Shown here in pieces: positions 1-64,000 of a DNA stretch of 64,000 bases. Below the pieces are notes generated by a model. It made no database searches, was not told the origin of the DNA, and worked only from the letters and a program-made list of their open reading frames with translations. Both the position numbers and the translations under genes were made by a program. How positions within the stretch are numbered: the stretch's first letter is position 1; each line of letters begins with the position of its first letter. Source of the DNA: Thiolapillus brandeum (GTDB taxonomy: Bacteria; Pseudomonadota; Gammaproteobacteria; Chromatiales; Chromatiaceae); assembly GCF_000828615.1 (NCBI RefSeq), contig NZ_AP012273.1, positions 868,001 to 932,000 on the forward strand, given 5' to 3'.

Positions 1-13
1 TGCGCGACCAGGC

Positions 14-51
14 GCAATGATCGGCGTCCCGGGGTTCCGGCCGATCATTGC
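14..51. repeat. 12-bp inverted repeat downstream of the lipoprotein gene
   Basis: Bases 14-25 and 40-51 pair perfectly over 12 bp around a 14-nt loop. It lies just past the stop of the minus-strand lipoprotein gene, so a terminator is possible. There is no T-tract on the minus strand beyond it, so a simple intrinsic terminator is not well supported. Confidence 0.45.
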
Positions 52-60
52 TCTGGAGGT

Positions 61-987
61 TCAGTGCATCTTGTTCATATCCAGCACTTTGCCATTGCGG
101 CTGTTGATACGACAGCGATAACTTTCCCGTATCGAGCCGCCATCCTCTGTTATGGCATTGACGCTGATGTCCACCTGCTTCCTGTTGTTGCCGATATCAC
201 GAACGCTGGATCCGGGAAAGCGGATCTTGTGGTAACCAAACAGTTTCAGGCGGTTCTTGAGATTTTTCTGGCAGCGATGTTTGGCATCCTTGTTGGTGAT
301 GCCGGGCTGATATGAACCATTGCCGCCGGTTCCTGCACCTGGCAGGGGCTTGAGCCAGCGGTAGCCGGCGTTGTCCAGACGCAGGGGGTTGACATGCAGT
401 TTGCAGTCATAGGAGATCCGGCCTTTGCCGTTCCTGCCCTGGAGAACCGCCTCACCAGTAACATGGCGGCGGCGCTCGGCGGGCGTACTGACATGCTGGC
501 GGGTGAAGTTCAGGCTGAACTGCTGGTGAATGTTGCGGCTGGTCTGGTAACGGATGCGGTCCTTGCAGGCACGTATGGCCTGCTGGTCCCAGTTGCCGGA
601 ATGGCTGTCGCCACTGTCATTGTCCAGCTCGATATGAGCGCTGCGCACCCAGGCATCCCGCCGGTTCATCCTGCAGGTGTAGACGAGCTTGTGCTTGCGG
701 CCATTGTTTCGCGCCTTGCCCTTGCCATTGATGGTGGTTTCGTGTCGGGCGCTGTTGTACATGTCGTACTTGCCCCATTCGATTTTGGCGCCGTATCCCA
801 GCCGGTTTCTGACTTTCTCTCGGATCTTGCCCTTGCAGTTGGCGACAAGGTCTTTCCTGGGTGCATCATAGTCGCCATAGCCGCCGCCTCCGGAATAGCC
901 GCCATCATTGTAGTATTCGTCATTACACCCGGACAGGGTCAGGGCAACAAGGGATGCGGCGGCAATCAGTATCAGGCGTTGGGACAT
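61..987 (-). CDS. Putative exported lipoprotein, function unknown
   Basis: 308 residues. The N-terminus has a positively charged start, a hydrophobic core and a lipobox-like LTLSGC ending near residue 21, which predicts a lipoprotein. A Gly/Tyr-rich linker follows (residues 25-42). The rest is basic and appears to contain three related segments, each with a CK.KIR or C..RIR-type start and a later single Cys (YTCRM, YDCKL, YRCRI), suggesting a tandemly repeated disulfide-bonded domain. A GGAAG-like ribosome site precedes the ATG. It starts 20 bp after the ABC ATPase gene on the same strand, so it may be the last gene of that operon. I do not recognise the family. Confidence 0.7.
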   Translation of the reverse strand: MSQRLILIAAASLVALTLSGCNDEYYNDGGYSGGGGYGDYDAPRKDLVANCKGKIREKVRNRLGYGAKIEWGKYDMYNSARHETTINGKGKARNNGRKHKLVYTCRMNRRDAWVRSAHIELDNDSGDSHSGNWDQQAIRACKDRIRYQTSRNIHQQFSLNFTRQHVSTPAERRRHVTGEAVLQGRNGKGRISYDCKLHVNPLRLDNAGYRWLKPLPGAGTGGNGSYQPGITNKDAKHRCQKNLKNRLKLFGYHKIRFPGSSVRDIGNNRKQVDISVNAITEDGGSIRESYRCRINSRNGKVLDMNKMH

Positions 988-1007
988 GGAGCTTCCTCGA
1001 TCAGTGG

Positions 1008-1781
1008 CTACAGGAAATAAAAGCAGGTCGTTCCTTTTGCTTGCAGGCGCGATACAGGGTGCTGATAAAGCCAGTGGATGTTTTCTTCCGTGGCAATTTC
1101 CCTGGCCGGTCCCGAGAGCTGCTGGCCGTTACCTTTCAGCAATAGTAAGTGATCACAGAATCGCATGGCAAGATTGATGTCGTGCAGCACCATGATCAAG
1201 GCCCGCCGGGGTTGGATGAATCTGTCCCTGAGCAGGCGCAGCATGAGAATCTGCTGATCCGGATCCAGGTGATTGCTGGGTTCATCCAACAGTGCCAGAT
1301 CCGGTGCCTGGGCCAGGAGCATGGCGATTTCCATGCGTTGGCGTTCTCCTCCCGACAGGGTTTGTACCGTCCGGTCTTTCAGACTCTGCAGTCCGGTGGC
1401 TTCCAGGGCCTTCCGGGCCAGTTCCAGATCTTCCGGTGTTTCCCAGCCCAGGCGTCCCAGGTGGGGATGGCGTCCGGCCAGCACGGTTTCGAACAGGGTG
1501 CCGGGGAAGCTGTGAGCTTCATTCTGGAACAATACCCCGCGCAGGCGTGCCAGTTCCCTGGGAGCAAGATCCGTGACGGGGCGGTTGGCGTACAGAATGC
1601 GCCCGGTATCCGCCCCACGAAGCCCTGCCAGGGTATGTAAAAGGGTGGTTTTGCCCGCGCCATTGGGACCGAGTATGCCCCAGCACTGGCCAGCCTGAAT
1701 ATCCAGATCCAGTGCCTGGCACACCTGGGTGGAACCAATATGCAGGGAAAGTTTCTCCAGGCTCAGCAGAGAAGCATTCAT
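1008..1781 (-). CDS. ABC transporter ATP-binding protein, FecE/BtuD/HmuV type
   Basis: 257 residues. It has a Walker A GPNGAGKTT near residue 39, a signature LSGGERQRME near 142 and a Walker B LALLDEPSNHLD near 160, followed by the switch His in VLHDINLAMRF. This is the ATPase type that energises import of cobalamin, haem or iron-siderophores with FecCD-family permeases, which is exactly the gene upstream. The start overlaps the permease stop as ATGA, implying translational coupling. No periplasmic binding protein is encoded beside it, so the substrate (B12 versus siderophore versus haem) cannot be fixed from this sequence. Confidence 0.9.
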   Translation of the reverse strand: MNASLLSLEKLSLHIGSTQVCQALDLDIQAGQCWGILGPNGAGKTTLLHTLAGLRGADTGRILYANRPVTDLAPRELARLRGVLFQNEAHSFPGTLFETVLAGRHPHLGRLGWETPEDLELARKALEATGLQSLKDRTVQTLSGGERQRMEIAMLLAQAPDLALLDEPSNHLDPDQQILMLRLLRDRFIQPRRALIMVLHDINLAMRFCDHLLLLKGNGQQLSGPAREIATEENIHWLYQHPVSRLQAKGTTCFYFL

Positions 1782-2770
1782 GAGGTTCTTCCCGGCAGTC
1801 CACGGTTGAGCAGAAACAAAAACAGGGGAACGCCGAGCAGGGCTGTCAATACGCCTACGGGCAACTGCATGGGGGCAATGAGAGTGCGGGCAGCAGTATC
1901 TGCCAGCACCAGCAGAGAACCACCCAGGAGCGCTGTGCCAGGAACCAGGATACGGTGGTCGCTACCTGCGGCCAGGCGCAGCATATGAGGTGAGATGAGG
2001 CCAATAAAGCCAATGGCGCCTGCGATACTCACGGCGGCGGCGGTGAGCAGGGATGCCAAAAGGTAAATGAAAACATGCAGCCGATGGATGCGTACCCCCA
2101 GGGAGGCTGCCCTGGCCGAACCCAGGAGTGCGAGGTTCAATGCCGGCGCCAGCCACAGGGACAGCAGCACACCGATCCCCAGAACCGACAGGGGCAGTAA
2201 GGGGTTGAGGGCATCGCTCAAATCACCCATGAGCCAAAACAGCATGCCAGGAAGTTGAACCGGGGGGCTGAGGCTGAGGACGAAGCTGATCAGGGCCGAC
2301 CAGCCCATTGCCAGAACCACCCCCGTCAGCAACAACCGGTTGTTGTTCCAGTCACCGGAATGGGCCAAACCAAACAGGAGCAAAATACTGGCCAGGGCAC
2401 CGCCAAAGGCCATGGGGGCCTGCCAGGTGAAAGGTAGCCCCAGAAGCATGGCGCCAAGCACTGCCACGGCTGCCCCTCCTGATACGCCCAGAATATACGG
2501 GTCGGCCAGGGGATTGCGCAGCAGCGCCTGCATGAGTAGTCCTGCCAGAGCCAGCACGCCGCCCACGGCAAACGCCGAAAGCGTGCGGGGCAGGCGCAGT
2601 TCGTGAATGATCCGATAGTGAATGCTGCCGTCGTTCCGCCAGAGTAGAGTCCACAGTTCTCCCGGGGAAATATCCGCGCTGCCGATCATCAGGGAGATGG
2701 TCAGGCTGATGAGAGTGATGGCCAGCAGCAGGACCAGCAGGGGCAGCTTATTTCTCAGGGGATGGCGCAT
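1778..2770 (-). CDS. FecCD/BtuC-family ABC transporter permease
   Basis: 330 residues from the ATG at 2770; the frame stays open upstream, but that part is the shadow of the HAD gene. The protein is almost entirely hydrophobic with about nine to ten predicted membrane spans. It shows family hallmarks: LRLPRTLSAFAVGGVLALAGLLMQ near residue 50, PLADPYILGVSGGAA near 85, and GFIGLISPHMLR near 260. Such permeases form a homodimeric inner-membrane channel for B12, haem or ferric-siderophore import. It overlaps the HAD gene by 23 bp and the ATPase gene by 4 bp, so the three are probably one transcript. Confidence 0.9.
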   Translation of the reverse strand: MRHPLRNKLPLLVLLLAITLISLTISLMIGSADISPGELWTLLWRNDGSIHYRIIHELRLPRTLSAFAVGGVLALAGLLMQALLRNPLADPYILGVSGGAAVAVLGAMLLGLPFTWQAPMAFGGALASILLLFGLAHSGDWNNNRLLLTGVVLAMGWSALISFVLSLSPPVQLPGMLFWLMGDLSDALNPLLPLSVLGIGVLLSLWLAPALNLALLGSARAASLGVRIHRLHVFIYLLASLLTAAAVSIAGAIGFIGLISPHMLRLAAGSDHRILVPGTALLGGSLLVLADTAARTLIAPMQLPVGVLTALLGVPLFLFLLNRGLPGRTS

Positions 2771-3422
2771 GGTGTAGATTGAGAACCGGCCAGCCCCGCG
2801 CTTCCGCCACCCGGGAAAGGGCTTCGTCGGGATCCACGGGGATGGGGTGAGTGACCTTCTCCAGAAGCGGCAGGTCGTTGTGTGAGTCACTGTAGAACCA
2901 GGCATTGCCCAGGTTCTGATCGTGTTCCTGTAGCCAGGCTTGCAGGCGTTCCACCTTGCCTTCACGGAAGCAGGGAACACCGGCTACCCGTCCCGTGTAA
3001 CGGCCATCGCGGATTTCCGGTTCAGTGGCTATCAGCTCATCGATACCGAAAGCCGCGGCAATAGGAGCGGTAACGAAAGCATTGGTAGCCGTAATGATCA
3101 GCAGCTGGTCGCCGCGTCTGCGATGCATGTCCACCAGCATCCGGGCTTCGGGGGTGATGATGGGGTCGATCTTGTCCTTCATGAACTGCCGGTGTAGGAC
3201 CTGCAGCTCATCCATGGGGCGTTCGCTGAGGGGTTTCAGGGAAAAGGCAAGGAATTCCAGGATATCCAGGTTGCCTTCCTGATATTCGCGGTAGAAACGC
3301 TCGTTTTCCGCCGCATGGAAATCCTTGTCCACCAGTCCCTGTTCCCCGAGGAACTGGCCCCACAGATAGTCAGAATCTCCAGCAAGGAGGGTGTTGTCCA
3401 GATCGAAGAGCACCAGAGCCAT
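2748..3422 (-). CDS. HAD-IB family phosphatase (SerB/histidinol-phosphatase-like)
   Basis: 224 residues. Motif I is FDLDNTLLAGDSD at residues 6-18 (nucleophile Asp), motif II is the Thr in IITATN near 110, and the motif III/IV region is FYSDSHNDLPLL near 177. These are the catalytic elements of HAD-IB phosphoserine-phosphatase-like enzymes; relatives in Pseudomonas have been described as histidinol-phosphatases. A SerB-like or HisN-like activity is inferred and the substrate is unresolved. It is the first gene of the minus-strand set with the ABC permease and ATPase. A MITE lies about 95 bp upstream, so the native promoter must be within 3423-3517 or inside the MITE. Confidence 0.85.
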   Translation of the reverse strand: MALVLFDLDNTLLAGDSDYLWGQFLGEQGLVDKDFHAAENERFYREYQEGNLDILEFLAFSLKPLSERPMDELQVLHRQFMKDKIDPIITPEARMLVDMHRRRGDQLLIITATNAFVTAPIAAAFGIDELIATEPEIRDGRYTGRVAGVPCFREGKVERLQAWLQEHDQNLGNAWFYSDSHNDLPLLEKVTHPIPVDPDEALSRVAEARGWPVLNLHHAPSPEK

Positions 3423-3517
3423 GATTTTGATTGTTGGAATGAAAAACTGGGGAAACTATACCGGAATCGGATACGGATTATCACTCCGGCAATCCTCTTG
3501 TTCCCGGCTACACTTAA

Positions 3518-3612
3518 CAAGGATGTTGAAAAAGCCCTTCCTTGGGCTTTTTCAACGCGGACATCCTTGTGCGGCAATCAGGCTGCCGAAAAATGGTGTT
3601 TTTCAACAGCTG
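3518..3612. mobile_element. MITE copy 1 (internally deleted, 95 bp)
   Basis: Shortened copy of the 161-bp MITE described at 45321-45481. It keeps the left hairpin (GTTGAAAAAGCCC paired with GGGCTTTTTCAAC) and the right end but has lost about 66 bp of the middle. TTAA flanks both sides (3514-3517 and 3613-3616), a 4-bp target duplication. Both terminal repeats carry small changes. Confidence 0.85.
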
Positions 3613-3663
3613 TTAAAGTTCCGGCTCCATTACCAAGGCCTCATCACAGACAGGAGAGATAAC

Positions 3664-4053
3664 ATGAGCAAAGGTTTCAATGCGGTGGGATGGTTTGAGA
3701 TCCCGGTTACGGACATGGAACGGGCCATAGGCTTCTATGAAACTGTTCTGGGATATACCCTGGAGCGCCACAAACTGGAAGCCATCGACATGGCCTGGTT
3801 TCCCATGTCTCCGGAAGGCTACGGGGCTATGGGTTCCCTGGTATTCAATGAAGAATTCTACAAGCCATCCATCGAGGGAACGCTGGTGTATTTCTCCTCA
3901 CCTTCGGGGGATCTGAGGAATGAGTTGGATCGGATCGAGGCCGCCGGTGGGAAGATACTGGTTCCCAGGCGGGCCATTAGTGATGAATATGGTTATATGG
4001 CTATATGCCTGGATACGGAGGGCAATCGCATTGCTCTGCATTCCATGGCCTGA
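3664..4053 (+). CDS. VOC-family (glyoxalase/dioxygenase-like) protein
   Basis: 129 residues from the ATG at 3664, preceded by AGGAGA. The frame is open upstream through the MITE but that part is not the gene. The beta-alpha-beta-beta-beta VOC fold is suggested by GWFEIPVTDMERAIGFYETVLG at the N-terminus (shown in part: IPVTDMERAIGFYE), the central YFSSPSGDLRNELDRIEAAGG and the C-terminal ICLDTEGNRIALHS. Family members bind a metal and act on glyoxal-type or aromatic substrates, or act as resistance proteins. No substrate can be assigned. It stands alone between a MITE and an IS110-family element. Confidence 0.8.
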   Translation: MSKGFNAVGWFEIPVTDMERAIGFYETVLGYTLERHKLEAIDMAWFPMSPEGYGAMGSLVFNEEFYKPSIEGTLVYFSSPSGDLRNELDRIEAAGGKILVPRRAISDEYGYMAICLDTEGNRIALHSMA

Positions 4054-4116
4054 AACTGCCTTATGATCCGCCTTTGCGGGAGATTGTGGATCTCCGGGCT
4101 GATATGTTTTGACCTG

Positions 4117-4531
4117 TCAACCCCTAGCTAATACTGCCCCGAGGGCTTATCCACGCTTTGTCCACGGCGTAGCAACCTTTGGCTTATTGCGCAGCGGTGG
4201 GCAAAGGGTGGATAAGCCCATGCTCGATCTATCTGTCAGTCTCGTGGTGTATTGTTCAAGCACCTTGGCTCAGGGTCCATCCAGCAGATTGCGACGGTGG
4301 ATCATGCTGATATGCGTGGATTGGTTACCACCTGACTTCACTGCGTCGCAGAGCTGGCCTTTCTCTAATGTCAGGGATCATCGACCGGGAATGCTCGCTT
4401 GAGGTTATCCCGTCATGGCCGATGCCGTTATAACCCGGACAAGGGTTCTCCACACCGGCCAGATAGACCCTGAGTCAAGGTGCCTGTCGTTCCTCCTCCT
4501 ATGGTAGCAGTCGTATCGTGCGGCACACGGC
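4117..4531 (-). ncRNA. Structured non-coding end of the IS110 element, candidate bridge/seek RNA
   Basis: This 415-bp stretch has no credible gene. It contains a near-perfect 23-bp stem (4143-4165 with 4197-4219, two mismatches, 31-nt loop) and a second, distant pair of 20-nt inverted repeats (4258-4277 with 4466-4485, about three mismatches). IS110-family elements are known to encode a guide RNA in a non-coding end; in the IS1111 subgroup it lies downstream of the transposase, as here. The RNA boundaries and guide loops are not determined. Confidence 0.5.
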
Positions 4532-5740
4532 TTATCCAGCCGCCGATCCACTCTTGGCCATCAGGCGGGGCATCTCCTGCCGTACGATGTCCCAGATGAA
4601 GCCGACCAATTCCCGGGCAATCGCGACACACACCAACTTGACGTTCTTGCCGGCCTGCGTGAGCTGACGATAGCGACCGCAGAGACGCTTCTGGGCCCGC
4701 CAGGCGATCGCCTTGGCCCGTTCTGGTGCCGCCTTGGCCTTTCGTTTGAGATGCATCGTCTGGCGCGCCGGAAAGCGGTAGCTCCAGGCACACTCCACCA
4801 GCATCCGGCGCGCATGACCGTTGCCGGTCAGGGTGATCGCGCCCTGACGTCGCCGGCCGCCACTGCTATGCTCGCTCGGCACCAGTCCCAGGTAGGCCAT
4901 CAGCTGTTTCGGGGAATCGAAACGGCTGATATCGCCCAACTCCGCCAGCAGGACGGTAGCGGCCAACTTGTCGACCCCCCGCAGGGCCACCAGGGCGTCC
5001 ACCACCGGGGCCAATGACCAGCCCGGTAAGGCTTGCATCAGCTGCTCGGTCAGGTCAGTGACCCGCCGGGTCGCCGCCTTGACTGCATCGATGTATTCCT
5101 GCAGCACAATCTGCAGCCAGGGCTGCTCAAATTGGATCGATTCCAGCCAGTTGAAATGCGCCTGGGTCCAGCGCTTCTTGCCCCGGGGCCAGTGGTGGCC
5201 GTGACGCAACACAAAAGCATTAAGCTGCTGACGCGCCTTGCGCTCCTGGCTCTTCATGTCGTCCCGGGCCCGGGTCAGATCCCGCATGGCCTCCTGCTCA
5301 GCATCCGGTACCCACACTGCTGTCAGCTCACCGGCCCGTAACAGCCGCGCCAACTTCAGTGCATCCCGCCGATCGGTCTTGATCCGCTCACCAGCCTTCC
5401 TCGGAATCAGTGAGGGGGCCACGACCTGGCAGTCATGACCCGCCCCCACCAGGCGGCGATACAGCCCGTAGCCGCAGGGCCCTGCTTCATAGCAGAATTG
5501 CAGCACCTGACCATCAAACTCGACACTCAGGCGATTCAGCCATTTTTCCACCTTTCGGCCTTCATGGGCAATTTCACCCCGGTAGACCGGTTCTTCCCGG
5601 CCCGGTAACGCGATAGCCACCGCAATGGTGTCTTTGTGAACATCCAACCCGATGTAGGCCGCGTAGCTGCCTGCATCCGCCGTGTTCACCTGCGCCGCTT
5701 TTGTCTGTTTATCAATGGCTTTTGCGATAGACTCTTTCAT
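4532..5740 (-). CDS. IS110-family transposase (DEDD recombinase)
   Basis: 402 residues. The N-terminal RuvC-like DEDD domain shows YIGLDVHKD near residue 30, the Glu in CYEAGPCG near 86 and KTDRRDALKLA near 120. The C-terminal Tnp20 domain shows LRGVDKLAATVLLAELGD near 255 and SEHSSGG near 290, which carries the conserved Ser. Length and motifs are intact, so the element may be active. The enzyme acts with an element-encoded bridge RNA that pairs donor and target DNA (family knowledge). It is transcribed on the minus strand between a VOC gene and rppH. Confidence 0.95.
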   Translation of the reverse strand: MKESIAKAIDKQTKAAQVNTADAGSYAAYIGLDVHKDTIAVAIALPGREEPVYRGEIAHEGRKVEKWLNRLSVEFDGQVLQFCYEAGPCGYGLYRRLVGAGHDCQVVAPSLIPRKAGERIKTDRRDALKLARLLRAGELTAVWVPDAEQEAMRDLTRARDDMKSQERKARQQLNAFVLRHGHHWPRGKKRWTQAHFNWLESIQFEQPWLQIVLQEYIDAVKAATRRVTDLTEQLMQALPGWSLAPVVDALVALRGVDKLAATVLLAELGDISRFDSPKQLMAYLGLVPSEHSSGGRRRQGAITLTGNGHARRMLVECAWSYRFPARQTMHLKRKAKAAPERAKAIAWRAQKRLCGRYRQLTQAGKNVKLVCVAIARELVGFIWDIVRQEMPRLMAKSGSAAG

Positions 5741-5912
5741 GACCTGTCCTCCTCAATGTGGCTCTGTGTCGGGAGTGTATTTCCCAACCCCAGCATAATC
5801 CACGTTCGTTGAGGTTGGGCAGGTCAAAACATCATGTCTAATTCGCTTGCGGATTCCGGGCAGACTGTGGAAGAATGCAAGACATTGAAAGATATAGAAT
5901 GAGAACAATCCC

Positions 5913-6440
5913 GTGATAGACAGGGATGGATTCAGACCCAATGTGGGCATCATACTGGTCAACGATGAGAACCGGTTGTTCTGGGGGCGTCGTATTGGCC
6001 AGGATGCCTGGCAGTTTCCCCAAGGGGGTATCCAGGAAGGCGAGTCGCCTGAGGAGGCCATGTTCCGGGAACTCGAGGAAGAAGTCGGTCTCAAGCCTCA
6101 CCAGGTAAAGATTCTGGGCTGCACCAAGCGCTGGCTGCGTTATCGTCTGCCAAAGAAGTTTTTGCGCCGGAACACCCAGCCTTTGTGTATTGGCCAGAAA
6201 CAGCGCTGGTTCCTGTTGCAGGTGATCTGCGATGAAAGCGGCTTCTGCCTGGACAGTTCGGAAAAGCCTGAATTCGACGACTGGCGTTGGGTGAAATACT
6301 GGCAACCGGTCAAAGATGTCATCTATTTCAAACGCCGGGTGTACCAGCGAGCCCTGGAAGAACTGGCTCCTCTGATCTTTCCCGATGCCCGTCCGGTATC
6401 CCGCAGTCGCTCCAACTACCTTCGCCAGCAGAGGCGATGA
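5913..6440 (+). CDS. rppH: RNA pyrophosphohydrolase RppH (Nudix)
   Basis: 175 residues, GTG start giving an N-terminus [12 protein letters not shown] typical of RppH/NudH. The Nudix box is visible around residues 37-59 (GGIQEGES, then RELEEEVG). RppH removes pyrophosphate from the 5' end of triphosphorylated mRNA and starts RNase E-dependent decay in the cytoplasm. Its usual neighbour ptsP is not present downstream; a convergent flavoprotein gene lies there instead. The IS110 element ends about 80 bp upstream, so the promoter must lie in 5833-5912. Confidence 0.95.
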
Positions 6441-6566
6441 CCTGTCCCAAATGTTGCCGGTACCCGGGAACCTGAGACGCCGGTTTTTCCATCCCATTGG
6501 TCAGGTGCTGGCACCCCGGGAGAAGTGGAAGAAAATCCCGTGCGGATGAAACGGCATGAAAATGTC

Positions 6567-8078
6567 TCAGGGTGTTGCCTTGTCAGCGGAGAACAGTTCA
6601 CTCATGGGCATCGATGTCCCATCGTCCAGGACGATCCTGGCGTGGTGGCGGGAGAACTCCCGGGGGGATTTCAGTCCACAGGCATGGGCGATCATGCCGA
6701 CTTCGTAACACAGGTTGCGCACGTAACTGGCCACCCGTTCCGACTTGAGTTCCGGATCCAGACCTTTCTGCAGCTTGGGATCATGGGTGGTGATGCCCGT
6801 GGGGCAGGTATTCCGGTTGCATTGCAGGGCCTGGATGCACCCCAGGGTGAACATGAAACCCCGCGCCGTAACAATGAAGTCCGCGCCCGCGCACAGTGCC
6901 CAGGCAACATCAGAGGGATTGATGAGCTTGCCTGAGGCGATGACCCGGATGCGTTCACGCAGGCCGTACTGTTCCAGCTTGTCCACCAGCAGGGGCAGGG
7001 CTTCGCGCAGGGGCAGGCCCACGGCATCCATCAGGGGCATGGGCGCTGCGCCGGTACCGCCTTCCGCGCCGTCCAGGGTGATGAAGTCCGGTGCGCTGGA
7101 CTCACCTTTCTCGATGATTCTGGTAAACAGTTCATCCAGCCAGTGGCCGTGGCCAATCACTGTTTTGAATCCTGTGGGCTTCCCTGTCACCTTGCGGACA
7201 TGCAAGAGCATCTTCAGGAGATCGTCATCATTGGCAATATCCGGGTGGCGGTTGGGGCTGATGGAAGCGCTGCCGGGACGGATGCCGCGAATGGCGGCAA
7301 TCTCTTCGGTCACCTTGCTGGCTGGCAGGATGCCGCCCTTGCCCGGTTTGGCGCCCTGACTGAGCTTGATCTCGAACATCCGCAGCTGCTCGTGGGCGGC
7401 AATTTCCGTGAGTTTCCCGTCATCCAGTTCCCCGTCTTCATCACGCACGCCATATTTGGCCGTGCCGATCTGGAACACCAGATCGCAACCGCTTTCCAGG
7501 TGCCAGGGAGTCAGACCGCCTTCTCCGGTGTTCATCCAGATGCCGGCTTTTGCGGCGCCTCTGGACAGGGCCTGGACGGCCGGTTGTGACAGGGCGCCAT
7601 AACTCATGCCGGAAATATTGAAGAAGGAAGGTGCCAGGTAAGGTGTCCGGCAGTCTCTGCCGATGATCACCGGCAGGGCCGGAACGGCATTTTCATCCAG
7701 GGTGGGGTAGGGGGTGTTGATGAACAGCACACTGCCGGGAATGCGATTGTCCCGGGTGGAGCCAAAGGCCACGGTATTGTTGAGGTTTTTGGCGGCGCGA
7801 TAGATCCAGCTGCGCTGGGCGCGGTTGAAAGGCAGTTCCTCCCGGTCCATGGCAAAGAAGTATTGGCGAAAGAAAGTGCCGAGCTTCTCGAACAGATAGC
7901 GGAAGCGGCCGATGACCGGGTAGTTGCGGCGGATTGCCTGCCGGGTCTGGGTAATGTCTGCAACAAAGGTGATCAACACCCACAGGGTGATGAGTCCGAT
8001 GACGAAGATAAACAGGGCGGACATGATCTCCAGTGCAGTGATCAGCCAGTGTGTCATAGCAGGTGCGGGTGTAGGCAT
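6567..8078 (-). CDS. FMN-binding glutamate-synthase-family protein, membrane-anchored
   Basis: 503 residues using the ATG at 8078, which has an AGGA site seven bases upstream; an upstream in-frame extension exists but lacks a site. An N-terminal hydrophobic helix (about residues 12-35) precedes a GltB-type FMN/4Fe-4S barrel: the GMSYGALS region near 160, GEGGLTPWH near 190, KPGKGGILPASKV near 245, DGAEGGTGAAP near 335 and the Cys set C..LQCNRNTCPTG near 420. It lacks the amidotransferase domain of true glutamate synthase. It is divergent from nifJ with 118 bp between starts, which suggests a shared control region. The substrate is unknown. Confidence 0.85.
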   Translation of the reverse strand: MPTPAPAMTHWLITALEIMSALFIFVIGLITLWVLITFVADITQTRQAIRRNYPVIGRFRYLFEKLGTFFRQYFFAMDREELPFNRAQRSWIYRAAKNLNNTVAFGSTRDNRIPGSVLFINTPYPTLDENAVPALPVIIGRDCRTPYLAPSFFNISGMSYGALSQPAVQALSRGAAKAGIWMNTGEGGLTPWHLESGCDLVFQIGTAKYGVRDEDGELDDGKLTEIAAHEQLRMFEIKLSQGAKPGKGGILPASKVTEEIAAIRGIRPGSASISPNRHPDIANDDDLLKMLLHVRKVTGKPTGFKTVIGHGHWLDELFTRIIEKGESSAPDFITLDGAEGGTGAAPMPLMDAVGLPLREALPLLVDKLEQYGLRERIRVIASGKLINPSDVAWALCAGADFIVTARGFMFTLGCIQALQCNRNTCPTGITTHDPKLQKGLDPELKSERVASYVRNLCYEVGMIAHACGLKSPREFSRHHARIVLDDGTSMPMSELFSADKATP

Positions 8079-8196
8079 CTTGATTCCTGTCAAGGGTGTG
8101 TTGGGTTTCCTGTAAACAGACCGGAAAAGCGCTTGGTCTCTGACAAGTTGTAGTACAGAATGAAGGCATGTGCTCAGGCAAACGGAAGGGAAAAGA

Positions 8197-11100
8197 ATGA
8201 CAGCAAAGAAAATCACCCTGGACGGCAATCAGGCGGCAGCGCATATCGCGCACAAGACCAATGAAGTCATTGCCATCTATCCCATCACCCCGGCATCGCC
8301 CATGGGTGAATTCTCCGACGAGTGGTCGGCTCAGGGAAAGAAGAATATCTGGGGCGGTATCCCCGAGATCATCGAGATGCAATCTGAAGGTGGTGCCTCC
8401 GGCGCAGTCCATGGCGCGGTGCAGGCCGGGGCTTTGACCACCACCTTTACGGCTTCCCAGGGCCTGCTGTTGATGATCCCCAACATGTACAAGATCGCCG
8501 GTGAGTTGTCGCCGGTGGTCATCCATGTGGCAGCGCGTTCCCTGGCAGCCCAGGCCCTGTCCATCTTTGGTGATCATTCGGATGTCATGGCCACCCGCGC
8601 CACGGGGTTTGCCATGCTCGCTTCCTGTTCCGTGCAGGAAGCCATGGACATGGCCCTGATCTCCCAGGCAGCCACCCTGCGCGGACATCTGCCTTTCGTA
8701 CATTTCTTCGATGGATTCCGTACTTCTCATGAGCTGATGAAAGTGGATCTGGTGGATGATGAAACCATCCGGTCCATGATTTCCAATGAATGCCTGGTGG
8801 AGCATCGCCAGCGTGCGCTCACTCCGGACAGGCCGGTGTTGCGGGGTACCTCCCAGAATCCGGACGTGTATTTCCAGGGGCGGGAGACGGTCAATCCGTG
8901 GTATGCCAAGCTGCCGCAGGTGGTACAGGATTGCATGGATGAATTTGCCCGGCTCACGGGCCGCCAGTATCGTCTGTTCGATTACTTTGGCGCCAGTGAT
9001 GCGGAGCGGGTCATCATACTCATGGGTTCCGGTGCCGAGGCGGTGGAGGAAACCGTGGAGCATCTTCTGGGGGAGAGCGAGAAGGTGGGCCTGTTGCGGG
9101 TGCGCTTGTATCGGCCTTTCTCTGCGGAACATCTGCTGGAGGCCCTGCCCGCCAGTGTCCAGGCTCTTGCAGTGCTGGATCGTTGCAAGGAGCCGGGAGC
9201 CGGGGGTGAACCTCTGTACAAGGATGTGGTGACGGCTTTTGCCGAGCATGTGGCTGCCGGTGGCGAAAAATTTGCCAGTCTGCCGCGCATTCTTGGAGGA
9301 CGTTACGGTTTGTCCTCCAAGGAATTCACGCCAGGCATGATCCGTGCAGTATTCGATAATCTGCGTGCTGAGGTTCCAAAGAATCATTTCACCATCGGCA
9401 TCCATGACGACGTATCCCATACGAGTCTGGAGTGGGATCACCAGGCGCGCAACAAGGATCTGCAAGGCGTCATTCAGTGTCTGTTCTATGGCCTGGGTTC
9501 CGATGGCACCGTGAGCGCCAACAAGAACACCCTGAAGATAATCGGTGAGGAAACCGACCAGTTCGTGCAGGGCTATTTCGTCTATGACTCCAAGAAGGCC
9601 GGGGCGGTGACGGTTTCCCACCTGCGCTTCAGTTCACGCCCTATTCGCGCCAGCTATCTCATCGAAGACGGGCAGGCCAGTTTCATCGGCTGTCATCAGC
9701 CCCAGTTCGTGGAGCGCTTCAACCTGCTGGAGAAGGCCGCGCCGGGGGCGGTGTTGCTGCTCAACACGGCTACGCCGCCGGATGAGGTATGGCGCAACCT
9801 GCCGCGTCCCATGCAGAAGGAGATGTTGGAGAAGGGCATCAAGCTGTGGGTCATCGATGCCTACAAGGTCGCCCGGGAAACCGGCATGGGTCGGCGCATC
9901 AACACCATTATGCAGACCTGCTTCTTTGCCATCTCTGGCGTGCTTCCCCGGGACGAGGCTATCGACAAGATCAAGAATGCCGTGGAAAAGACCTATGGCC
10001 GCAAGGGGCGCAAGATCGTGCAGCGCAACTTTGATGCCATCGATGCCTCCCTGGCCTCCCTGCACCAGGTGAGCCTGCCGGATACGGCGGACAGCTCGTT
10101 GGACTTCCTGCCGCCAGTACCTGCACAGGCCCCGGACTTCGTGCAGAAGGTTACCGCTACCCTGATCGCCGGCAAAGGCGACGATTTACCCGTCAGCGCC
10201 ATTCCCGCAGATGGTTCATGGCCTCTGGGAACCGCAGCCTGGGAAAAGCGCTCCATTGCCCTGGAGCTGCCCAAGTGGGATGCGGAGCTGTGCATCGAAT
10301 GCGGCAAGTGTCCCTTCGTCTGCCCCCACTCGGCCATTCGTTCCAAGGTGTTCACCGAAGAGGCGCTCAAGGATGCGCCGGAAGGTTTCCTCTACAGGCC
10401 CATGAAAGGCAAGGAGTTTGCAGGCCTGTATGTCACCTACCAGGTGGCGCCTGATGACTGCACCGGTTGCAGTTTGTGTGCCGATGTCTGTCCGGCAAGA
10501 GACAAGAGCAACGCCAGTCACAAGTCCCTGGACATGGTGCCCAAGGAAGAGATTCTCGAACAGGATCGCATCAACTGGGCCTTTTTCGAGCAGCTGCCGG
10601 AATACGATCGGGAGAAGATCGCCTGGCCGAAGATGAAATCCGCCATGCTGGCCCAGCCCCTGTTCGAGTTCTCCGGGGCCTGCCTGGGGTGCGGGGAGAC
10701 CCCCTATATCCGCCTGGCCACCCAGATGTTTGGTGACCGGATGCTGGTGGCCAATGCCACGGGTTGTTCCTCCATCTATGGCGGCAACCTGCCCACTACC
10801 CCTTACACCACCAATCCCAACGGGCGGGGGCCGGCCTGGTCCAATTCCCTGTTCGAGGACAATGCCGAGTTTGGCTTGGGCTTCCGTCTGGCCGTGGATC
10901 AGCACCGCCATCAGGCGGAAGTGCTGCTGGCCCAACTGGGAGATGCGCTGGATCAGGAACTGGTACGGGAGATATTGTCCGCGGATCAGTCTGACGAGCC
11001 GGGTATCCACCAGCAACGGCAGCGGGTGGAAACACTCAAGGCGGAGCTGGCCAAACTGGATCGTGACAAAGCCCGGCGGCTGCTCTCTATCGCCGATTAC

Positions 11101-11781
11101 CTGGTGAAGAAGAGCGTCTGGATCATTGGTGGCGACGGTTGGGCCTATGACATAGGCTTCGGTGGCTTGGATCATGCCCTGGCCTCGGGTAAGGACATCA
11201 ATTTGCTGGTGCTGGACACGGAAGTCTATTCCAATACCGGTGGCCAGACATCCAAGGCCACGCCCCGGGGGGCTGTTGCCAAGTTCTCTGCTGCTGGCAA
11301 GGCGGCCCCCAAGAAGGACCTGGGCATGATTGCCATGGCCTATGAGAATGTCTATGTGGCTTCCGTTTCGTCCGGGGCCAAGGACGTGCATACCCTGAAA
11401 GCCCTGATGGAAGCCGAGTCCTATCCCGGCCCGTCCATCATTCTGGCTTATTCCCCGTGCATTGCCCACGGCGTGGACATGAGTTTCAACCTGCGCCAGC
11501 AGAAGCTGGCCATCAACAGCGGCCACTGGCCTCTGTATCGCTATGATCCGCGCCGCCGGGAAAAAGGGCTCAATCCCCTGCAGCTGGACTACAAGAAACC
11601 CAGTGTGCCCCTCAAGGAGTACTACCAGACGGAAACCCGCTTCGCCATGCTCTGGCGCAGCCATCCCCAGGAGGCTGAGGCTTTCCTCGCCCAACAGCAG
11701 GAAGCGGTGCTGGAGCGTTATATTCACCTGGAGCAACTGGCGTCCCTGCCCGTTGAGGAAGCGGAGGAGAGTGCATTATGA
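8197..11781 (+). CDS. nifJ: Pyruvate:ferredoxin (flavodoxin) oxidoreductase, fused single chain
   Basis: 1194 residues, the length of the fused homodimeric enzyme. The order is: pyruvate-binding domain I (YPITPASPMGE near residue 28), domain II/III, a two-cluster ferredoxin domain with CIECGKCPFVC near 699 and CTGCSLCADVC near 756, a third cluster Cys pair GACLGCGE near 827 and the thiamine diphosphate site GDGWAYDIGFGG near 978. It interconverts pyruvate and acetyl-CoA plus CO2 with reduced ferredoxin or flavodoxin. The start has a GGAAGGG site. ATGA overlap couples it to the DHOD-like gene. With ackA-pta in the same window it can support ATP formation from pyruvate. Confidence 0.95.
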   Translation: MTAKKITLDGNQAAAHIAHKTNEVIAIYPITPASPMGEFSDEWSAQGKKNIWGGIPEIIEMQSEGGASGAVHGAVQAGALTTTFTASQGLLLMIPNMYKIAGELSPVVIHVAARSLAAQALSIFGDHSDVMATRATGFAMLASCSVQEAMDMALISQAATLRGHLPFVHFFDGFRTSHELMKVDLVDDETIRSMISNECLVEHRQRALTPDRPVLRGTSQNPDVYFQGRETVNPWYAKLPQVVQDCMDEFARLTGRQYRLFDYFGASDAERVIILMGSGAEAVEETVEHLLGESEKVGLLRVRLYRPFSAEHLLEALPASVQALAVLDRCKEPGAGGEPLYKDVVTAFAEHVAAGGEKFASLPRILGGRYGLSSKEFTPGMIRAVFDNLRAEVPKNHFTIGIHDDVSHTSLEWDHQARNKDLQGVIQCLFYGLGSDGTVSANKNTLKIIGEETDQFVQGYFVYDSKKAGAVTVSHLRFSSRPIRASYLIEDGQASFIGCHQPQFVERFNLLEKAAPGAVLLLNTATPPDEVWRNLPRPMQKEMLEKGIKLWVIDAYKVARETGMGRRINTIMQTCFFAISGVLPRDEAIDKIKNAVEKTYGRKGRKIVQRNFDAIDASLASLHQVSLPDTADSSLDFLPPVPAQAPDFVQKVTATLIAGKGDDLPVSAIPADGSWPLGTAAWEKRSIALELPKWDAELCIECGKCPFVCPHSAIRSKVFTEEALKDAPEGFLYRPMKGKEFAGLYVTYQVAPDDCTGCSLCADVCPARDKSNASHKSLDMVPKEEILEQDRINWAFFEQLPEYDREKIAWPKMKSAMLAQPLFEFSGACLGCGETPYIRLATQMFGDRMLVANATGCSSIYGGNLPTTPYTTNPNGRGPAWSNSLFEDNAEFGLGFRLAVDQHRHQAEVLLAQLGDALDQELVREILSADQSDEPGIHQQRQRVETLKAELAKLDRDKARRLLSIADYLVKKSVWIIGGDGWAYDIGFGGLDHALASGKDINLLVLDTEVYSNTGGQTSKATPRGAVAKFSAAGKAAPKKDLGMIAMAYENVYVASVSSGAKDVHTLKALMEAESYPGPSIILAYSPCIAHGVDMSFNLRQQKLAINSGHWPLYRYDPRRREKGLNPLQLDYKKPSVPLKEYYQTETRFAMLWRSHPQEAEAFLAQQQEAVLERYIHLEQLASLPVEEAEESAL

Positions 11782-12758
11782 ACCTTGAAACCACCTACCT
11801 GGGAATGACACTGAAGAATCCTCTGGTGCCTTCGGCATCTCCCCTGAGCCGTGATCTGGATATGGCAAAACGCCTGGAAGATGCCGGGGCGGCCGCCCTG
11901 GTCATGTATTCCCTGTTTGAGGAAGAAGTCATTGCCGAAGAGGAACAGCTCACTGGCCTCATGGACTTCCAGGACCTGGGACACGGAGAAGCCGATACCT
12001 ATTTGCCCCTGCATCCGGAATACAAGACCCGCCTGGATGAGTATCTGGAGCAGCTTCAGGCACTCAAGGATGTTCTGGATATTCCCGTGATCGCCAGCCT
12101 CAATGGCGCTACGGACAGCGGCTGGGTAGAACATGGCCAGGAGCTGGAACGCGCCGGGGCGGATGCCCTGGAACTGAACATCTATTTTCTGCCTACGGCA
12201 GAGGATTCCGCCGAGGTAGTGGAGGGGCGCTATGTGAACATTCTGCGCCAGCTCAAAAGCCGGGTGCGGATTCCCGTGACGGTGAAACTGTCACCTTATT
12301 TTACTTCCCTGGGGCATTTTGTCCGTCAACTGGAAACCGCGGGGGCGGATGGGGTGGTTTTGTTCAACCGTTTCTATCAGCCGGACATGAATCTGGAGAC
12401 CCTGGATGTGCAGCCCGACCTGCATCTCTCCCATCCCTACGAAGCCTTGTTACGCATGCACTGGATTGGACGCTTGTATGAGAAAGTGGATCTTTCCCTG
12501 GCGGCCACGGGTGGCGTTCATGGTGCGGATCAGGCCCTGAAACTGCTTCTGGCGGGCGCTTCCGTCGTACATCAGGCATCCGTGCTGTTGCAGCAGGGGC
12601 CGGAAGCCCTGGAGGAAACCCTGGCCGGCATGCAGCGCTGGATGGAGGAAAAGGAATATGAATCCGTGCGCCAGCTGATCGGCAGTGTATGCCAGGATCA
12701 TGCTATCGACCCCGAGGCCTGGGACAGGGTGAACTATATCAAGACCCTGCGCAGCTAA
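11778..12758 (+). CDS. Dihydroorotate-dehydrogenase-like flavoprotein
   Basis: 326 residues with a TIM-barrel DHOD fold: GMTLKNPLVPSASPLS at residues 9-24, PVIASLNGATDSGW near 96, ADALELNIYF near 130, VTVKLSPYF near 167, and the phosphate-binding AATGGVHGADQALKLLLAGA near 235. FMN binding is expected. It is translationally coupled to nifJ by a 4-bp overlap, an arrangement that recurs in bacteria with the fused oxidoreductase. A role connected with that enzyme rather than pyrimidine synthesis is inferred from context. Confidence 0.85.
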   Translation: MNLETTYLGMTLKNPLVPSASPLSRDLDMAKRLEDAGAAALVMYSLFEEEVIAEEEQLTGLMDFQDLGHGEADTYLPLHPEYKTRLDEYLEQLQALKDVLDIPVIASLNGATDSGWVEHGQELERAGADALELNIYFLPTAEDSAEVVEGRYVNILRQLKSRVRIPVTVKLSPYFTSLGHFVRQLETAGADGVVLFNRFYQPDMNLETLDVQPDLHLSHPYEALLRMHWIGRLYEKVDLSLAATGGVHGADQALKLLLAGASVVHQASVLLQQGPEALEETLAGMQRWMEEKEYESVRQLIGSVCQDHAIDPEAWDRVNYIKTLRS

Positions 12759-12814
12759 TAGTACCGGCTGTTGTAATGGACGCTTCAGCAGCAGGAGGGA
12801 GGGCGTAGGAACTC

Positions 12815-14647
12815 ATGGCCAAATTGATTCCGGCGCTGAACAGTTGCCTGTCCCGCATGCAGGCCGGGGAAAAACGCTTCGCCCGGCGCCTGGAATCCCA
12901 CCTGGAGGATGACTATCTGTGCTGGTATGAGTTGCCCGTGGGCAAGCGCCAGCGCTATTCCGATTTCATTGTTTTGCATCCCCATCGGGGGCTGCTGCTT
13001 CTGGAGGTCAAGGACTGGAAGCTCGATACCATCCGATCCATGAACAAGTCTTCCGCCACTATCCTCACGCCTCAGGGCCTGAAGACCGTGAGCAATCCCC
13101 TGGAGCAGGTGCGCCAGTGTACCTACCAGCTGGTCAACCGTCTGCAAAAAGACCCTCAGCTGGTCGTGCCGTCCGGCCGTTACCGGGGGCGCCTGGTGTT
13201 TCCCTATGGTTACGGGGTGGTGTTGAGCCATATCACCCGCAGGCAGTTCGATGCCACCGACCTTGGGGAAGTGCTGCCCGCCCATCAGACGATCTGCAAG
13301 GACGAGATGGTGGAGAGCATGGACGCGGAGGCGTTTCAGGAACGGCTCTGGAACATGTTCAATGTCCAGTTTCCCCAGCCCCTGAGTCTGCCGCAGATCG
13401 ATCGCATACGCTGGCATCTTTTCCCCGAGATTCGAATCGATGCCGGAAGCCAGGGGGAGCTTTTCCCTTCAGAGCTTGAAGACAGCGGTGTCGATGAACT
13501 GCTGCCCGATATGATCAAGGTGATGGACAGGCAGCAGGAACTGCTGGCCCGCAGCCTGGGTGAAGGTCATCGTGTGATTCACGGGGTGGCCGGATCGGGA
13601 AAAACCCTGATTCTGGGGTATCGTTGCCTGTTTCTTGCCAGGCAGTTGCACAAGCCCATTCTGGTGCTCTGTTACAACATTCCGCTGGCTGCGCGTTTGC
13701 GTGAGCTTGTCAACCGCCGGGGAATTGGCGACCGGGTGCAGATCTATCATTTTCATGACTGGTGCGGCGAGCAGTTGCGACTCTACCATGTGCCACGTCC
13801 CGCCGCTGGTGACGCCTATTTCGACCGTCTGGTGGAAACCGTGATCGAGGCCTGCGGCCAGGGCAGAATCCCCCGGGCGCAGTATGGCGCGGTGATGATT
13901 GATGAAGGCCATGATTTTGCACCCGAGTGGTTGAAACTGGTGGTCGATATGGTGGACCCGGAAACCGATTCCCTGCTGTTGCTGTATGACGATGCCCAGT
14001 CCATCTATGGAAAACAGAATGCTCTGGATTTCAGCCTGTCCAGTGTTGGTGTGAAAGCCCGGGGGCGAACCACGGTTCTCAAACTGAATTACCGCAATAC
14101 CGATGAGATCCTGGCCTTCGCCTACCGCTTTGCCCGCCGCTACCTGCAGCCGGATGACAAGGACGAAGATCATGTGCCCCTCATTCAACCGGAGTCCAGT
14201 GGCCGGCATGGTCCTGAACCCGTGGTCAAACAGTTTGCCAGCTATGCCGAGGAAGCGCGGTATATCGTGGGTATCTTCCGCCGTCTGCACCAGGAAAAGG
14301 AGATACCCTGGTCGCAAATGTGCGTGGTTTACCGGGCCAACTGGATGGGAAAAGAGCTGGACAAGCAGTTCGCCGCACAGGATATTCCCCGGCACTGTCT
14401 GTCTGATTCATCGTCCAAGAAGCGTTTCAATCCGGAAGCCGAAAGCGTCAAGTTGATGACCATGCACAGCAGCAAGGGCCTGGAGTTTCCCGTGGTGGCC
14501 GTTTCCGGTGTGGGCAGCATGCCCGTGGGCAATGTCGATCCAACCGCAGAAGCCAAGCTGCTGTACGTGGCCATGACCCGCTCCACGGAAAAGCTGCTGG
14601 TGACGGCGCACCGGAAAAGCCCTTTTATCCATCAGTTGGTATCCTGA
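12815..14647 (+). CDS. NERD-nuclease domain fused to UvrD/PcrA-type helicase
   Basis: 610 residues. Residues about 15-120 form a NERD domain (YSDFIVLHPHRGLLLLEVKDWK pattern, with the D and E-x-K of a PD-(D/E)XK nuclease fold). A superfamily 1 helicase follows: Walker A GVAGSGKTL near 258, Walker B/motif II MIDEGHD near 363, motif III YDDAQSIYG near 393, motif V MTMHSSKGLEFPVV near 550 and motif VI YVAMTRSTEKL near 583. All core helicase motifs are present. It is predicted to be a DNA repair or mobile-element/phage-related helicase-nuclease. GC-rich codon use matches the host, unlike the OLD gene downstream. Confidence 0.88.
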   Translation: MAKLIPALNSCLSRMQAGEKRFARRLESHLEDDYLCWYELPVGKRQRYSDFIVLHPHRGLLLLEVKDWKLDTIRSMNKSSATILTPQGLKTVSNPLEQVRQCTYQLVNRLQKDPQLVVPSGRYRGRLVFPYGYGVVLSHITRRQFDATDLGEVLPAHQTICKDEMVESMDAEAFQERLWNMFNVQFPQPLSLPQIDRIRWHLFPEIRIDAGSQGELFPSELEDSGVDELLPDMIKVMDRQQELLARSLGEGHRVIHGVAGSGKTLILGYRCLFLARQLHKPILVLCYNIPLAARLRELVNRRGIGDRVQIYHFHDWCGEQLRLYHVPRPAAGDAYFDRLVETVIEACGQGRIPRAQYGAVMIDEGHDFAPEWLKLVVDMVDPETDSLLLLYDDAQSIYGKQNALDFSLSSVGVKARGRTTVLKLNYRNTDEILAFAYRFARRYLQPDDKDEDHVPLIQPESSGRHGPEPVVKQFASYAEEARYIVGIFRRLHQEKEIPWSQMCVVYRANWMGKELDKQFAAQDIPRHCLSDSSSKKRFNPEAESVKLMTMHSSKGLEFPVVAVSGVGSMPVGNVDPTAEAKLLYVAMTRSTEKLLVTAHRKSPFIHQLVS

Positions 14648-14693
14648 ACCGCCACCGCTGGCTGGCAAAAAGCTGGCTGCGGCATAAGAAACG

Positions 14694-14930
14694 ATGCGTC
14701 AATCCAATGGCTTCATGCGCATCCGCCACTACGGCCTGTTGGCCAACCGGTGCCGGAACGCCTCGTTGGAAAAGATACGCCGGATCCTGGCGCAACCGGC
14801 CAAGGCCGAAGAGCAACCCAAAGCGGAAGAAAGCGCCGTTTATCCCTGTCCCCACTGCCACCGGGGGCATCTGATCCCCATCTACGAACTGCCCCCGGCA
14901 CGGCCGATACCCGCCAGGGCGCCGGGATGA
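14694..14930 (+). pseudogene. C-terminal remnant of an IS91/IS801-family transposase
   Basis: 78 codons. The segment GFMRIRHYGLLANRCR followed by a CPHCHRGHL zinc-like pair matches the extreme C-terminus of Y2 rolling-circle transposases of IS91 type, in which the RIRHYG..ANR segment precedes a CPxC motif. The catalytic HUH and double-Tyr parts are absent, so this is a dead fragment. It marks the left edge of the accessory region that follows. Confidence 0.75.
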
Positions 14931-15207
14931 CGTAGATCGCGACCGGCAGGCAGGACGAACCGATCAGGGATGAAAGCAACTGCAGGGGATCACGCCCTGA
15001 GGGGTTCGTGTGGCGAATGAGCGGAAAATACCTTAGACTGACAGGGAAATAAGCCACAACCCGCAGGGAAAGCACTGAAAATGACCGTATCCAGCGGCCA
15101 ACACAGCGGTAAGGAAGCCATCAACCCGGTTCAAAGGCCGGTGGTCAAAGCCGCCGGTAGAATACAATCCCCTTTATAGAGACAGTGCCAACCTGATGGG
15201 CGGCATA
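14931..15207. other. Intergenic stretch between IS91 remnant and attC-like site
   Basis: I see no gene, tRNA or clear repeat here. It could hold the missing terminus of the IS91 remnant, but I could not identify a terminal signature. Confidence 0.3.
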
Positions 15208-15266
15208 GTCCAACAGACATTTATCTGCCATGCTGCGCACAGCAGATAAATGCTTAGATGTTAGGC
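15208..15266 (+). other. Integron attC-like recombination site
   Basis: 59 bp with attC order: R'' GTCCAAC (15208-15214), a short spacer, an 11-bp perfect stem CATTTATCTGC (15218-15228) with GCAGATAAATG (15242-15252), a second spacer and R' GTTAGGC (15260-15266). These fit the RYYYAAC and GTTRRRY consensus boxes. The predicted cut after the first G of R' lies about 30 bp before the OLD gene start, as in integron cassettes. No integrase gene is in the window. Confidence 0.65.
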
Positions 15267-15290
15267 CTCGTAAATTCAAATGGATAAAAT

Positions 15291-16976
15291 ATGAAGCTAA
15301 TTGGAATTCGTGTACGTAACTTCAGATCTGTTGAGACAGAGCAACAATTACGAATCCCAGGGCGTATGACCCTAGTCGGACCAAATAACACTGGAAAAAC
15401 TAATCTTTTAAGAGCTATTCAAGTTCTTTTTACCGGATACGATAACTCATATGGTTATACCAGAGATATTGATTTAACCTTCGATGTTGGTCGAGCTCGA
15501 ACGAGTATCACAGCTACATTTGATGGCGATTCAGTTGTTAATAACGAAATATATGATAGCGTTGATGAACTCCATTCCCTACAGGGCACTACAAGAAATG
15601 GGACAGAGCTCACATTAACGCTCTACTTCACTGATACTAACACTCCGGTTTACAGTTTTTTTCCGAATGTAAAGAGACCAAAAGCAGGCGCACAGGCTGC
15701 GCAATACTCCCGGACCCATAAAGCTTTGGTCAAACGGCTTCTTGACAGTTTTAGTTTACACTATGTACCGTCTGCGAAGAGTGTTGATCAGATTTACCAC
15801 GAACTTCTAACTCCATTTCTTAGGCGCAAGGTCTCTAAGGTAATCGAGCCACATATTGCTGAGATAGAAGAGAGCTTATCTGAAGCTTCAGATGCATTGA
15901 ATAGTGAGTTATCAGAAGCACAGCTTTCAGAACTTAAGGCAAGCTTCTCGTTGCCAAGTCAGTCAATTGAGAAACTTGTGTCAGGATTTGATTTCATGAT
16001 CTCTGACCCACAAAAGACACCTGTTCATGAAAAAGGTATGGGGATCCAAACAACAGCCCTTCTGGCTGCTTTTAGATGGATAACTAGACAGGAGCTGGAT
16101 GATGGTCATTCAGTATTGTGGCTACTTGAAGAGCCCGAGTCATACCTTCACCCAAATTTGGCAGGTCGCTGTAATGAAATCTTAGAAAATCTTGCAATTG
16201 ATGCAACTGTCGTTAAGACAACACATTCAATGGCATTCGTACCTCAGGATCCAGATTATGTCTCAGGTACTCAACTAAACCTTAGTAATAGAACGGAGAT
16301 AGTACAATACAAGACTTTTAGCGAGGCGGTCTCATCTATTAGATTGGCATTAGGAATACGATTTGGTGATTTCTATAATTTAGCGCAATACAATATTTTT
16401 GTTGAAGGTCCATCGGATAGGGAGTTATTTCAATGGGCGTTGGAGAAAATACCAATTCAAGACCAACCGCTATCTTACATACGCCAAGCAAAATTCGAGG
16501 ATTTTGGTGGAGTAAAGCATCTATCCGGTTTTTTACGTGCCACATACCAGTTTATTCGAGAAGAGTGCCCTTGTGTTTCTGTCTTTGATGGTGATGATGC
16601 TGGTGAACTAGAAAGGCGCAACTTACAAAGTTTTTTTGGACAAAAAAATATCCCTTTTGAAGCTAATTTGCACTTTGTTTCCGTTCGGTCTAGATTTGCA
16701 ATTGAAGGTCTGTTTCCTGACGAATGGATCAAAACTATTTACGATGAGCATCCAAACTGGTTTGACTTCTATTCGGTCGACGCTTCAGGTCAACTAGAAC
16801 CTTTTAAAATTAAAAATAGTAGGAAGTCGAATATCCAAACAAAGCTTGTTACATTCGCGGAAAATGAAGTAGATTTACAATGGGCTGAGCGATTTAATAA
16901 TGTCTTTATGATATTGGACTCCGCGCTAGAAAAGCTATCGAAAGCCTTAGCGTCAAAAAGAGCTATCAATAATTAG
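15291..16976 (+). CDS. OLD-family ATP-dependent nuclease (AAA ATPase plus TOPRIM)
   Basis: 561 residues. ABC-type ATPase: Walker A GPNNTGKTNL at residues 30-39, a signature-like region near 250 and Walker B WLLEEPESYLHPN near 280. A C-terminal TOPRIM domain shows FVEGPSDRELF near 370 and the acidic VFDGDDAGELE near 430. OLD nucleases include phage-exclusion enzymes such as P2 Old and GajA. The gene is much more AT-rich than its neighbours and sits alone after an attC-like site, with GCCTAAC immediately following its stop, so it looks like a captured cassette. No helicase partner of matching composition is adjacent, so a lone (class 1-like) OLD system is the best reading. Defence function is inferred. 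Confidence 0.88.
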   Translation: MKLIGIRVRNFRSVETEQQLRIPGRMTLVGPNNTGKTNLLRAIQVLFTGYDNSYGYTRDIDLTFDVGRARTSITATFDGDSVVNNEIYDSVDELHSLQGTTRNGTELTLTLYFTDTNTPVYSFFPNVKRPKAGAQAAQYSRTHKALVKRLLDSFSLHYVPSAKSVDQIYHELLTPFLRRKVSKVIEPHIAEIEESLSEASDALNSELSEAQLSELKASFSLPSQSIEKLVSGFDFMISDPQKTPVHEKGMGIQTTALLAAFRWITRQELDDGHSVLWLLEEPESYLHPNLAGRCNEILENLAIDATVVKTTHSMAFVPQDPDYVSGTQLNLSNRTEIVQYKTFSEAVSSIRLALGIRFGDFYNLAQYNIFVEGPSDRELFQWALEKIPIQDQPLSYIRQAKFEDFGGVKHLSGFLRATYQFIREECPCVSVFDGDDAGELERRNLQSFFGQKNIPFEANLHFVSVRSRFAIEGLFPDEWIKTIYDEHPNWFDFYSVDASGQLEPFKIKNSRKSNIQTKLVTFAENEVDLQWAERFNNVFMILDSALEKLSKALASKRAINN

Positions 16977-16999
16977 GCCTAACACACGCCCTGAGGTAG
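16977..16999 (+). other. Start of the OLD cassette's own attC site (R'' box), right part not found
   Basis: GCCTAAC begins on the base after the OLD stop codon, where the R'' box of a cassette normally lies. It is the exact complement of the GTTAGGC at 15260-15266; an integrated cassette brings that R' half with it, so the match is expected. I could not find the rest of the stem or a closing GTTRRRY, so the site is probably truncated. Confidence 0.5.
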
Positions 17000-17056
17000 T
17001 CCGTCAAGAAAAAACTGACTAACTCGTCAGCTCTTTAACAAGGAAATACGCGAAAT

Positions 17057-17082
17057 ACGGGGTCAGGTCTTGCAATCAAGCA
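17057..17082. repeat. 26-bp REP-like repeat, left copy
   Basis: ACGGGGTCAGGTCTTGCAATC plus five bases is present here and, inverted and exact, at 20450-20475. A diverged copy is at 17708-17732. Such sequences commonly border REP-associated tyrosine transposase genes, one of which lies between them. Confidence 0.6.
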
Positions 17083-17146
17083 ATGTCTTCAAATTGACAC
17101 TCTTGCTGGCCAGCTTTTCTGGTTTGAATATCCGGGGATGCAATAC

Positions 17147-17440
17147 CTATTTTCCAATATCCCCCGCCTTCAAATTCTGCCGTTTATGCACCAGGGTCAG
17201 AACGAAGATATCCTGGTTCTTGATCTCATAGATAATCCGGTAGGAATATAGTGACAGCTCTCTGATATTTTCATCGTTCAATTCCGGTACTTTCTTACCA
17301 ACCTTCGGCAGTCCATCCAGAACATCCGTTTTCTCCCGAATATCCTGAGTGACTTTTTTGGCATAGTAGCGGGAGTCGTGGGCGATGAAGTCATGGATGG
17401 AACGCAGGTCAGCTTTGGCCGGTTCCGACCAGATCACCAT
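17147..17440 (-). CDS. RelE/ParE-superfamily toxin
   Basis: 97 residues. It opens with VIWSEPAKADLRSIHDFIA and ends with the RIIYEIKNQDIFVLTLVHKRQNL segment typical of ParE/RelE toxins (both shown only in part as motifs: AKADLRSIHDFI and YRIIYEI). Such toxins either poison gyrase or cut ribosome-bound mRNA; the subtype is not decidable here. Its ATG overlaps the end of the upstream antitoxin gene as ATGGTGA, the usual antitoxin-first coupled order. Confidence 0.85.
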   Translation of the reverse strand: MVIWSEPAKADLRSIHDFIAHDSRYYAKKVTQDIREKTDVLDGLPKVGKKVPELNDENIRELSLYSYRIIYEIKNQDIFVLTLVHKRQNLKAGDIGK

Positions 17441-17613
17441 GAATCGATTTCCCGCTTGAGTTCCTCGCTGGTAATGGTCTTGCCCTGTTCTACGGCCTCC
17501 TGTCCCTTCCTGATCTTATCCAGCATATAGAGTCGGTACATGATTTCATCCATGTCAGCATCTTCGGGTAGTTTGCCGATGGTATTGAGTGCTTCCTGTT
17601 TGGCGGCTTGCAT
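17434..17613 (-). CDS. Small antitoxin, addiction-module component type
   Basis: 59 residues, MQAAKQEALNTIGKLPEDAD at the start and a C-terminus with GKTITSEELKREIDSW. The central IMYRLYMLDKIRKGQEAVEQG segment (for example YRLYMLDKIRKG) is characteristic of short unstable antitoxins paired with ParE/RelE toxins. The gene reaches the toxin start with a 7-base overlap. ATG at 17613. Together with the toxin it forms a complete type II module, probably autoregulated by the complex. Confidence 0.8.
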   Translation of the reverse strand: MQAAKQEALNTIGKLPEDADMDEIMYRLYMLDKIRKGQEAVEQGKTITSEELKREIDSW

Positions 17614-17707
17614 GATGGTTCTCCAAAATAGGTTAGCCGGTGGCTGTCTAATCGTTCAGTGATACAAGGGTAGTTTGCATCTGTTGTTTGGCGATGATGG
17701 CGCAAAT

Positions 17708-17732
17708 ACGAGGTCAGGTCATGCAATCACGC
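17708..17732. repeat. Diverged REP-like repeat at the end of the transposase fragment
   Basis: ACGAGGTCAGGTCATGCAAT and following bases differ from the 17057-17082 repeat at a few positions. The stop codon of the transposase C-terminal fragment lies inside it. Confidence 0.5.
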
Positions 17733-17894
17733 GCTCCATCCGAACGCCTGATGGCCCGACTGACTGTCGAGTAATGAACACCAAATGCCTCGCCTATCTC
17801 TTTCATCGTGTAAGCGCCCGTTCCATAGGCAAGCGCCATGCCTTCTCGGGCGTCTTCGATATTCTTAACATACCATTCCAGCGGTTTCGGTGTT
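17714..17894 (-). pseudogene. C-terminal fragment of the REP-associated (Y1) transposase, beyond the IS3 insertion
   Basis: Reading on the minus strand gives KPLEWYVKNIEDAREGM, then YTMKEIGEAFGVHYSTVSRA and a stop. This is the C-terminal helix-turn-helix found in many Y1 transposases of the REP-associated class. The N-terminal part of such a protein is at 19727-20427, on the other side of an IS3 element, so this is probably its severed tail. A direct join of the two halves would read a stop at the seam, so a small deletion accompanied the insertion, or the pieces come from two copies. Confidence 0.7.
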
Positions 17895-17918
17895 TGTCAA
17901 CAAAGTTGTCCGATTTAA

Positions 17919-19190
17919 TCAAGCGACCAACGCCAGTTTTTGCGCTTCAGCCCGCACGTCTTTCGGCGGATTCAACCAGACGTTTTCAATCCTGTTCCAG
18001 TTCCTGATCTGACCAGACCAACGAGCAGGATTCTTTTCTTTCGCTGCACCGTAGACCTCCTTTCTTTGCTCCAGAATGGTCATCTCCTCGCCACTGTGCC
18101 GTTGATTGGGTATCACGTAGCGAATCGCACTATGACGATGCTGGTGGTTGTACCATTCAGCGAAGCTGTGTACCCATTCCCTTGCGGCATCCAGTCCTCC
18201 AAATGGCTGATTGGGAAAGGAGGGTGTGTACTTCAACGTGCGAAATAAGCTTTCAGAAAAAGGGTTGTCATCACTGACGGAAGGGCGGCTAAAGGACGGT
18301 ACCACACCCAACTTTTGCAATGTCGCCAACATGGTTGCTCCCTTCATGGGACTGCCGTTATCCGAATGCAGTACCAATCCTTCCTGATGGATGTTCTCGG
18401 CCAGGCAGGTCTTCCTAACAGGCTGTTGAAAAACACCATTTTTCGGCAGCCTGATTGCCGCACAAGGATGTGCGGCCATTTTCAATGACCATAAGTCATT
18501 GAAAATGGAGGAAAGACAAAATCGCATTTTTGTCTTTTCGAGTTGAAAAAGCCCATGGATGGACTTTTTCAACACCCTGCTAATGAGTTGACTGGCATGC
18601 TCGGCACTTTCTCTTTCATGAATTTCCCAGCCCACGATCTTGCGACTGAAAATATCTTCGATCAGGTACAGGTAGTAAAAAGTACCACGAACGGTTGAGG
18701 CCAAATAGGTAATGTCCCAACTCCAGATCTGATTGGGACCTGTTGCGTTGTAGCCTTTCGGCTTCATGCTGTTCTTTGGTCTCTGGGCACGGCCTCTGCG
18801 ATTGACCTGGTTAACCGCGCTCAGGATGCGATAAAAGCTGGATTCTGAGGCAATATATTCCCCTTTATCTGCGAGCATAGGAACGATCTGTGATGGCGGT
18901 AAGCTCTTGTATTCAGGAAGATTACACACCTCAATAATCCGCTCTTTCTCTGTTTCACTGAGCTTGTTGGCAGGCACTCGATCAGCCGCCGCTGTTTTGC
19001 GTTGATCCCGCACTTCCTGAGAAGCAAGTAGCTGTTTTTGCCAACGCCGTAGTGTGCGTGCATCAATCCCCATGAGCTGGCACGCTTGGACTTGACGTGC
19101 TCCCGCAATCATTGCCTCTTCAATCAGTTTCATCGCCATCTGACGGTTTTCAGAGGAAATCAATCGTCCTCTTTTTCCCCCAGATGGCAT
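17919..19190 (-). CDS. IS3-family transposase OrfB, interrupted in frame by a MITE
   Basis: 423 residues. An HTH-like N-terminus (ARQVQACQLMGIDARTLRRW) is followed by a DDE integrase core: WSWDITYLAS near 155 (first Asp), LVLHSDNGSPMKG near 285 (second Asp) and NPFSESLFRTLKY near 315 (Glu). The normal spacing between the first two Asp is stretched by 55 codons (18415-18579) that derive from a MITE plus its 4-bp target duplication; the frame continues through it. The uninterrupted protein would be about 368 residues. Whether the enlarged protein is active is doubtful because the insertion is inside the catalytic core. Confidence 0.85.
   Translation of the reverse strand: MPSGGKRGRLISSENRQMAMKLIEEAMIAGARQVQACQLMGIDARTLRRWQKQLLASQEVRDQRKTAAADRVPANKLSETEKERIIEVCNLPEYKSLPPSQIVPMLADKGEYIASESSFYRILSAVNQVNRRGRAQRPKNSMKPKGYNATGPNQIWSWDITYLASTVRGTFYYLYLIEDIFSRKIVGWEIHERESAEHASQLISRVLKKSIHGLFQLEKTKMRFCLSSIFNDLWSLKMAAHPCAAIRLPKNGVFQQPVRKTCLAENIHQEGLVLHSDNGSPMKGATMLATLQKLGVVPSFSRPSVSDDNPFSESLFRTLKYTPSFPNQPFGGLDAAREWVHSFAEWYNHQHRHSAIRYVIPNQRHSGEEMTILEQRKEVYGAAKEKNPARWSGQIRNWNRIENVWLNPPKDVRAEAQKLALVA
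18419..18579 (-). mobile_element. MITE copy 2, inside IS3 orfB
   Basis: Full 161-bp copy flanked by CTAA on both sides on the plus strand (TTAG in the gene's direction). MITE plus one duplicated target is 165 bp, 55 codons, and its stop-free frame matches that of orfB. Confidence 0.92.
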
Positions 19191-19656
19191 TGCACTTTTT
19201 TGACAGCACCAAAAGTGCTGCTGTCTCCGCCAACGCTTTCTCTTTACGCTTAAGCTCCTTTTCTATCTGGCGCTTCTGTTTTTTCGTCTGCTTAAGCTCT
19301 CGACGTTCATTGGCTGACAAACGCCCTCGCGCCTCATAGCCACCCAGGGCCAGTTCCTTCCAGCGATTGATCTGTTCGACATAAAGTCCTTTCTTGCGAC
19401 AATACTCAGACAATGCCTGCTCATTCAAGCAGGCTGTTTCTATAACAACGGCCAACTTGTCCTCAGCTGACCAGTTTTCCGGATTGGATGGATCTGCCGG
19501 CACGGCTCTACCTGCGTTTTCATACTGATTTCGCCAATTATACAGCGTGGGTTCAGAGACCCCGGTATCTCGATGAATCTGGGCGATACTCTGCGCATTG
19601 GGCGGCATCATCTTCTGAACGATCTTCTCTTTGAATTCCTGGCTATATCTTGCCAC
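19150..19656 (-). CDS. IS3-family OrfA (helix-turn-helix, coiled coil)
   Basis: 168 residues. The N-terminal HTH reads YSQEFKEKIVQKMM and DTGVSEPTLYNWRNQY. The C-terminal third is a charged coiled coil rich in Lys/Glu, the usual leucine-zipper-like dimerisation part. It overlaps orfB by 41 bp. The overlap contains GGGGGAAAAAG, a plausible slippery run for the programmed frameshift that makes the OrfAB transposase. orfB also has its own ATG at 19190, so separate initiation is possible. Confidence 0.85.
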   Translation of the reverse strand: MARYSQEFKEKIVQKMMPPNAQSIAQIHRDTGVSEPTLYNWRNQYENAGRAVPADPSNPENWSAEDKLAVVIETACLNEQALSEYCRKKGLYVEQINRWKELALGGYEARGRLSANERRELKQTKKQKRQIEKELKRKEKALAETAALLVLSKKCNAIWGKKRTIDFL

Positions 19657-19695
19657 TGTAGCTTCACCTTCCGCTCCCTGATTAGGAAATATTGC

Positions 19696-20427
19696 TCACC
19701 AAGGTGAGCGGACAACTATGCTGACACAGGGGGGTTTCGAGGCGGCGCGTTTTTGCCGCCTCGGTACTTCCTTCAGATCACCTTTTCCGGCATCTCTCCA
19801 TTCCGCCGCCATTCTCGACGCAAATTCTTCACTGCCGAGAAACACCTGGTGTTTCAGGTCATTCCATAAGGGCGGCAAACCCACTCCAGCTCTGACAAAA
19901 TCCTGGTACTTGGTGATGGCTTTTTTGCGCTGCCTGGAGAAACAAGCCAAAAGCCAATCGGTTTCCAGCCATTCCGGCGTGTCTGCCTGATCAAGCATGG
20001 CCAGATAGCTGCTCCAGGACCATTCGCCCGGATCAGTCACCATTCCCGCACGAACGGGATTCAATACAACATAGCGCGAAAGCTCCAACAGATAGGGGTC
20101 TTTTTCAACCAGGATGGCTTTGTAGCGTCCTTGAAATACATGCCCCACCTGCCCATGCCGACGGTTGCTCTTCTGCGTATAGACACCATTTAGCTGCCTC
20201 ATGCCCGCTGACAGGTTGCCTTCCGGTGTTTCAATCAGAATATGATAATGGTTGTCCATCAGACACCATGCATGGCATCGCCAGTTGAATCGTGAACAGA
20301 CTTGGGCAAATATCTCCAGCCAGATTATTCTGTCCTGGTCATCATGGAAGATGTTCTCCCGGCGATCCCCTCGCGAGGTGACATGGTAGATGGCGCCCGG
20401 GTATTCGATTCTAAGTGGTCTGGCCAT
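19696..20427 (-). pseudogene. REP-associated tyrosine transposase (Y1, HUH), 3' end lost to IS3
   Basis: Family N-terminus MARPLRIEYPGAIYHVTSRG, the HUH motif MDNHYHILIETP near residue 80 and the candidate nucleophile Tyr in NGVYTQKSNRRHG near 105 are intact. The last codons (from about 19726 down) come from the IS3 end rather than the gene. The missing C-terminal HTH is found at 17714-17894. These single-Tyr transposases act on REP/BIME palindromes, and 26-bp repeats bracket the locus. Confidence 0.85.
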
Positions 20428-20449
20428 TTCGTGATGCTATAAAGGCGCA

Positions 20450-20475
20450 TGCTTGATTGCAAGACCTGACCCCGT
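20450..20475. repeat. 26-bp REP-like repeat, inverted copy
   Basis: Exact reverse complement of 17057-17082, placed just upstream of the Y1 transposase start. Confidence 0.65.
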
Positions 20476-20515
20476 GCTTCCTGCTGACCCCGTGCTTCCT
20501 GACCCCGTGCTTCTC
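20468..20515. repeat. Short degenerate tandem repeats (GACCCCGTGCTTCCT)
   Basis: The 15-mer occurs at 20468-20482 and 20486-20500, with a near copy at 20501-20515 and shorter echoes to about 20550. It overlaps the REP-like repeat. Unit spacing is too short and irregular for CRISPR. Confidence 0.6.
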
Positions 20516-20594
20516 CTTCCGCACGTGCTTCCGTGCTTCTCCCGCCTGGCGGCGGGACAGAATGCCGGGTCGTTGCCCGGCTCAGGCTCCCCAA

Positions 20595-20939
20595 TCAATG
20601 AGCTTCGCTCACCTCATGTTCCAGGGCCTCGGCGACAAGCTGATTCAGGCTCTTGCCCTGTGCTTTTGCAGTGCGAGCGATACGTGCATGCAGATCGCTG
20701 GGGATACGAACATTGAACCGACCGGAAAACCGGCGTTTGGGATCAATGCCCTTTTCCCGACACATATCCATAAACACGTTCAGCGAGACCTGGCCTTCAC
20801 GACGTAGATTTTCAATGTCTCGTGCGTAAAAATCCGCACCGCCATTGAGATCCACGAACTCACCCCGAAACATCTCTATCTCGGGATCATAGCTGATAAG
20901 CGCATGGTATCCGTCAATTTCCATCAGATTTTGCTTCAT
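20595..20939 (-). CDS. hicB: HicB-family antitoxin with ribbon-helix-helix tail
   Basis: 114 residues. The N-terminal partial RNase-H-like HicB fold shows YHALISYDPEIEMFRGEF and a GGADFYARD segment. The C-terminus RFNVRIPSDLHARIARTA...SLNQLVAEALE is a ribbon-helix-helix DNA-binding domain that would repress the operon. It lies downstream of hicA with a 4-bp overlap, the usual toxin-first order of HicAB. Confidence 0.88.
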   Translation of the reverse strand: MKQNLMEIDGYHALISYDPEIEMFRGEFVDLNGGADFYARDIENLRREGQVSLNVFMDMCREKGIDPKRRFSGRFNVRIPSDLHARIARTAKAQGKSLNQLVAEALEHEVSEAH

Positions 20940-21190
20940 GGCTTCACCCCATTTTGTTGCAGCCAGGTTCGTATGCTGGCCACCGCGCCTTTATCTGTCT
21001 CCGGTGATGGGTGGGGACGGTGAAAGACCCGGATTTCATCAAACAAATACACCCCGACACGGGAGCCTTCCCGCTCGCTGATCTCTGCTCCAAGCTCCAC
21101 AAACAGGGCCTCAATCTCCCGCCAGGCAATCGTGCCACTGGTCGGACGGGAAAACAGGCGGGCCAGTGTCTTTTGGTGCTTCTTTTTCAT
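20936..21190 (-). CDS. hicA: HicA-family mRNA interferase toxin
   Basis: 84 residues from the ATG at 21190; an open extension upstream runs into the MITE and is not part of the gene. It shows TIAWREIEALFVELGAEI, a GSRVGVYLF strand, a conserved HRPHP and a C-terminal helix ending in FLQQ-like WLQQNGV. The dsRBD-like HicA fold normally carries a catalytic His in the GSH position; here the corresponding segment is EGSRVGV, so the His is not obvious. Some HicA relatives with HRPHP share this form. Confidence 0.8.
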   Translation of the reverse strand: MKKKHQKTLARLFSRPTSGTIAWREIEALFVELGAEISEREGSRVGVYLFDEIRVFHRPHPSPETDKGAVASIRTWLQQNGVKP

Positions 21191-21246
21191 TGCTTGAATG
21201 ATACCATATAACGGTACTATACGATATGCAATATAAGGGTCATTAG

Positions 21247-21407
21247 CAGGGTGTTGAAAAAGTCCATCCATGGGCTTTTTCAACTCGAAAAGACAAAAAT
21301 GCGATTTTGTCTTTCCTCCATTTTCAATGACTTATGGTCATTGAAAATGGCCGCACATCCTTGTGCGGCAATCAGGCTGCCGAAAAACGGTGTTTTTCAA
21401 CAGCCTG
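21247..21407 (+). mobile_element. MITE copy 3
   Basis: Full 161-bp copy between hicA and the P19-like gene, flanked by TTAG on both sides (21243-21246 and 21408-21411). Its stop-free frame opens with MLKKSIHGLFQLEKTKMRF on the plus strand. Confidence 0.93.
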
Positions 21408-21455
21408 TTAGGTCTTGGGGGTTATGGGCGGGTTATGGTGTAAGAAACGATTGCC

Positions 21456-21980
21456 TCAATACCCGCCTTTCTTGCCGGCGCCCAGGTAAGTGAATTCCCA
21501 TTTCAGATCGAACGGCTGCCACCATTTTCCCACGCCGGTCTCCTTGTCCGTGTGCCGGTAGAATCCGTTGATGGGCGGCGGCTCGATGTGATAGCGTAAT
21601 TCATACTTCCCTGCGCCATCGAGCTTGATGTTGCGTGCGTAGTGGGGGCCGTCAGAGGCCACCATGGGCATGAAGCTGCCAAAAGTGCGCCAGTCCGAGC
21701 CTTGCTTGCGGATTTCATAGTCGATGCTCAGATAAGGGATCCATTCGCCCTCGCCAAAACCGTTCTTGTTGCCCTTGATGGCATGGATATCCGCCTCCAG
21801 GTGAATGTCAGAGGGCTGCATCATGCCCGGCAGCATGGGCTCCATCTTCACGGGTTGCAGATAGACAGCCGCCAGTTCCATACCATTTTTTTCCACCGGA
21901 TCGCCAATGGGGTGTTCTCCGGCATTGGCCATGCTGGAAATCAGCAGTCCAAGTGTGGTCAAAGTAATCTGTTTTTTCAT
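21456..21980 (-). CDS. P19/Tp34-family periplasmic iron-binding protein
   Basis: 174 residues from the ATG at 21980, which has AGGAGT nine bases upstream; the open frame further upstream crosses a MITE and is not coding. A signal peptide ends in MANA/GEHPIG near residue 20. The mature protein resembles the P19/Tp34 iron-copper binding family: an early GDPVEKNGMELAAVYL, a PSDIHLEADIHAIKGN segment with the His pair, MVASDGPHYARN near 115 and the final KWEFTYLGAGKKGGY. Family members bind Cu and Fe and feed FTR1-type permeases. It is the last gene of the iron locus, separated from ferritin by a MITE. Confidence 0.85.
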   Translation of the reverse strand: MKKQITLTTLGLLISSMANAGEHPIGDPVEKNGMELAAVYLQPVKMEPMLPGMMQPSDIHLEADIHAIKGNKNGFGEGEWIPYLSIDYEIRKQGSDWRTFGSFMPMVASDGPHYARNIKLDGAGKYELRYHIEPPPINGFYRHTDKETGVGKWWQPFDLKWEFTYLGAGKKGGY

Positions 21981-22018
21981 ATGTTTACTCCTGGGTTTAT
22001 CACCCGTGATTTTGTTAA

Positions 22019-22179
22019 CAGGCTGTTGAAAAACACTGTTTTTCGGCAGCCTGATTGCCGCACAAGGATGTGCGGCCATTTTCAATGGCGATAAGTCATT
22101 GAAAATGGAGGAAAGACAAAATCGCATTTTTGTCTTTCCGAGTTGAAAAAGCCCAGGGAAGGGCTTTTTCAACATCCTG
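22019..22179 (-). mobile_element. MITE copy 4, between ferritin and P19 genes
   Basis: Full 161-bp copy with TTAA on both sides (22015-22018 and 22180-22183). It separates the ferritin stop from the P19-like start and is the only obvious break in this minus-strand gene series. Confidence 0.93.
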
Positions 22180-22185
22180 TTAAAT

Positions 22186-22689
22186 CTATGCGGCGGATTG
22201 TGAAGTAAATTCCGCCATTTGCTGATCGAAATGATACAGCCCGGTGCCTTCAACACCGATGATGCGCAATTTGTCGAGGATAGACTTGAACAGGCGCTCC
22301 TCCTCATGCTGTTCGGCTACATACCATTGCAGGAAGTTGAAGGTTGAAAAGTCTTTTTCATCCAGTGCACATTCGGCCAAATGGTTTATCTCGCTGGTCA
22401 CATGACATTCATGGGCGTAAATCTTTTCAAATACATCATGGATCGAATCAAATTCCGTAGGCGGTGCTTCTATGCTCCCCAGTAGGGGCAAGGCTCCTGT
22501 CTCACTTACATAGGTGAACAGTCGATGCATGTGATCCATTTCTTCGGCCGCATGATTGCGCAGAAAACCAGCGCTCCCGTCCAGGCCGTTGTACGAAGCC
22601 CAGGCGCTCATTTGCAGATATAGATTGGAAGAATAGAATTCCAGGTTGATTTGTTTATTCAACTGGTCTATCAGCTTATTGCTTAGCAT
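22186..22689 (-). CDS. ftnA: Non-haem ferritin
   Basis: 167 residues. Ferroxidase-centre ligands are visible: Glu in NLEFYSSNLYL near 17, EEMDHMH near 50-54, E in HECHVTSE near 94 and the EQHEEE stretch near 127-130. This matches the bacterial ferritin four-helix bundle that oxidises Fe2+ and stores ferric mineral in a 24-mer. It starts within the 3' end of the Cys-rich gene, with AAGGAA about 9 bases upstream. Placement in an iron-uptake locus suggests that imported iron is buffered directly. Confidence 0.95.
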   Translation of the reverse strand: MLSNKLIDQLNKQINLEFYSSNLYLQMSAWASYNGLDGSAGFLRNHAAEEMDHMHRLFTYVSETGALPLLGSIEAPPTEFDSIHDVFEKIYAHECHVTSEINHLAECALDEKDFSTFNFLQWYVAEQHEEERLFKSILDKLRIIGVEGTGLYHFDQQMAEFTSQSAA

Positions 22690-22987
22690 GTTTCATGTTT
22701 TCCTTTTTTGGGGTTGCGGAGAAAGGAATGGCCGCTGAGGCCGTATTCCCGGATTTGCTGTGAACGCAGGCACCGCAGTTCCTGCATTTGTGTTTATTGG
22801 TGTTTTGCTTGCAACTCATAAGGCATAACCTCCATATACATTGTTTTGAATGACAGTCCAGGCATCGGAAATCAGCCGCACATAATGCGCCTTCCTGTAG
22901 TAAACGCAGTAAGGTTGACTCGTCTATCTCTAGACGTACAGGATGCGGTTTACGGGTTAGAGGCAATTTCGTTGAGTCCCCTGGCAA
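22676..22987 (-). CDS. Small Cys-rich protein of the iron locus, function unknown
   Basis: 103 residues with a TTG start that overlaps the DUF2325 gene by 38 bp; the start is uncertain. A conserved-looking core VRLEIDESTLLRLLQEG is followed by Cys at CAADFRCLDCHSKQC and CLMSCKQ, then CRNCGACVH. The seven or more Cys in CxxC-like pairs suggest a metal or Fe-S site. Similar short proteins with an LxIDxxxLLRLL...C motif occur near ferritin or DUF2325 genes in gammaproteobacteria, from my recollection. A role in iron handling is inferred from position only. Confidence 0.65.
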   Translation of the reverse strand: MPGDSTKLPLTRKPHPVRLEIDESTLLRLLQEGALCAADFRCLDCHSKQCIWRLCLMSCKQNTNKHKCRNCGACVHSKSGNTASAAIPFSATPKKENMKHAKQ

Positions 22988-24155
22988 ACGCGGCCAGACT
23001 GGATTGGGTGAGTAGCTGCAACGGCTTGTCGTGGCGCTTGCAGTCCTGTCTTATGCGATTGAACGCCCCATGGCTGATGCAATCCAAAGGGCAGAAGACC
23101 GCATCTGCCCTGGATAACAAGGAAGACAGATGATGCGGGCTTTGCTCCAATCCGCCATCATGATGAATGAACTGGCCATTGTGCTGTTCGACCAAGGCTT
23201 TGAAATGTGCACATTGGCGATTGCGTCCGCCTACGTACAGAATGCATCGGTTGCACAAATCCAGGCGACCATCACACTGCGCATGATTGTCACAAGACGC
23301 ACAATCGGGGGATAGCCATTCTTCGAGTGAGCGTTCCATGGCCTGTTGTTGCAATTCCAGTTGTTGCTGATCTGCACGGAGTTCGTCTCGTTCATTCCGG
23401 TAAGTGATGGCCCGTTTTTTCCATTTGTCGATTTGAATGTGCAGTTGTTGGTTTTGTTGCTGGTGTTTACGAGCCTTGGTCTGCAGTTTTTCGTTGTCCT
23501 CTTTCAGAACACGGATGTCGTGTTTCTTCTCCAACCGGTTTATGGTTGCGTTCAATTGCTCAATGGTGGTTCGCAACCTGGCGTTTTCCTGATGCAGTGA
23601 GTCCTGTTGTTGCCGCGCATGACGCAGTTTTATTTGCCCATCTTCAAGCTCCTTTGCCATTTGGCGGACTTGCCGCTTCAATCTCGGAACTTCGTTTTTC
23701 AGGTGATTGAAGCGTTCCATGTCGACCCGTACTGAGGCGCCAGACAAATGTGAGAGCATATGAACCTGGCCATAGACATCGATGAGCAGACTTTCCGTGG
23801 CTTGCGGATGGGTAATCAATGCCCAGAAGGCGGCAGATACGTCACCGCGATTTCTGGCGTCGTTCCAAAGGGCAAGCAGTGAGCGGCTGTCTTGTGCAGC
23901 ATTGAACCGCTTGATCGTGGTTATGTACTTGCGGTCGAGAAACTTGTTCAGCAATTTCGCTGCGCCGGAAGACTCGCCCACCAGCCCCACAAAAGTGCTA
24001 TGGAGGCGATAGTCGTCACGAAGTGTTTTGCCAGGAATCTGCATTTTCCTGCCCAATTTGCGTAGCTCATCGAGATCCAGGCAGGTACCCACCACGCTGC
24101 AATGGAAGCGTGGTTCCAGTTGCCAGATCTTGCGGCGGATTGGTTGTCTGTTCAT
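22950..24155 (-). CDS. DUF2325-domain protein with long coiled coil
   Basis: 401 residues from the ATG at 24155, three bases before the polyferredoxin gene's stop. Residues 1-150 are a helical N-domain with CLDLDELRKLGRK. About 150-290 is a heptad-rich coiled coil. A Cys cluster CASCDNHAQCDGRLDLCNRC lies near 300, and the C-terminal DUF2325 Rossmann-like part has VGGRNRQCAHFK, IHHDGG, ADAVFCPLDCISH and a final LAAFARGL. It is cytoplasmic. The four or more Cys could ligate metal, making it a candidate sensor or scaffold of the iron system. Confidence 0.8.
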   Translation of the reverse strand: MNRQPIRRKIWQLEPRFHCSVVGTCLDLDELRKLGRKMQIPGKTLRDDYRLHSTFVGLVGESSGAAKLLNKFLDRKYITTIKRFNAAQDSRSLLALWNDARNRGDVSAAFWALITHPQATESLLIDVYGQVHMLSHLSGASVRVDMERFNHLKNEVPRLKRQVRQMAKELEDGQIKLRHARQQQDSLHQENARLRTTIEQLNATINRLEKKHDIRVLKEDNEKLQTKARKHQQQNQQLHIQIDKWKKRAITYRNERDELRADQQQLELQQQAMERSLEEWLSPDCASCDNHAQCDGRLDLCNRCILYVGGRNRQCAHFKALVEQHNGQFIHHDGGLEQSPHHLSSLLSRADAVFCPLDCISHGAFNRIRQDCKRHDKPLQLLTQSSLAAFARGLNEIASNP

Positions 24156-24157
24156 GT

Positions 24158-25624
24158 TCACAGTCCAAATATTCCCGGCCACCAGGCCGCGCCCACGGCA
24201 AGACTGCCCAGCAGACCGGGAATCAGGGGCAGGGCACGTTTTACAGGGGTGATCTGTTGGTTGCCCAGAATGCGCCAGGACAGCCACAGGCTCCAGGCGA
24301 TGCTGGTCAGAAACAGGGCCAGCTTGACCATGCGCGGGGCAGCTTCGTGCAGCAGGCTCAGGGGGTCGAACAGGGCAGCGCCCAGGCCAATGACCAGGGA
24401 GATCATGGCCACAGGCGCATACTGGTAACCCAGTTCCGTAAAGCTTTGCCGGAAGCCCCGCTGGCTGCCCAGTTTCATTGAAAGCCAGCTGGCCGCGGCG
24501 GTGGTCAGGCTCAGAATGACCGTGATGGCCAGCATGCAAGCGAGCATGAAACCCACGATAGTGAAGAAATCCAGCCAGTTGAACACCTCGCGGCGTTCCG
24601 GGTGCACGCTCATCAGCCACCAGGGTCCGGTATCGCCAATCCAGTATATCTCGTGATCGACGAACCACTCGCCCACCCGTTGGCGCAGCCATTGATACTG
24701 GGGCAGCACCAGCCACAGGAAGCCACCCAGTGCAATGCCCGTGCCCATGAACAAAAAACCGACTTCCCAGAGATTGGCATGGTGCTTTTGGATATTCTCG
24801 ATTTCCTCACCGGGTTTGCGCAGGCGCAGGAACAGCCCGCCCCGGGCCTGGGGCTGTACGCAACGGAAGCACTCGATGCAATGGCGTGATTCTTCCTTGC
24901 GCGGAATGTCGATCATGGTGGGGCAGACGGTCTTTTCGGTGAAACGGTCGCCACCGGGACGGGGGCGCTTGGGCGCGAACTGCACCATGCCGATGCGCGA
25001 GAACACGCCCAGCAACAGGCCGATGGGGCACATGTGCCGGCACCAGGCGCGTTTGTTGCGGCCATAGACGAAGCCGAGAAGTATGGCCGCCAGCATGGTG
25101 CCGCCAAATACTTCCGCCATGGCTTCCGGGTGGTCGCGCACGCCTACGGTCTGGCCCAGGATGGTGATAATGAGAAAACTGATCAGGGGCGTGCCTTCCC
25201 AGCGTACCCAGGCAGGAATGGCGCGTTGCAGACCTTTCCGGTTGGCCCATTCCGAGGCCGCGCCCATGGGGCAGAGCAGGCCGCACCAGCTGCGTCCGGA
25301 GAAGATGACGGACAGAAACACCAGGGGGAACCACAGCCCCCACATGGCAAAATTGGCAAAACGGGTGAAGTTGTTCCAGATACTGCTGTTTTCCGCCGGT
25401 TCCGGCAGAAACAGGGGCAGGAAGATGACCGCCAGGAAAACCAGGAACATGCTGGCGTGTACCCAGACCAGTTGCTCCCGATGATGCACGAAAAAGGCTT
25501 CGATACGTGCCGCAACGCCCGGCCAGCGGCCGGGACGGTTGGCGCCCTGAACCACCACGGGAATCTGCTCCAGGGTGGCCGCTCCCTTTCCCGATTGTGG
25601 GAGTTTTTCCGCCAGGGCACTCAT
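24158..25624 (-). CDS. Membrane polyferredoxin (FtrD/NapH-like) partner of FTR1
   Basis: 488 residues from the ATG at 25624, overlapping the FTR1 stop as ATGA. Residues 1-40 are cytoplasmic. Several membrane spans flank the NapH/RdxA-type Cys motifs SWCGLLCPMG near 118 and WCRHMCPIG near 196, followed by a CIECFRC motif near 250 that would hold a 4Fe-4S cluster. In Brucella and Bordetella FtrABCD, the polyferredoxin FtrD is thought to pass electrons in FTR1-dependent ferrous iron uptake. The same role is inferred here. Confidence 0.85.
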   Translation of the reverse strand: MSALAEKLPQSGKGAATLEQIPVVVQGANRPGRWPGVAARIEAFFVHHREQLVWVHASMFLVFLAVIFLPLFLPEPAENSSIWNNFTRFANFAMWGLWFPLVFLSVIFSGRSWCGLLCPMGAASEWANRKGLQRAIPAWVRWEGTPLISFLIITILGQTVGVRDHPEAMAEVFGGTMLAAILLGFVYGRNKRAWCRHMCPIGLLLGVFSRIGMVQFAPKRPRPGGDRFTEKTVCPTMIDIPRKEESRHCIECFRCVQPQARGGLFLRLRKPGEEIENIQKHHANLWEVGFLFMGTGIALGGFLWLVLPQYQWLRQRVGEWFVDHEIYWIGDTGPWWLMSVHPERREVFNWLDFFTIVGFMLACMLAITVILSLTTAAASWLSMKLGSQRGFRQSFTELGYQYAPVAMISLVIGLGAALFDPLSLLHEAAPRMVKLALFLTSIAWSLWLSWRILGNQQITPVKRALPLIPGLLGSLAVGAAWWPGIFGL

Positions 25625-26817
25625 TGGGCCGCCTCGGGTTGCGGCTTGCGTTGCTTCAGCCACCACCACAGGGCGAAGGGCAGGGGTAGGAGCAGCAGCA
25701 GTTGCGCCATCAGGGTTTCCCGGGTGGGGTGGAGTCCCAACCAGCCGATACGGGGAATATTGTCCAGGGGCGTAATGCTGATCCAGCCGGCGGCCTGCAG
25801 TTCCAGTACGCCGTTGCCGGCAAAGGAAATCGCCAGATAGTAGAGCAGCCCGGCGGTTACACCGAAGAACAGTCCCAGGGGCAGGCGCAGGGAGGCTTTG
25901 CGCATGATCCAGTACATGCCCAGCAGCGCCAGGGCGGCGCCACTGATGCCCAGGAGCAGGGCCAGCCATTGACCCTCCACCTGCCCGGCCAGGGCCTGGT
26001 AGAAGAGCACGGTTTCCGCGCCTTCACGATACACGGCGAGAAAGGCGGCCAGCCCCAGGGCGAACAGGCTGCCCCGGGACAGAGCCTTGTTGATCTGTCC
26101 CTGTATCCATTGTTGCCAGCGCAGGGATTCACTCTTTGAAATCAGCCAGTAGCTCACATAGAACAACACACCGGCGGCCACCAGCATGGTGATGCCTTCC
26201 AGGGCTTCCTGGGTGGCGCCGCCACTGATCTTGAACACCACCTGCAGCAGCCAGGCCGTGGCCAGGCTGGCGATCAGCGCCAGGCCGACACCCCAGTAGA
26301 TCACCGGCAATTGTTCATTGGCCTGCTGGCGGCGCAGGTAAGTGACCAGGGCGGTAATCACCAGCATGGCTTCGAAGCCTTCCCTGAGCAGGATGAAAAA
26401 CGCCTGCAGCAGTACCGACCAGAAACCACTGGTGGCGGGCTGACCGCTCAGGTGGCGGGTGGTTTCCTGCAATGCGGATTTCAGATTCTGCCAATGCCCG
26501 GCGACCTGTTCTCGGGGCAGCCCCCGGGAGGCGGCGCCAATGACGCTGCTGAACAGGGATTCGAGCCTGGATTTTTGCCGAGGCTGCTTCAGGCCGATGG
26601 CCATTTCCATGCCGCTGGCTTCGAACACATCGAAGTAGAGGTCGGAGAACCGGTCGCCGGTGTCCACGCCGTTTTCCGGCTGATAGGCTGCCAGGGCCGC
26701 GTCGCCTTTGCTGACCAGCTCCTGGGTGATGGCCTGAAAATCCACATCGGCGGGCTTCTCCGCTGCCGGGGCCAGACTCGCCAGGCTCAGCAGCAGTATG
26801 ATCAGCAGGCGGCTCAT
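25621..26817 (-). CDS. FTR1-family iron permease
   Basis: 398 residues. A signal peptide and a periplasmic N-domain (about residues 20-125, with FSDLYFDVFEASGMEMAI) precede seven predicted membrane helices. The two iron-binding REXXE motifs are REGFE near 145 and REGAE near 262. Such permeases import iron across the inner membrane, often after oxidation by a partner. It is coupled by 4-bp overlaps to both the small periplasmic protein upstream and the polyferredoxin downstream. Confidence 0.93.
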   Translation of the reverse strand: MSRLLIILLLSLASLAPAAEKPADVDFQAITQELVSKGDAALAAYQPENGVDTGDRFSDLYFDVFEASGMEMAIGLKQPRQKSRLESLFSSVIGAASRGLPREQVAGHWQNLKSALQETTRHLSGQPATSGFWSVLLQAFFILLREGFEAMLVITALVTYLRRQQANEQLPVIYWGVGLALIASLATAWLLQVVFKISGGATQEALEGITMLVAAGVLFYVSYWLISKSESLRWQQWIQGQINKALSRGSLFALGLAAFLAVYREGAETVLFYQALAGQVEGQWLALLLGISGAALALLGMYWIMRKASLRLPLGLFFGVTAGLLYYLAISFAGNGVLELQAAGWISITPLDNIPRIGWLGLHPTRETLMAQLLLLLPLPFALWWWLKQRKPQPEAAQ

Positions 26818-27260
26818 TGGTTCACCTCGAATACCTGGGCTGAAATGCCGGCGGCATCCAGTTTTTTCGCATCACTGCCGATGGCGGTTCTGATTTCTTC
26901 GGCAATCGCGGTGACTTCTTTTTTGGGCGCCCCCTTTTTGATGGCCTTGCGCAGGCGTCCGAAGGATTTTTCCACCTGCCAGGTATGTTTGGAACCCAGT
27001 TCCATACGCATGGCGGCCTCCATCTTGCTGTCTTCGAACTGACTGAAATAGGCATTGACCACGGCAGCGCGGGCTGCCCTGGCATCACCCGCAGCGTACT
27101 GTGCCTCTGCTTCACTGATACTGGCGTTGATCCGGCTGGCGACCTGTTGCCAGTAGCCACTGTTTTCAGCGTGAACCAGAAAGCTGGCAAGGAGCAGGAT
27201 CAACAACAGGCCTGGCTGGAAGCGACGGCATCTGGCGGGGTGTCGGTTGATGGTTTTCAT
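26814..27260 (-). CDS. Small periplasmic protein related to the FTR1 N-domain
   Basis: 148 residues with a signal peptide ending near LVHA/ENSG (residue 32). The segment NAYFSQFEDSKMEAAMRMELG resembles the YFDVFEASGMEMAI segment of the adjacent FTR1 periplasmic domain (both shown in part), so it may be a free-standing version of that domain. It probably acts in the periplasm with FTR1 and P19. ATGA overlap couples it to FTR1. Confidence 0.75.
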   Translation of the reverse strand: MKTINRHPARCRRFQPGLLLILLLASFLVHAENSGYWQQVASRINASISEAEAQYAAGDARAARAAVVNAYFSQFEDSKMEAAMRMELGSKHTWQVEKSFGRLRKAIKKGAPKKEVTAIAEEIRTAIGSDAKKLDAAGISAQVFEVNQ

Positions 27261-27273
27261 TCGATGACTCCGG

Positions 27274-27447
27274 TTACTTGGTGAGGATCAGCTTGTTCTG
27301 TCGCGTGATGCGCAGGCGGTAGAGCTGCCCCTGATGGATGATGGTGATCTCCTTGTGTCCCTGAAAAAGCTGCATACTGTGGATCAGGGACGGGGAGGTG
27401 TCTGGTTTGAGAAAATCCTGTCGCAGGTAGGAAGGTAGAGGTTTCAT
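27274..27447 (-). CDS. hemP: HemP-type hemin uptake protein
   Basis: 57 residues from the ATG at 27447. The C-terminal half QLYRLRITRQNKLILTK is the HemP signature, preceded by LFQGHKEITIIHQG. HemP/HmuP proteins are small, typically Fur-controlled and activate haem or siderophore receptor genes in some proteobacteria. It lies 13 bp after the porin gene and just before the FTR1 operon. Confidence 0.88.
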   Translation of the reverse strand: MKPLPSYLRQDFLKPDTSPSLIHSMQLFQGHKEITIIHQGQLYRLRITRQNKLILTK

Positions 27448-27460
27448 GGGAGGCTCCTTA

Positions 27461-28687
27461 TTAGAAACTGGCGGCCAGTTGCAAAGTGAACAGGTCGCTG
27501 GACCGGCCACTGCCGCCATCCCCCTGGGCGTAATCCACATCGTGGGCATATTCCACGGCCAGGGTGGTGTGGGTGAAAATCTCCATGCCCAGGGTGATCA
27601 GGTAGCGGTTTTCCGGAAGCTCCAGGGCAAGGGCCTCCCGGCTGTGCTGCCAGGCCAGGGCGGTGAAGGTTTCCTTGTCGAACAGATGAAAGTGGTAGGC
27701 GGCTTCCAGGTTGCTGGCCTGGGGACGGGCGCCCCGGCCATCAAAAGCCAGGTCTTGCGAATCAAAATCGCTGATTGCCCCCAGGTATTCGCCCATCAGT
27801 GTCCAATTCCCCAGGGAGGCAGAGGCAGCCAAGCCCAGCCCGGCGGTGCGCTTTTCCAGGCGCCCCGGATGGCTGATGAAATCCCGCAGGCTGTTGCTGT
27901 TGGCCAGGTTGTTCATCCAGGACAGCTCCAGGGTATAGCCCGGTTCTTCCGATGCCTCGGTTTCATGGATCAGCCCCAGGTTGATACCCACGGATTCCAC
28001 CTGGTCGTCGGTATCGCCCTTGTAGATGAAGGTCAGGGCATGAAAATCACCCTGCATGAAACCCAACTGGGCGGCCGTGGCCCGGGTTTCGCCGATCTCC
28101 AGGGTCAGGGGATCGGAGACCATGTAGCTGTCGTAATGTCCAAAGGACACATACTGGCGGCCCAGGGCCAAAGACCAGGGAGATTGTTCCCCGTTGGCGA
28201 TAGTGATGATGGCCTCGTCGATTTCCGGGGGATCGGTAGCATCCTGCTCGTAGAGCACCAGAATATGGGCGTTCACCCAGGGATGAACCTGTGCATCCAG
28301 CCCCAGTTCCACCGTGGATACCGTCAGGTCGCTTTCACTGCCTTCCGGGGTGTCGGCATAACTGGCCTCCACTTCCGCCAGGCCGTTGAGGCGGAAGTTG
28401 TTCCACCAGGAAGCCTCAGGCTTGGGTGCTTCAGTTTCGCCGGTTTGCCCGACGCTTTCTTTTTCTGCCGCCTGCTCCAGCTGCAGATTCAGGGGAACGC
28501 GGCTTTTTTCCAGGCGCTCGACTTTGTGTTTCAGGTTAAGGATTTCCTGGCGAAGGGCTTCTACCTCTATGGTCGGGTCGCTGGGATCGGCAGCAGCATT
28601 GACAGTCAGAATGGCTGAAAGCATTCCTGAAAGGCCGGCTGCCCATTGAAATCGGGTTCTCCTGGTCACTGGTTCTCTCCGGGGCAT
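27461..28687 (-). CDS. LbtU-family siderophore porin
   Basis: 408 residues. Signal peptide, then a short coiled coil near residues 40-65 (EALRQEILNLKHKVERLEK) and a beta-barrel domain with alternating strands ending in the aromatic C-terminus LFTLQLAASF. The coiled coil plus barrel and final Phe match LbtU, the legiobactin receptor, which works without TonB. An alternative GTG start seven codons in has a better GGAG site. It is the first gene after the Fur-box promoter, so iron-repressed expression is likely. Confidence 0.82.
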   Translation of the reverse strand: MPRREPVTRRTRFQWAAGLSGMLSAILTVNAAADPSDPTIEVEALRQEILNLKHKVERLEKSRVPLNLQLEQAAEKESVGQTGETEAPKPEASWWNNFRLNGLAEVEASYADTPEGSESDLTVSTVELGLDAQVHPWVNAHILVLYEQDATDPPEIDEAIITIANGEQSPWSLALGRQYVSFGHYDSYMVSDPLTLEIGETRATAAQLGFMQGDFHALTFIYKGDTDDQVESVGINLGLIHETEASEEPGYTLELSWMNNLANSNSLRDFISHPGRLEKRTAGLGLAASASLGNWTLMGEYLGAISDFDSQDLAFDGRGARPQASNLEAAYHFHLFDKETFTALAWQHSREALALELPENRYLITLGMEIFTHTTLAVEYAHDVDYAQGDGGSGRSSDLFTLQLAASF

Positions 28688-28758
28688 AAAATGCCCTGCT
28701 TGTATTGTTGGGGATGGCTGGCTGGGAGAGATTCCCTGGCTGGCAAGTTAGTGACGCA

Positions 28759-28788
28759 AATAGTAACGATTCGCATTAAGAAAAGCAA
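28759..28788 (-). promoter_or_regulatory. Sigma70 promoter overlapped by a Fur box, upstream of the iron locus
   Basis: On the minus strand TTGCTT (28783-28788) and TACTAT (28760-28765) are separated by exactly 17 bp. A 19-bp sequence AATGCGAATCGTTACTATT (28759-28777) covers the spacer and -10 and matches the Fur consensus AATGAGAATGATTCTCATT at 13 of 19 positions. Binding of Fe-Fur would block the promoter. It lies about 75 bp upstream of the porin start. Confidence 0.65.
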
Positions 28789-29004
28789 TACAGATATTTT
28801 ATGGGGCTATGTCTTGGAATGAGGGTGGTGGCACGATTTTGTGCAGAAGCGGCCACGCAACTTCAGGAAAACAGGGAAAGGGCATCCCTCGGGGGAGGGT
28901 AGGTTCAATGATCAGACTGAATGCCTGGTGTGAGCCCTGCGGCCAGGCAGGTGTGGCAAAGTCGGCAGATGGGGAACCCGGAGAAGGCCTGCCGGTTTGC
29001 CGGG
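28789..29004. other. Intergenic region between the iron locus and the secreted-protein gene
   Basis: I see no gene here. Some small GC-rich stems are present, such as one near 28986-29000, but no T-tract, riboswitch or repeat that I can defend. Confidence 0.4.
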
Positions 29005-29829
29005 TCAATCCTGGTTGACGTTTTCCTGGCGTAGCAAGGTGAAAACATCGCCTGCACGGATGTTGCAACTGCTGGCAGGATTGCAGTGCACTACGGTCAT
29101 GCGCATTTCATTGGCATCGATCAACTCCATTTCGAAGGCGGCGTCCACGCTGCTGAATTCATCATCGACCACAGCGCTTCGGCCTTCGAGCAGACCGGAA
29201 TAGATCTGCACGCTGTTGAAGTCCATGTCCAGCATGGACAGGGTCAGCCATGGATCACTGTCCCGGTATCCGGCGCTGGTTTGGAACAATACATTGCCTG
29301 CGCTGTTCCTGACCCGCCACAGGCCATTGAAATCCGGGAGGGGATGATGGCCTGTGGGTTCGATCCTGCTGATCTGGAAGTTCTGGGCGCTCTCCGACCA
29401 GGTCAGGGTAAGATCGTGATCCTTGTCCGGGAACTCTGTCACGATGCTGCTGCCCTTCAGTCCCCGCATGTAGGGCTTGTCGAGGCGGGTTACCAGAAAA
29501 TTCCGATCCTGTTCCCTGGTGCCGTCCACGTACAGGCGGATGCGGTGTTCCCCGTTGCTCAACAATCCGAAGTTGAACTGGGTAACAAATCCGTTGTCCG
29601 TGTCACCACAGGCCTTCTGGGTATCGCCCCGGGTGCTGCCATAGGGTACCTGGATGCGTCCGCCGTCATCGATCTGGATTTCGATGAGTTCGGCGTCACA
29701 ATTCCAGCCATAGATGGTGCCTATGCCACTCATGGGGTCGCCGGGTTTCGGGTTTTCCAGGGCGCCCTTGCCCTGGGTGATGCCGGTGGACAGTATCAGG
29801 GCGAGTGCCAGGAGGCGTTGGTACATCAT
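29005..29829 (-). CDS. Secreted protein of unknown function
   Basis: 274 residues with a strong GAGGAG site. A signal peptide ends near residue 20. Residues 25-140 contain LENPKPGDPMSGIGTIYGWNC and a conserved-looking GSTRGDTQKACGDTDNGF, a pattern I recall from exported proteins of environmental gammaproteobacteria. The second half (from about 165) has FNGLWRVR and paired Cys (HCNPASSCNIR), typical of a small beta barrel. Function unknown. It is a single gene 10 bp after the hemolysin III gene. Confidence 0.7.
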   Translation of the reverse strand: MMYQRLLALALILSTGITQGKGALENPKPGDPMSGIGTIYGWNCDAELIEIQIDDGGRIQVPYGSTRGDTQKACGDTDNGFVTQFNFGLLSNGEHRIRLYVDGTREQDRNFLVTRLDKPYMRGLKGSSIVTEFPDKDHDLTLTWSESAQNFQISRIEPTGHHPLPDFNGLWRVRNSAGNVLFQTSAGYRDSDPWLTLSMLDMDFNSVQIYSGLLEGRSAVVDDEFSSVDAAFEMELIDANEMRMTVVHCNPASSCNIRAGDVFTLLRQENVNQD

Positions 29830-29839
29830 TGGATACTCC

Positions 29840-30523
29840 TCAGGGACCGGGAACTACGTAGAAAAAGATGGAAAAAAAATGCAGGGTGCTGCCCGCGAGT
29901 ACGAAGACATGCCAGATAGCGTGATTCCAGTTCAACCGCTCCCAGGCGTAGAAGGCAGCGCCCAGGGTATAACTCAGGCCGCCAGCCACCAGCAGAGCCA
30001 GGCCGCCGGGCGCCAGGCTGTCGATGAGGGGCTTGATGGCGATGAGGACCAGCCAGCCCATGCCCAGGTACAGGAGCAGGGACCAGCGCTGCCAACGCTT
30101 GCTGGCAAAGAGTTCGATATAGACCCCCAGTGCGGCAATGGCCCAGACCATGCCGAACAGGGTCCAGCCCCAGGGACCATGCAGGGTGACCAGTGTGAAA
30201 GGCGTGTAAGTACCGGCGATCAGCAGGAAGATGGCGGCATGATCCAGCTTTTGCAGCAGGGGTTTGGCTCGTTCATGGGGAATGCCATGATAAAGCGTGG
30301 ATGCCGTGTACAAAAGTATCAGAGTGGCGCCGTATACGGCAGTACTGACCACATGCCAGGCGGTGCCGTACAGGGCCGAAAAGGCCACCAGCAGTACCAG
30401 TGCGGCAATGCTCAGGGGAATGCCAATACCATGGGTGATGGCATGCGCAATTTCTTCACCGAGGCTGTATTCGGCTATCCATTCCTGATTGTTCATTTTC
30501 CGGTCATCGCTCCGTTGTTCCAT
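29840..30523 (-). CDS. Hemolysin III family (PAQR-like) membrane protein
   Basis: About 227 residues from the ATG at 30523; an ATG at 30496 gives the more usual start just before YSLGEEIAHAITHGIG. Seven predicted membrane helices. Conserved metal-site residues: S and H in TASTLYHG with H in KLDHAAIFLLIAGTYTPF, and H in WHVFVLAGSTLHFFSIF near the end. The family has an amide-hydrolase-like zinc site; the bacterial function is unclear and true hemolysin activity is not implied. Confidence 0.9.
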   Translation of the reverse strand: MEQRSDDRKMNNQEWIAEYSLGEEIAHAITHGIGIPLSIAALVLLVAFSALYGTAWHVVSTAVYGATLILLYTASTLYHGIPHERAKPLLQKLDHAAIFLLIAGTYTPFTLVTLHGPWGWTLFGMVWAIAALGVYIELFASKRWQRWSLLLYLGMGWLVLIAIKPLIDSLAPGGLALLVAGGLSYTLGAAFYAWERLNWNHAIWHVFVLAGSTLHFFSIFFYVVPGP

Positions 30524-30598
30524 GGGCAAAGTGTAGTACAAGACGTGATACTTGAGTTCCTGAATTCAGGAATATGACATCTGCAGCCACAATCGGGT

Positions 30599-32737
30599 TC
30601 AACGGCGTTTGCGTGGTGCAGGCCGTCGGCGTGATCCCTGGCTCTTGCCGGCGCGCACATGTTTGGTACGGAAGGGACGGCGCGTTGCTGTGTCCTGTTC
30701 TCCCGTGCCCTTGGGTTGCCAGTTGGGCACCAGTTGATGCTTGCCATTGCCGATAAGATCGGCGCGGCCCATTTTTTTCAGGGCTTCACGCAACAGGGGC
30801 CAGTTGTTGGCGTCATGGTAACGCAGAAAGGCTTTGTGCAAGCGGCGTTGCTTCATGCCCCGGGGAGAGAACACGGTCTTCTCTCCCCGGCCAATCTTTT
30901 TCAGAGGATTGTAGCCGGTATGCCACATGGCCGTGGCCAGGGCCATGGGCGAGGGCAGGTAGGCCTGTACCTGATCGGCGCGGAAGCCGTTTTTCTTGAG
31001 CCACAATGCCAGTTGGAGCATGTCCTCGTCCGTGGTGCCCGGGTGGGCGGCGATGAAATAGGGGATCAGGTACTGTTCCTTGCCGGCCGCCCTGGAGTAT
31101 TTCTCGAACATGGCCTTGAACCGGTCATAGGTGCCGATACCAGGCTTCATCATATGAGAAAGCGGTCCTTTTTCCGTATGTTCCGGGGCAATCTTCAGAT
31201 AGCCGCCCACATGATGCGTGACCAGTTCCTTGACGTACTCAGGGGTTTCCACAGCCAGGTCGTAGCGCAGGCCAGAGGCAATGAAGATGCGCTTGATGCC
31301 CGGAATGGCCCGGGCCTTGCGGTACAGGCGCACCAGGGGCATCTGGTCGGTCTTCATGTTCTTGCAGATGCCGGGATAGACGCAGGAAAGACGTCGGCAG
31401 GCGGCTTCGATTTTGGGATCCCTGCAGTGCAGCCGCCACATGTTGGCCGTGGGACCGCCCAGGTCGGAGATGTTGCCGGTGAAGCCGGGCACGGTGTCGC
31501 GAATGGCCTCGATCTCGTTCAGAATGCTCTTTTCCGAGCGGTTCTGGATGATGCGTCCTTCGTGTTCCGTGATGGAACAGAAGGTGCAGCCGCCAAAACA
31601 GCCGCGCATGATGTTGATGGAGAAACGGATCATCTCATAGGCCGGGATGCGTGCATTTCCATAGGCGGGATGAGGGCGGCGTTGGTAGGGCAATTCATAC
31701 ACCCGATCCAGTTCCCGGGTGGACAGGGGAATGGGTGGCGGATTGATCCATAGATAGCGTTTGCCGTGCTGCTGCACCAGTGCCCTGGCATTGCCGGGGT
31801 TCGATTCCAGGTGCAGGATGCGTGAGGCATGGGCGTACAGCACCGGATCGCTTTTCACCTCCTCGTAGGCGGGCAGAAGCACGGCGCTGTGACTGCGATC
31901 CAGTTTCCTGGGGCGCTGATGCAGGGTGACCACCCTGGTAGTGGTAGTTGTCTGGGGCGATGGTTCCGGGGCGGGCTGCTCTGCATAGGGATTTGGAGGT
32001 GCCTGTGCAGGCCCCGGTGCTTCCACATCCGTGGAATCGATATAAGTGAATGATTCCGGCAACTCATTGCGCAGGACCGCGGTGCCGCGTAGATCGAGGA
32101 TATCCCTGATCGCATCGCCCCCGGCCAGGCGATGGGCGATTTCCACGATGGCCCGCTCTGCGTTGCCATACAGCAGGATGTCCGCTTTACTGTCCACCAG
32201 GGCGGAATGGCGCACCTTGTCCTGCCAGTAGTCATAGTGGGCAATGCGCCGCAGGGAGGCTTCGATGCCGCCGATGACCACGGGAACGCCCTTGTAGGCC
32301 TCCTTGCAGCGCTGGCTGTATACCAGGGAAGCGCGATCCGGGCGTTTGCCTCCCTCGGCATCCGGGGTGTAGGCGTCATCCGAGCGGATCTTGCGGTCGG
32401 ACGTATAACGGTTGACCATGGAATCCATGTTGCCGGCGGTGACTCCGAAGAACAGGTTGGGGCGCCCCAGCTGCATGAAGTCCCGGGTATCCTGCCAGCG
32501 GGGCTGGGCAATGATGCCGACACGGAATCCCTGGGCTTCGAGGAGCCGGCCCACGATGGCCATGCCGAAGCTGGCCTGATCCACGTAGGCATCACCAGTG
32601 ACGATGATGATGTCGCAACTGTCCCAGCCCAGATCATCCATCTCTTCCCGGCTCATGGGCAGGAAAGGCGCGGGGGTGAACTTGTGAGCCCAGTACTTGC
32701 GGTAACTGAAGATATCCTTGGATAGATTGTGTGGCAT
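30599..32737 (-). CDS. ygiQ: YgiQ-family radical SAM protein
   Basis: 712 residues. The radical SAM cluster motif CFGGCTFC (C-x3-C-x2-C) is near residue 390. The N-terminal domain shows [21 protein letters not shown], and the C-terminus has a basic tail. YgiQ enzymes are widespread and uncharacterised in function. The length and motif set are complete. An insertion-like Pro/Thr-rich segment near residues 240-265 ([10 protein letters not shown]...TTTTT) looks like a low-complexity linker. Confidence 0.92.
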
Positions 32738-32760
32738 CGGCTTTCAGAAGTGTTGAGCGG

Positions 32761-33186
32761 TCACAACAGTTTTTTCAGACATTCCAGGTATGCCTGTTCA
32801 TCGGGTGCCCGGTTCTGCTGCTGGGCTTCCCAGAGGGCAAGGCCGAGGCACTCCATCATCTGATGTTCGGCCTGGTGTGGGTTCCCCAGGCGGGTGCTCA
32901 AGCCCTGGTGCAGATCGCGGATGCCAGGGGGGCGGTCGGTACTGATCTGCTCCGCCAGGCTGATATGCATGCCCATGTGCAAAAAGGGATTGGTCTGGCC
33001 CTGTTCCGGGGTGAAATCCTGATGCAGAGCATCTTCGGAACCCAGCATGTCCTGGTACTCCGGATGCTGTTCGATAACGCTGGCGATAAGGGCTTCCAGG
33101 GTTTCCAGTGGTCTTCCAGCCAGCTTTTTCTGCCACGCCTGCCGGTAGTAGCGGCGCAGGCGGCTGCGATCCTGTCCAAAGAGCAT
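32761..33186 (-). CDS. DUF1841 family protein
   Basis: 141 residues: LFGQDRSRLRRYYRQAWQK at the start, then NPFLHMGMHISLAEQISTDRPPGI in the middle and the AEHQMMECLGLALWEAQ segment. These are the hallmarks of DUF1841, a small cytoplasmic family of unknown role in beta- and gammaproteobacteria. It precedes ygiQ by 23 bp on the same strand. Confidence 0.88.
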   Translation of the reverse strand: MLFGQDRSRLRRYYRQAWQKKLAGRPLETLEALIASVIEQHPEYQDMLGSEDALHQDFTPEQGQTNPFLHMGMHISLAEQISTDRPPGIRDLHQGLSTRLGNPHQAEHQMMECLGLALWEAQQQNRAPDEQAYLECLKKLL

Positions 33187-33196
33187 CTTCGGATGC

Positions 33197-33544
33197 CTAG
33201 CCGAAGGTGCTGCGGTTCCAACCCCACATGTGCCGGGGAGGGTTGAAGAACTCGATATAGATACGATCGGGGGAAACCTCCAGAGTGTCAGCCACCAGGT
33301 CGCAAAGGGCTTTCGAGAGGCTGGGTGTGTCGTCTTCCGGCAGTCCCAGGCTCTTGAGCTTCAGGTAAGCCGTGCCTTCGCTGGTGCCCCCCATGGTCAT
33401 CATCCGGGCGTCTTCGACAATGATCATTACATAGCTTTCAGGTTTACCCAGCAGGCGGGCCACTTCGCTGGAAAGGAGGGCTGGAAGGGTGTCTTTCTGA
33501 GCGGCGGAAAGTGTCAGATTGGTTTTCAATGTAAGCAATGGCAT
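33197..33544 (-). CDS. MIF/tautomerase-superfamily protein
   Basis: 115 residues. The catalytic N-terminal Pro follows the initiator Met (MPLLTLKTN). The MIF signature VMIIVEDARMMTMGG is near residue 40 and IYIEFFNPPRHMWGWNRSTFG closes the protein (shown in part). Phenylpyruvate or dopachrome tautomerase activity is typical for the fold; the physiological substrate is unknown. It sits 10 bp before the DUF1841 gene. Confidence 0.9.
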   Translation of the reverse strand: MPLLTLKTNLTLSAAQKDTLPALLSSEVARLLGKPESYVMIIVEDARMMTMGGTSEGTAYLKLKSLGLPEDDTPSLSKALCDLVADTLEVSPDRIYIEFFNPPRHMWGWNRSTFG

Positions 33545-33553
33545 GCCGGTCTC

Positions 33554-34012
33554 CTATTGGCAGTTTTCCTTGATGACTTCCTTCAGATTGCCAATTCTCT
33601 CGGAGCGCTCTTCCGGAGTAAAACGTTTCCATTCGTCATCCCCGGTTCTGTACAGGGTATTCGATGGACGTTCAGTCAGAATTTTCAAGTCCTTTTGAGC
33701 GCTGCTGCAACGTGCCTTGCGTTCTTTTTTCTCCAACTCCGCTTTAAGGCGTTCCTGCCTGGCCTTGTTGCGTTCTTCCTGTATGGCATTCAGCTTTTCA
33801 TTCAGTTCCCGGCTCTTTTCCAGGCTGTTTTCCGGAGCTTCCGCCGGTGGGGGTGGAGGTGCGATGATTTTGCTGGCGCGGCTGTCCGGTGGGGGCTGTT
33901 GGGAATAGACGACATTCCCCTGATCGTCCACCCAGCGATACATGCCGGCGTTGGCCGATGTGATCGTGACCAAAAGGATTGCGGAAGGCAAGGCAAGAAA
34001 GGTTTTTTTCAT
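33554..34012 (-). CDS. DUF4124-domain exported protein
   Basis: 152 residues. A signal peptide ends at SANA/GMYRW near residue 22. The DUF4124 core is MYRWVDDQGNVVYSQQPPP, followed by a Pro-rich stretch and a charged coiled coil (about 65-110) and a Cys pair (C near 106 and 151). The family is periplasmic and uncharacterised. It is the first gene of the DUF4124, MIF, DUF1841, YgiQ series on the minus strand. Confidence 0.85.
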   Translation of the reverse strand: MKKTFLALPSAILLVTITSANAGMYRWVDDQGNVVYSQQPPPDSRASKIIAPPPPPAEAPENSLEKSRELNEKLNAIQEERNKARQERLKAELEKKERKARCSSAQKDLKILTERPSNTLYRTGDDEWKRFTPEERSERIGNLKEVIKENCQ

Positions 34013-34286
34013 GGTAGAAATTCCACGAGTGGTTTCAAGATCCGGGACAGGTGCCAGCCCTGTTGTTGACAGTGTAGAGCTTTGCCGGGAAAAAAACAGC
34101 CGGAATATCCAAAGGACTCGTGCTAGGATTCACAGCACAAACAAAAATAATAGCAATGCTCCAATAGCAATGCTCCAGTAGCTAAGCTTCGATTCTACAC
34201 ACTATGCTTGAAACAACTCGCCCATCCAGGTGCTCTGGCAAGGGGGTGAAACGGGTATTTCCGTTGGGAAACCGGGAGATGCGTGT

Positions 34287-37200
34287 ATGAGCCGCTTTTG
34301 CACAGGCATTATGCTGCTTTGCCTGCTGTTGTCTCCCTGGCAACGGTCTCTGGGATCATCCACGCCCCACACCGACTACCCATTGGCTGGAAAACTCCTC
34401 AGCACCCGGTTTTCCCAGGGCATCTACCAGGGACATGCACAGAACTGGCGGGGATTACAGGGAGCCAGGGGCGATATTTTTATAGCCAATGGCAACGGCA
34501 TCCTGGAATGGAATGGCGAATACTGGAGCAAGTATCCGACTCCGGACGGCACCCGGGTGCGGGCCATGACCCAGTGGAAGGATGGCCATCTCTATCTGGG
34601 CACCACCAATGATGTGGGCAGACTGGAAGCAGATGAAAGCGGGCAGCTTCGGTTCCGTTCCCTGATCAGTGACTGGCCGGAGGAAAAGCGGCTGTTTGGC
34701 GAGATATGGTCTGTGGCCTCGGATGACAGGCTGGTGCTGTTCAGCAGCCGCAAGAAACTGTTTGCCTGGGACGGTAGCCGTTTGACGGTGGTCAAGGGTT
34801 TTCAGCCGGGTCCCAACCGCATTCTCCATTTCCAGGATCGCCTGCTGTTGTTTCTGCCGGGCAAGGGGTTGTTCCGGATCGACACCCGCGATGGGCCAAA
34901 GGTAGTGCCCCTGCCTTTTCCCCGGGGCCTGCCGGAAAAAAGCATTGTGCGCGCTCTGCTGCCGGACGGAGACGGTGGCACTCTGATCGTGACCGGTCGC
35001 AAGGGCGTGTTTCGCTGGCGGGATGGGCGGGCGGAGCCCGTGCTGGATGCTTCCCGTTTCGGCAAGGGGGTTCTCGTTTACACTGCCTTGCGGGGGAGTG
35101 ACGGTTATTTGTATCTGGGCAGTCTGGCTCATGGGCTGTTCCTGCTCTCCCCCGATGGCGAGCTGTTGCGGAACTTCCGCAGGATGGATGGCCTGGGCAC
35201 CAACACCATCATCAATCTGTTTGAGGACGATCAGGGCAACATCTGGTTTACCGGCGATGGAAGCATTGGTCATTTCCGTCCTCCTCATCAGCTCAGCCGC
35301 TATCATGATCAAGCCAATGTTACAGGAGCCTTTGCCCTGCGGATTTTTCGCGGCCAGCCAGTGGTTGCCGGACTGGGGCTGTCCCACCTTGTCCAGCCGG
35401 CAGGTTCACTGGCGCCGCCGGTATTGAAACCAATGGCGGGATGGTCGTTGCAGGCCTGGGATATCGTGGATGTGGATCACGGGCTGACCCTGATTGCGGG
35501 AGAAAAAGGCGTACATGCCGCCAGAGTGGATGATGATTGGGCGGTGACAGATGCCCGACGGGTGCTCAAGGCCATGTTCGCCTATGGCATTCTTCCTGAC
35601 CGGCAGCAGCAAGGCCGTTACTGGGTGACCACCAGTGACGGATTGTTCCACTTGCAGCAGCAGGGGGAATCGTGGGAATTCGGGCCGGTGCCCGGAGTGG
35701 AAGATGAGGTTCAGGAGATGGTGCAGGCGCCGGATGGCAGCCTGTGGGTGGGAACTTCCCACCAGCGCTTGTATCACCTGGAAAACACATCGGGACAGGG
35801 GACTGTAACGGTGAGCGTTTTTGGGAAGGGGCAGGGATTGCCACCGGGAAATGTGTATCCGTATCTGATTGATGGGCGGGTGCTGATCGGCACCACCGAC
35901 GGCTTGATGGAGCCCGTGCGCCAGCCGGGGGGTATCACTGGATTTCAGTCGGCCAGAGGGATGCCAAAGGTTCTGACCAGTGCGGGTCAGGATGTGTTCA
36001 AGCTGTATCAGGATAGCGGGGGTGATCTCTGGTTTCGTGCCGGAATGAAGGCTGGCAGGGCGCATCGTGACGCCCGGGGAAACTGGCAGGTGGCGACGGA
36101 TTTTCTCAAGCCCCTGCCGGCCACTGGGGTCGTGGGTTTGTGGCCCGGGAAGGACGGCTTGTTGCGGGTGCTCTACGCCAATGGAGAGTTCTATGCGGTG
36201 GATCCCGGCTGGTTGAAGTTCAAAACCGGCAGCGGGCGTCTGGCGGTACGCAAGATCGTGGACGCCGATACCGGTGAACTGCTGGCTGCGGATGGCGGGG
36301 AGCTGTCCGGGATATCCCTGGCGCATCAGGATAACGGTTTGCGCATCTATTACAGTCTTTCCGAATACAGCCTGCCGGAGCAAACCCTGTACAGCACCCG
36401 TCTGCTCAAGGACGGCGAGGGCAACTGGTCTTCCTGGAACCGTGAATACTGGCGGGATTACCGTAATCTTCCCGGTGGAGACTACCGCTTTCAACTGCGG
36501 GCCAGGGATCCCTGGGGCAAGCTGTTTACCGCCGAGGCCATGCCGGTTCATGTGGCCCTGCCCTGGTACCTTGGCGTCTGGGCCAGGTTGTTGTATGTAC
36601 TGGTGTTTCTGTTGTTGTTGGGGATGGCGGCTTATCTGGGAAGACGTTGGCGGGTGGGTTACCTGGAACAGCAGAAGGCAGCGCTGGAACAGGAAGTGGC
36701 TCACCGTACCCGCAGGATCGAAGCCCAGGCGGCAGAACTGCGCGAACAGCAGCAGCTCAAGGACAGGTTTTTCGCCAATGTTTCCCATGAGTTCCGGACT
36801 CCTCTCACCTTGATCATCGAGCCATTGCGGGAGCTTCGGCACAGTGTCGGGCAAGAGCTTCCTCCGGAAGCCAGCGGGTTGCTGGATACGGCCCTGAAAA
36901 GTTCCCGCCAGATGCTGGATCTGATCGGGCAGGTATTGGATGTGAAGCGCCTGGAGTCGGGCCAGTTTGCCCTGCGGGTGGCGGAGCATGATCTGGCGGA
37001 TCTGTTACGGCAGGTGGAGAATCGCTTCCGGCCCTGGGTCAGGCAACAGTCGCAGACCCTGTCGCTGGTGGGTTGCGAGGACCCCGTGCTGCTGTATTTC
37101 GACTGGGATCAGATCGACAGGGCGGTCAGTAACCTGGTGTCCAATGCCGTCAAATACAGCGGCCTGGGTAGTCATATCCGACTGGAGCTGCAAGCCGGGG

Positions 37201-38318
37201 ATGATGAAATCTGTGTCCTGGTGGTGGATGATGGCCCGGGTATTCCCGAGGCCTTGAGAGACAAGGTGTTTGAGCGTTATGTCCAGGGGGAGCAGGCGGA
37301 TGGCAAGGCGCAGCCCGGCACCGGCATTGGCCTGTCCCTGGCCAGAGATCTTGTAGACATGCACCAGGGGCGGCTGGTGCTGGATTCCACAGAGACAGGA
37401 AAAGGCGCCTGTTTCCGGTTGTGCCTGAAAAGAGGCAAGGCGCACTACTCTGCTACCGAAATGTTGCCCGAACCAGGGGACAGCCCTGTTTCTGACTCGT
37501 CTTCATCACGGATTTTCAAAGAAGAGGCGCGGCAGCGCACCCTGCTGGTGGTGGATGACAACGCGGATCTGCGCCGTTTCATCGTCGAACGGTTGTCTTC
37601 CGGATTTCAAATCCTGGAAGCAGGGGATGGGGCAACGGGTCTGGATCTGGCCAGGGAACGACTTCCTGACCTCATCATTACTGATGTGGCCATGCCGCGC
37701 ATGGATGGTCTGACCCTGCTTTCCCGGTTGCGCAACGAAGCTGCAACCCGGGATATTCCGGTCATTCTGCTCACCGCCCGAACCACCAAGCGGGATACGG
37801 TCAGAGGGTTGCAGGCCGGTGCGGATGATTATCTCACCAAGCCTTTCGATACTTCCGAACTGGTGGTGCGCATCAATGGCCTGCTGGAAAAACAGGACCG
37901 GTTGCGGCAACTCCTGCTGGAGCAGTACCAGACCCGCGAAGCGCCCGAGTCCCAGCAATCCTTTGGTGAGCGTCTGAGGGTGGTTCTCGGCCGCTATCTG
38001 TCGGATCCTGAACTGGATATGACCAGACTGGCTGGAGAACTGGCCGTGAGCCGGGCCACCTTGTACCGCCGTATTCAGAAGGAAACCGGCATGAGCGCCG
38101 CCCAGTTCGTCAGAACAGAGCGGCTGAAACTGGCTCGCAAGCTGTTGCAGGAAGGACAGGGCAAGGTAGGGGAAGTGGCCTATGCCTGCGGTTTCGAGAA
38201 CCTGTCCGGGTTCTCCCGTAGCTATAAGGAATACTGGGGTGTACCACCGTCCCGGGATCTGGCTGGTGCCGTTGGGGCTGAAAAGGACTCCAATGCAACA
38301 TCAGGACAAGCAGATTGA
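34287..38318 (+). CDS. Hybrid one-protein two-component regulator (propeller, kinase, receiver, AraC)
   Basis: 1343 residues from the ATG at 34287 with GGGAG upstream. Order: signal peptide; two periplasmic beta-propeller halves (about 40-650, repeats such as DDQGNIWF and DGSLWVGT); a Y_Y_Y-like domain (about 670-755); a membrane helix near 770; HisKA with VSHEFRTPLTLI near 832; HATPase with NLVSNAVKYS and DDGPGIP; receiver with Asp in IITDVAMPRMDG near 1133; and an AraC HTH ending in GFENLSGFSRSYKEYWG. This architecture (HTCS) is best known from Bacteroidetes glycan loci, where the propeller senses a ligand and the AraC domain activates adjacent genes. The surface protein downstream is the likely target. 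Confidence 0.93.
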   Translation: MSRFCTGIMLLCLLLSPWQRSLGSSTPHTDYPLAGKLLSTRFSQGIYQGHAQNWRGLQGARGDIFIANGNGILEWNGEYWSKYPTPDGTRVRAMTQWKDGHLYLGTTNDVGRLEADESGQLRFRSLISDWPEEKRLFGEIWSVASDDRLVLFSSRKKLFAWDGSRLTVVKGFQPGPNRILHFQDRLLLFLPGKGLFRIDTRDGPKVVPLPFPRGLPEKSIVRALLPDGDGGTLIVTGRKGVFRWRDGRAEPVLDASRFGKGVLVYTALRGSDGYLYLGSLAHGLFLLSPDGELLRNFRRMDGLGTNTIINLFEDDQGNIWFTGDGSIGHFRPPHQLSRYHDQANVTGAFALRIFRGQPVVAGLGLSHLVQPAGSLAPPVLKPMAGWSLQAWDIVDVDHGLTLIAGEKGVHAARVDDDWAVTDARRVLKAMFAYGILPDRQQQGRYWVTTSDGLFHLQQQGESWEFGPVPGVEDEVQEMVQAPDGSLWVGTSHQRLYHLENTSGQGTVTVSVFGKGQGLPPGNVYPYLIDGRVLIGTTDGLMEPVRQPGGITGFQSARGMPKVLTSAGQDVFKLYQDSGGDLWFRAGMKAGRAHRDARGNWQVATDFLKPLPATGVVGLWPGKDGLLRVLYANGEFYAVDPGWLKFKTGSGRLAVRKIVDADTGELLAADGGELSGISLAHQDNGLRIYYSLSEYSLPEQTLYSTRLLKDGEGNWSSWNREYWRDYRNLPGGDYRFQLRARDPWGKLFTAEAMPVHVALPWYLGVWARLLYVLVFLLLLGMAAYLGRRWRVGYLEQQKAALEQEVAHRTRRIEAQAAELREQQQLKDRFFANVSHEFRTPLTLIIEPLRELRHSVGQELPPEASGLLDTALKSSRQMLDLIGQVLDVKRLESGQFALRVAEHDLADLLRQVENRFRPWVRQQSQTLSLVGCEDPVLLYFDWDQIDRAVSNLVSNAVKYSGLGSHIRLELQAGDDEICVLVVDDGPGIPEALRDKVFERYVQGEQADGKAQPGTGIGLSLARDLVDMHQGRLVLDSTETGKGACFRLCLKRGKAHYSATEMLPEPGDSPVSDSSSSRIFKEEARQRTLLVVDDNADLRRFIVERLSSGFQILEAGDGATGLDLARERLPDLIITDVAMPRMDGLTLLSRLRNEAATRDIPVILLTARTTKRDTVRGLQAGADDYLTKPFDTSELVVRINGLLEKQDRLRQLLLEQYQTREAPESQQSFGERLRVVLGRYLSDPELDMTRLAGELAVSRATLYRRIQKETGMSAAQFVRTERLKLARKLLQEGQGKVGEVAYACGFENLSGFSRSYKEYWGVPPSRDLAGAVGAEKDSNATSGQAD

Positions 38319-38440
38319 GACGGATTGGAAAATGCATCTTTTTGATAATCAATAAAATAATTACATAGAGATAAGCCGGTTGTCCCCGGGCTTCAGCCTT
38401 GTGGGACAACGGAGAAAACAAGAGAAAAAAGGGGAGCATA

Positions 38441-41400
38441 ATGAAAAATCATCTCGCAAGCATTGCTGTAATTCTGTTGTTCGGACTGCTGGGGAACCCT
38501 GCGGCAAAGGCCGCCTGCAGCCAGGATGGCGTGCAATGTAATCCCGTTACCGACACGAGGGATGGTCGGCGTCAGGTCAAGGATTTCGACCTGGATTACG
38601 CCACTCAGGGGCAGAGCGTGGTCTTTGCCGGAGAAGCCGACGACTACTATGGTGAAATGCCGTTTCTCAGGCGTCATGGGCCGAAAAACACCGGGGTGGA
38701 TATCACCAACCAGGGCTTCGACCAGATACACAGATTTTGCCTGCATGATTACATCAACGATTATTTTGGCAGTACCCTGGCCAAGGCTTTCCGCAAGGTA
38801 TTCGGCAACCGTTGCTATTCCTATGGCGCGTCGGCCACCGCCAGCATGGGGGCGGGCATGTTCTTTACGCTGGGGGTCAAGGTCAATACCGGATCCGTGG
38901 ATATCAACTATCCTGTGACATTGGCCCTGGATCTGCCGGACGTGGACAGCTACAACCCCGGTGACGTCGTTGAATTGTATACTGGCCTGGCACCCCGCGC
39001 GGGTGCCTCGGTGGTGGCCCTTCTGCCCAAGATGCGCCTGAAGGTCAAATCCGGTGGTGACGCTTACGGATCAGCGTCCGCCACGGCCTGCCTGGACAGT
39101 TGCACCAGTCTTACGCTGTTTGATTTCAGCGGCAGTGGCAGTGGAGAAGCCTGGGTGCCTGATCCCTTGTATTTCAATGACTTCAACCCGGCGGATCCCG
39201 CGGATGCTGTGGGTTTTCTGGCGGGTAGCACCGGCCATATCAACTGGCCTCAGGTTGCTCAGTCCACCATCACCACGGATCAGTACAAACTGATTGCCAA
39301 GGGTGAAGACGAGTTTGTGGATTTGAATATCAGTCTCGAAACCTGGCTCATGCGTTTCGTGAGAATGCCGGGGGCAGGCGCCCGGAAAATAGCCTATAAG
39401 ATATTTGGCTTTTTGTTCGTGCAGCCCTTCGACGTGATCGCCAGTATCCATGCCACCCTGAAACAGACCGCCATATTCGACCCGGAATTCCGGCTGCTGG
39501 TGCAGCTCGGCCGCCCCATGAACTGGGAGGAAAGAGATCCGGCTGGAACCCCGGTGGATTCGGGGTATGGTACGGAAGCGGATATCCAGGTCGGCCATCG
39601 CCTGGTGTTGTTCACCACGGCCAGTGATACCACGCCGGTTTCGCTGAACGCGGTGGCTTATCAGAAAAACAATTTCCATATCGAAAGCAACATCGTCAAT
39701 GATTCCTGGATGGACTTCAAATTGTTCAAGCTGGATATTGAAACCCCTTCCTGGACCATATTTTCCAAGCGTTGCATTGATACCCTATTGTTTGGTGAGG
39801 TGTGCCTGCCCAGACTTGGCTGGGATGCCATCACCTATCATGAGGGACCGGTTTTTGAGCAAAACCAGGTGGGCCGGCTGACCTATGACTATGACGTGCT
39901 GGACACGCCCACCCAGCATCTGGCGGGGTTCCAGCGCTTCCCCCTGCAGCCCAGTATCCTCGATCCCAACCTGCCGCCAACGGCCCAGGCTATACCGACC
40001 CAGTACCTGCACTGGAATCAGTTTGTGGATCTGGATCTGAACGCCTATTTTTCCGATCCCGATGGCAATCCACTGGCTTACCAAGCCATCGACCTGCCGC
40101 CTTTTCTCAGTCTCAACGGCAACCGTATCCAGGGCACTGTGAATGCCCTGCACGATGGAACGGTGACCATTATTGCCGATGATGGTCACGGCCGCTCCGT
40201 GACCCAGTCTGCACGTTTTGCCGTGGCCATGCCCCTGGTGGATACGGGAGACGGTTTGAAGGTCACGGAAACCGGTGAACAGGACAGCTTTGATGTGACC
40301 CTGAGTATACCGCCCCAGCAGAATGTGGATGTCAGGGTGATTCCCCAGAATGATGAGGTGGATCTGGGTGCAGGCGCAGGCAATCCATGGGTGCTGACCT
40401 TCACCCCCGCCAATTGGGATCAACCTCAAACCGTAACCATTTCGGCCATCGATGATTTGGTGGATGAAGTGGGCGCGGAACTGGCCACGAATTTCGTGTT
40501 CGACAGCAGCAGCGCCCAGGCCGGTTTCAGCGGCATGGCCGCGCCCGGTATTCAAACCCAGGTCGTGGATGATGACGTGGCAGGCATAGTGGCCGACCCT
40601 GCTGCCGGGGCCATCTTTTCGGAAAGTAGCGGTGTCGCCACGTTCAACATCCAGCTCAAGTCCCAGCCCACGGCGAATGTGACGGTTGATCTTGGCTGCC
40701 GCTTGACCCCCTGTCCGGCCACCTTTGCACCCAGTCAGCTGGTGTTCACGCCGTTGAACTGGAATGTTCCTCAGTCGGTGACCGCTACGGGTGTGCCCAA
40801 CAATGTCGCTGATGGTTCTCACCAGTTCATACTTGATTTTGCTGCGCCCGTGAGTGGGGATCCCCTGTATGCTGCACTGACTTCCCCGGTCTGGCCGCCG
40901 CTGATTCTGGCCATGGTCAGCGATGATGATCAGCCTGGGGTGACCATTACGCCGGAGACCGATATCGTCACCACAGAGGGTGGCGGGCAGGCCGTGGTAT
41001 CGGTGGTGCTGAGCTCCCAGCCTTCATGCGCCTGGCAGAGTCCAGTTCCTGCTCAAGGTGGCAATGCGCAAATACTCAACTGCACTGTGACGGTTCATTT
41101 TGGCAGCAGCCTGCCAGGAGAAGTTCAGGTGACCCCCGCTTCTGTTGATCTGGACGAGAACACCTGGAATGTGCCACAGCAGGTAGTGCTCCAGGGTCTG
41201 GATGATGTCCTGGATGATGGAGATCAGTCTTTTGTCATCACCACCAGCCTGACCACCAATGCCCCCGAGACCACCGGTTACAATTCTATCGATCCCGTGG
41301 ATCCTGTTGGTATCAACCAGGATGATGATGACTCACTGGTAAGCGTCACCCCCCTGTCACCGTCCATCACGGGTGAAGATGGCAGCAGCGCACAATATGC

Positions 41401-43978
41401 CCTGGCACTGACGGCTCAACCTCAGAACGATATCACCGTATCCGTACAGAGTATGGACAGCGGTGAGGGCGTGCCTCAGTCGGCCAGCTTCACCTTTACG
41501 CCATCCGACTGGAACCAGTCGCAGACTCTGACGGTGCAGGGTGTGGATGACGTATTGGTGGATGGCGTTCAGAACTACCAGGTGCAAGTCGCGGCAGCCG
41601 GTGACCCGGGGTACGATGCGTTCACTCCTCTGCAACTGCGTCTTTCCAACAATGACAATGATCAGCCCGGGGTGGTGATGAACCCTTACGGCAGCGAAAC
41701 CATGTCGGAAGCAGGCGGTACCGTGGATTACGCTGTCAGCCTGGCAAGTGAACCGGTGACCAGTCTGACCTTGAGATTCGTCAGCAATCGTCCGGATCAG
41801 GCCACCGTATCGCCGGCCAGTATGGTGTTTGGTCCAGGTAACTGGAACAGTCCCCAAACCCTGACCGCAACCGCCGTGGATGATGATGTACATGATGGCG
41901 GCCAGTTGGTGACCATTCAGACCCGGCCCATTGATGTGACTGTACCGGGGTGGGGCGGCTATGATCCACAGGATCTCGTCGTAACCGTGACCGATGATGA
42001 TGTGCCTGGTATTACCATAACGCCCACCTCTGGCTTGCAGGTCAGCGAGCCGGACGGCGCGGCAAGTTTCGAAATCCGCCTCACCAGCCGTCCGAAGGAT
42101 CAGGTGGAGATCCCCTTGAGCCTGTCCGGTGCGGGCATGGTTCAGCTGGGCAGCAGCAGTGTATTCATCGAACCGGAAAGCTGGGATCAGCCGCGGGTGG
42201 TGAGTATCCAGGCTCTGGATAATGACATGGTGGATGGCAGTCGCAGCCTCAGCGTGATCACCGGCAACAGCATCAGCCCCGGGGATGCCGACTATGATGG
42301 CATCAACCTGGACGATGTATCCCTCGCTGTGCTGGATGATGATGTGCCCGGTATTCTTGTGTCTCCTGTACAGGGTCTGGCCACGGGAGAAGATGGCACC
42401 CAGGCCAGCTTCCAGGTCCGCCTGGCCTCGCGCCCCAGCGCCCCCGTGAGTATCGGGCTGAGTCTGGACAATACCGGCGAAGCCAGTCTGTCCGCCTCCC
42501 AGGTGACCATACCGGCGGCGGACTGGGATCAGCCGGTACAGGTGACGGTCACGGGCAAGGATGATCTGATGGTGGATGGTGATCAGATCTACCATGTGAT
42601 GACCCAGGCCGCCAGCAGTGGCGATGGCCACTACGATGGACTGAATCCGGATGATGTCGAGCTGCTCAATGCCGACAATGACAGTGCCGGCCTGACGCTG
42701 AACAAGACCCTGTTGCAAACCACGGAAGCCGGGGGCAGTGACAGCTTCAGTGTTCGCCTGAGCGCCCGCCCCGTGGGTGAAGTCCGCCTGATCGTGAACA
42801 ATGCCGATCCCTCGGAAGGCGATGTATCTCCAGCGGGTCTGGTTTTCAATACCACCAACTGGAACCAGCCTCAACAGGTGACAGTAACAGGAAAGGATGA
42901 TGTTCAGGACGATGGTGATCAAACCTATGAAGTAACCGTCAACCTGGACAGCAGTTCCCCGGATCCGGGCTTCAGAAACCTGTATGGCTACACAGTGACC
43001 GTGACCAACAAGGACGATGGTGATCCCAGGGTGCTGGTGGCGCCGGTTTCCGGCCTGTTCACCGATGAATCCGGTTCCGGAGAGAAATTCAAAGTTTCCC
43101 TGGATCAGGCTCCGGCTTCCGGCACCCAGGTGGAAGTGCGTCTGAACAGCAGTGATGCCACCGAGGGCAAGGTCGTGCCGAATGTACTGGTGTTCACGCC
43201 GGACAACTGGGATCAGCCTCATCAGGCGGCAGTCGTCGGACTGGATGACAACCTCGACGATGGGGACAAGCACTGGCAGGTGCTGACGGCTCCTGTGATC
43301 AGCAGTGATCCTCATTTTGCCGGATACGATCCTGCGGACATCAGTGTGATCAACCGTGATGAGGATGTGGACACGGACGATGATGGCGTCGTGGATATTC
43401 TCGAAGGTGATGATGACCGTGACAATGACCATCTGGCCAACCGTTTGGACTATGATCCCACGGGCTATATCTACGATAGTGAAACCGGGGAAATCATCAC
43501 CGGCGGCAGGATGGAAGTCCGTTGTAGCCGAGGCAGTGTTGCTTTCGTGGATGGTCGCAATGGCATCAACGGCTACTACCAGTATGTCGTATCCGGTATT
43601 GGTTCCAGCAACACTGCAGAATGCCGGCAGACCTTCACTCCACCGCCGGGCTATATGCCGGACTGGAACTGCGGTGATCAGGGCACCCTGGACGTGCCGG
43701 ATGGTCCCTTGCCCCTGGTATTGGGGTCGGATGAAGACGGAAACACGGGAGTTCTTGCCGATGCCAGCTGTACCGCCAATCCCTACCATCAGGTATTGAG
43801 GGTGCAGGAAGGGGATGCCCCCATATTCAGCAACAACTTCGCGGTAGTGGCGGAAGCCACCTCCAACACCCCGGTGCCTCTGCGGAGCTACTGGAGCTGG
43901 CTGTTGTCTGTGTTCTCCATTCTGGTGCTGGCCGGTCTGTACTGGCGAGGCAGGGGAGGCCTGGGGCAGAAAGGCTGA
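38441..43978 (+). CDS. Giant Calx-beta-like repeat surface protein with C-terminal sorting signal
   Basis: 1845 residues from the ATG at 38441 (GGGGAG upstream). A signal peptide ends at AKA/ACS. An unrecognised Cys-containing N-domain covers about 30-500. An Ig/cadherin-like domain (FSDPDGNPLAYQAIDLPPF) is near 545-620. Then come nine Calx-beta-like repeats of about 95-110 residues, each with a F.P..W..PQ.V...G.DD core and an acidic end. A thrombospondin-3-like acidic Ca-binding stretch DTDDDGVVDILEGDDD is near 1645. The C-terminus VPLRSYWSWLL, a hydrophobic helix and RGRGG resembles IPTL/PEP-CTERM-type sorting tails. It is probably a calcium-stabilised adhesin or matrix protein. Confidence 0.9.
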   Translation: MKNHLASIAVILLFGLLGNPAAKAACSQDGVQCNPVTDTRDGRRQVKDFDLDYATQGQSVVFAGEADDYYGEMPFLRRHGPKNTGVDITNQGFDQIHRFCLHDYINDYFGSTLAKAFRKVFGNRCYSYGASATASMGAGMFFTLGVKVNTGSVDINYPVTLALDLPDVDSYNPGDVVELYTGLAPRAGASVVALLPKMRLKVKSGGDAYGSASATACLDSCTSLTLFDFSGSGSGEAWVPDPLYFNDFNPADPADAVGFLAGSTGHINWPQVAQSTITTDQYKLIAKGEDEFVDLNISLETWLMRFVRMPGAGARKIAYKIFGFLFVQPFDVIASIHATLKQTAIFDPEFRLLVQLGRPMNWEERDPAGTPVDSGYGTEADIQVGHRLVLFTTASDTTPVSLNAVAYQKNNFHIESNIVNDSWMDFKLFKLDIETPSWTIFSKRCIDTLLFGEVCLPRLGWDAITYHEGPVFEQNQVGRLTYDYDVLDTPTQHLAGFQRFPLQPSILDPNLPPTAQAIPTQYLHWNQFVDLDLNAYFSDPDGNPLAYQAIDLPPFLSLNGNRIQGTVNALHDGTVTIIADDGHGRSVTQSARFAVAMPLVDTGDGLKVTETGEQDSFDVTLSIPPQQNVDVRVIPQNDEVDLGAGAGNPWVLTFTPANWDQPQTVTISAIDDLVDEVGAELATNFVFDSSSAQAGFSGMAAPGIQTQVVDDDVAGIVADPAAGAIFSESSGVATFNIQLKSQPTANVTVDLGCRLTPCPATFAPSQLVFTPLNWNVPQSVTATGVPNNVADGSHQFILDFAAPVSGDPLYAALTSPVWPPLILAMVSDDDQPGVTITPETDIVTTEGGGQAVVSVVLSSQPSCAWQSPVPAQGGNAQILNCTVTVHFGSSLPGEVQVTPASVDLDENTWNVPQQVVLQGLDDVLDDGDQSFVITTSLTTNAPETTGYNSIDPVDPVGINQDDDDSLVSVTPLSPSITGEDGSSAQYALALTAQPQNDITVSVQSMDSGEGVPQSASFTFTPSDWNQSQTLTVQGVDDVLVDGVQNYQVQVAAAGDPGYDAFTPLQLRLSNNDNDQPGVVMNPYGSETMSEAGGTVDYAVSLASEPVTSLTLRFVSNRPDQATVSPASMVFGPGNWNSPQTLTATAVDDDVHDGGQLVTIQTRPIDVTVPGWGGYDPQDLVVTVTDDDVPGITITPTSGLQVSEPDGAASFEIRLTSRPKDQVEIPLSLSGAGMVQLGSSSVFIEPESWDQPRVVSIQALDNDMVDGSRSLSVITGNSISPGDADYDGINLDDVSLAVLDDDVPGILVSPVQGLATGEDGTQASFQVRLASRPSAPVSIGLSLDNTGEASLSASQVTIPAADWDQPVQVTVTGKDDLMVDGDQIYHVMTQAASSGDGHYDGLNPDDVELLNADNDSAGLTLNKTLLQTTEAGGSDSFSVRLSARPVGEVRLIVNNADPSEGDVSPAGLVFNTTNWNQPQQVTVTGKDDVQDDGDQTYEVTVNLDSSSPDPGFRNLYGYTVTVTNKDDGDPRVLVAPVSGLFTDESGSGEKFKVSLDQAPASGTQVEVRLNSSDATEGKVVPNVLVFTPDNWDQPHQAAVVGLDDNLDDGDKHWQVLTAPVISSDPHFAGYDPADISVINRDEDVDTDDDGVVDILEGDDDRDNDHLANRLDYDPTGYIYDSETGEIITGGRMEVRCSRGSVAFVDGRNGINGYYQYVVSGIGSSNTAECRQTFTPPPGYMPDWNCGDQGTLDVPDGPLPLVLGSDEDGNTGVLADASCTANPYHQVLRVQEGDAPIFSNNFAVVAEATSNTPVPLRSYWSWLLSVFSILVLAGLYWRGRGGLGQKG

Positions 43979-44013
43979 CCAGGGTTTTCCCCCCTCTTAT
44001 CGGGTTGGGTTTG

Positions 44014-44043
44014 GGCGGTGCCGAGCGGCACCGCCATTTTTTT
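44014..44043 (+). terminator. Intrinsic terminator after the surface-protein gene
   Basis: GGCGGTGCC (44014-44022) pairs with GGCACCGCC (44027-44035) around GAGC, followed by ATTTTTTT. It starts about 35 bp past the stop codon. Confidence 0.9.
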
Positions 44044-44062
44044 CACCCATGCAGGGGAATGA

Positions 44063-44091
44063 TTGACTAACAGCAGCCCCTTGAGTATCAT
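44063..44091 (+). promoter_or_regulatory. Promoter of the tRNA-Pro/tRNA-Arg transcript
   Basis: TTGACT (44063-44068), a 17-bp spacer and TATCAT (44086-44091), followed by a GC-rich discriminator (CAGCGCC) typical of stringently controlled stable-RNA promoters. tRNA-Pro begins 33 bp after the -10. Confidence 0.75.
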
Positions 44092-44124
44092 TCAGCGCCT
44101 TCGCTGGAAGTGGCGGGGGAATTT

Positions 44125-44201
44125 CGGGGTATAGCGCAGTCTGGTAGCGCGCCTGCTTTGGGAGCAGGATGTCGGGAGTTCGAATCTCTCTACCCCGACC
44201 A
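44125..44201 (+). tRNA. tRNA-Pro (TGG)
   Basis: 77 nt with an encoded CCA end. The acceptor CGGGGTA pairs with TACCCCG. Anticodon stem CCTGC/GCAGG holds loop TTTGGGA with anticodon TGG at 44159-44161. T-arm TTCGAAT is canonical. Confidence 0.95.
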
Positions 44202-44278
44202 ATTTCATGCCGGATTCCTTGGTGCGGAATTCGCAACATAGATGCGCCCGTAGCTCATTTGGATAGAGCATCGGCCTT

Positions 44279-44941
44279 TAGGCGCGTACTCTGGTGACAA
44301 GTACGCATTAGGAGCCTTCATGGGGAAACGGAACCCATGAAGTGGATCGCACCGTATCGGGGAAACCTTAACAGGTTATGCTGATGGCAATCCCGAGGAA
44401 ACCTTTGGTTGACCCGTCCAATGCTCTGGAATAGCATTTGTGCTATGCACCATACAAAGGATAAGGGCGACCTGGGTGTTTTAAAGGCTCAACTCGATTT
44501 ATTCGAGCAGGGATTTCTTATATTGAATCCCGTAACCGAACATGCTCCATTTGATTTGGTGGGGTATAGAGGCAAGACGTTTGTAAGAATACAGGTCAAG
44601 TACAAGTCGGTTGATCGAACTGGAAGCATGACGGTTCATTTTCGCTCCAGCTGGACGGATAAGAATGGAACGCACATGCGGCAGGTAGATAAGGATGAGG
44701 TTGACCTCTACTGCATTTACTGTCCGGACACCGATGAATGCTATTACCTTGATCCAAAAAATTACAATCGTTCGGTTACATTGAGGGTAGAAGCACCCAA
44801 GAATAATCAAGCCAGGAATGTCAAACTGGCCAGGGATTTTCGAAGGGTTCCGTAGAGACTATACGTGCGACACCTGAGACGGTGAAGAGATAGTCCAGAC
44901 CACAAACCTGCGTGCAGGGCGTCGAAAGGCGTAGTGGTAAG
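44279..44941 (+). ncRNA. Group I self-splicing intron in the tRNA-Arg anticodon loop
   Basis: 663 nt. The upstream exon ends in U and the intron ends in G, as group I splicing requires. P1 can form between exon CUU and GAG in AGGAGCC, with a hairpin (GCGTACT/AGTACGC) in its loop. A 9-bp stem CTTCATGGG/CCCATGAAG follows. Core elements: AATCCCGAGGAAA (P/Q-like), P7 GACTA (44857-44861) with TAGTC (44891-44895), P8 CACC/GGTG between them and a P9 domain with a GAAA tetraloop. The arrangement fits tRNA-type IC3 introns. Confidence 0.88.
44445..44855 (+). CDS. Intron-encoded PD-(D/E)XK homing endonuclease (I-Ssp6803I-like)
   Basis: 136 residues from the ATG at 44445; an ATG at 44421 would add eight. 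The sequence HTKDKGDLGVLKAQLDLFEQG at the start and the catalytic set Asp in HAPFDLVGY plus IQVKYK match the group I intron-associated PD-(D/E)XK family (PDDEXK_5 type), whose known member I-Ssp6803I homes into an intronless cyanobacterial tRNA gene. It lies in a peripheral loop of the intron, and its stop codon (44853-44855) sits immediately before the P7 strand. Codon use is plainer and more AT-rich than in neighbouring genes. Confidence 0.88.
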   Translation: MHHTKDKGDLGVLKAQLDLFEQGFLILNPVTEHAPFDLVGYRGKTFVRIQVKYKSVDRTGSMTVHFRSSWTDKNGTHMRQVDKDEVDLYCIYCPDTDECYYLDPKNYNRSVTLRVEAPKNNQARNVKLARDFRRVP

Positions 44942-44965
44942 CTAAGCCGAGGGTAGCAGGTTCGA

Positions 44966-45311
44966 ATCCTGCCGGGCGTGCCAAATGAGTGGGTATTCCA
45001 GGGAGCTGGAAAGTACCCTGATGGGCAGGATTCGAACCTGCGTCATCAAATAGCAAGGTTCGACTGGTTTGCGTAGCAAGCCAGCACCGTGCGTAGCACG
45101 GCCCCGCAGGGGGAGTCCGTCAGGACGATCATCCTGCCGGGCGTGCCAAATGAGTGGGTATTCCAGGGAGCTGGAAAGTACCCTGATGGGCAGGATTCGA
45201 ACCTGCGTCATCAAACAGCAAGGTTCGACTGGTTTGCGTAGCAAGCCAGCACCGTGCGTAGCACGGCCCCGCAGGGGGAGTCCGTCAGGACGATCATCCT
45301 GCCGGGCGTGC
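44966..45311 (+). repeat. Two 165-bp tandem units bounded by copies of the tRNA-Arg 3' end
   Basis: ATCCTGCCGGGCGTGC, the last part of tRNA-Arg, occurs at 44966, 45131 and 45296 (exactly 165 bp apart). The two units between are identical except for one T/C change near 45050/45215. Each unit has a run of mini-hairpins: TTCCAG-GGAG-CTGGAA; an inverted T-arm-like GCAGGATTCGAACCTGC; GGTTTGC-GTA-GCAAGCC; CCGTGC-GTA-GCACGG; CCCC-GCA-GGGG; and GTCC-GTCA-GGAC. No gene is credible here. Confidence 0.9.
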
Positions 45312-45320
45312 ATTAATTAA

Positions 45321-45481
45321 CAGGATGTTGAAAAAGCCCTTCCTTGGGCTTTTTCAACTCGGAAAGACAAAAATGCGATTTTGTCTTTCCTCCATTTTCA
45401 ATGACTTATCGCCATTGAAAATGGCCGCACATCCTTGTGCGGCAATCAGGCTGCCGAAAAACAGTGTTTTTCAACAGCCTG
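45321..45481 (+). mobile_element. MITE copy 5 (reference copy, 161 bp)
   Basis: Terminal inverted repeats CAGGATGTTGAAAAA and its near complement. TTAA flanks both sides. Internal stems: GTTGAAAAAGCCC/GGGCTTTTTCAAC, GACAAAA/TTTTGTC, CATTTTCAATG/CATTGAAAATG and CCGCACA/TGTGCGG. There is one stop-free frame starting MLKKPFLGLFQLGKTKMRF. It has no transposase and so depends on one supplied in trans. Confidence 0.93.
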
Positions 45482-45520
45482 TTAAAGGTTTGTTGCCAAA
45501 AAAACCTGAAACAGTTAATG

Positions 45521-45596
45521 GTGGATGTAGCTCAGTTGGTAGAGTCCCGGATTGTGATTCCGGTCGTCGCGGGTTCAAGTCCCGTCATCCACCCCA
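45521..45596 (+). tRNA. tRNA-His (GTG)
   Basis: 76 nt with encoded CCA. The acceptor GTGGATG pairs with CATCCAC, and the discriminator is C as in bacterial tRNA-His. Anticodon stem CCGGA/TCCGG holds loop TTGTGAT with GTG at 45554-45556. The extra 5' G needed for HisRS recognition is supplied by the G at 45521 opposite the C discriminator. Confidence 0.95.
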
Positions 45597-45605
45597 TACA
45601 ATGTA

Positions 45606-45635
45606 AAGGTCTGGCTTAACAGCCAGACCTTTTTT
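45606..45635 (+). terminator. Intrinsic terminator after tRNA-His
   Basis: AAGGTCTGGCT (45606-45616) pairs with AGCCAGACCTT (45621-45631) around TAAC and runs into T6. It starts ten bases after the tRNA. Confidence 0.92.
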
Positions 45636-45918
45636 CTTGCCTGAACTTCTTTCGTGGCACATTCCTCAAGTAAACAAACGGTGCTCTGATAGGCGTAGGG
45701 GCGGGTTTATCCCCGAGAGGCTGTGATTCACACAAGGCACACAGAGAGTAGCCTGGGTGCAACGCCGCGAAATACGGGAAAGGAAGGGTGGAATGTTCCC
45801 GGCATCTATTCAAATATGGGATTTCTCCGGTATGGGACTTCGATCTGGTCAATAACAACTCTATCAAAGGAATATACCGGCACACTGTTTCCGAAAGCTC
45901 TGTCGCGGTTTTGCTTAG
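45636..45918. other. Intergenic stretch before MITE copy 6
   Basis: 283 bp without a credible gene, RNA or repeat. Confidence 0.4.
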
Positions 45919-46079
45919 CAGGATGTTGAAAAAGCCCTTCCATGGGCTTTTTCAACTCGGAAAGACAAAAATGCGATTTTGTCTTTCCTCCATTTTCAAT
46001 GACTTATGGCCATTGAAAATGGCCGCACATCCTTGTGCGGCAATCAGGCTGCCGAAAAATGGTGTTTTTCAACGGCCTT
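45919..46079 (+). mobile_element. MITE copy 6, right end decayed
   Basis: Same orientation and length as copy 5. TTAG lies on the left (45915-45918), but the right end reads AACGGCCTT instead of AACAGCCTG and no matching target duplicate follows. It ends about 75 bp before the ackA start. Confidence 0.88.
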
Positions 46080-46154
46080 GTCCAGATTGCCGGGATGATA
46101 TAGTCAGTGGCACATTGATTGTCAGGAAAACCTGCCCCCTGGAGTTGTAGTGTT

Positions 46155-47360
46155 TTGAACCGTTCTCTCGTGCTCGTCGTCAACTGCGGATCGTCTTCGC
46201 TCAAGCTGGCCATAGTGGAGCCGGAAAGTGGCGACCGTTTTGTCGAAGCGCTGGCAGAGCGTTTGTTCACGGCCCAGGCTGGCATGACCATCCATTTCCG
46301 GGAGGCCGGGAAAACCGTTATCAGGTTGCCTGATGCAGATCACGCGCAGGCCTTTGAAGTTTTTGCGGCACATCTCTCCACGGAAAAGGAGATGAACAGC
46401 CGCATCATCGCCGTATCACACCGTGTGGTACATGGTGGTGAATATTTCCGCTGCCCCGTGCTTGTCGACGGGGATGTGCTGCAGAAAATTGATGCCTGCT
46501 CGGGACTGGCGCCTTTGCACAATCCTGCCAATCTGCAGGGTATTCATGCAGCCATCCGACATTTTCCTGAACTGCCGCACGTAGCGGTTTTCGACACGGC
46601 TTTCCATCAGACATTGCCCGAAACCGCTTATGTTTATGCCATTCCCTACGAGCTGTATGAGAAACATCAGTTGCGGCGCTACGGTTTCCACGGCACCAGC
46701 CACAACTACCTGATGCTGGAGGCGGCCAGAAAGTTGGGTCGGCCTGCAGATCAATTGAATTTGCTCACACTGCACCTGGGCAATGGCTGTAGCGCCTGCG
46801 CAATTCGTCAGGGCCGTTCCGTGGATACCACCATGGGATTGACTCCGCTGGAAGGCCTGGTCATGGGGACGCGCAGCGGGGATCTCGATCCGGGGCTTAT
46901 CCTGCATCTCCTCGAACACATGGATTTCAGTCCCAAAGAAGTGGATGAACTGCTCAACCGGCGCAGTGGCTTACTCGGGCTTTCCGGTCTGAGCAACGAT
47001 ATGCGTACTCTCGCGCAGGCGGCGCAATCGGGAAACCGGCAGGCCCGGCTTGCTATCGAGGTATTCTGTTTTCGTCTGGCAAAGACCATCGCTGCTTTGT
47101 CGGTATCCTGCTCGCCATTGGATGCACTGGTTTTTTCCGGCGGTATCGGTGAAAACAGCGTACAGATTCGCCAGCGCACCCTGACCTGGCTGGCCCCTCT
47201 GGGTTTTGCCGTGGATGAACAGAAAAACAGTGTGCATGGCAAAGACAGCAATGGAAGGATTTCCCCGATGAGCACTCCCGATGTACGTGTCATACCCACC
47301 GATGAAGAAGTCATGCTGGCACGGGGCGCGGCTTCGCTGATCGCAGGAGAATCACCATGA
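46155..47360 (+). CDS. ackA: Acetate kinase
   Basis: 401 residues from a TTG start at 46155 with GGAG ten bases upstream; another TTG lies 36 bases earlier. The protein opens LVLVVNCGSSSLKLAI, has HRVVHGGEYF near 95, DTAFHQTLPE near 150 and GFHGTSHNY near 183, and ends in the EEVMLARGA segment. Length and motifs are complete. It interconverts acetyl phosphate and acetate with ADP/ATP. ATGA overlap couples it to pta. Use of TTG may lower translation. Confidence 0.95.
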   Translation: MNRSLVLVVNCGSSSLKLAIVEPESGDRFVEALAERLFTAQAGMTIHFREAGKTVIRLPDADHAQAFEVFAAHLSTEKEMNSRIIAVSHRVVHGGEYFRCPVLVDGDVLQKIDACSGLAPLHNPANLQGIHAAIRHFPELPHVAVFDTAFHQTLPETAYVYAIPYELYEKHQLRRYGFHGTSHNYLMLEAARKLGRPADQLNLLTLHLGNGCSACAIRQGRSVDTTMGLTPLEGLVMGTRSGDLDPGLILHLLEHMDFSPKEVDELLNRRSGLLGLSGLSNDMRTLAQAAQSGNRQARLAIEVFCFRLAKTIAALSVSCSPLDALVFSGGIGENSVQIRQRTLTWLAPLGFAVDEQKNSVHGKDSNGRISPMSTPDVRVIPTDEEVMLARGAASLIAGESP

Positions 47361-49480
47361 ACCGCATTTTGCTGGCGCCGGTATCACGCCGGGCAGGGAT
47401 CACTTCTGTGCTGCTGGGTGTCTATCACGCACTCGAGCGCACAGGCGCCCGCGTGGGTCTTATGAAGCCCATCAGTCCCGTGGAGGATGGCAATGAAGAT
47501 CGCACCATAGCCATCGTCCGTCAGATGTTTTCTCTCGATCATCCTGACCCCATTAGCCTGGCCGAGGCACATCGCCTGCTGGATGATGATGGAGAGGACG
47601 GTTTGATGGAACGGGTGATCGGCTTTCAGCAGGGGGTAGACGATAATGTGGACATCCAACTCATCGAGGGCGTCGCACCCGACAATGCCGGTGACTACGC
47701 GGGCCTGGTGAATGCGGCTCTTGCCAAAAACCTGGGCGCGCAGGCGATCTTCGTCGTGGCGCCTGCAGGTGAAACACCGCAGCAGCTGGCGCGCCATTTG
47801 GGACTGGTTGCACGTGCATTTGAAAAGCGGCATGTATCCATCATGGGTTGTATTCTCAACAAGGTGGGTGCGCCTGAGGTGGAGCGGCTGCAAGTTGCGT
47901 CGGCGCATCATCCACAGACGCTACAGATGCACTGTGATGACTATGTCGAAAGTCTGCCGTCCCTGGTGCCGGAGACGCCCCTGATAGGCTGCATTCCCTG
48001 GCAGACGAAACTGATTGCGCCCCGGGTGGCTGATGTGGTCGCGTCGCTGTCACTGGATGTGTTTGAGGCCGGGCATATGCAGCATCGCCGTGTGAAGCAT
48101 ATCCTCATGGTGGCCAGAACCGTGCCCAACATGCTGCATGGCCTGGAGCCTGGTGCGCTGGTCATCGTGCCCGGTGACAGGGAAGACATACTGCTTGCCA
48201 GTGCGCTGGCTGAACGCAACGGCAGCGATCTGGCCGGCGTACTGCTGACCGGTGGATTGCAGCCGGATGAAGGTGTGCGCAAACTCTGTGCCGCCGCTTT
48301 CGATTCCGGACTGGCATTGCTGTCCACGCCCTGGAACACCTATACCACGGCCAACAAGGTGGCGCGCATGGATATGGGGCTGCCGGTGAACGACAGGGAG
48401 CGTATCCGGCACACCATGGAATCGGTTGCCTCCCATGTCGATACGAGCCTGCTGCTGGACAATATATGTGTCTCCCCCGAGATGCACCTGTCGCCAGCGG
48501 CATTCCGCTATCGCCTGGTGCAGCAGGCAAAGGCAGCCGGGAAAAAGATCGTGTTGCCGGAAGGTGATGAGCCAAGAACCCTCGAAGCTGCCTGCATATG
48601 TCACGAAAAGGGTATCGCAAAATGCGTGTTGCTGGCGAAGGAAGCCCGCGTGCAGCGTCTGGCGGAAGCGAGAAAGCTTACCCTTCCGGTAGATCTGGAG
48701 ATCATCGATCCGGAAAGTATTCGTGACCGCTATATCAGCCCCATGGTGGCCTTGCGCAGGCACAAGGGTCTGACTCCACAGATGGCCGAAGCACAGCTCG
48801 AAGACAACGTGGTGCTGGGCACCATGATGCTGGCGGCCGATGAGGTCGATGGGCTTGTTTCCGGTGCCGTACACACCACGGCCAATACCGTGCGACCCGC
48901 TTTGCAGCTGATCAAGACGGCACCGGGAGTCCGCCTGGTGTCTTCCGTGTTCTTTATGTGCCTGCCGGATCAGGTCGTCGTGTATGGTGATTGCGCCATC
49001 AATCCCGATCCGGATGCCCCGGCCCTGGCCGATATCGCCATTCAGAGTGCGGATTCCGCCAAGTTGTTCGGTATCGAACCCAGGGTGGCCATGCTCAGTT
49101 ACAGCACGGGGGATTCCGGTAAAGGTGCGGATGTGGAAAAGGTCCGGGAAGCTACGCGGCTGGTACGGGAGCAGCGCCCGGATATCGTCGTGGATGGCCC
49201 ACTGCAGTATGATGCCGCGGCCAACCTGGATGTTGCCAGAACCAAGGCGCCACATAGCCAGGTGGCCGGGCGGGCCACCGTGTTCATCTTTCCCGATCTC
49301 AACACCGGAAATACCACTTACAAGGCGGTGCAGCGCAGTGCCGGAGTCATTAGTATCGGTCCCATGCTGCAGGGCTTGAAGAAGCCGGTGAACGACCTCT
49401 CGCGGGGTGCGCTGGTGGACGATATCGTCTACACCATCGCCATCACCGCGTTACAGGCTACCCAGAAAGCGGCGGACTGA
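47357..49480 (+). CDS. pta: Phosphate acetyltransferase, long form
   Basis: 707 residues with three domains: an N-terminal dethiobiotin-synthetase-like P-loop-related domain (1-205, LLAPVSRRAGITSVLLG), a DRTGG domain (about 215-330) and the catalytic PTA/PTB domain (about 385-700; KKIVLPEGDEPRTLEA and a VISIGPMLQGLKKPVNDLSRG end). It converts acetyl-CoA and phosphate to acetyl phosphate. With AckA and NifJ it forms a pyruvate-to-acetate ATP-yielding route. The long form is the type often controlled allosterically by NADH or pyruvate in enterics. Confidence 0.95.
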   Translation: MNRILLAPVSRRAGITSVLLGVYHALERTGARVGLMKPISPVEDGNEDRTIAIVRQMFSLDHPDPISLAEAHRLLDDDGEDGLMERVIGFQQGVDDNVDIQLIEGVAPDNAGDYAGLVNAALAKNLGAQAIFVVAPAGETPQQLARHLGLVARAFEKRHVSIMGCILNKVGAPEVERLQVASAHHPQTLQMHCDDYVESLPSLVPETPLIGCIPWQTKLIAPRVADVVASLSLDVFEAGHMQHRRVKHILMVARTVPNMLHGLEPGALVIVPGDREDILLASALAERNGSDLAGVLLTGGLQPDEGVRKLCAAAFDSGLALLSTPWNTYTTANKVARMDMGLPVNDRERIRHTMESVASHVDTSLLLDNICVSPEMHLSPAAFRYRLVQQAKAAGKKIVLPEGDEPRTLEAACICHEKGIAKCVLLAKEARVQRLAEARKLTLPVDLEIIDPESIRDRYISPMVALRRHKGLTPQMAEAQLEDNVVLGTMMLAADEVDGLVSGAVHTTANTVRPALQLIKTAPGVRLVSSVFFMCLPDQVVVYGDCAINPDPDAPALADIAIQSADSAKLFGIEPRVAMLSYSTGDSGKGADVEKVREATRLVREQRPDIVVDGPLQYDAAANLDVARTKAPHSQVAGRATVFIFPDLNTGNTTYKAVQRSAGVISIGPMLQGLKKPVNDLSRGALVDDIVYTIAITALQATQKAAD

Positions 49481-49564
49481 GTCCTCTTTGAGCAAGCCGG
49501 GCAGAAAAGCGGTAGAATACGCCACCCTTTATCGCAGCCGTTTTTGTTTGTCGGAGAAAAATCC

Positions 49565-50821
49565 ATGTTCAAGAAATCCATGCAGATCTCTGGTTATGAT
49601 GATGACCTGTGGGCCGCCATCCAGTCCGAGGAAAAGCGTCAGGAAGAGCATATCGAGCTGATTGCCTCAGAGAACTACACCAGTCCCCGGGTCATGCAGG
49701 CCCAGGGATCCGTGCTCACCAACAAGTATGCCGAGGGCTATCCCCACAAGCGCTATTACGGCGGTTGCGAGAACGTGGACGTGGTGGAACAACTGGCCAT
49801 CGATCGGGCCAAGGCTCTGTTCGGTGCGGATTATGCCAACGTGCAGCCTCACTCCGGCTCCCAGGCCAATGCGGCGGTGTACATGGCTCTGTGTCAGCCC
49901 GGTGATACCGTACTCGGCATGGCTCTGGCGGATGGTGGTCACCTGACCCACGGCGCCAAGCCCAATTTCTCCGGCAAGATCTACAATGCTGTGCAGTACG
50001 GTCTAAATGCTGAAACCGGCGAGATCGACTACGAGCAGGTGGAAGCCCTGGCGAAGGAGCACCAGCCGAAGATGATCGTGGCCGGATTTTCCGCCTATTC
50101 GCGCATCGTGGACTGGCAGCGCTTCCGCGAGATTGCCGACAGCGTGGGAGCCTACCTGTTCGTGGACATGGCTCACGTAGCAGGCCTGATCGCCGTGGGT
50201 GAGTATCCCAGTCCCGTCCAGATTGCCGATGTGACCACGACGACTACCCACAAGACCCTGCGCGGCCCCCGGGGCGGCCTGATCCTGGCGAAGGCCAACG
50301 AGGAAATCGAGAAGAAGCTCAATTCAGTGGTCTTCCCCGGCACCCAGGGCGGACCGCTGATGCATGTCATTGCGGGCAAGGCCGTGGCCTTCAAGGAAGC
50401 CATGGAGCCGGAATTCAAGACCTACCAGCAGCAGGTGAAGAAAAATGCCCAGGCCATGGCCAGGGTGTTCATGGATCGGGGCTATGATGTGGTGTCCAAG
50501 GGCACGGATGATCACCTGTTCCTGGTGAGCTTCATCGAGGCCGGTCTCACCGGCAAGGATGTGGACCGCTGGCTGGGGGATGCCAATATCACGGTCAACA
50601 TGAACGCGGTGCCCAACGATCCCCAGTCGCCCTTCATCACCTCGGGCATCCGTGTGGGTACTCCGGCCATCACCACCCGGGGTTTCAGCGAGCAGGATTC
50701 CACGGATCTGGCGGGCTGGATGTGCGATGTCATCGATGCCCGTGGTGACGAGGCCATGATTGCCGAAGTCAAGGAAAAAGCCCTGGCCATCTGCAAGCGC
50801 CTGCCCGTGTACGCCGACTGA
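49565..50821 (+). CDS. glyA: Serine hydroxymethyltransferase
   Basis: 418 residues from the ATG at 49565 (GGAGAA upstream). The PLP lysine lies in [16 protein letters not shown] near residue 229, with [11 protein letters not shown] near 37 and the YPHKRYYGG substrate loop near 62. It produces glycine and 5,10-methylene-tetrahydrofolate. Its stop overlaps the nrdR start by one base, so glyA and nrdR are coupled, as is common in gammaproteobacteria. Confidence 0.97.
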
Positions 50822-51321
50822 TGCGTTGCCCGTTCTGCAACGCTTTGGACACCCGGGTGGTGGACTCCCGCGCGGCAGGAGAGGGCGATCAGGTGCGCAG
50901 AAGGCGTGAATGTATCGCCTGTGGTGAACGCTTTACAACTTATGAAAAAGTGGAGCTGAACCTGCCCCGGGTGGTCAAGTCCGATGGCAGTCGGGCCAGC
51001 TTCGATGAGATGAAGCTGCGCCTGGGTATGCTGCGGGCTCTGGAAAAGCGCCCGGTGAGTACCCAGGACGTAGAAGCCGCCATCAGCCGTATCACGCGCA
51101 AGCTCATGGCACCGGGAGACCCGGAAATTCCCACCAAGCGTATTGGTGAGCTGGTCATGGAAGAGCTCAAGTCCCTGGATCAGGTGGCTTATGTGCGTTT
51201 TGCCTCCGTGTATCGCCAATTTCAGGATGTACAGGCCTTCCGTGAGGAGATCGAGCGCCTGGAGCAGCAGCCCGACCCCGAAGCCCTGCGCAAGCAACTG
51301 GATTTGCTGGGCAAGGACTGA
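50821..51321 (+). CDS. nrdR: NrdR transcriptional repressor
   Basis: 166 residues. The N-terminal zinc ribbon is MRCPFCN near 1-7 with [10 protein letters not shown] near 31, followed by an ATP-cone domain starting near 46 ([13 protein letters not shown]). NrdR represses ribonucleotide reductase genes in response to dATP/ATP. It is intact and adjacent to the riboflavin genes, the standard gammaproteobacterial order. Confidence 0.97.
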
Positions 51322-51347
51322 TCCCCAGGCTGGGGTACAATCTCCGT

Positions 51348-52466
51348 ATGAAGTTTTCCGCCGCTGACCACCGCTACATGGCCCGTGCCATTCAGCTTGC
51401 CCGGCTGGGTCTGTACACCACGGATCCCAACCCCCGGGTGGGTTGTGTGTTGGTGCGGGATGGTGAGATCGTGGGGGAAGGCTGGCACCGCAAGGCTGGT
51501 GAGCCTCATGCCGAGCGTCTGGCCATCGCCGCTGCCGGAGAAAAGGCCCGTGGGGCCACGGCCTATGTCACTCTGGAACCCTGCTGTCATCATGGCAGGA
51601 CTCCCCCTTGCACCGAGGGCCTGCTCGAAGCCGGGGTGCGCCGGGTAGTGGCGGCCATGGAAGACCCCAATCCCCTGGTGGCCGGCAAGGGCCTGGCACA
51701 ACTGGCGGAGCAGGGGGTGGAAGCTGACTGGGGGCTGCTCCAGGAAGAGGCCGAGGCCCTGAATCCGGGATTCATCAAGCGTATGCAGACGGGACGTCCC
51801 TGGGTGCGCTGCAAGCTGGCCATGAGCCTGGATGGGCGGACGGCCATGGCCAGTGGCGAGAGCGTCTGGATCACAGGTGAAGATGCCCGCCGGGACGTGC
51901 AACGCCTGCGTGCCCGCAGTTCCGCCGTGGTCACGGGCATCGGTACTGTACTCGCAGACGACCCGTCCATGAATGTGCGCCTGTCCCCTGAAGACTTGCC
52001 GGGCGTGGAGAGTGCCAATTACTTCCGCCAACCCTGGCGGGTGGTACTGGATTCCAGTCTGCGTATTCCGGAAACCGCAAAACTGCTGTCCCTGGACGGC
52101 CCGGTCTGTATCCTGCACAGCCACGGCGACAAGGCAAAGGCAGCGCGCCTGGCACAGGGGGGCATTCATCTGGAGTGCATGGCGGATGGCCTGGATCTTC
52201 CCCTGGTGATGGATTTTCTTGCCGGGCGGGAGATCAACGAAGTGCTCATCGAAGCCGGTCCCACCCTGGCCGGAGCCGCTCTGCAGGCGGGGATCATCGA
52301 TGAACTGATCATTTACATGGCGCCGCATCTCATGGGACACCAGGCCCGGGGGCTGTTCCATTTGCCGGGGCTGGACAGGATGGCAGACCGGATCGAACTG
52401 AATATTCAGGATATCCGTCCGGTTGGCAAAGACTATCGTATTACGGCAGCACCTGCCGGGGAGTAA
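51348..52466 (+). CDS. ribD: Bifunctional riboflavin deaminase/reductase RibD
   Basis: 372 residues. The deaminase domain has the zinc motif HAERLAI near 50 and PCCHHGRTPPC near 75-85. The reductase domain (about 150-365) starts CKLAMSLDGRTA. It performs the second and third steps from GTP to lumazine. It is 2 bp from ribE. Confidence 0.96.
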   Translation: MKFSAADHRYMARAIQLARLGLYTTDPNPRVGCVLVRDGEIVGEGWHRKAGEPHAERLAIAAAGEKARGATAYVTLEPCCHHGRTPPCTEGLLEAGVRRVVAAMEDPNPLVAGKGLAQLAEQGVEADWGLLQEEAEALNPGFIKRMQTGRPWVRCKLAMSLDGRTAMASGESVWITGEDARRDVQRLRARSSAVVTGIGTVLADDPSMNVRLSPEDLPGVESANYFRQPWRVVLDSSLRIPETAKLLSLDGPVCILHSHGDKAKAARLAQGGIHLECMADGLDLPLVMDFLAGREINEVLIEAGPTLAGAALQAGIIDELIIYMAPHLMGHQARGLFHLPGLDRMADRIELNIQDIRPVGKDYRITAAPAGE

Positions 52467-52468
52467 GC

Positions 52469-53131
52469 ATGTTCACAGGCATCATTCAGGCCGTTGGCAG
52501 CATCGGCAGCATGGAAGACCGGGGCGGGGACATCCGCCTTGGCATAGACACCGGCAAGCTGGATCTGTCCGACGTGGCACTGGGCGACAGCATCGCGGTC
52601 AACGGCGTATGTCTTACGGCGGTGGAACTGCCGGGCAACGGCTTCGTGGCTGATGTGTCCGGGGAAACCCTGTCCCTCACTTCCCTGGGAGGGCTGAAGA
52701 ACGGCAGTCCGGTAAATCTGGAAAAGGCCCTCACCCTGGCCACACGCCTGGGGGGACACCTGGTGAGTGGTCACGTGGATGGTCTGGGAACCGTCGTCTC
52801 ACGGAAGGAGGATGCCCGTTCCGTGCGCTTTGTCATCGAGGCGCCGTCAGAGCTGGCCAGGTATATCGCTCACAAGGGTTCCATCACCGTGGACGGCACC
52901 AGTCTTACGGTGAACGAGGTGGATGGCGCGCGTTTTGAACTGAATATCGTGCCCCATACCCTGCAGGAAACCATCATGGATACCTATCAGGCAGGCAGCA
53001 AGGTGAATCTGGAAGTGGATCTGGTGGCCCGCTACCTGGAGCGCCTGTTGCTGGGGGACGAGGCGGCACAGCCAGGTGCCACAGGTGTGACCCGGGATCA
53101 GCTCATCAAGGCAGGGTTTATCGATAGCTGA
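52469..53131 (+). CDS. ribE: Riboflavin synthase alpha chain
   Basis: 220 residues with two internally repeated lumazine-binding barrels: MFTGIIQAVG at the start and GGHLVSGHVDGLG at the second barrel boundary near 97. It dismutates two lumazines into riboflavin. Its 3' end overlaps a convergent aldolase gene by 34 bp. Confidence 0.96.
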   Translation: MFTGIIQAVGSIGSMEDRGGDIRLGIDTGKLDLSDVALGDSIAVNGVCLTAVELPGNGFVADVSGETLSLTSLGGLKNGSPVNLEKALTLATRLGGHLVSGHVDGLGTVVSRKEDARSVRFVIEAPSELARYIAHKGSITVDGTSLTVNEVDGARFELNIVPHTLQETIMDTYQAGSKVNLEVDLVARYLERLLLGDEAAQPGATGVTRDQLIKAGFIDS

Positions 53132-53736
53132 AGGGCTTTCGCCAGCACTTGCACCAGGGAGAGTCCTGCATTTTCAGGTGTGCTTCCCCAGGCGACAATG
53201 CCATCTTCATGACCGCCCATGCTGAACACCCGGGCCGGGTTGTCCCGTAACAGGGCGATAACCGCCTCGGCCATTTCCGGCGTGCCGTACTCGATGGCCG
53301 CATCCGTCTCCGGCAAGCCCAGTGTTTTCGCCTGGCGCCAGATATCCGGGGAGTGGACATGAAAGACCGCCCCGGCCTCCGGCAGGGCCTGGTACACGGC
53401 GCCATGGGTCATGGCTTCCGAGGAGGGCGGACAGGGCCCCTGGGATTGCAGCCGGTTGGCGTTTATGTCGAAACCCGTGACCCGGGCGAAATGATCCGCA
53501 TCCAGGCTGTCCCGGCCGCTGGTCTGGGTGCCGCTGATGATGAACCCGTCACCATGCCGCTGGCTGATGTTGCCATAGGCGTAGCCCAGGTAACGGTCGG
53601 GATGTCTTCCCAGCAGATCCAGACGGCGTAACAGCCGGAACCAGCCGCGCAGCATGGAGGTTTCTTCCCCGGAAAGAGCAGGGGCCTGGGTATGCTCAAG
53701 ATGGAATTTGATGACGCCTTCCGCGGATGGATTCAT
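53098..53736 (-). CDS. Class II aldolase/adducin-family protein
   Basis: 212 residues from the ATG at 53736 with GGGAG upstream. Metal-binding and catalytic regions: GNISQRHGDGFIISGTQT near 55, SSEAMTHGAVYQ near 108, VFHVHSPDIW near 125 and a late GHEDGIVAWG near 175. Family members cleave sugar phosphates or dehydrate methylthioribulose phosphate; the substrate is unknown. It is the only minus-strand gene in this stretch, placed between ribE and ribBX, and probably has its own promoter in the 43 bp before ribBX. Confidence 0.85.
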   Translation of the reverse strand: MNPSAEGVIKFHLEHTQAPALSGEETSMLRGWFRLLRRLDLLGRHPDRYLGYAYGNISQRHGDGFIISGTQTSGRDSLDADHFARVTGFDINANRLQSQGPCPPSSEAMTHGAVYQALPEAGAVFHVHSPDIWRQAKTLGLPETDAAIEYGTPEMAEAVIALLRDNPARVFSMGGHEDGIVAWGSTPENAGLSLVQVLAKALQLSINPALMS

Positions 53737-53779
53737 GCTAAACTCTCCCGCTTCACTTTTTACTGGATCGTGATTGCCA

Positions 53780-54922
53780 ATGGCACTCAATACTACCGAA
53801 GAAATCATCGAAGATCTGCGTCAGGGAAAAATGGTCATCATCATGGACGATGAGGATCGCGAAAACGAGGGTGATCTGGTCATCGCCGCCGACAAGGTCA
53901 CGCCGGAAGCCATCAATTTCATGGCCAAGTATGGCCGTGGCCTGATCTGCCTGACCCTGACCAAGGAACGCTGCCAGCAGCTGCGCCTGCCGCTCATGGT
54001 GAATGCAGCGGATCAGCTGGAGTCCACCAATTTCACCATTTCCATAGAAGCGGCGGAAGGCGTGACTACGGGCATTTCCGCATCCGACCGGGCGGTTACC
54101 GTGCAGGCCGCGGTCAGGGAGGATGCGCGTCCCGAGGACCTGGTGCAGCCCGGCCACATCTTTCCCCTCATGGCCCAGCCCGGTGGCGTGCTGGTGCGGG
54201 CGGGGCACACGGAAGCCGGTTGCGATCTGGCGCGCCTGGCGGGCCTGAGTCCCGCCTCGGTCATCGTCGAGATTCTCAACGAGGACGGCACCATGGCCCG
54301 ACGCCCGGATCTGGAGAAATTCGCCAGGGAACTCGATCTCAAGATAGGCACCATCGCGGATCTCATCGAATACCGGGTGCGCAATGAGAAGACAGTGGAG
54401 CGCATCAACGAATGCCTGCTACCCACGGAAGCCGGCGAGTTCCGGGTGATCGCCTACCAGGATGTGGTGGACAATGAAGTGCATCTGGCCCTGGTCAAGG
54501 GCGTGATCCGGGAAGACGAGCCGGTGCTGGTGCGGGTGCATGTGCAGAACAGCCTGTGCGATCTCCTGGGCGCTACTTACAAGGAATGCGGCTGGCCACT
54601 GAAGAACGCCATGAAGCAGATTGCGGGAGAAGACAGTGGCATCGTGGTCATCCTGCGCAATCATGACACGGCGCGGGATATCGTGCAGCGCATCCAGGCC
54701 TGTCAACTCAAGGGCAGCGCCGATGGCGCCGCAGCCATCGATCATGGCAAGATCAAGGACAAGGAACTGCGCACCTTTGGCGTGGGGGCGCAGATTCTCA
54801 TCGATCTTGGGGTAAAGAAGATGCGGGTCATGTCTGCGCCCAAACATTTGCACGCCCTGGCGGGCTTCCATCTGGAAGTAACCGAATTCGTCGATTTCAA
54901 ACTCCCCGAGGAGCAGGAGTAA
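53780..54922 (+). CDS. ribBX: DHBP synthase with degenerate GTP-cyclohydrolase-II-like domain (RibBX type)
   Basis: 380 residues. The N-terminal RibB domain is intact: [17 protein letters not shown] near 20, [21 protein letters not shown] near 136 (in part) and ICLTLT. The C-terminal domain has the GCHII fold, but the zinc-binding triad and GSLRCDCG segment are replaced by [16 protein letters not shown], leaving only two unsuitable Cys. Such RibBX proteins, reported in Shewanella-like bacteria, keep only RibB activity. A separate ribA should therefore exist elsewhere. Confidence 0.85.
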
Positions 54923-54926
54923 TTCC

Positions 54927-55394
54927 ATGAGTATCAAGACCATTGAAGGAAGCCTGGTCGCCAGTGGCGGCCGTTTCTGCATCGTAGTGGCGCGCTGGAA
55001 CAGTTTTGTGGTGAGCCACCTGGAAGAAGGCGCCATCGATACCCTCAAGCGCCATGGCGCGAACGAGGAAGATATCGAGATCGTGCGCCTGCCCGGCGCC
55101 TTCGAAATGCCGGTGGTGCTGAACAAAGTAGCCGCCAGCGGCAAGTACGATGCCATCATCGCTCTGGGTGCCGTGATTCGCGGCGGCACCCCCCATTTCG
55201 AATATGTGGCCGGTGAAGCCGTGAAAGGCATGGCCCAGGTATCCCTGAACCATGGCGTGCCCATCGCCTTTGGCGTGCTGACCGTGGATACCATCGAGCA
55301 GGCCATCGAACGTGCTGGCACCAAGGCGGGCAACAAGGGCGGTGAAGCCGCGGCCTCCGCCATAGAAATGGTCAATCTGCTGAAAGCCCTGTGA
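54927..55394 (+). CDS. ribH: Lumazine synthase
   Basis: 155 residues. The family motifs are [13 protein letters not shown] near 20, [11 protein letters not shown] near 54, [17 protein letters not shown] near 80 and [11 protein letters not shown] near 110. It condenses the RibB and RibD products into lumazine in icosahedral or decameric assemblies. It overlaps nusB by 4 bp (GTGA). Confidence 0.97.
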
Positions 55395-55825
55395 GCAGAA
55401 AACGCAGCAAGTCCCGCTCCCTGGCGACCCAGGCCATCTACCAGTGGCAGGTGACCGGGGACAATATCGGCGAGATCGTCAATGGTTTTCTGGCCGAGCA
55501 CCCCGGCGGGGATTTTCAGATCGATTATTTTCAGGATCTGGTGCGCGGCGTGAGCAGCCAGTTGGACGTGCTGGATGACGGCCTCAAGCCCCTGCTGGAC
55601 AGGCCCGTGGAAGAAGTGGACCTGGTGGAGCGCGCCATCCTGCGCCTGGGGGCCTACGAACTGCTGAAACACCCGGAAGTCCCTTACCGGGTGGTGATCA
55701 ACGAATGGGTGGAGCTCGCCAAGACTTTTGGCGCGGACAAGGGGCACAAGTACATCAACGGTGTACTGGACAAGCTGGCCCAGGCCCTGCGCCCAGTGGA
55801 AGTGGCTGCCAGGAAGCGTGGCTGA
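55391..55825 (+). CDS. nusB: Transcription antitermination factor NusB
   Basis: 144 residues, GTG start in a GTGA overlap with ribH. Typical NusB helical pattern: [15 protein letters not shown] near 8, [12 protein letters not shown] near 80 and a final [12 protein letters not shown]. It joins NusE/S10 at boxA of rRNA leaders for processive transcription. Its end overlaps the thiL start by 8 bp. Confidence 0.96.
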
Positions 55826-56750
55826 GTTCCAGCTCATCGAGCGCTATTTCTCGGGCCTTTCCCGGCCGGATGGCCCGGTGGCTCTGGGAGTGGGGGACGA
55901 TTGCGCCCTGCTCGATCCCCCGCCGGGCCAGCGCCTGGCCATGACCATGGATACCCTCATCGCCGGGCGGCATTTTCTGCCGGATGCCGATCCTTTCAGC
56001 ATTGGCCACAAGAGCCTGGCCGTGAATCTCAGCGATCTGGCGGCCATGGGGGCGAGCCCCGCCTGGGCGCTGCTTTCCCTTAGCCTTCCTCAAGTGGATG
56101 ATTCCTGGCTATCGGCCTTCACCTCGGGTTTTGCGGCCCTGGCGGAAGCACACGGAGTGGCCCTGGTGGGAGGCGACACCTGCCAGGGCAGTCTGAGCAT
56201 CACCCTCCAGCTCACGGGGTTTCTGGCACCCGGACAGGAGATGCTGCGCTCCGCCGCCCGGCCCGGTGACGCCATCTATGTCACCGGCACCCTTGGGGAT
56301 GCGGCCCTGGCACTGCAACTGGCATCCGCCGGACAGGAGCCCGGCGAGCTGGCGCAGCGACTGGATTATCCCGACCCCCGGGTGGCGGAAGGCCGGTCGC
56401 TTTCCCGCCTGGGCGTAAAGGCCTGTATCGATATATCCGACGGTCTGGTGGCGGATCTGGGACATATCTGCCGCCGCAGCAGCTGTGGGGCCAGGGTGTA
56501 TCTGGATAGCCTGCCCCTGTCGTCCCCGGTGCGCGAATACCTGGCGGCGGGGGGAGACTACCAGCCGGTGGTTGCCGGGGGGGATGACTATGAGCTGTGC
56601 TTCACCGTGCCGCCAGCCCTGGCGCCGCAGTTGCGGGATATGCCCGTCAGCTGCATTGGTGAGATCACTGCCGGGGAAGGAGTGGAACTGTGGGATGGTT
56701 CGGGAAAGCTTCTGCCGCTGCCCCGGGCCTGGGAGCATTTTTCCTCATGA
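55818..56750 (+). CDS. thiL: Thiamine-monophosphate kinase
   Basis: 310 residues from a GTG at 55818 (AGGAAG directly upstream), giving the usual short N-terminus before [11 protein letters not shown]. Mg/ATP-binding Asp cluster: GVGDDCALL near 28, NLSDLAAMGA near 75, LVGGDT near 115, DISDGLVADLGH near 205 and GGDDYEL near 255. It phosphorylates TMP to TPP, which NifJ needs as a cofactor. ATGA overlap with pgpA. Confidence 0.95.
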   Translation: MAEFQLIERYFSGLSRPDGPVALGVGDDCALLDPPPGQRLAMTMDTLIAGRHFLPDADPFSIGHKSLAVNLSDLAAMGASPAWALLSLSLPQVDDSWLSAFTSGFAALAEAHGVALVGGDTCQGSLSITLQLTGFLAPGQEMLRSAARPGDAIYVTGTLGDAALALQLASAGQEPGELAQRLDYPDPRVAEGRSLSRLGVKACIDISDGLVADLGHICRRSSCGARVYLDSLPLSSPVREYLAAGGDYQPVVAGGDDYELCFTVPPALAPQLRDMPVSCIGEITAGEGVELWDGSGKLLPLPRAWEHFSS

Positions 56751-57226
56751 GCCGCCTGCCCAAGCCGGATTTGAAAAACCCTGTGCACCTGTTGGCCTTT
56801 GGTTTTGGTTCCGGCTGTGCGCCCCTGGTGCCGGGAACCTTTGGCACCCTGGCGGCAGTGCCCATCTATGTACTGCTTTCCCGGTTGCCCCTGTCCCTTT
56901 ACCTGCTGGTTCTGGCGGGGGTCATCGTGGCCGGCATCTGGCTGTGCGGCCGCGCCTCCCGGGAGCTGGGGGTTCATGATCATGGCGGCATCGTCTGGGA
57001 TGAGTTCGCCGGTTATTTCGTCACCATGATCGCCGCGCCCCCCGGCTGGCAGGGAATCCTGCTGGGGTTCTTCCTGTTTCGTCTGTTCGATATCTGGAAG
57101 CCCTGGCCCATAGGCTGGCTGGACAAAAAGGTCGCGGGTGGCCTGGGCATCATGGTGGATGATCTGCTGGCCGGGGTGTATGCCCTGGTATGCTTGCAGC
57201 TCGCGTACAGGTTTTACCCATGGTGA
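56747..57226 (+). CDS. pgpA: Phosphatidylglycerophosphatase A
   Basis: 159 residues. The N-terminal GFGSGCAPLVPGTFGTL near 20, VWDEFAGYFVTM near 82 and FDIWKPWPIG near 110 are the PgpA hallmarks, with four membrane segments. It dephosphorylates PGP to phosphatidylglycerol. It is coupled to thiL upstream and overlaps the aspartic protease gene by 7 bp. Confidence 0.95.
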   Translation: MSRLPKPDLKNPVHLLAFGFGSGCAPLVPGTFGTLAAVPIYVLLSRLPLSLYLLVLAGVIVAGIWLCGRASRELGVHDHGGIVWDEFAGYFVTMIAAPPGWQGILLGFFLFRLFDIWKPWPIGWLDKKVAGGLGIMVDDLLAGVYALVCLQLAYRFYPW

Positions 57227-57858
57227 GGTTGGCTGCCATGATGCTGTTGCTGCTGGCGGCGCCCCTGGGGGCGGTGGAAAAGCTTCGGGTGCTGGCCCTG
57301 TTTCCCGGCAAGGCCATGCTCTCCATTGACGGACACAACCGTATGTTGCAGCAGGGTGCTGTCAGTCCTGAAGGTGTGATGCTGATCAGCGCCGATCCCG
57401 ACCAGGCCGTGGTGATGGTTGGCGGTCACAGGCAAACCCTGAAACTGGGCAGCAGCGTCGCGTCCCGCTACCGGAAGAAGAAACGCCTTGAAGCCCGGGT
57501 GCTCATGAATGACCAGGGGGCTTATGCCATTCAGGGTACGATCAATGGCCACTCCCTGCCCATGGTGGTGGATACCGGGGCCAATACCGTTGCTCTGAGT
57601 GAACACCATGCACGGGGCCTGAATCTTCAGTACCGGCGCACCGGCCGGGAAACCCGGGTCCAGACCGCTTCCGGTGTAGCCAGGGCCTGGTCCATCACCC
57701 TGAACCGGGTGAAGATCGGTGAAATCGAACTCCGGCATGTTCCTGCCGTGGTCATGGAAGGGGAACTCCCTGCCGAGGTGCTCCTGGGCATGAGTTTTCT
57801 TTCTTCCCTGCACATTCGCCACCAGGGGAACCTGATGCTGCTGTCCAAGTCCCAATAG
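57220..57858 (+). CDS. Retropepsin-like aspartic protease, exported
   Basis: 212 residues. A signal peptide ends at LGA/VEK (residue 19). Residues 20-90 are a small beta domain. The catalytic motif VVDTGANTVALS is near residue 117, and the protein ends VLLGMSFLSSLHIRHQGNL, the usual ILG-type closing motif. The TIGR02281-type family has one active Asp per chain and should dimerise. It is translationally tied to pgpA, unusual for a protease. Confidence 0.88.
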   Translation: MVRLAAMMLLLLAAPLGAVEKLRVLALFPGKAMLSIDGHNRMLQQGAVSPEGVMLISADPDQAVVMVGGHRQTLKLGSSVASRYRKKKRLEARVLMNDQGAYAIQGTINGHSLPMVVDTGANTVALSEHHARGLNLQYRRTGRETRVQTASGVARAWSITLNRVKIGEIELRHVPAVVMEGELPAEVLLGMSFLSSLHIRHQGNLMLLSKSQ

Positions 57859-57889
57859 TCTGTTCGTCAACAAAGGATATCCGTTCAAA

Positions 57890-60694
57890 ATGAAGAAAAT
57901 CATCCTGCTGCCGCTGCTGACCCTGTTCCTGTTGCTGGGAGCCTGTGTCTCTGAACCGGAAAAAACCGCCGCCGTCACCGGGCCAACGGTGATCAAGAGC
58001 AAGAATGACCAGCGCGATTACGAATATCTGGTCCTGCCCAATCAGTTGCGCGTATTGCTGGTATCCGATCCGGAAGCGGACAAGGCGGCTGCGGCCATGA
58101 GCGTGCAGGTGGGCAGTGCCAGCAATCCACCGGGCAGGGATGGCCTGGCTCATTTTCTCGAACACATGCTGTTCATGGGGACCAAAAAGTATCCCGATGT
58201 GGACGACTATTCCTCTTTCATCAAGCGTAATGGCGGCAGTGACAACGCCTTTACCGCGGACAACCAGACCACTTATTTCTTTGATATCAAGGCCGAAGCC
58301 CTGGAACCGGCCCTTGACCGCTTCGCCCAGTTTTTCATCTCGCCCCTGTTCGATGCCAAGTATGTGGAGCGCGAAGCCAATGCCGTGCATTCGGAGTACC
58401 AGCTCAAGCTCAAGGATGACAACCGCCGTATCGATGCTGCCGAGAAACAGAGCTACAATCCGGCCAGTCCCTATGCGCGCTTTTTCGTGGGCAGCCTGGA
58501 TACCCTCGCAGATCGCAAGGACCGCAAGGTGCGGGATGATCTCCTGGCTTTTTACAAGCAACACTATTCATCCAATATCATGGGTTTGACGGTGGTGGGC
58601 AGGCAACCCCTGCCGGTGTTGCGCCGCTGGGTAGAGGAGAAGTTTTCCGCAATCCCGGATCGTCATGCCAAGCCCTATGTCCCCACGGAGAATGAACTGC
58701 TCTACCAGCCGCAGCAACTGCCTGTGGAAGTGGACGTGGTGCCCCTGAAAAACCAGCGCAAACTGACTCTGGCGTTCCCGATTCCTTCCCAGCGAAAAAA
58801 CTACGCTGCCAAACCCGTGGACTATATTGCGCACTTCATCGGTGATGAAGGCAAGGGCAGCCTCTTCGATCTACTCAAGCAAAAGGGCTGGATCACTGCC
58901 CTGAGCGCCGGCGGACAGAACCTGGATGATGTACAGGGCGTGTTCAATGTGAATATGGATCTGACCGAAGAAGGGGCGAAACATACGCAGGAGATCACTG
59001 CGTACCTGTTCCAGTACATCGATTTGCTGCGGAACAAGGGGATTGAGAAATGGCGTTTCGAGGAACTCAGGCGCAAGGGCGCTCTGGATTTCCGGTTTGA
59101 AGAGAAGATGTCCGCCAGCACCTACGCCATGCTTCTGTCCGCCAAGCTGTTGCGCTATCCGCCTGCCGAGGTGCTGCGTGGTGGAAAGGTGATGCGCGAA
59201 TGGCATCCGGAACTGCTGACCGGGATTCTCGATCAACTCCGTCCCGGGAACCTGGTTATCACCCGGGTGGAACCCGGAATCGGTACCGACAGGACTGAGC
59301 CCTTTTACCGGGTTCCCTACAGCATAAGGAAGATTACCGGAAGACAGTTGGCGCAACTGAAGGAGATCGGCAGGGACAGCCCCATGGAGCTGCCGCAACC
59401 CAATCCTTTCCTCCCGGAAAAGGTGGAACTGAAGAAGATGGCGGCGCCCGGGCCCGTACCGGTTCCCCTGGAGAACACTCCCGCACGAACCCTCTGGTAT
59501 CAGGCGGACTCGGATTTTGGTGTGCCCAGGGCGGTGTTTGCGCTCAATCTGGAGATTCCCGGCGTCAGGGATACGGCCAGGAAAGCGGTCAGTCAGTCCC
59601 TGCTTGCAGACCTGGTCAAGGATGAACTCAATGCCTGGTCTTATCCGGCGCAGCTGGCCGGGCTGAGTTACAGCCTCAGTCCCACCACGGACGGGATCAT
59701 GCTGCTGGTGTACGGCTACGATGAAAAGCTGCCGGTGTTGTTGAAGAAAGTGCTGGCGGCCCTGAAACATCCCTCTCTTCCCGGGGACAGGTTCCGCCTG
59801 TACAAGGCCAAGCTCCAGCGCAGCCTGGCCAACCAGGCCCTGGAACGGCCGTATCAGCAGATTCTGGGAGAACGCAGCCGCCGCCTGCTCACGCCTTCCT
59901 GGAGTCCCAAACAGAAACTGGCGGCCCTGAAGGACCTCAGCCGGGAGGATCTGGAAGCCTATGCCGGCAAGCTCTTCAATGCAGCAGAGGTGAGCGCCCT
60001 GGCCTATGGCAATCTCGACCCGGAGGACGCCAGGCGCCTGGATCAGGTGCTCGACCAGGAACTGTTGTCCGGCACTCACCTGCAGCGCGTGCCCGAGCCC
60101 CGGGTGAGCATCATTCCCAAAGGGGAAACCCTGCGCTATCGCTTTGACGTGGATCACCCGGATTCAGCCGTGGTCATCAACTATCAGGGCAATAGCAAAA
60201 GTATCGGGGAACAGGCCCGCTGGCGATTGCTGGGACATATCATGTCCAGCCCCTTCTTCAATGCCCTGCGCACGGAACAGCAACTGGGCTACGTGGTCGC
60301 GGCGGCCTTCAGCGAAGTCGAGAACATGCCGGGGATGATTCTGTTGGTGCAGTCTTCGGCAGTATCCGCCGAAGAGCTGCAAAAGCGCATGGAGACCTTT
60401 GTCCGAGATTATGAAAAGACCCTGGCGGCCATGAGCGATGCGGAATTCCAGAGCCACAAGGCCGGGCTTCTGGCCAAGTTGCTGAAAAAGGATGACATGA
60501 TGCTCATACGGGCGATGCGCTACATGGACAACCTGGAGCGCGAGCAGTACAGCTTCGATTTCAAGGAGCAGGTGGCGGAAGCGGTGAAAGGCCTGAGCAA
60601 GTCGGATCTGCTGGCCTTCTACCGGGAAAACCTGTTGCGTGAACCCCGGCGCCTGATCGTCTATTCGCCGGGCACCCGGTTTCCGGCACAATAG
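57890..60694 (+). CDS. M16 metallopeptidase, pitrilysin/protease III type, lipoprotein
   Basis: 934 residues. A lipobox LLLGACVSE near residue 20 predicts membrane anchoring. The inverted zinc motif HxxEH is HFLEHMLFMGT near 89, with the third ligand Glu in ANAVHSEYQ near 168. Four homologous domains follow, ending with EQQLGYVVAA near 795 and a late RDYEKTLAA region. It degrades peptides in the periplasm. E. coli protease III is soluble, so the lipidated form differs. Confidence 0.92.
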   Translation: MKKIILLPLLTLFLLLGACVSEPEKTAAVTGPTVIKSKNDQRDYEYLVLPNQLRVLLVSDPEADKAAAAMSVQVGSASNPPGRDGLAHFLEHMLFMGTKKYPDVDDYSSFIKRNGGSDNAFTADNQTTYFFDIKAEALEPALDRFAQFFISPLFDAKYVEREANAVHSEYQLKLKDDNRRIDAAEKQSYNPASPYARFFVGSLDTLADRKDRKVRDDLLAFYKQHYSSNIMGLTVVGRQPLPVLRRWVEEKFSAIPDRHAKPYVPTENELLYQPQQLPVEVDVVPLKNQRKLTLAFPIPSQRKNYAAKPVDYIAHFIGDEGKGSLFDLLKQKGWITALSAGGQNLDDVQGVFNVNMDLTEEGAKHTQEITAYLFQYIDLLRNKGIEKWRFEELRRKGALDFRFEEKMSASTYAMLLSAKLLRYPPAEVLRGGKVMREWHPELLTGILDQLRPGNLVITRVEPGIGTDRTEPFYRVPYSIRKITGRQLAQLKEIGRDSPMELPQPNPFLPEKVELKKMAAPGPVPVPLENTPARTLWYQADSDFGVPRAVFALNLEIPGVRDTARKAVSQSLLADLVKDELNAWSYPAQLAGLSYSLSPTTDGIMLLVYGYDEKLPVLLKKVLAALKHPSLPGDRFRLYKAKLQRSLANQALERPYQQILGERSRRLLTPSWSPKQKLAALKDLSREDLEAYAGKLFNAAEVSALAYGNLDPEDARRLDQVLDQELLSGTHLQRVPEPRVSIIPKGETLRYRFDVDHPDSAVVINYQGNSKSIGEQARWRLLGHIMSSPFFNALRTEQQLGYVVAAAFSEVENMPGMILLVQSSAVSAEELQKRMETFVRDYEKTLAAMSDAEFQSHKAGLLAKLLKKDDMMLIRAMRYMDNLEREQYSFDFKEQVAEAVKGLSKSDLLAFYRENLLREPRRLIVYSPGTRFPAQ

Positions 60695-60765
60695 GGTTAT
60701 TGCTGATACTCAATCAGCTCTAGAATGATTACAATTCGACAATCCAGTTTTTTGGCTGATATGAA

Positions 60766-64000
<3,235 letters not shown>

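Follow-up and report, generated by a model that had tools for sequence, protein, structure and literature searches.

A probably mobile group I intron with a putative I-Ssp6803I-type endonuclease gene splits the anticodon of tRNA-Arg(UCU) in Thiolapillus brandeum

The tRNA-Arg(UCU) gene of Thiolapillus brandeum is interrupted within its anticodon. From the anatomy of the insert and the family of the protein that it encodes, we conclude that it is most likely a mobile group I intron that encodes an I-Ssp6803I-type homing endonuclease, and we give this reading, with its implied splicing and homing, a probability of roughly 87%. The gene lies in a stretch of 64,000 nucleotides (contig NZ_AP012273.1, positions 868,001 to 932,000), called the window here, and all coordinates refer to it. 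The split gene has three parts:

44244-44278, + strand: 5' exon of tRNA-Arg(UCU), bases 1-35 of the joined 77-nt gene (to tRNA position 34), ending in CUU; ARAGORN with introns allowed, 100% match to bases 1-35
44279-44941, + strand: group I intron, 663 nt, ending in G (omega-G); ARAGORN and covariation over 60 introns
44942-44983, + strand: 3' exon of tRNA-Arg(UCU), starting with CUAA (positions 35-38), CCA encoded; ARAGORN and match to the joined gene

When introns are allowed, ARAGORN places a tRNA-Arg(tct) gene at 44244-44983, interrupted after base 35 by 663 nt of intron, and joining its exons gives a complete cloverleaf with the loop CTTCTAA. Run without introns, the program finds only tRNA-Pro(TGG) and tRNA-His(GTG) in the window and no tRNA-Arg(UCU). 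The insertion point lies between tRNA positions 34 and 35, inside the anticodon. The initial annotation of this DNA had proposed an intron-split anticodon of tRNA-Arg(TCT), with the break at 34/35, a U closing the upstream exon, and a G closing the intron; the ARAGORN result and the window sequence bear this out. It had overlooked the endonuclease open reading frame (ORF) that fills most of the intron.

The genome appears to rely on this gene. A tRNA model finds 36 intact tRNA genes in the organism's own assembly, those with the Arg anticodons ACG, CCG, and CCT included and none with TCT. A BLAST search of the joined gene against the same assembly finds its two halves and nothing else at full length and identity, with no second copy. 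The initial annotation's question of whether another tRNA-Arg(TCT) exists is thus answered in the negative by both searches, for an assembly that is perhaps incomplete. It comprises 3.15 Mb in 3 contigs and is listed as 100% complete. tRNA-Ile(GAT) and tRNA-Ala(TGC) are also missing from its tRNA list, and a 16S rRNA search, which also misses 5 of 14 control genomes, finds nothing in it; the rRNA operon is perhaps masked or missing. Given these gaps, a stretch that is masked or missing could still hold a second tRNA-Arg(UCU). AGA codons are present in three of four long ORFs counted nearby. Since these codons are in use, the split gene should be needed, and with no other tRNA-Arg(UCU) gene found, its splicing should be required to decode AGA. 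Bacterial genomes that seemingly lack an AGA tRNA can therefore have one that is invisible to standard searches.

The 3' side of the gene has a feature of its own, a 165-bp tandem repeat of 2.1 copies at 44966-45311, each unit of which ends with the tRNA's own 3' end. The unit resembles RtT RNA (RF00391; 33.1 and 32.9 bits, cut-off 45). One same-genus genome (G001) has a single RtT-like unit (L067:490-629, 34.6 bits) without a tandem array.

The intron can be folded into a group I core; group IC3 is the subgroup label for bacterial tRNA introns. The elements that make up the fold are these:

44308-44311, + strand: UUAG, P10 candidate that could pair with CUAA of the 3' exon; read from the sequence
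44311-44316, + strand: internal guide GGAGCC, forming P1 with 5' exon GGCCUU (44273-44278), one mismatch and a U.G pair at the splice site; read from the sequence
44347-44352, + strand: P3 5' strand UCGCAC, partner 44865-44870 (GUGCGA); 360 of 360 cells paired, double-sided changes in 5 of 6 pairs
44357-44396, + strand: P4 enclosing P5, 44357-44361 with 44392-44396; 99.7% of 300 cells paired, double-sided changes in 2 of 5 pairs
44397-44407, + strand: P6 5' strand, partner 44841-44851; the endonuclease ORF occupies the P6 loop, and its end forms this partner strand
44857-44895, + strand: P7 (44857-44862 with 44890-44895), P3 3' strand (44865-44870), and P8 (44871-44874 with 44881-44884)
44899-44938, + strand: P9 (44899-44903 with 44934-44938), P9.1 (44907-44910 with 44915-44918), and P9.2 with a GAAA loop (44920-44923 with 44928-44931)

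These helices were drawn from the window's own sequence and then tested on 60 introns with both exons in place. Across P3-P8, including P5 and P6, 1595 of 1620 cells are paired and 142 are changed on both sides, counts that overstate independence because rows are sequences rather than events and the helices are window-derived. Double-sided changes occur in 8 of 9 pairs of P2 (98.7% of cells paired), 6 of 6 of P6a (92.1%), 4 of 4 of P9.1 (90.8%), and 4 of 4 of P9.2 (99.2%). P8 is 100% paired. P7 is paired in 96.9% of cells, and its GACTAT/ATAGTC becomes GGCCAT/ATGGTC in 7 of the 60 introns. Double changes in P2, P3, P4, P7, P8, and P9.2 lie above all 500 shuffles, and sliding the partner strand of these helices by 1-2 columns lowers pairing to 11-62%. 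P6 is paired in 95.0% of cells with double-sided changes in 1 of 4 pairs, a value reached by 1 of 500 shuffles. P9 is reached by 7 of 500 shuffles, and neither of these two helices varies enough to be very informative. In P1, 80.3% of cells are paired and double changes are absent, so that P1 and P10 are pairings read from the sequence without covariation support. Every intron end printed in the exon-pair scan is G; because the scan pattern itself contains the 5' U and the loop CTT|CTAA, these two are not independent evidence there. In sum, P2, P3, P4, P6a, P7, P8, P9.1, and P9.2 covary over 60 related introns. The initial annotation had recognized a group I intron with visible P7, P8, and P9 tetraloop, and the covarying core helices, with P7, P8, and the P9.2 GAAA hairpin among them, uphold both the class and the elements.

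The initial annotation had also held that the lack of a group I model hit would count against this class, and for the window copy the Rfam model RF00028 indeed gives no match at the gathering threshold and none up to E = 5. Two ORF-less relatives are detected by the same model, L064 from the same family (36.1 bits, E 3.5e-7) and L171 (35.9 bits, E 2.3e-6), both below the cut-off of 50, yet two others, L157 and L185, are not listed up to E 0.01. Because two ORF-less introns are detected, the 411-nt ORF in the P6 loop is a likely cause of the miss in the window, although the two unlisted introns are ORF-less too. A covariance model of our own, built from the 3' part of 26 of these introns, also detects introns in tRNA-Met(CAT) genes of three genomes of one Nostoc genus; two of the three were run against RF00028 and score above the cut-off (55.5 and 58.8 bits). 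In these genomes (L202, L204, and L205), the group I intron in tRNA-Met(CAT) is 244 nt long and has no ORF, and a PF11645 gene lies 80-240 bp downstream, outside the intron, in the side-by-side state also seen at some tRNA-Arg(UCU) introns.

The ORF within the P6 loop is predicted to encode a homing endonuclease:

44445-44855, + strand: homing endonuclease ORF, 136 codons from ATG; PD-(D/E)XK, I-Ssp6803I family; stop just 5' of P7; PF11645, AlphaFold, and 2OST match

The intron holds an open frame of 156 codons. The ATG at 44445 is conserved and yields 136 residues; a TTG start at 44409 would give a longer product. The product matches PF11645 with 133.9 bits (E 5.1e-39) against a curated cut-off of 26.1. 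An AlphaFold model built from a 35-row alignment has a mean pLDDT of 88, and the closest structures to it in the PDB are the four chains of 2OST (I-Ssp6803I), with a best TM of 0.79 at about 21% identity. D37 and Q50 are invariant in the 35-row alignment and K52 nearly so; they align here with 2OST and match the pattern D...QxK, which we take to be the I-Ssp6803I active site. Sequence and model thus point to a homing endonuclease of the I-Ssp6803I / PDDEXK_5 family, for which cleavage is inferred from the family. The last ORF codons, CGA AGG GTT CCG TAG, double as the 3' strand of P6. A hairpin is predicted at 44420-44450, over or beside the start codon, and also in the three relatives looked at, with a different stem sequence, which is suggestive only; the hairpin could possibly control translation.

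These parts suggest a mechanism of splicing and homing. In the folded pre-tRNA, the 3' end of the 5' exon would pair with the internal guide to form P1. A guanosine bound at P7 would cut after U34, and the freed 5' exon would attack after the terminal G of the intron, joining the exons into an intact UCU anticodon loop. As judged from its family, the endonuclease encoded in the P6 loop should cut an intronless tRNA-Arg(UCU) at the anticodon, and repair of the cut gene would copy the intron in. A carrier would be protected, since the intron splits the target site. In a 2001 paper on I-Ssp6803I, the anticodon region is reportedly the target.

The precise empty sites expected of a mobile intron are found among 15 same-genus genomes, the organism's own included. 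Seven of them have an intact 77-nt gene that matches the joined exons at 99-100% identity, and 3 (G000, G001, and G008) have the split gene with its endonuclease; tRNA-Arg(UCU), intact or split, was not found in the other 5. The gene order Pro-Arg-His is common to the 3 split cases and to the 6 of 7 intact ones that were read. Because the intact genes match the joined exons and share the same tRNA-Pro and tRNA-His neighbors, the split in the window is more than chance. Nothing clearly indicates recent transfer of the intron within the genus: intron identities of 89.5 and 89.7% stand against 89.1 and 89.5% for a housekeeping gene, presumably that for serine hydroxymethyltransferase (GlyA) as named from its sequence, and G001 and G008 share 96.9% in the intron and 95.1% in this gene. 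On a nucleotide tree of that gene, for which 11 of 13 genomes gave a match and which is one gene with few rows, G004, which has no intron, clusters with G001 and G008 (bootstrap 90, not starred). The tree needs two intron gains or losses, and the starred branches alone force one. One old gain followed by precise loss fits the same-genus pattern equally well.

The endonuclease has relatives at the same tRNA gene in distant hosts. Scanning bacterial and archaeal genomes with protein patterns alone yielded 106 confirmed relatives, the best 80 of which were examined; two viral contigs and the two closest of 17 phage records were added, making 84. Among these close relatives, with near-copies included and phages represented by the closest two of 17, 83 are located at tRNA-Arg(UCU): 62 in an intron, 6 beside a split gene, and 15 beside an intact gene. 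This location was not forced by the search, because only protein patterns were searched. The exception, L139, is an endonuclease remnant with no recognized tRNA. All 62 in-intron cases belong to the 80; in 52 both exons were resolved at 34/35, and the other 10 were placed by ARAGORN or by eye (L082, L083, L092, L093, L094, L099, L115, L123, L125, and L134), several of them being cut by contig ends. ARAGORN labels of tRNA-Ser(gct), Ser(tga), Gln, Phe, or SeC for some relatives were rejected, since the exon-pair scan gives a CTT|CTAA split for each.

Several of these loci have peculiarities. In L083 and L092, which are MAG contigs, the intron and endonuclease are present and the 5' or 3' tRNA-Arg exon and the tRNA-Pro end are missing; the gaps are either real deletions or assembly faults. 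L125 and L134 (Ignavibacteria) have the same endonuclease family in a gene split, by eye, at 36/37 rather than 34/35. L094, titled Halobacteria archaeon, combines an endonuclease inside an intron with the tRNA order Arg-His-Lys-Leu seen in gammaproteobacterial relatives, and its archaeal label is probably a binning fault.

The free-standing copies take two forms. Six adjoin an intron-split gene (L118, L119, L126, L127, L130, and L157). Five are Bacillota endonucleases 100-215 bp downstream of a tRNA-Arg(UCU) split by an ORF-less intron of 287-292 nt. L157 is a viral contig with a terminase large subunit (PHROGs, E 1.9e-47), and its tRNA-Arg(UCU) has a 229-nt group I intron with the endonuclease 80 bp downstream. 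Its sister L158 has an intact, different tRNA-Arg(UCU) followed by a related endonuclease. At these two loci (L157:2620-3618 and L158:2848-3621) the closely related endonucleases have a longer C-terminus, and the L157 extension has weak HTH matches. Twelve of the 80 adjoin an intact tRNA-Arg(UCU) gene. Eight of these come from cyanobacteria, namely Nostoc and its relatives, at a distance of 73-75 bp. The others are L131, L117, which may be a binned phage fragment, L098, with the endonuclease upstream, and L135, with it on the opposite strand at 323 bp. In Synechococcus phage Sf-FR1 and Acinetobacter phage Herod, the endonuclease lies 79 and 24 bp, respectively, downstream of an intact tRNA-Arg(UCU).

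More distant phage matches (H3-H17, 28.6-32.8% identity), which are outside the 84, do not adjoin tRNA-Arg(UCU) in any of the 10 of 15 examined. Other tRNA genes accompany distant phage PF11645 relatives: tRNA-Asn about 20 bp upstream in L160, L161, L162, L167, and L168, tRNA-Ser about 20 bp upstream in L166, and tRNA-Asp just downstream in L165. In L159, L163, and L164, also from phages, no tRNA was found within about 130 bp. The PF11645 family may be tied to tRNA genes in general. Plasmid records encode no relative at E up to 1e-3.

Introns in tRNA-Arg(UCU) are neither unique nor very rare in Gammaproteobacteria. The initial annotation had thought such an intron uncommon there, a view that does not hold up: at least 17 of 369 genomes, drawn evenly and with the organism's own included, have one, and excerpts of PMC4853749 describe putative introns already in print. 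The intron model matches 49 of the 369 genomes at E up to 1e-5. Thirty loci from 30 of these 49 genomes were inspected; the exon scan identified 17 as split tRNA-Arg(UCU), and ARAGORN placed others in tRNA-Leu(TAA) (six) and tRNA-Arg(CCT) (two). Four of the 17 match the endonuclease over at least 83 residues, and one (L184) matches over a 32-residue remnant.

The intron could instead be splicing-competent and now immobile, inherited vertically within the genus with a decaying endonuclease, its patchiness being mainly loss. The divergence of the intron, close to that of the housekeeping gene, is as this account would have it, and so are an ORF-less intron in the same family (G021), endonuclease ORFs broken by stops in 4 of the 62 in-intron relatives, and the lack of a full endonuclease match in 13 of the 17 tRNA-Arg(UCU) introns found by the class survey, the L184 remnant counted among them. 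We nevertheless consider it rather unlikely, since the window ORF is open over 136 codons with its catalytic residues kept and the same endonuclease lineage occupies the same site in several phyla.

Two further accounts were considered. A dead, disrupted tRNA gene, with AGA read by another tRNA, would explain why a standard search without introns reports no tRNA-Arg(UCU) here, and the own assembly may lack some stretches in which the other tRNA could reside; but no other tRNA-Arg(UCU) was found in the genome, AGA codons are in use, and 7 same-genus genomes have an intact gene that agrees with the joined exons at 99-100% identity, all of which makes a dead copy very improbable. Many protein-spliced tRNA introns sit in the anticodon loop, usually at 37/38, and the location of the present insert in that loop is the point in favor of an archaeal or eukaryotic type of intron. 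The split at 34/35 rather than 37/38, the U before the intron and the G at its end, the covarying group I core, and an ORF that belongs to a homing endonuclease family of group I introns all contradict this explanation, and we give it the least credence of all. The mobile, endonuclease-armed group I intron is the reading that we retain.

The wider set of relatives bears on how such an intron and its endonuclease come together. Somewhat tentatively, we favor the view that the tRNA-Arg(UCU) anticodon is a long-term docking site of one PD-(D/E)XK lineage, which has been repeatedly paired with and unpaired from the intron, probably in both directions. The lineage occurs in three states: beside an intact gene in phages, Nostoc and relatives, and a planctomycete; beside an ORF-less intron in Bacillota and one phage contig; and inside the intron in Gammaproteobacteria, Bacteroidota, and others. 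On a quick tree of 87 proteins rooted on I-Ssp6803I, whose long branches and many open forks make the order unsure, all intron-borne rows fall in one main group. Phage Sf-FR1 with L117, plus L131 and L135, lies inside this group; phage Herod lies outside it, as does a cluster that joins cyanobacteria to L157 and L158. Free-standing L098 clusters with intron-borne L096 and L097 (SH-aLRT 95), and five free-standing Bacillota forms cluster with four intron-borne ones (83). With all five labels, the arrangement changes at least 11 times on the 87-protein tree, and the starred branches force fewer changes.

Remnants of the ORF in ORF-less introns bear on the direction of these changes. Five ORF-less Bacillota introns keep the ORF end, with an exact DYREVP-stop in three and one or two differences in L126 and L130. 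Among gammaproteobacterial ORF-less introns, L175 keeps FRRVP-stop and L184 a longer decayed remnant. In 11 of the 18 ORF-less introns printed, nothing is kept beyond what P6 requires. The P6 pairing itself preserves part of the ORF end, and only codons past the helix speak clearly. Because the last ORF codons are retained, the simplest reading of the sequences suggests that the ORF was once inside the five Bacillota introns.

A change of target as self-protection of free-standing copies is not supported. In Nostoc sp. T09 (L149), which has a free-standing endonuclease, the adjacent tRNA-Arg(UCU) is identical to that of 6 of 7 congeners (one Nostoc genus) without a relative there, three of the 7 (G402, G403, and G404) having distant relatives or fragments elsewhere. 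With the tRNA gene unchanged, anticodon cutting would hit the enzyme's own host, so the enzyme's target may instead be the flank or some other place. Free-standing and intron-borne forms need not have a common target.

The origin of intron-borne homing endonucleases is an old question, discussed in the sources consulted here chiefly for protein genes of phages. Papers of 2009 on collaborative homing are said to describe how a free-standing enzyme already aimed at the insertion site joins an intron. The tRNA-Arg(UCU) set, with three arrangements, one endonuclease lineage, and nearly one insertion site, makes the order of events and the cleavage site directly testable and is a further case for this idea. 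In an open-access library with few subscription papers, we recognized no report of PF11645 genes in or beside tRNA-Arg(UCU). The L157 contig indicates that a tRNA gene of a phage can also harbor an intron of this type, in contrast with the statement, in an excerpt of a 2014 review (PMC3984707), that all phage introns until then were in protein genes.

Known examples of collaborative homing, as far as excerpts of the sources describe them, are F-CphI beside the intron-bearing psbA of cyanophage S-PM2 (PMC6083498) and the terL intron of phage ICP1 (PMC10448857). As in those systems, a free-standing endonuclease stands beside an intron-split gene in six relatives, although cleavage in these is predicted. 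The tRNA-Arg(UCU) set differs in involving tRNA genes, a PD-(D/E)XK enzyme, and bacteria as well as a phage contig, and in the window the collaborative arrangement is absent because the endonuclease gene is inside the intron. Phage T4 SegB, a free-standing GIY-YIG endonuclease encoded between tRNA-Arg and tRNA-Ile genes and listed as cutting a tRNA intergenic region (PMC2988022, in excerpt), is likewise a free-standing homing endonuclease in a phage tRNA cluster adjoining tRNA-Arg; it differs in nuclease family, in its intergenic target, and in having no intron.

Within Gammaproteobacteria, the closest precedents are the putative group I introns in tRNA-Arg-TCT of the giant sulfur bacteria BOGUAY ('Maribeggiatoa') and Thiomargarita nelsonii Bud S10, according to excerpts of PMC4853749, where MacGregor 2013a is cited. 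The same tRNA gene is interrupted there and is likewise absent from standard annotation. With a total span of 324 bases, the Thiomargarita gene leaves no room for an endonuclease ORF as long as that in the window, and the introns there are described in the excerpts as putative group I introns, whereas the helices of the window intron are worked out here. The Synechocystis PCC 6803 tRNA-fMet group I intron with I-Ssp6803I, of 655 nt and with a 150-codon ORF (PMC1995217, in excerpt), resembles the window intron in being a group I intron of similar size in a tRNA gene and in encoding a PD-(D/E)XK endonuclease of the same fold. In the window, by contrast, the tRNA is Arg-UCU, the split is at 34/35, the endonuclease is about 21% identical over the fold match, and the host is gammaproteobacterial, with close endonuclease relatives in several phyla and in phages.
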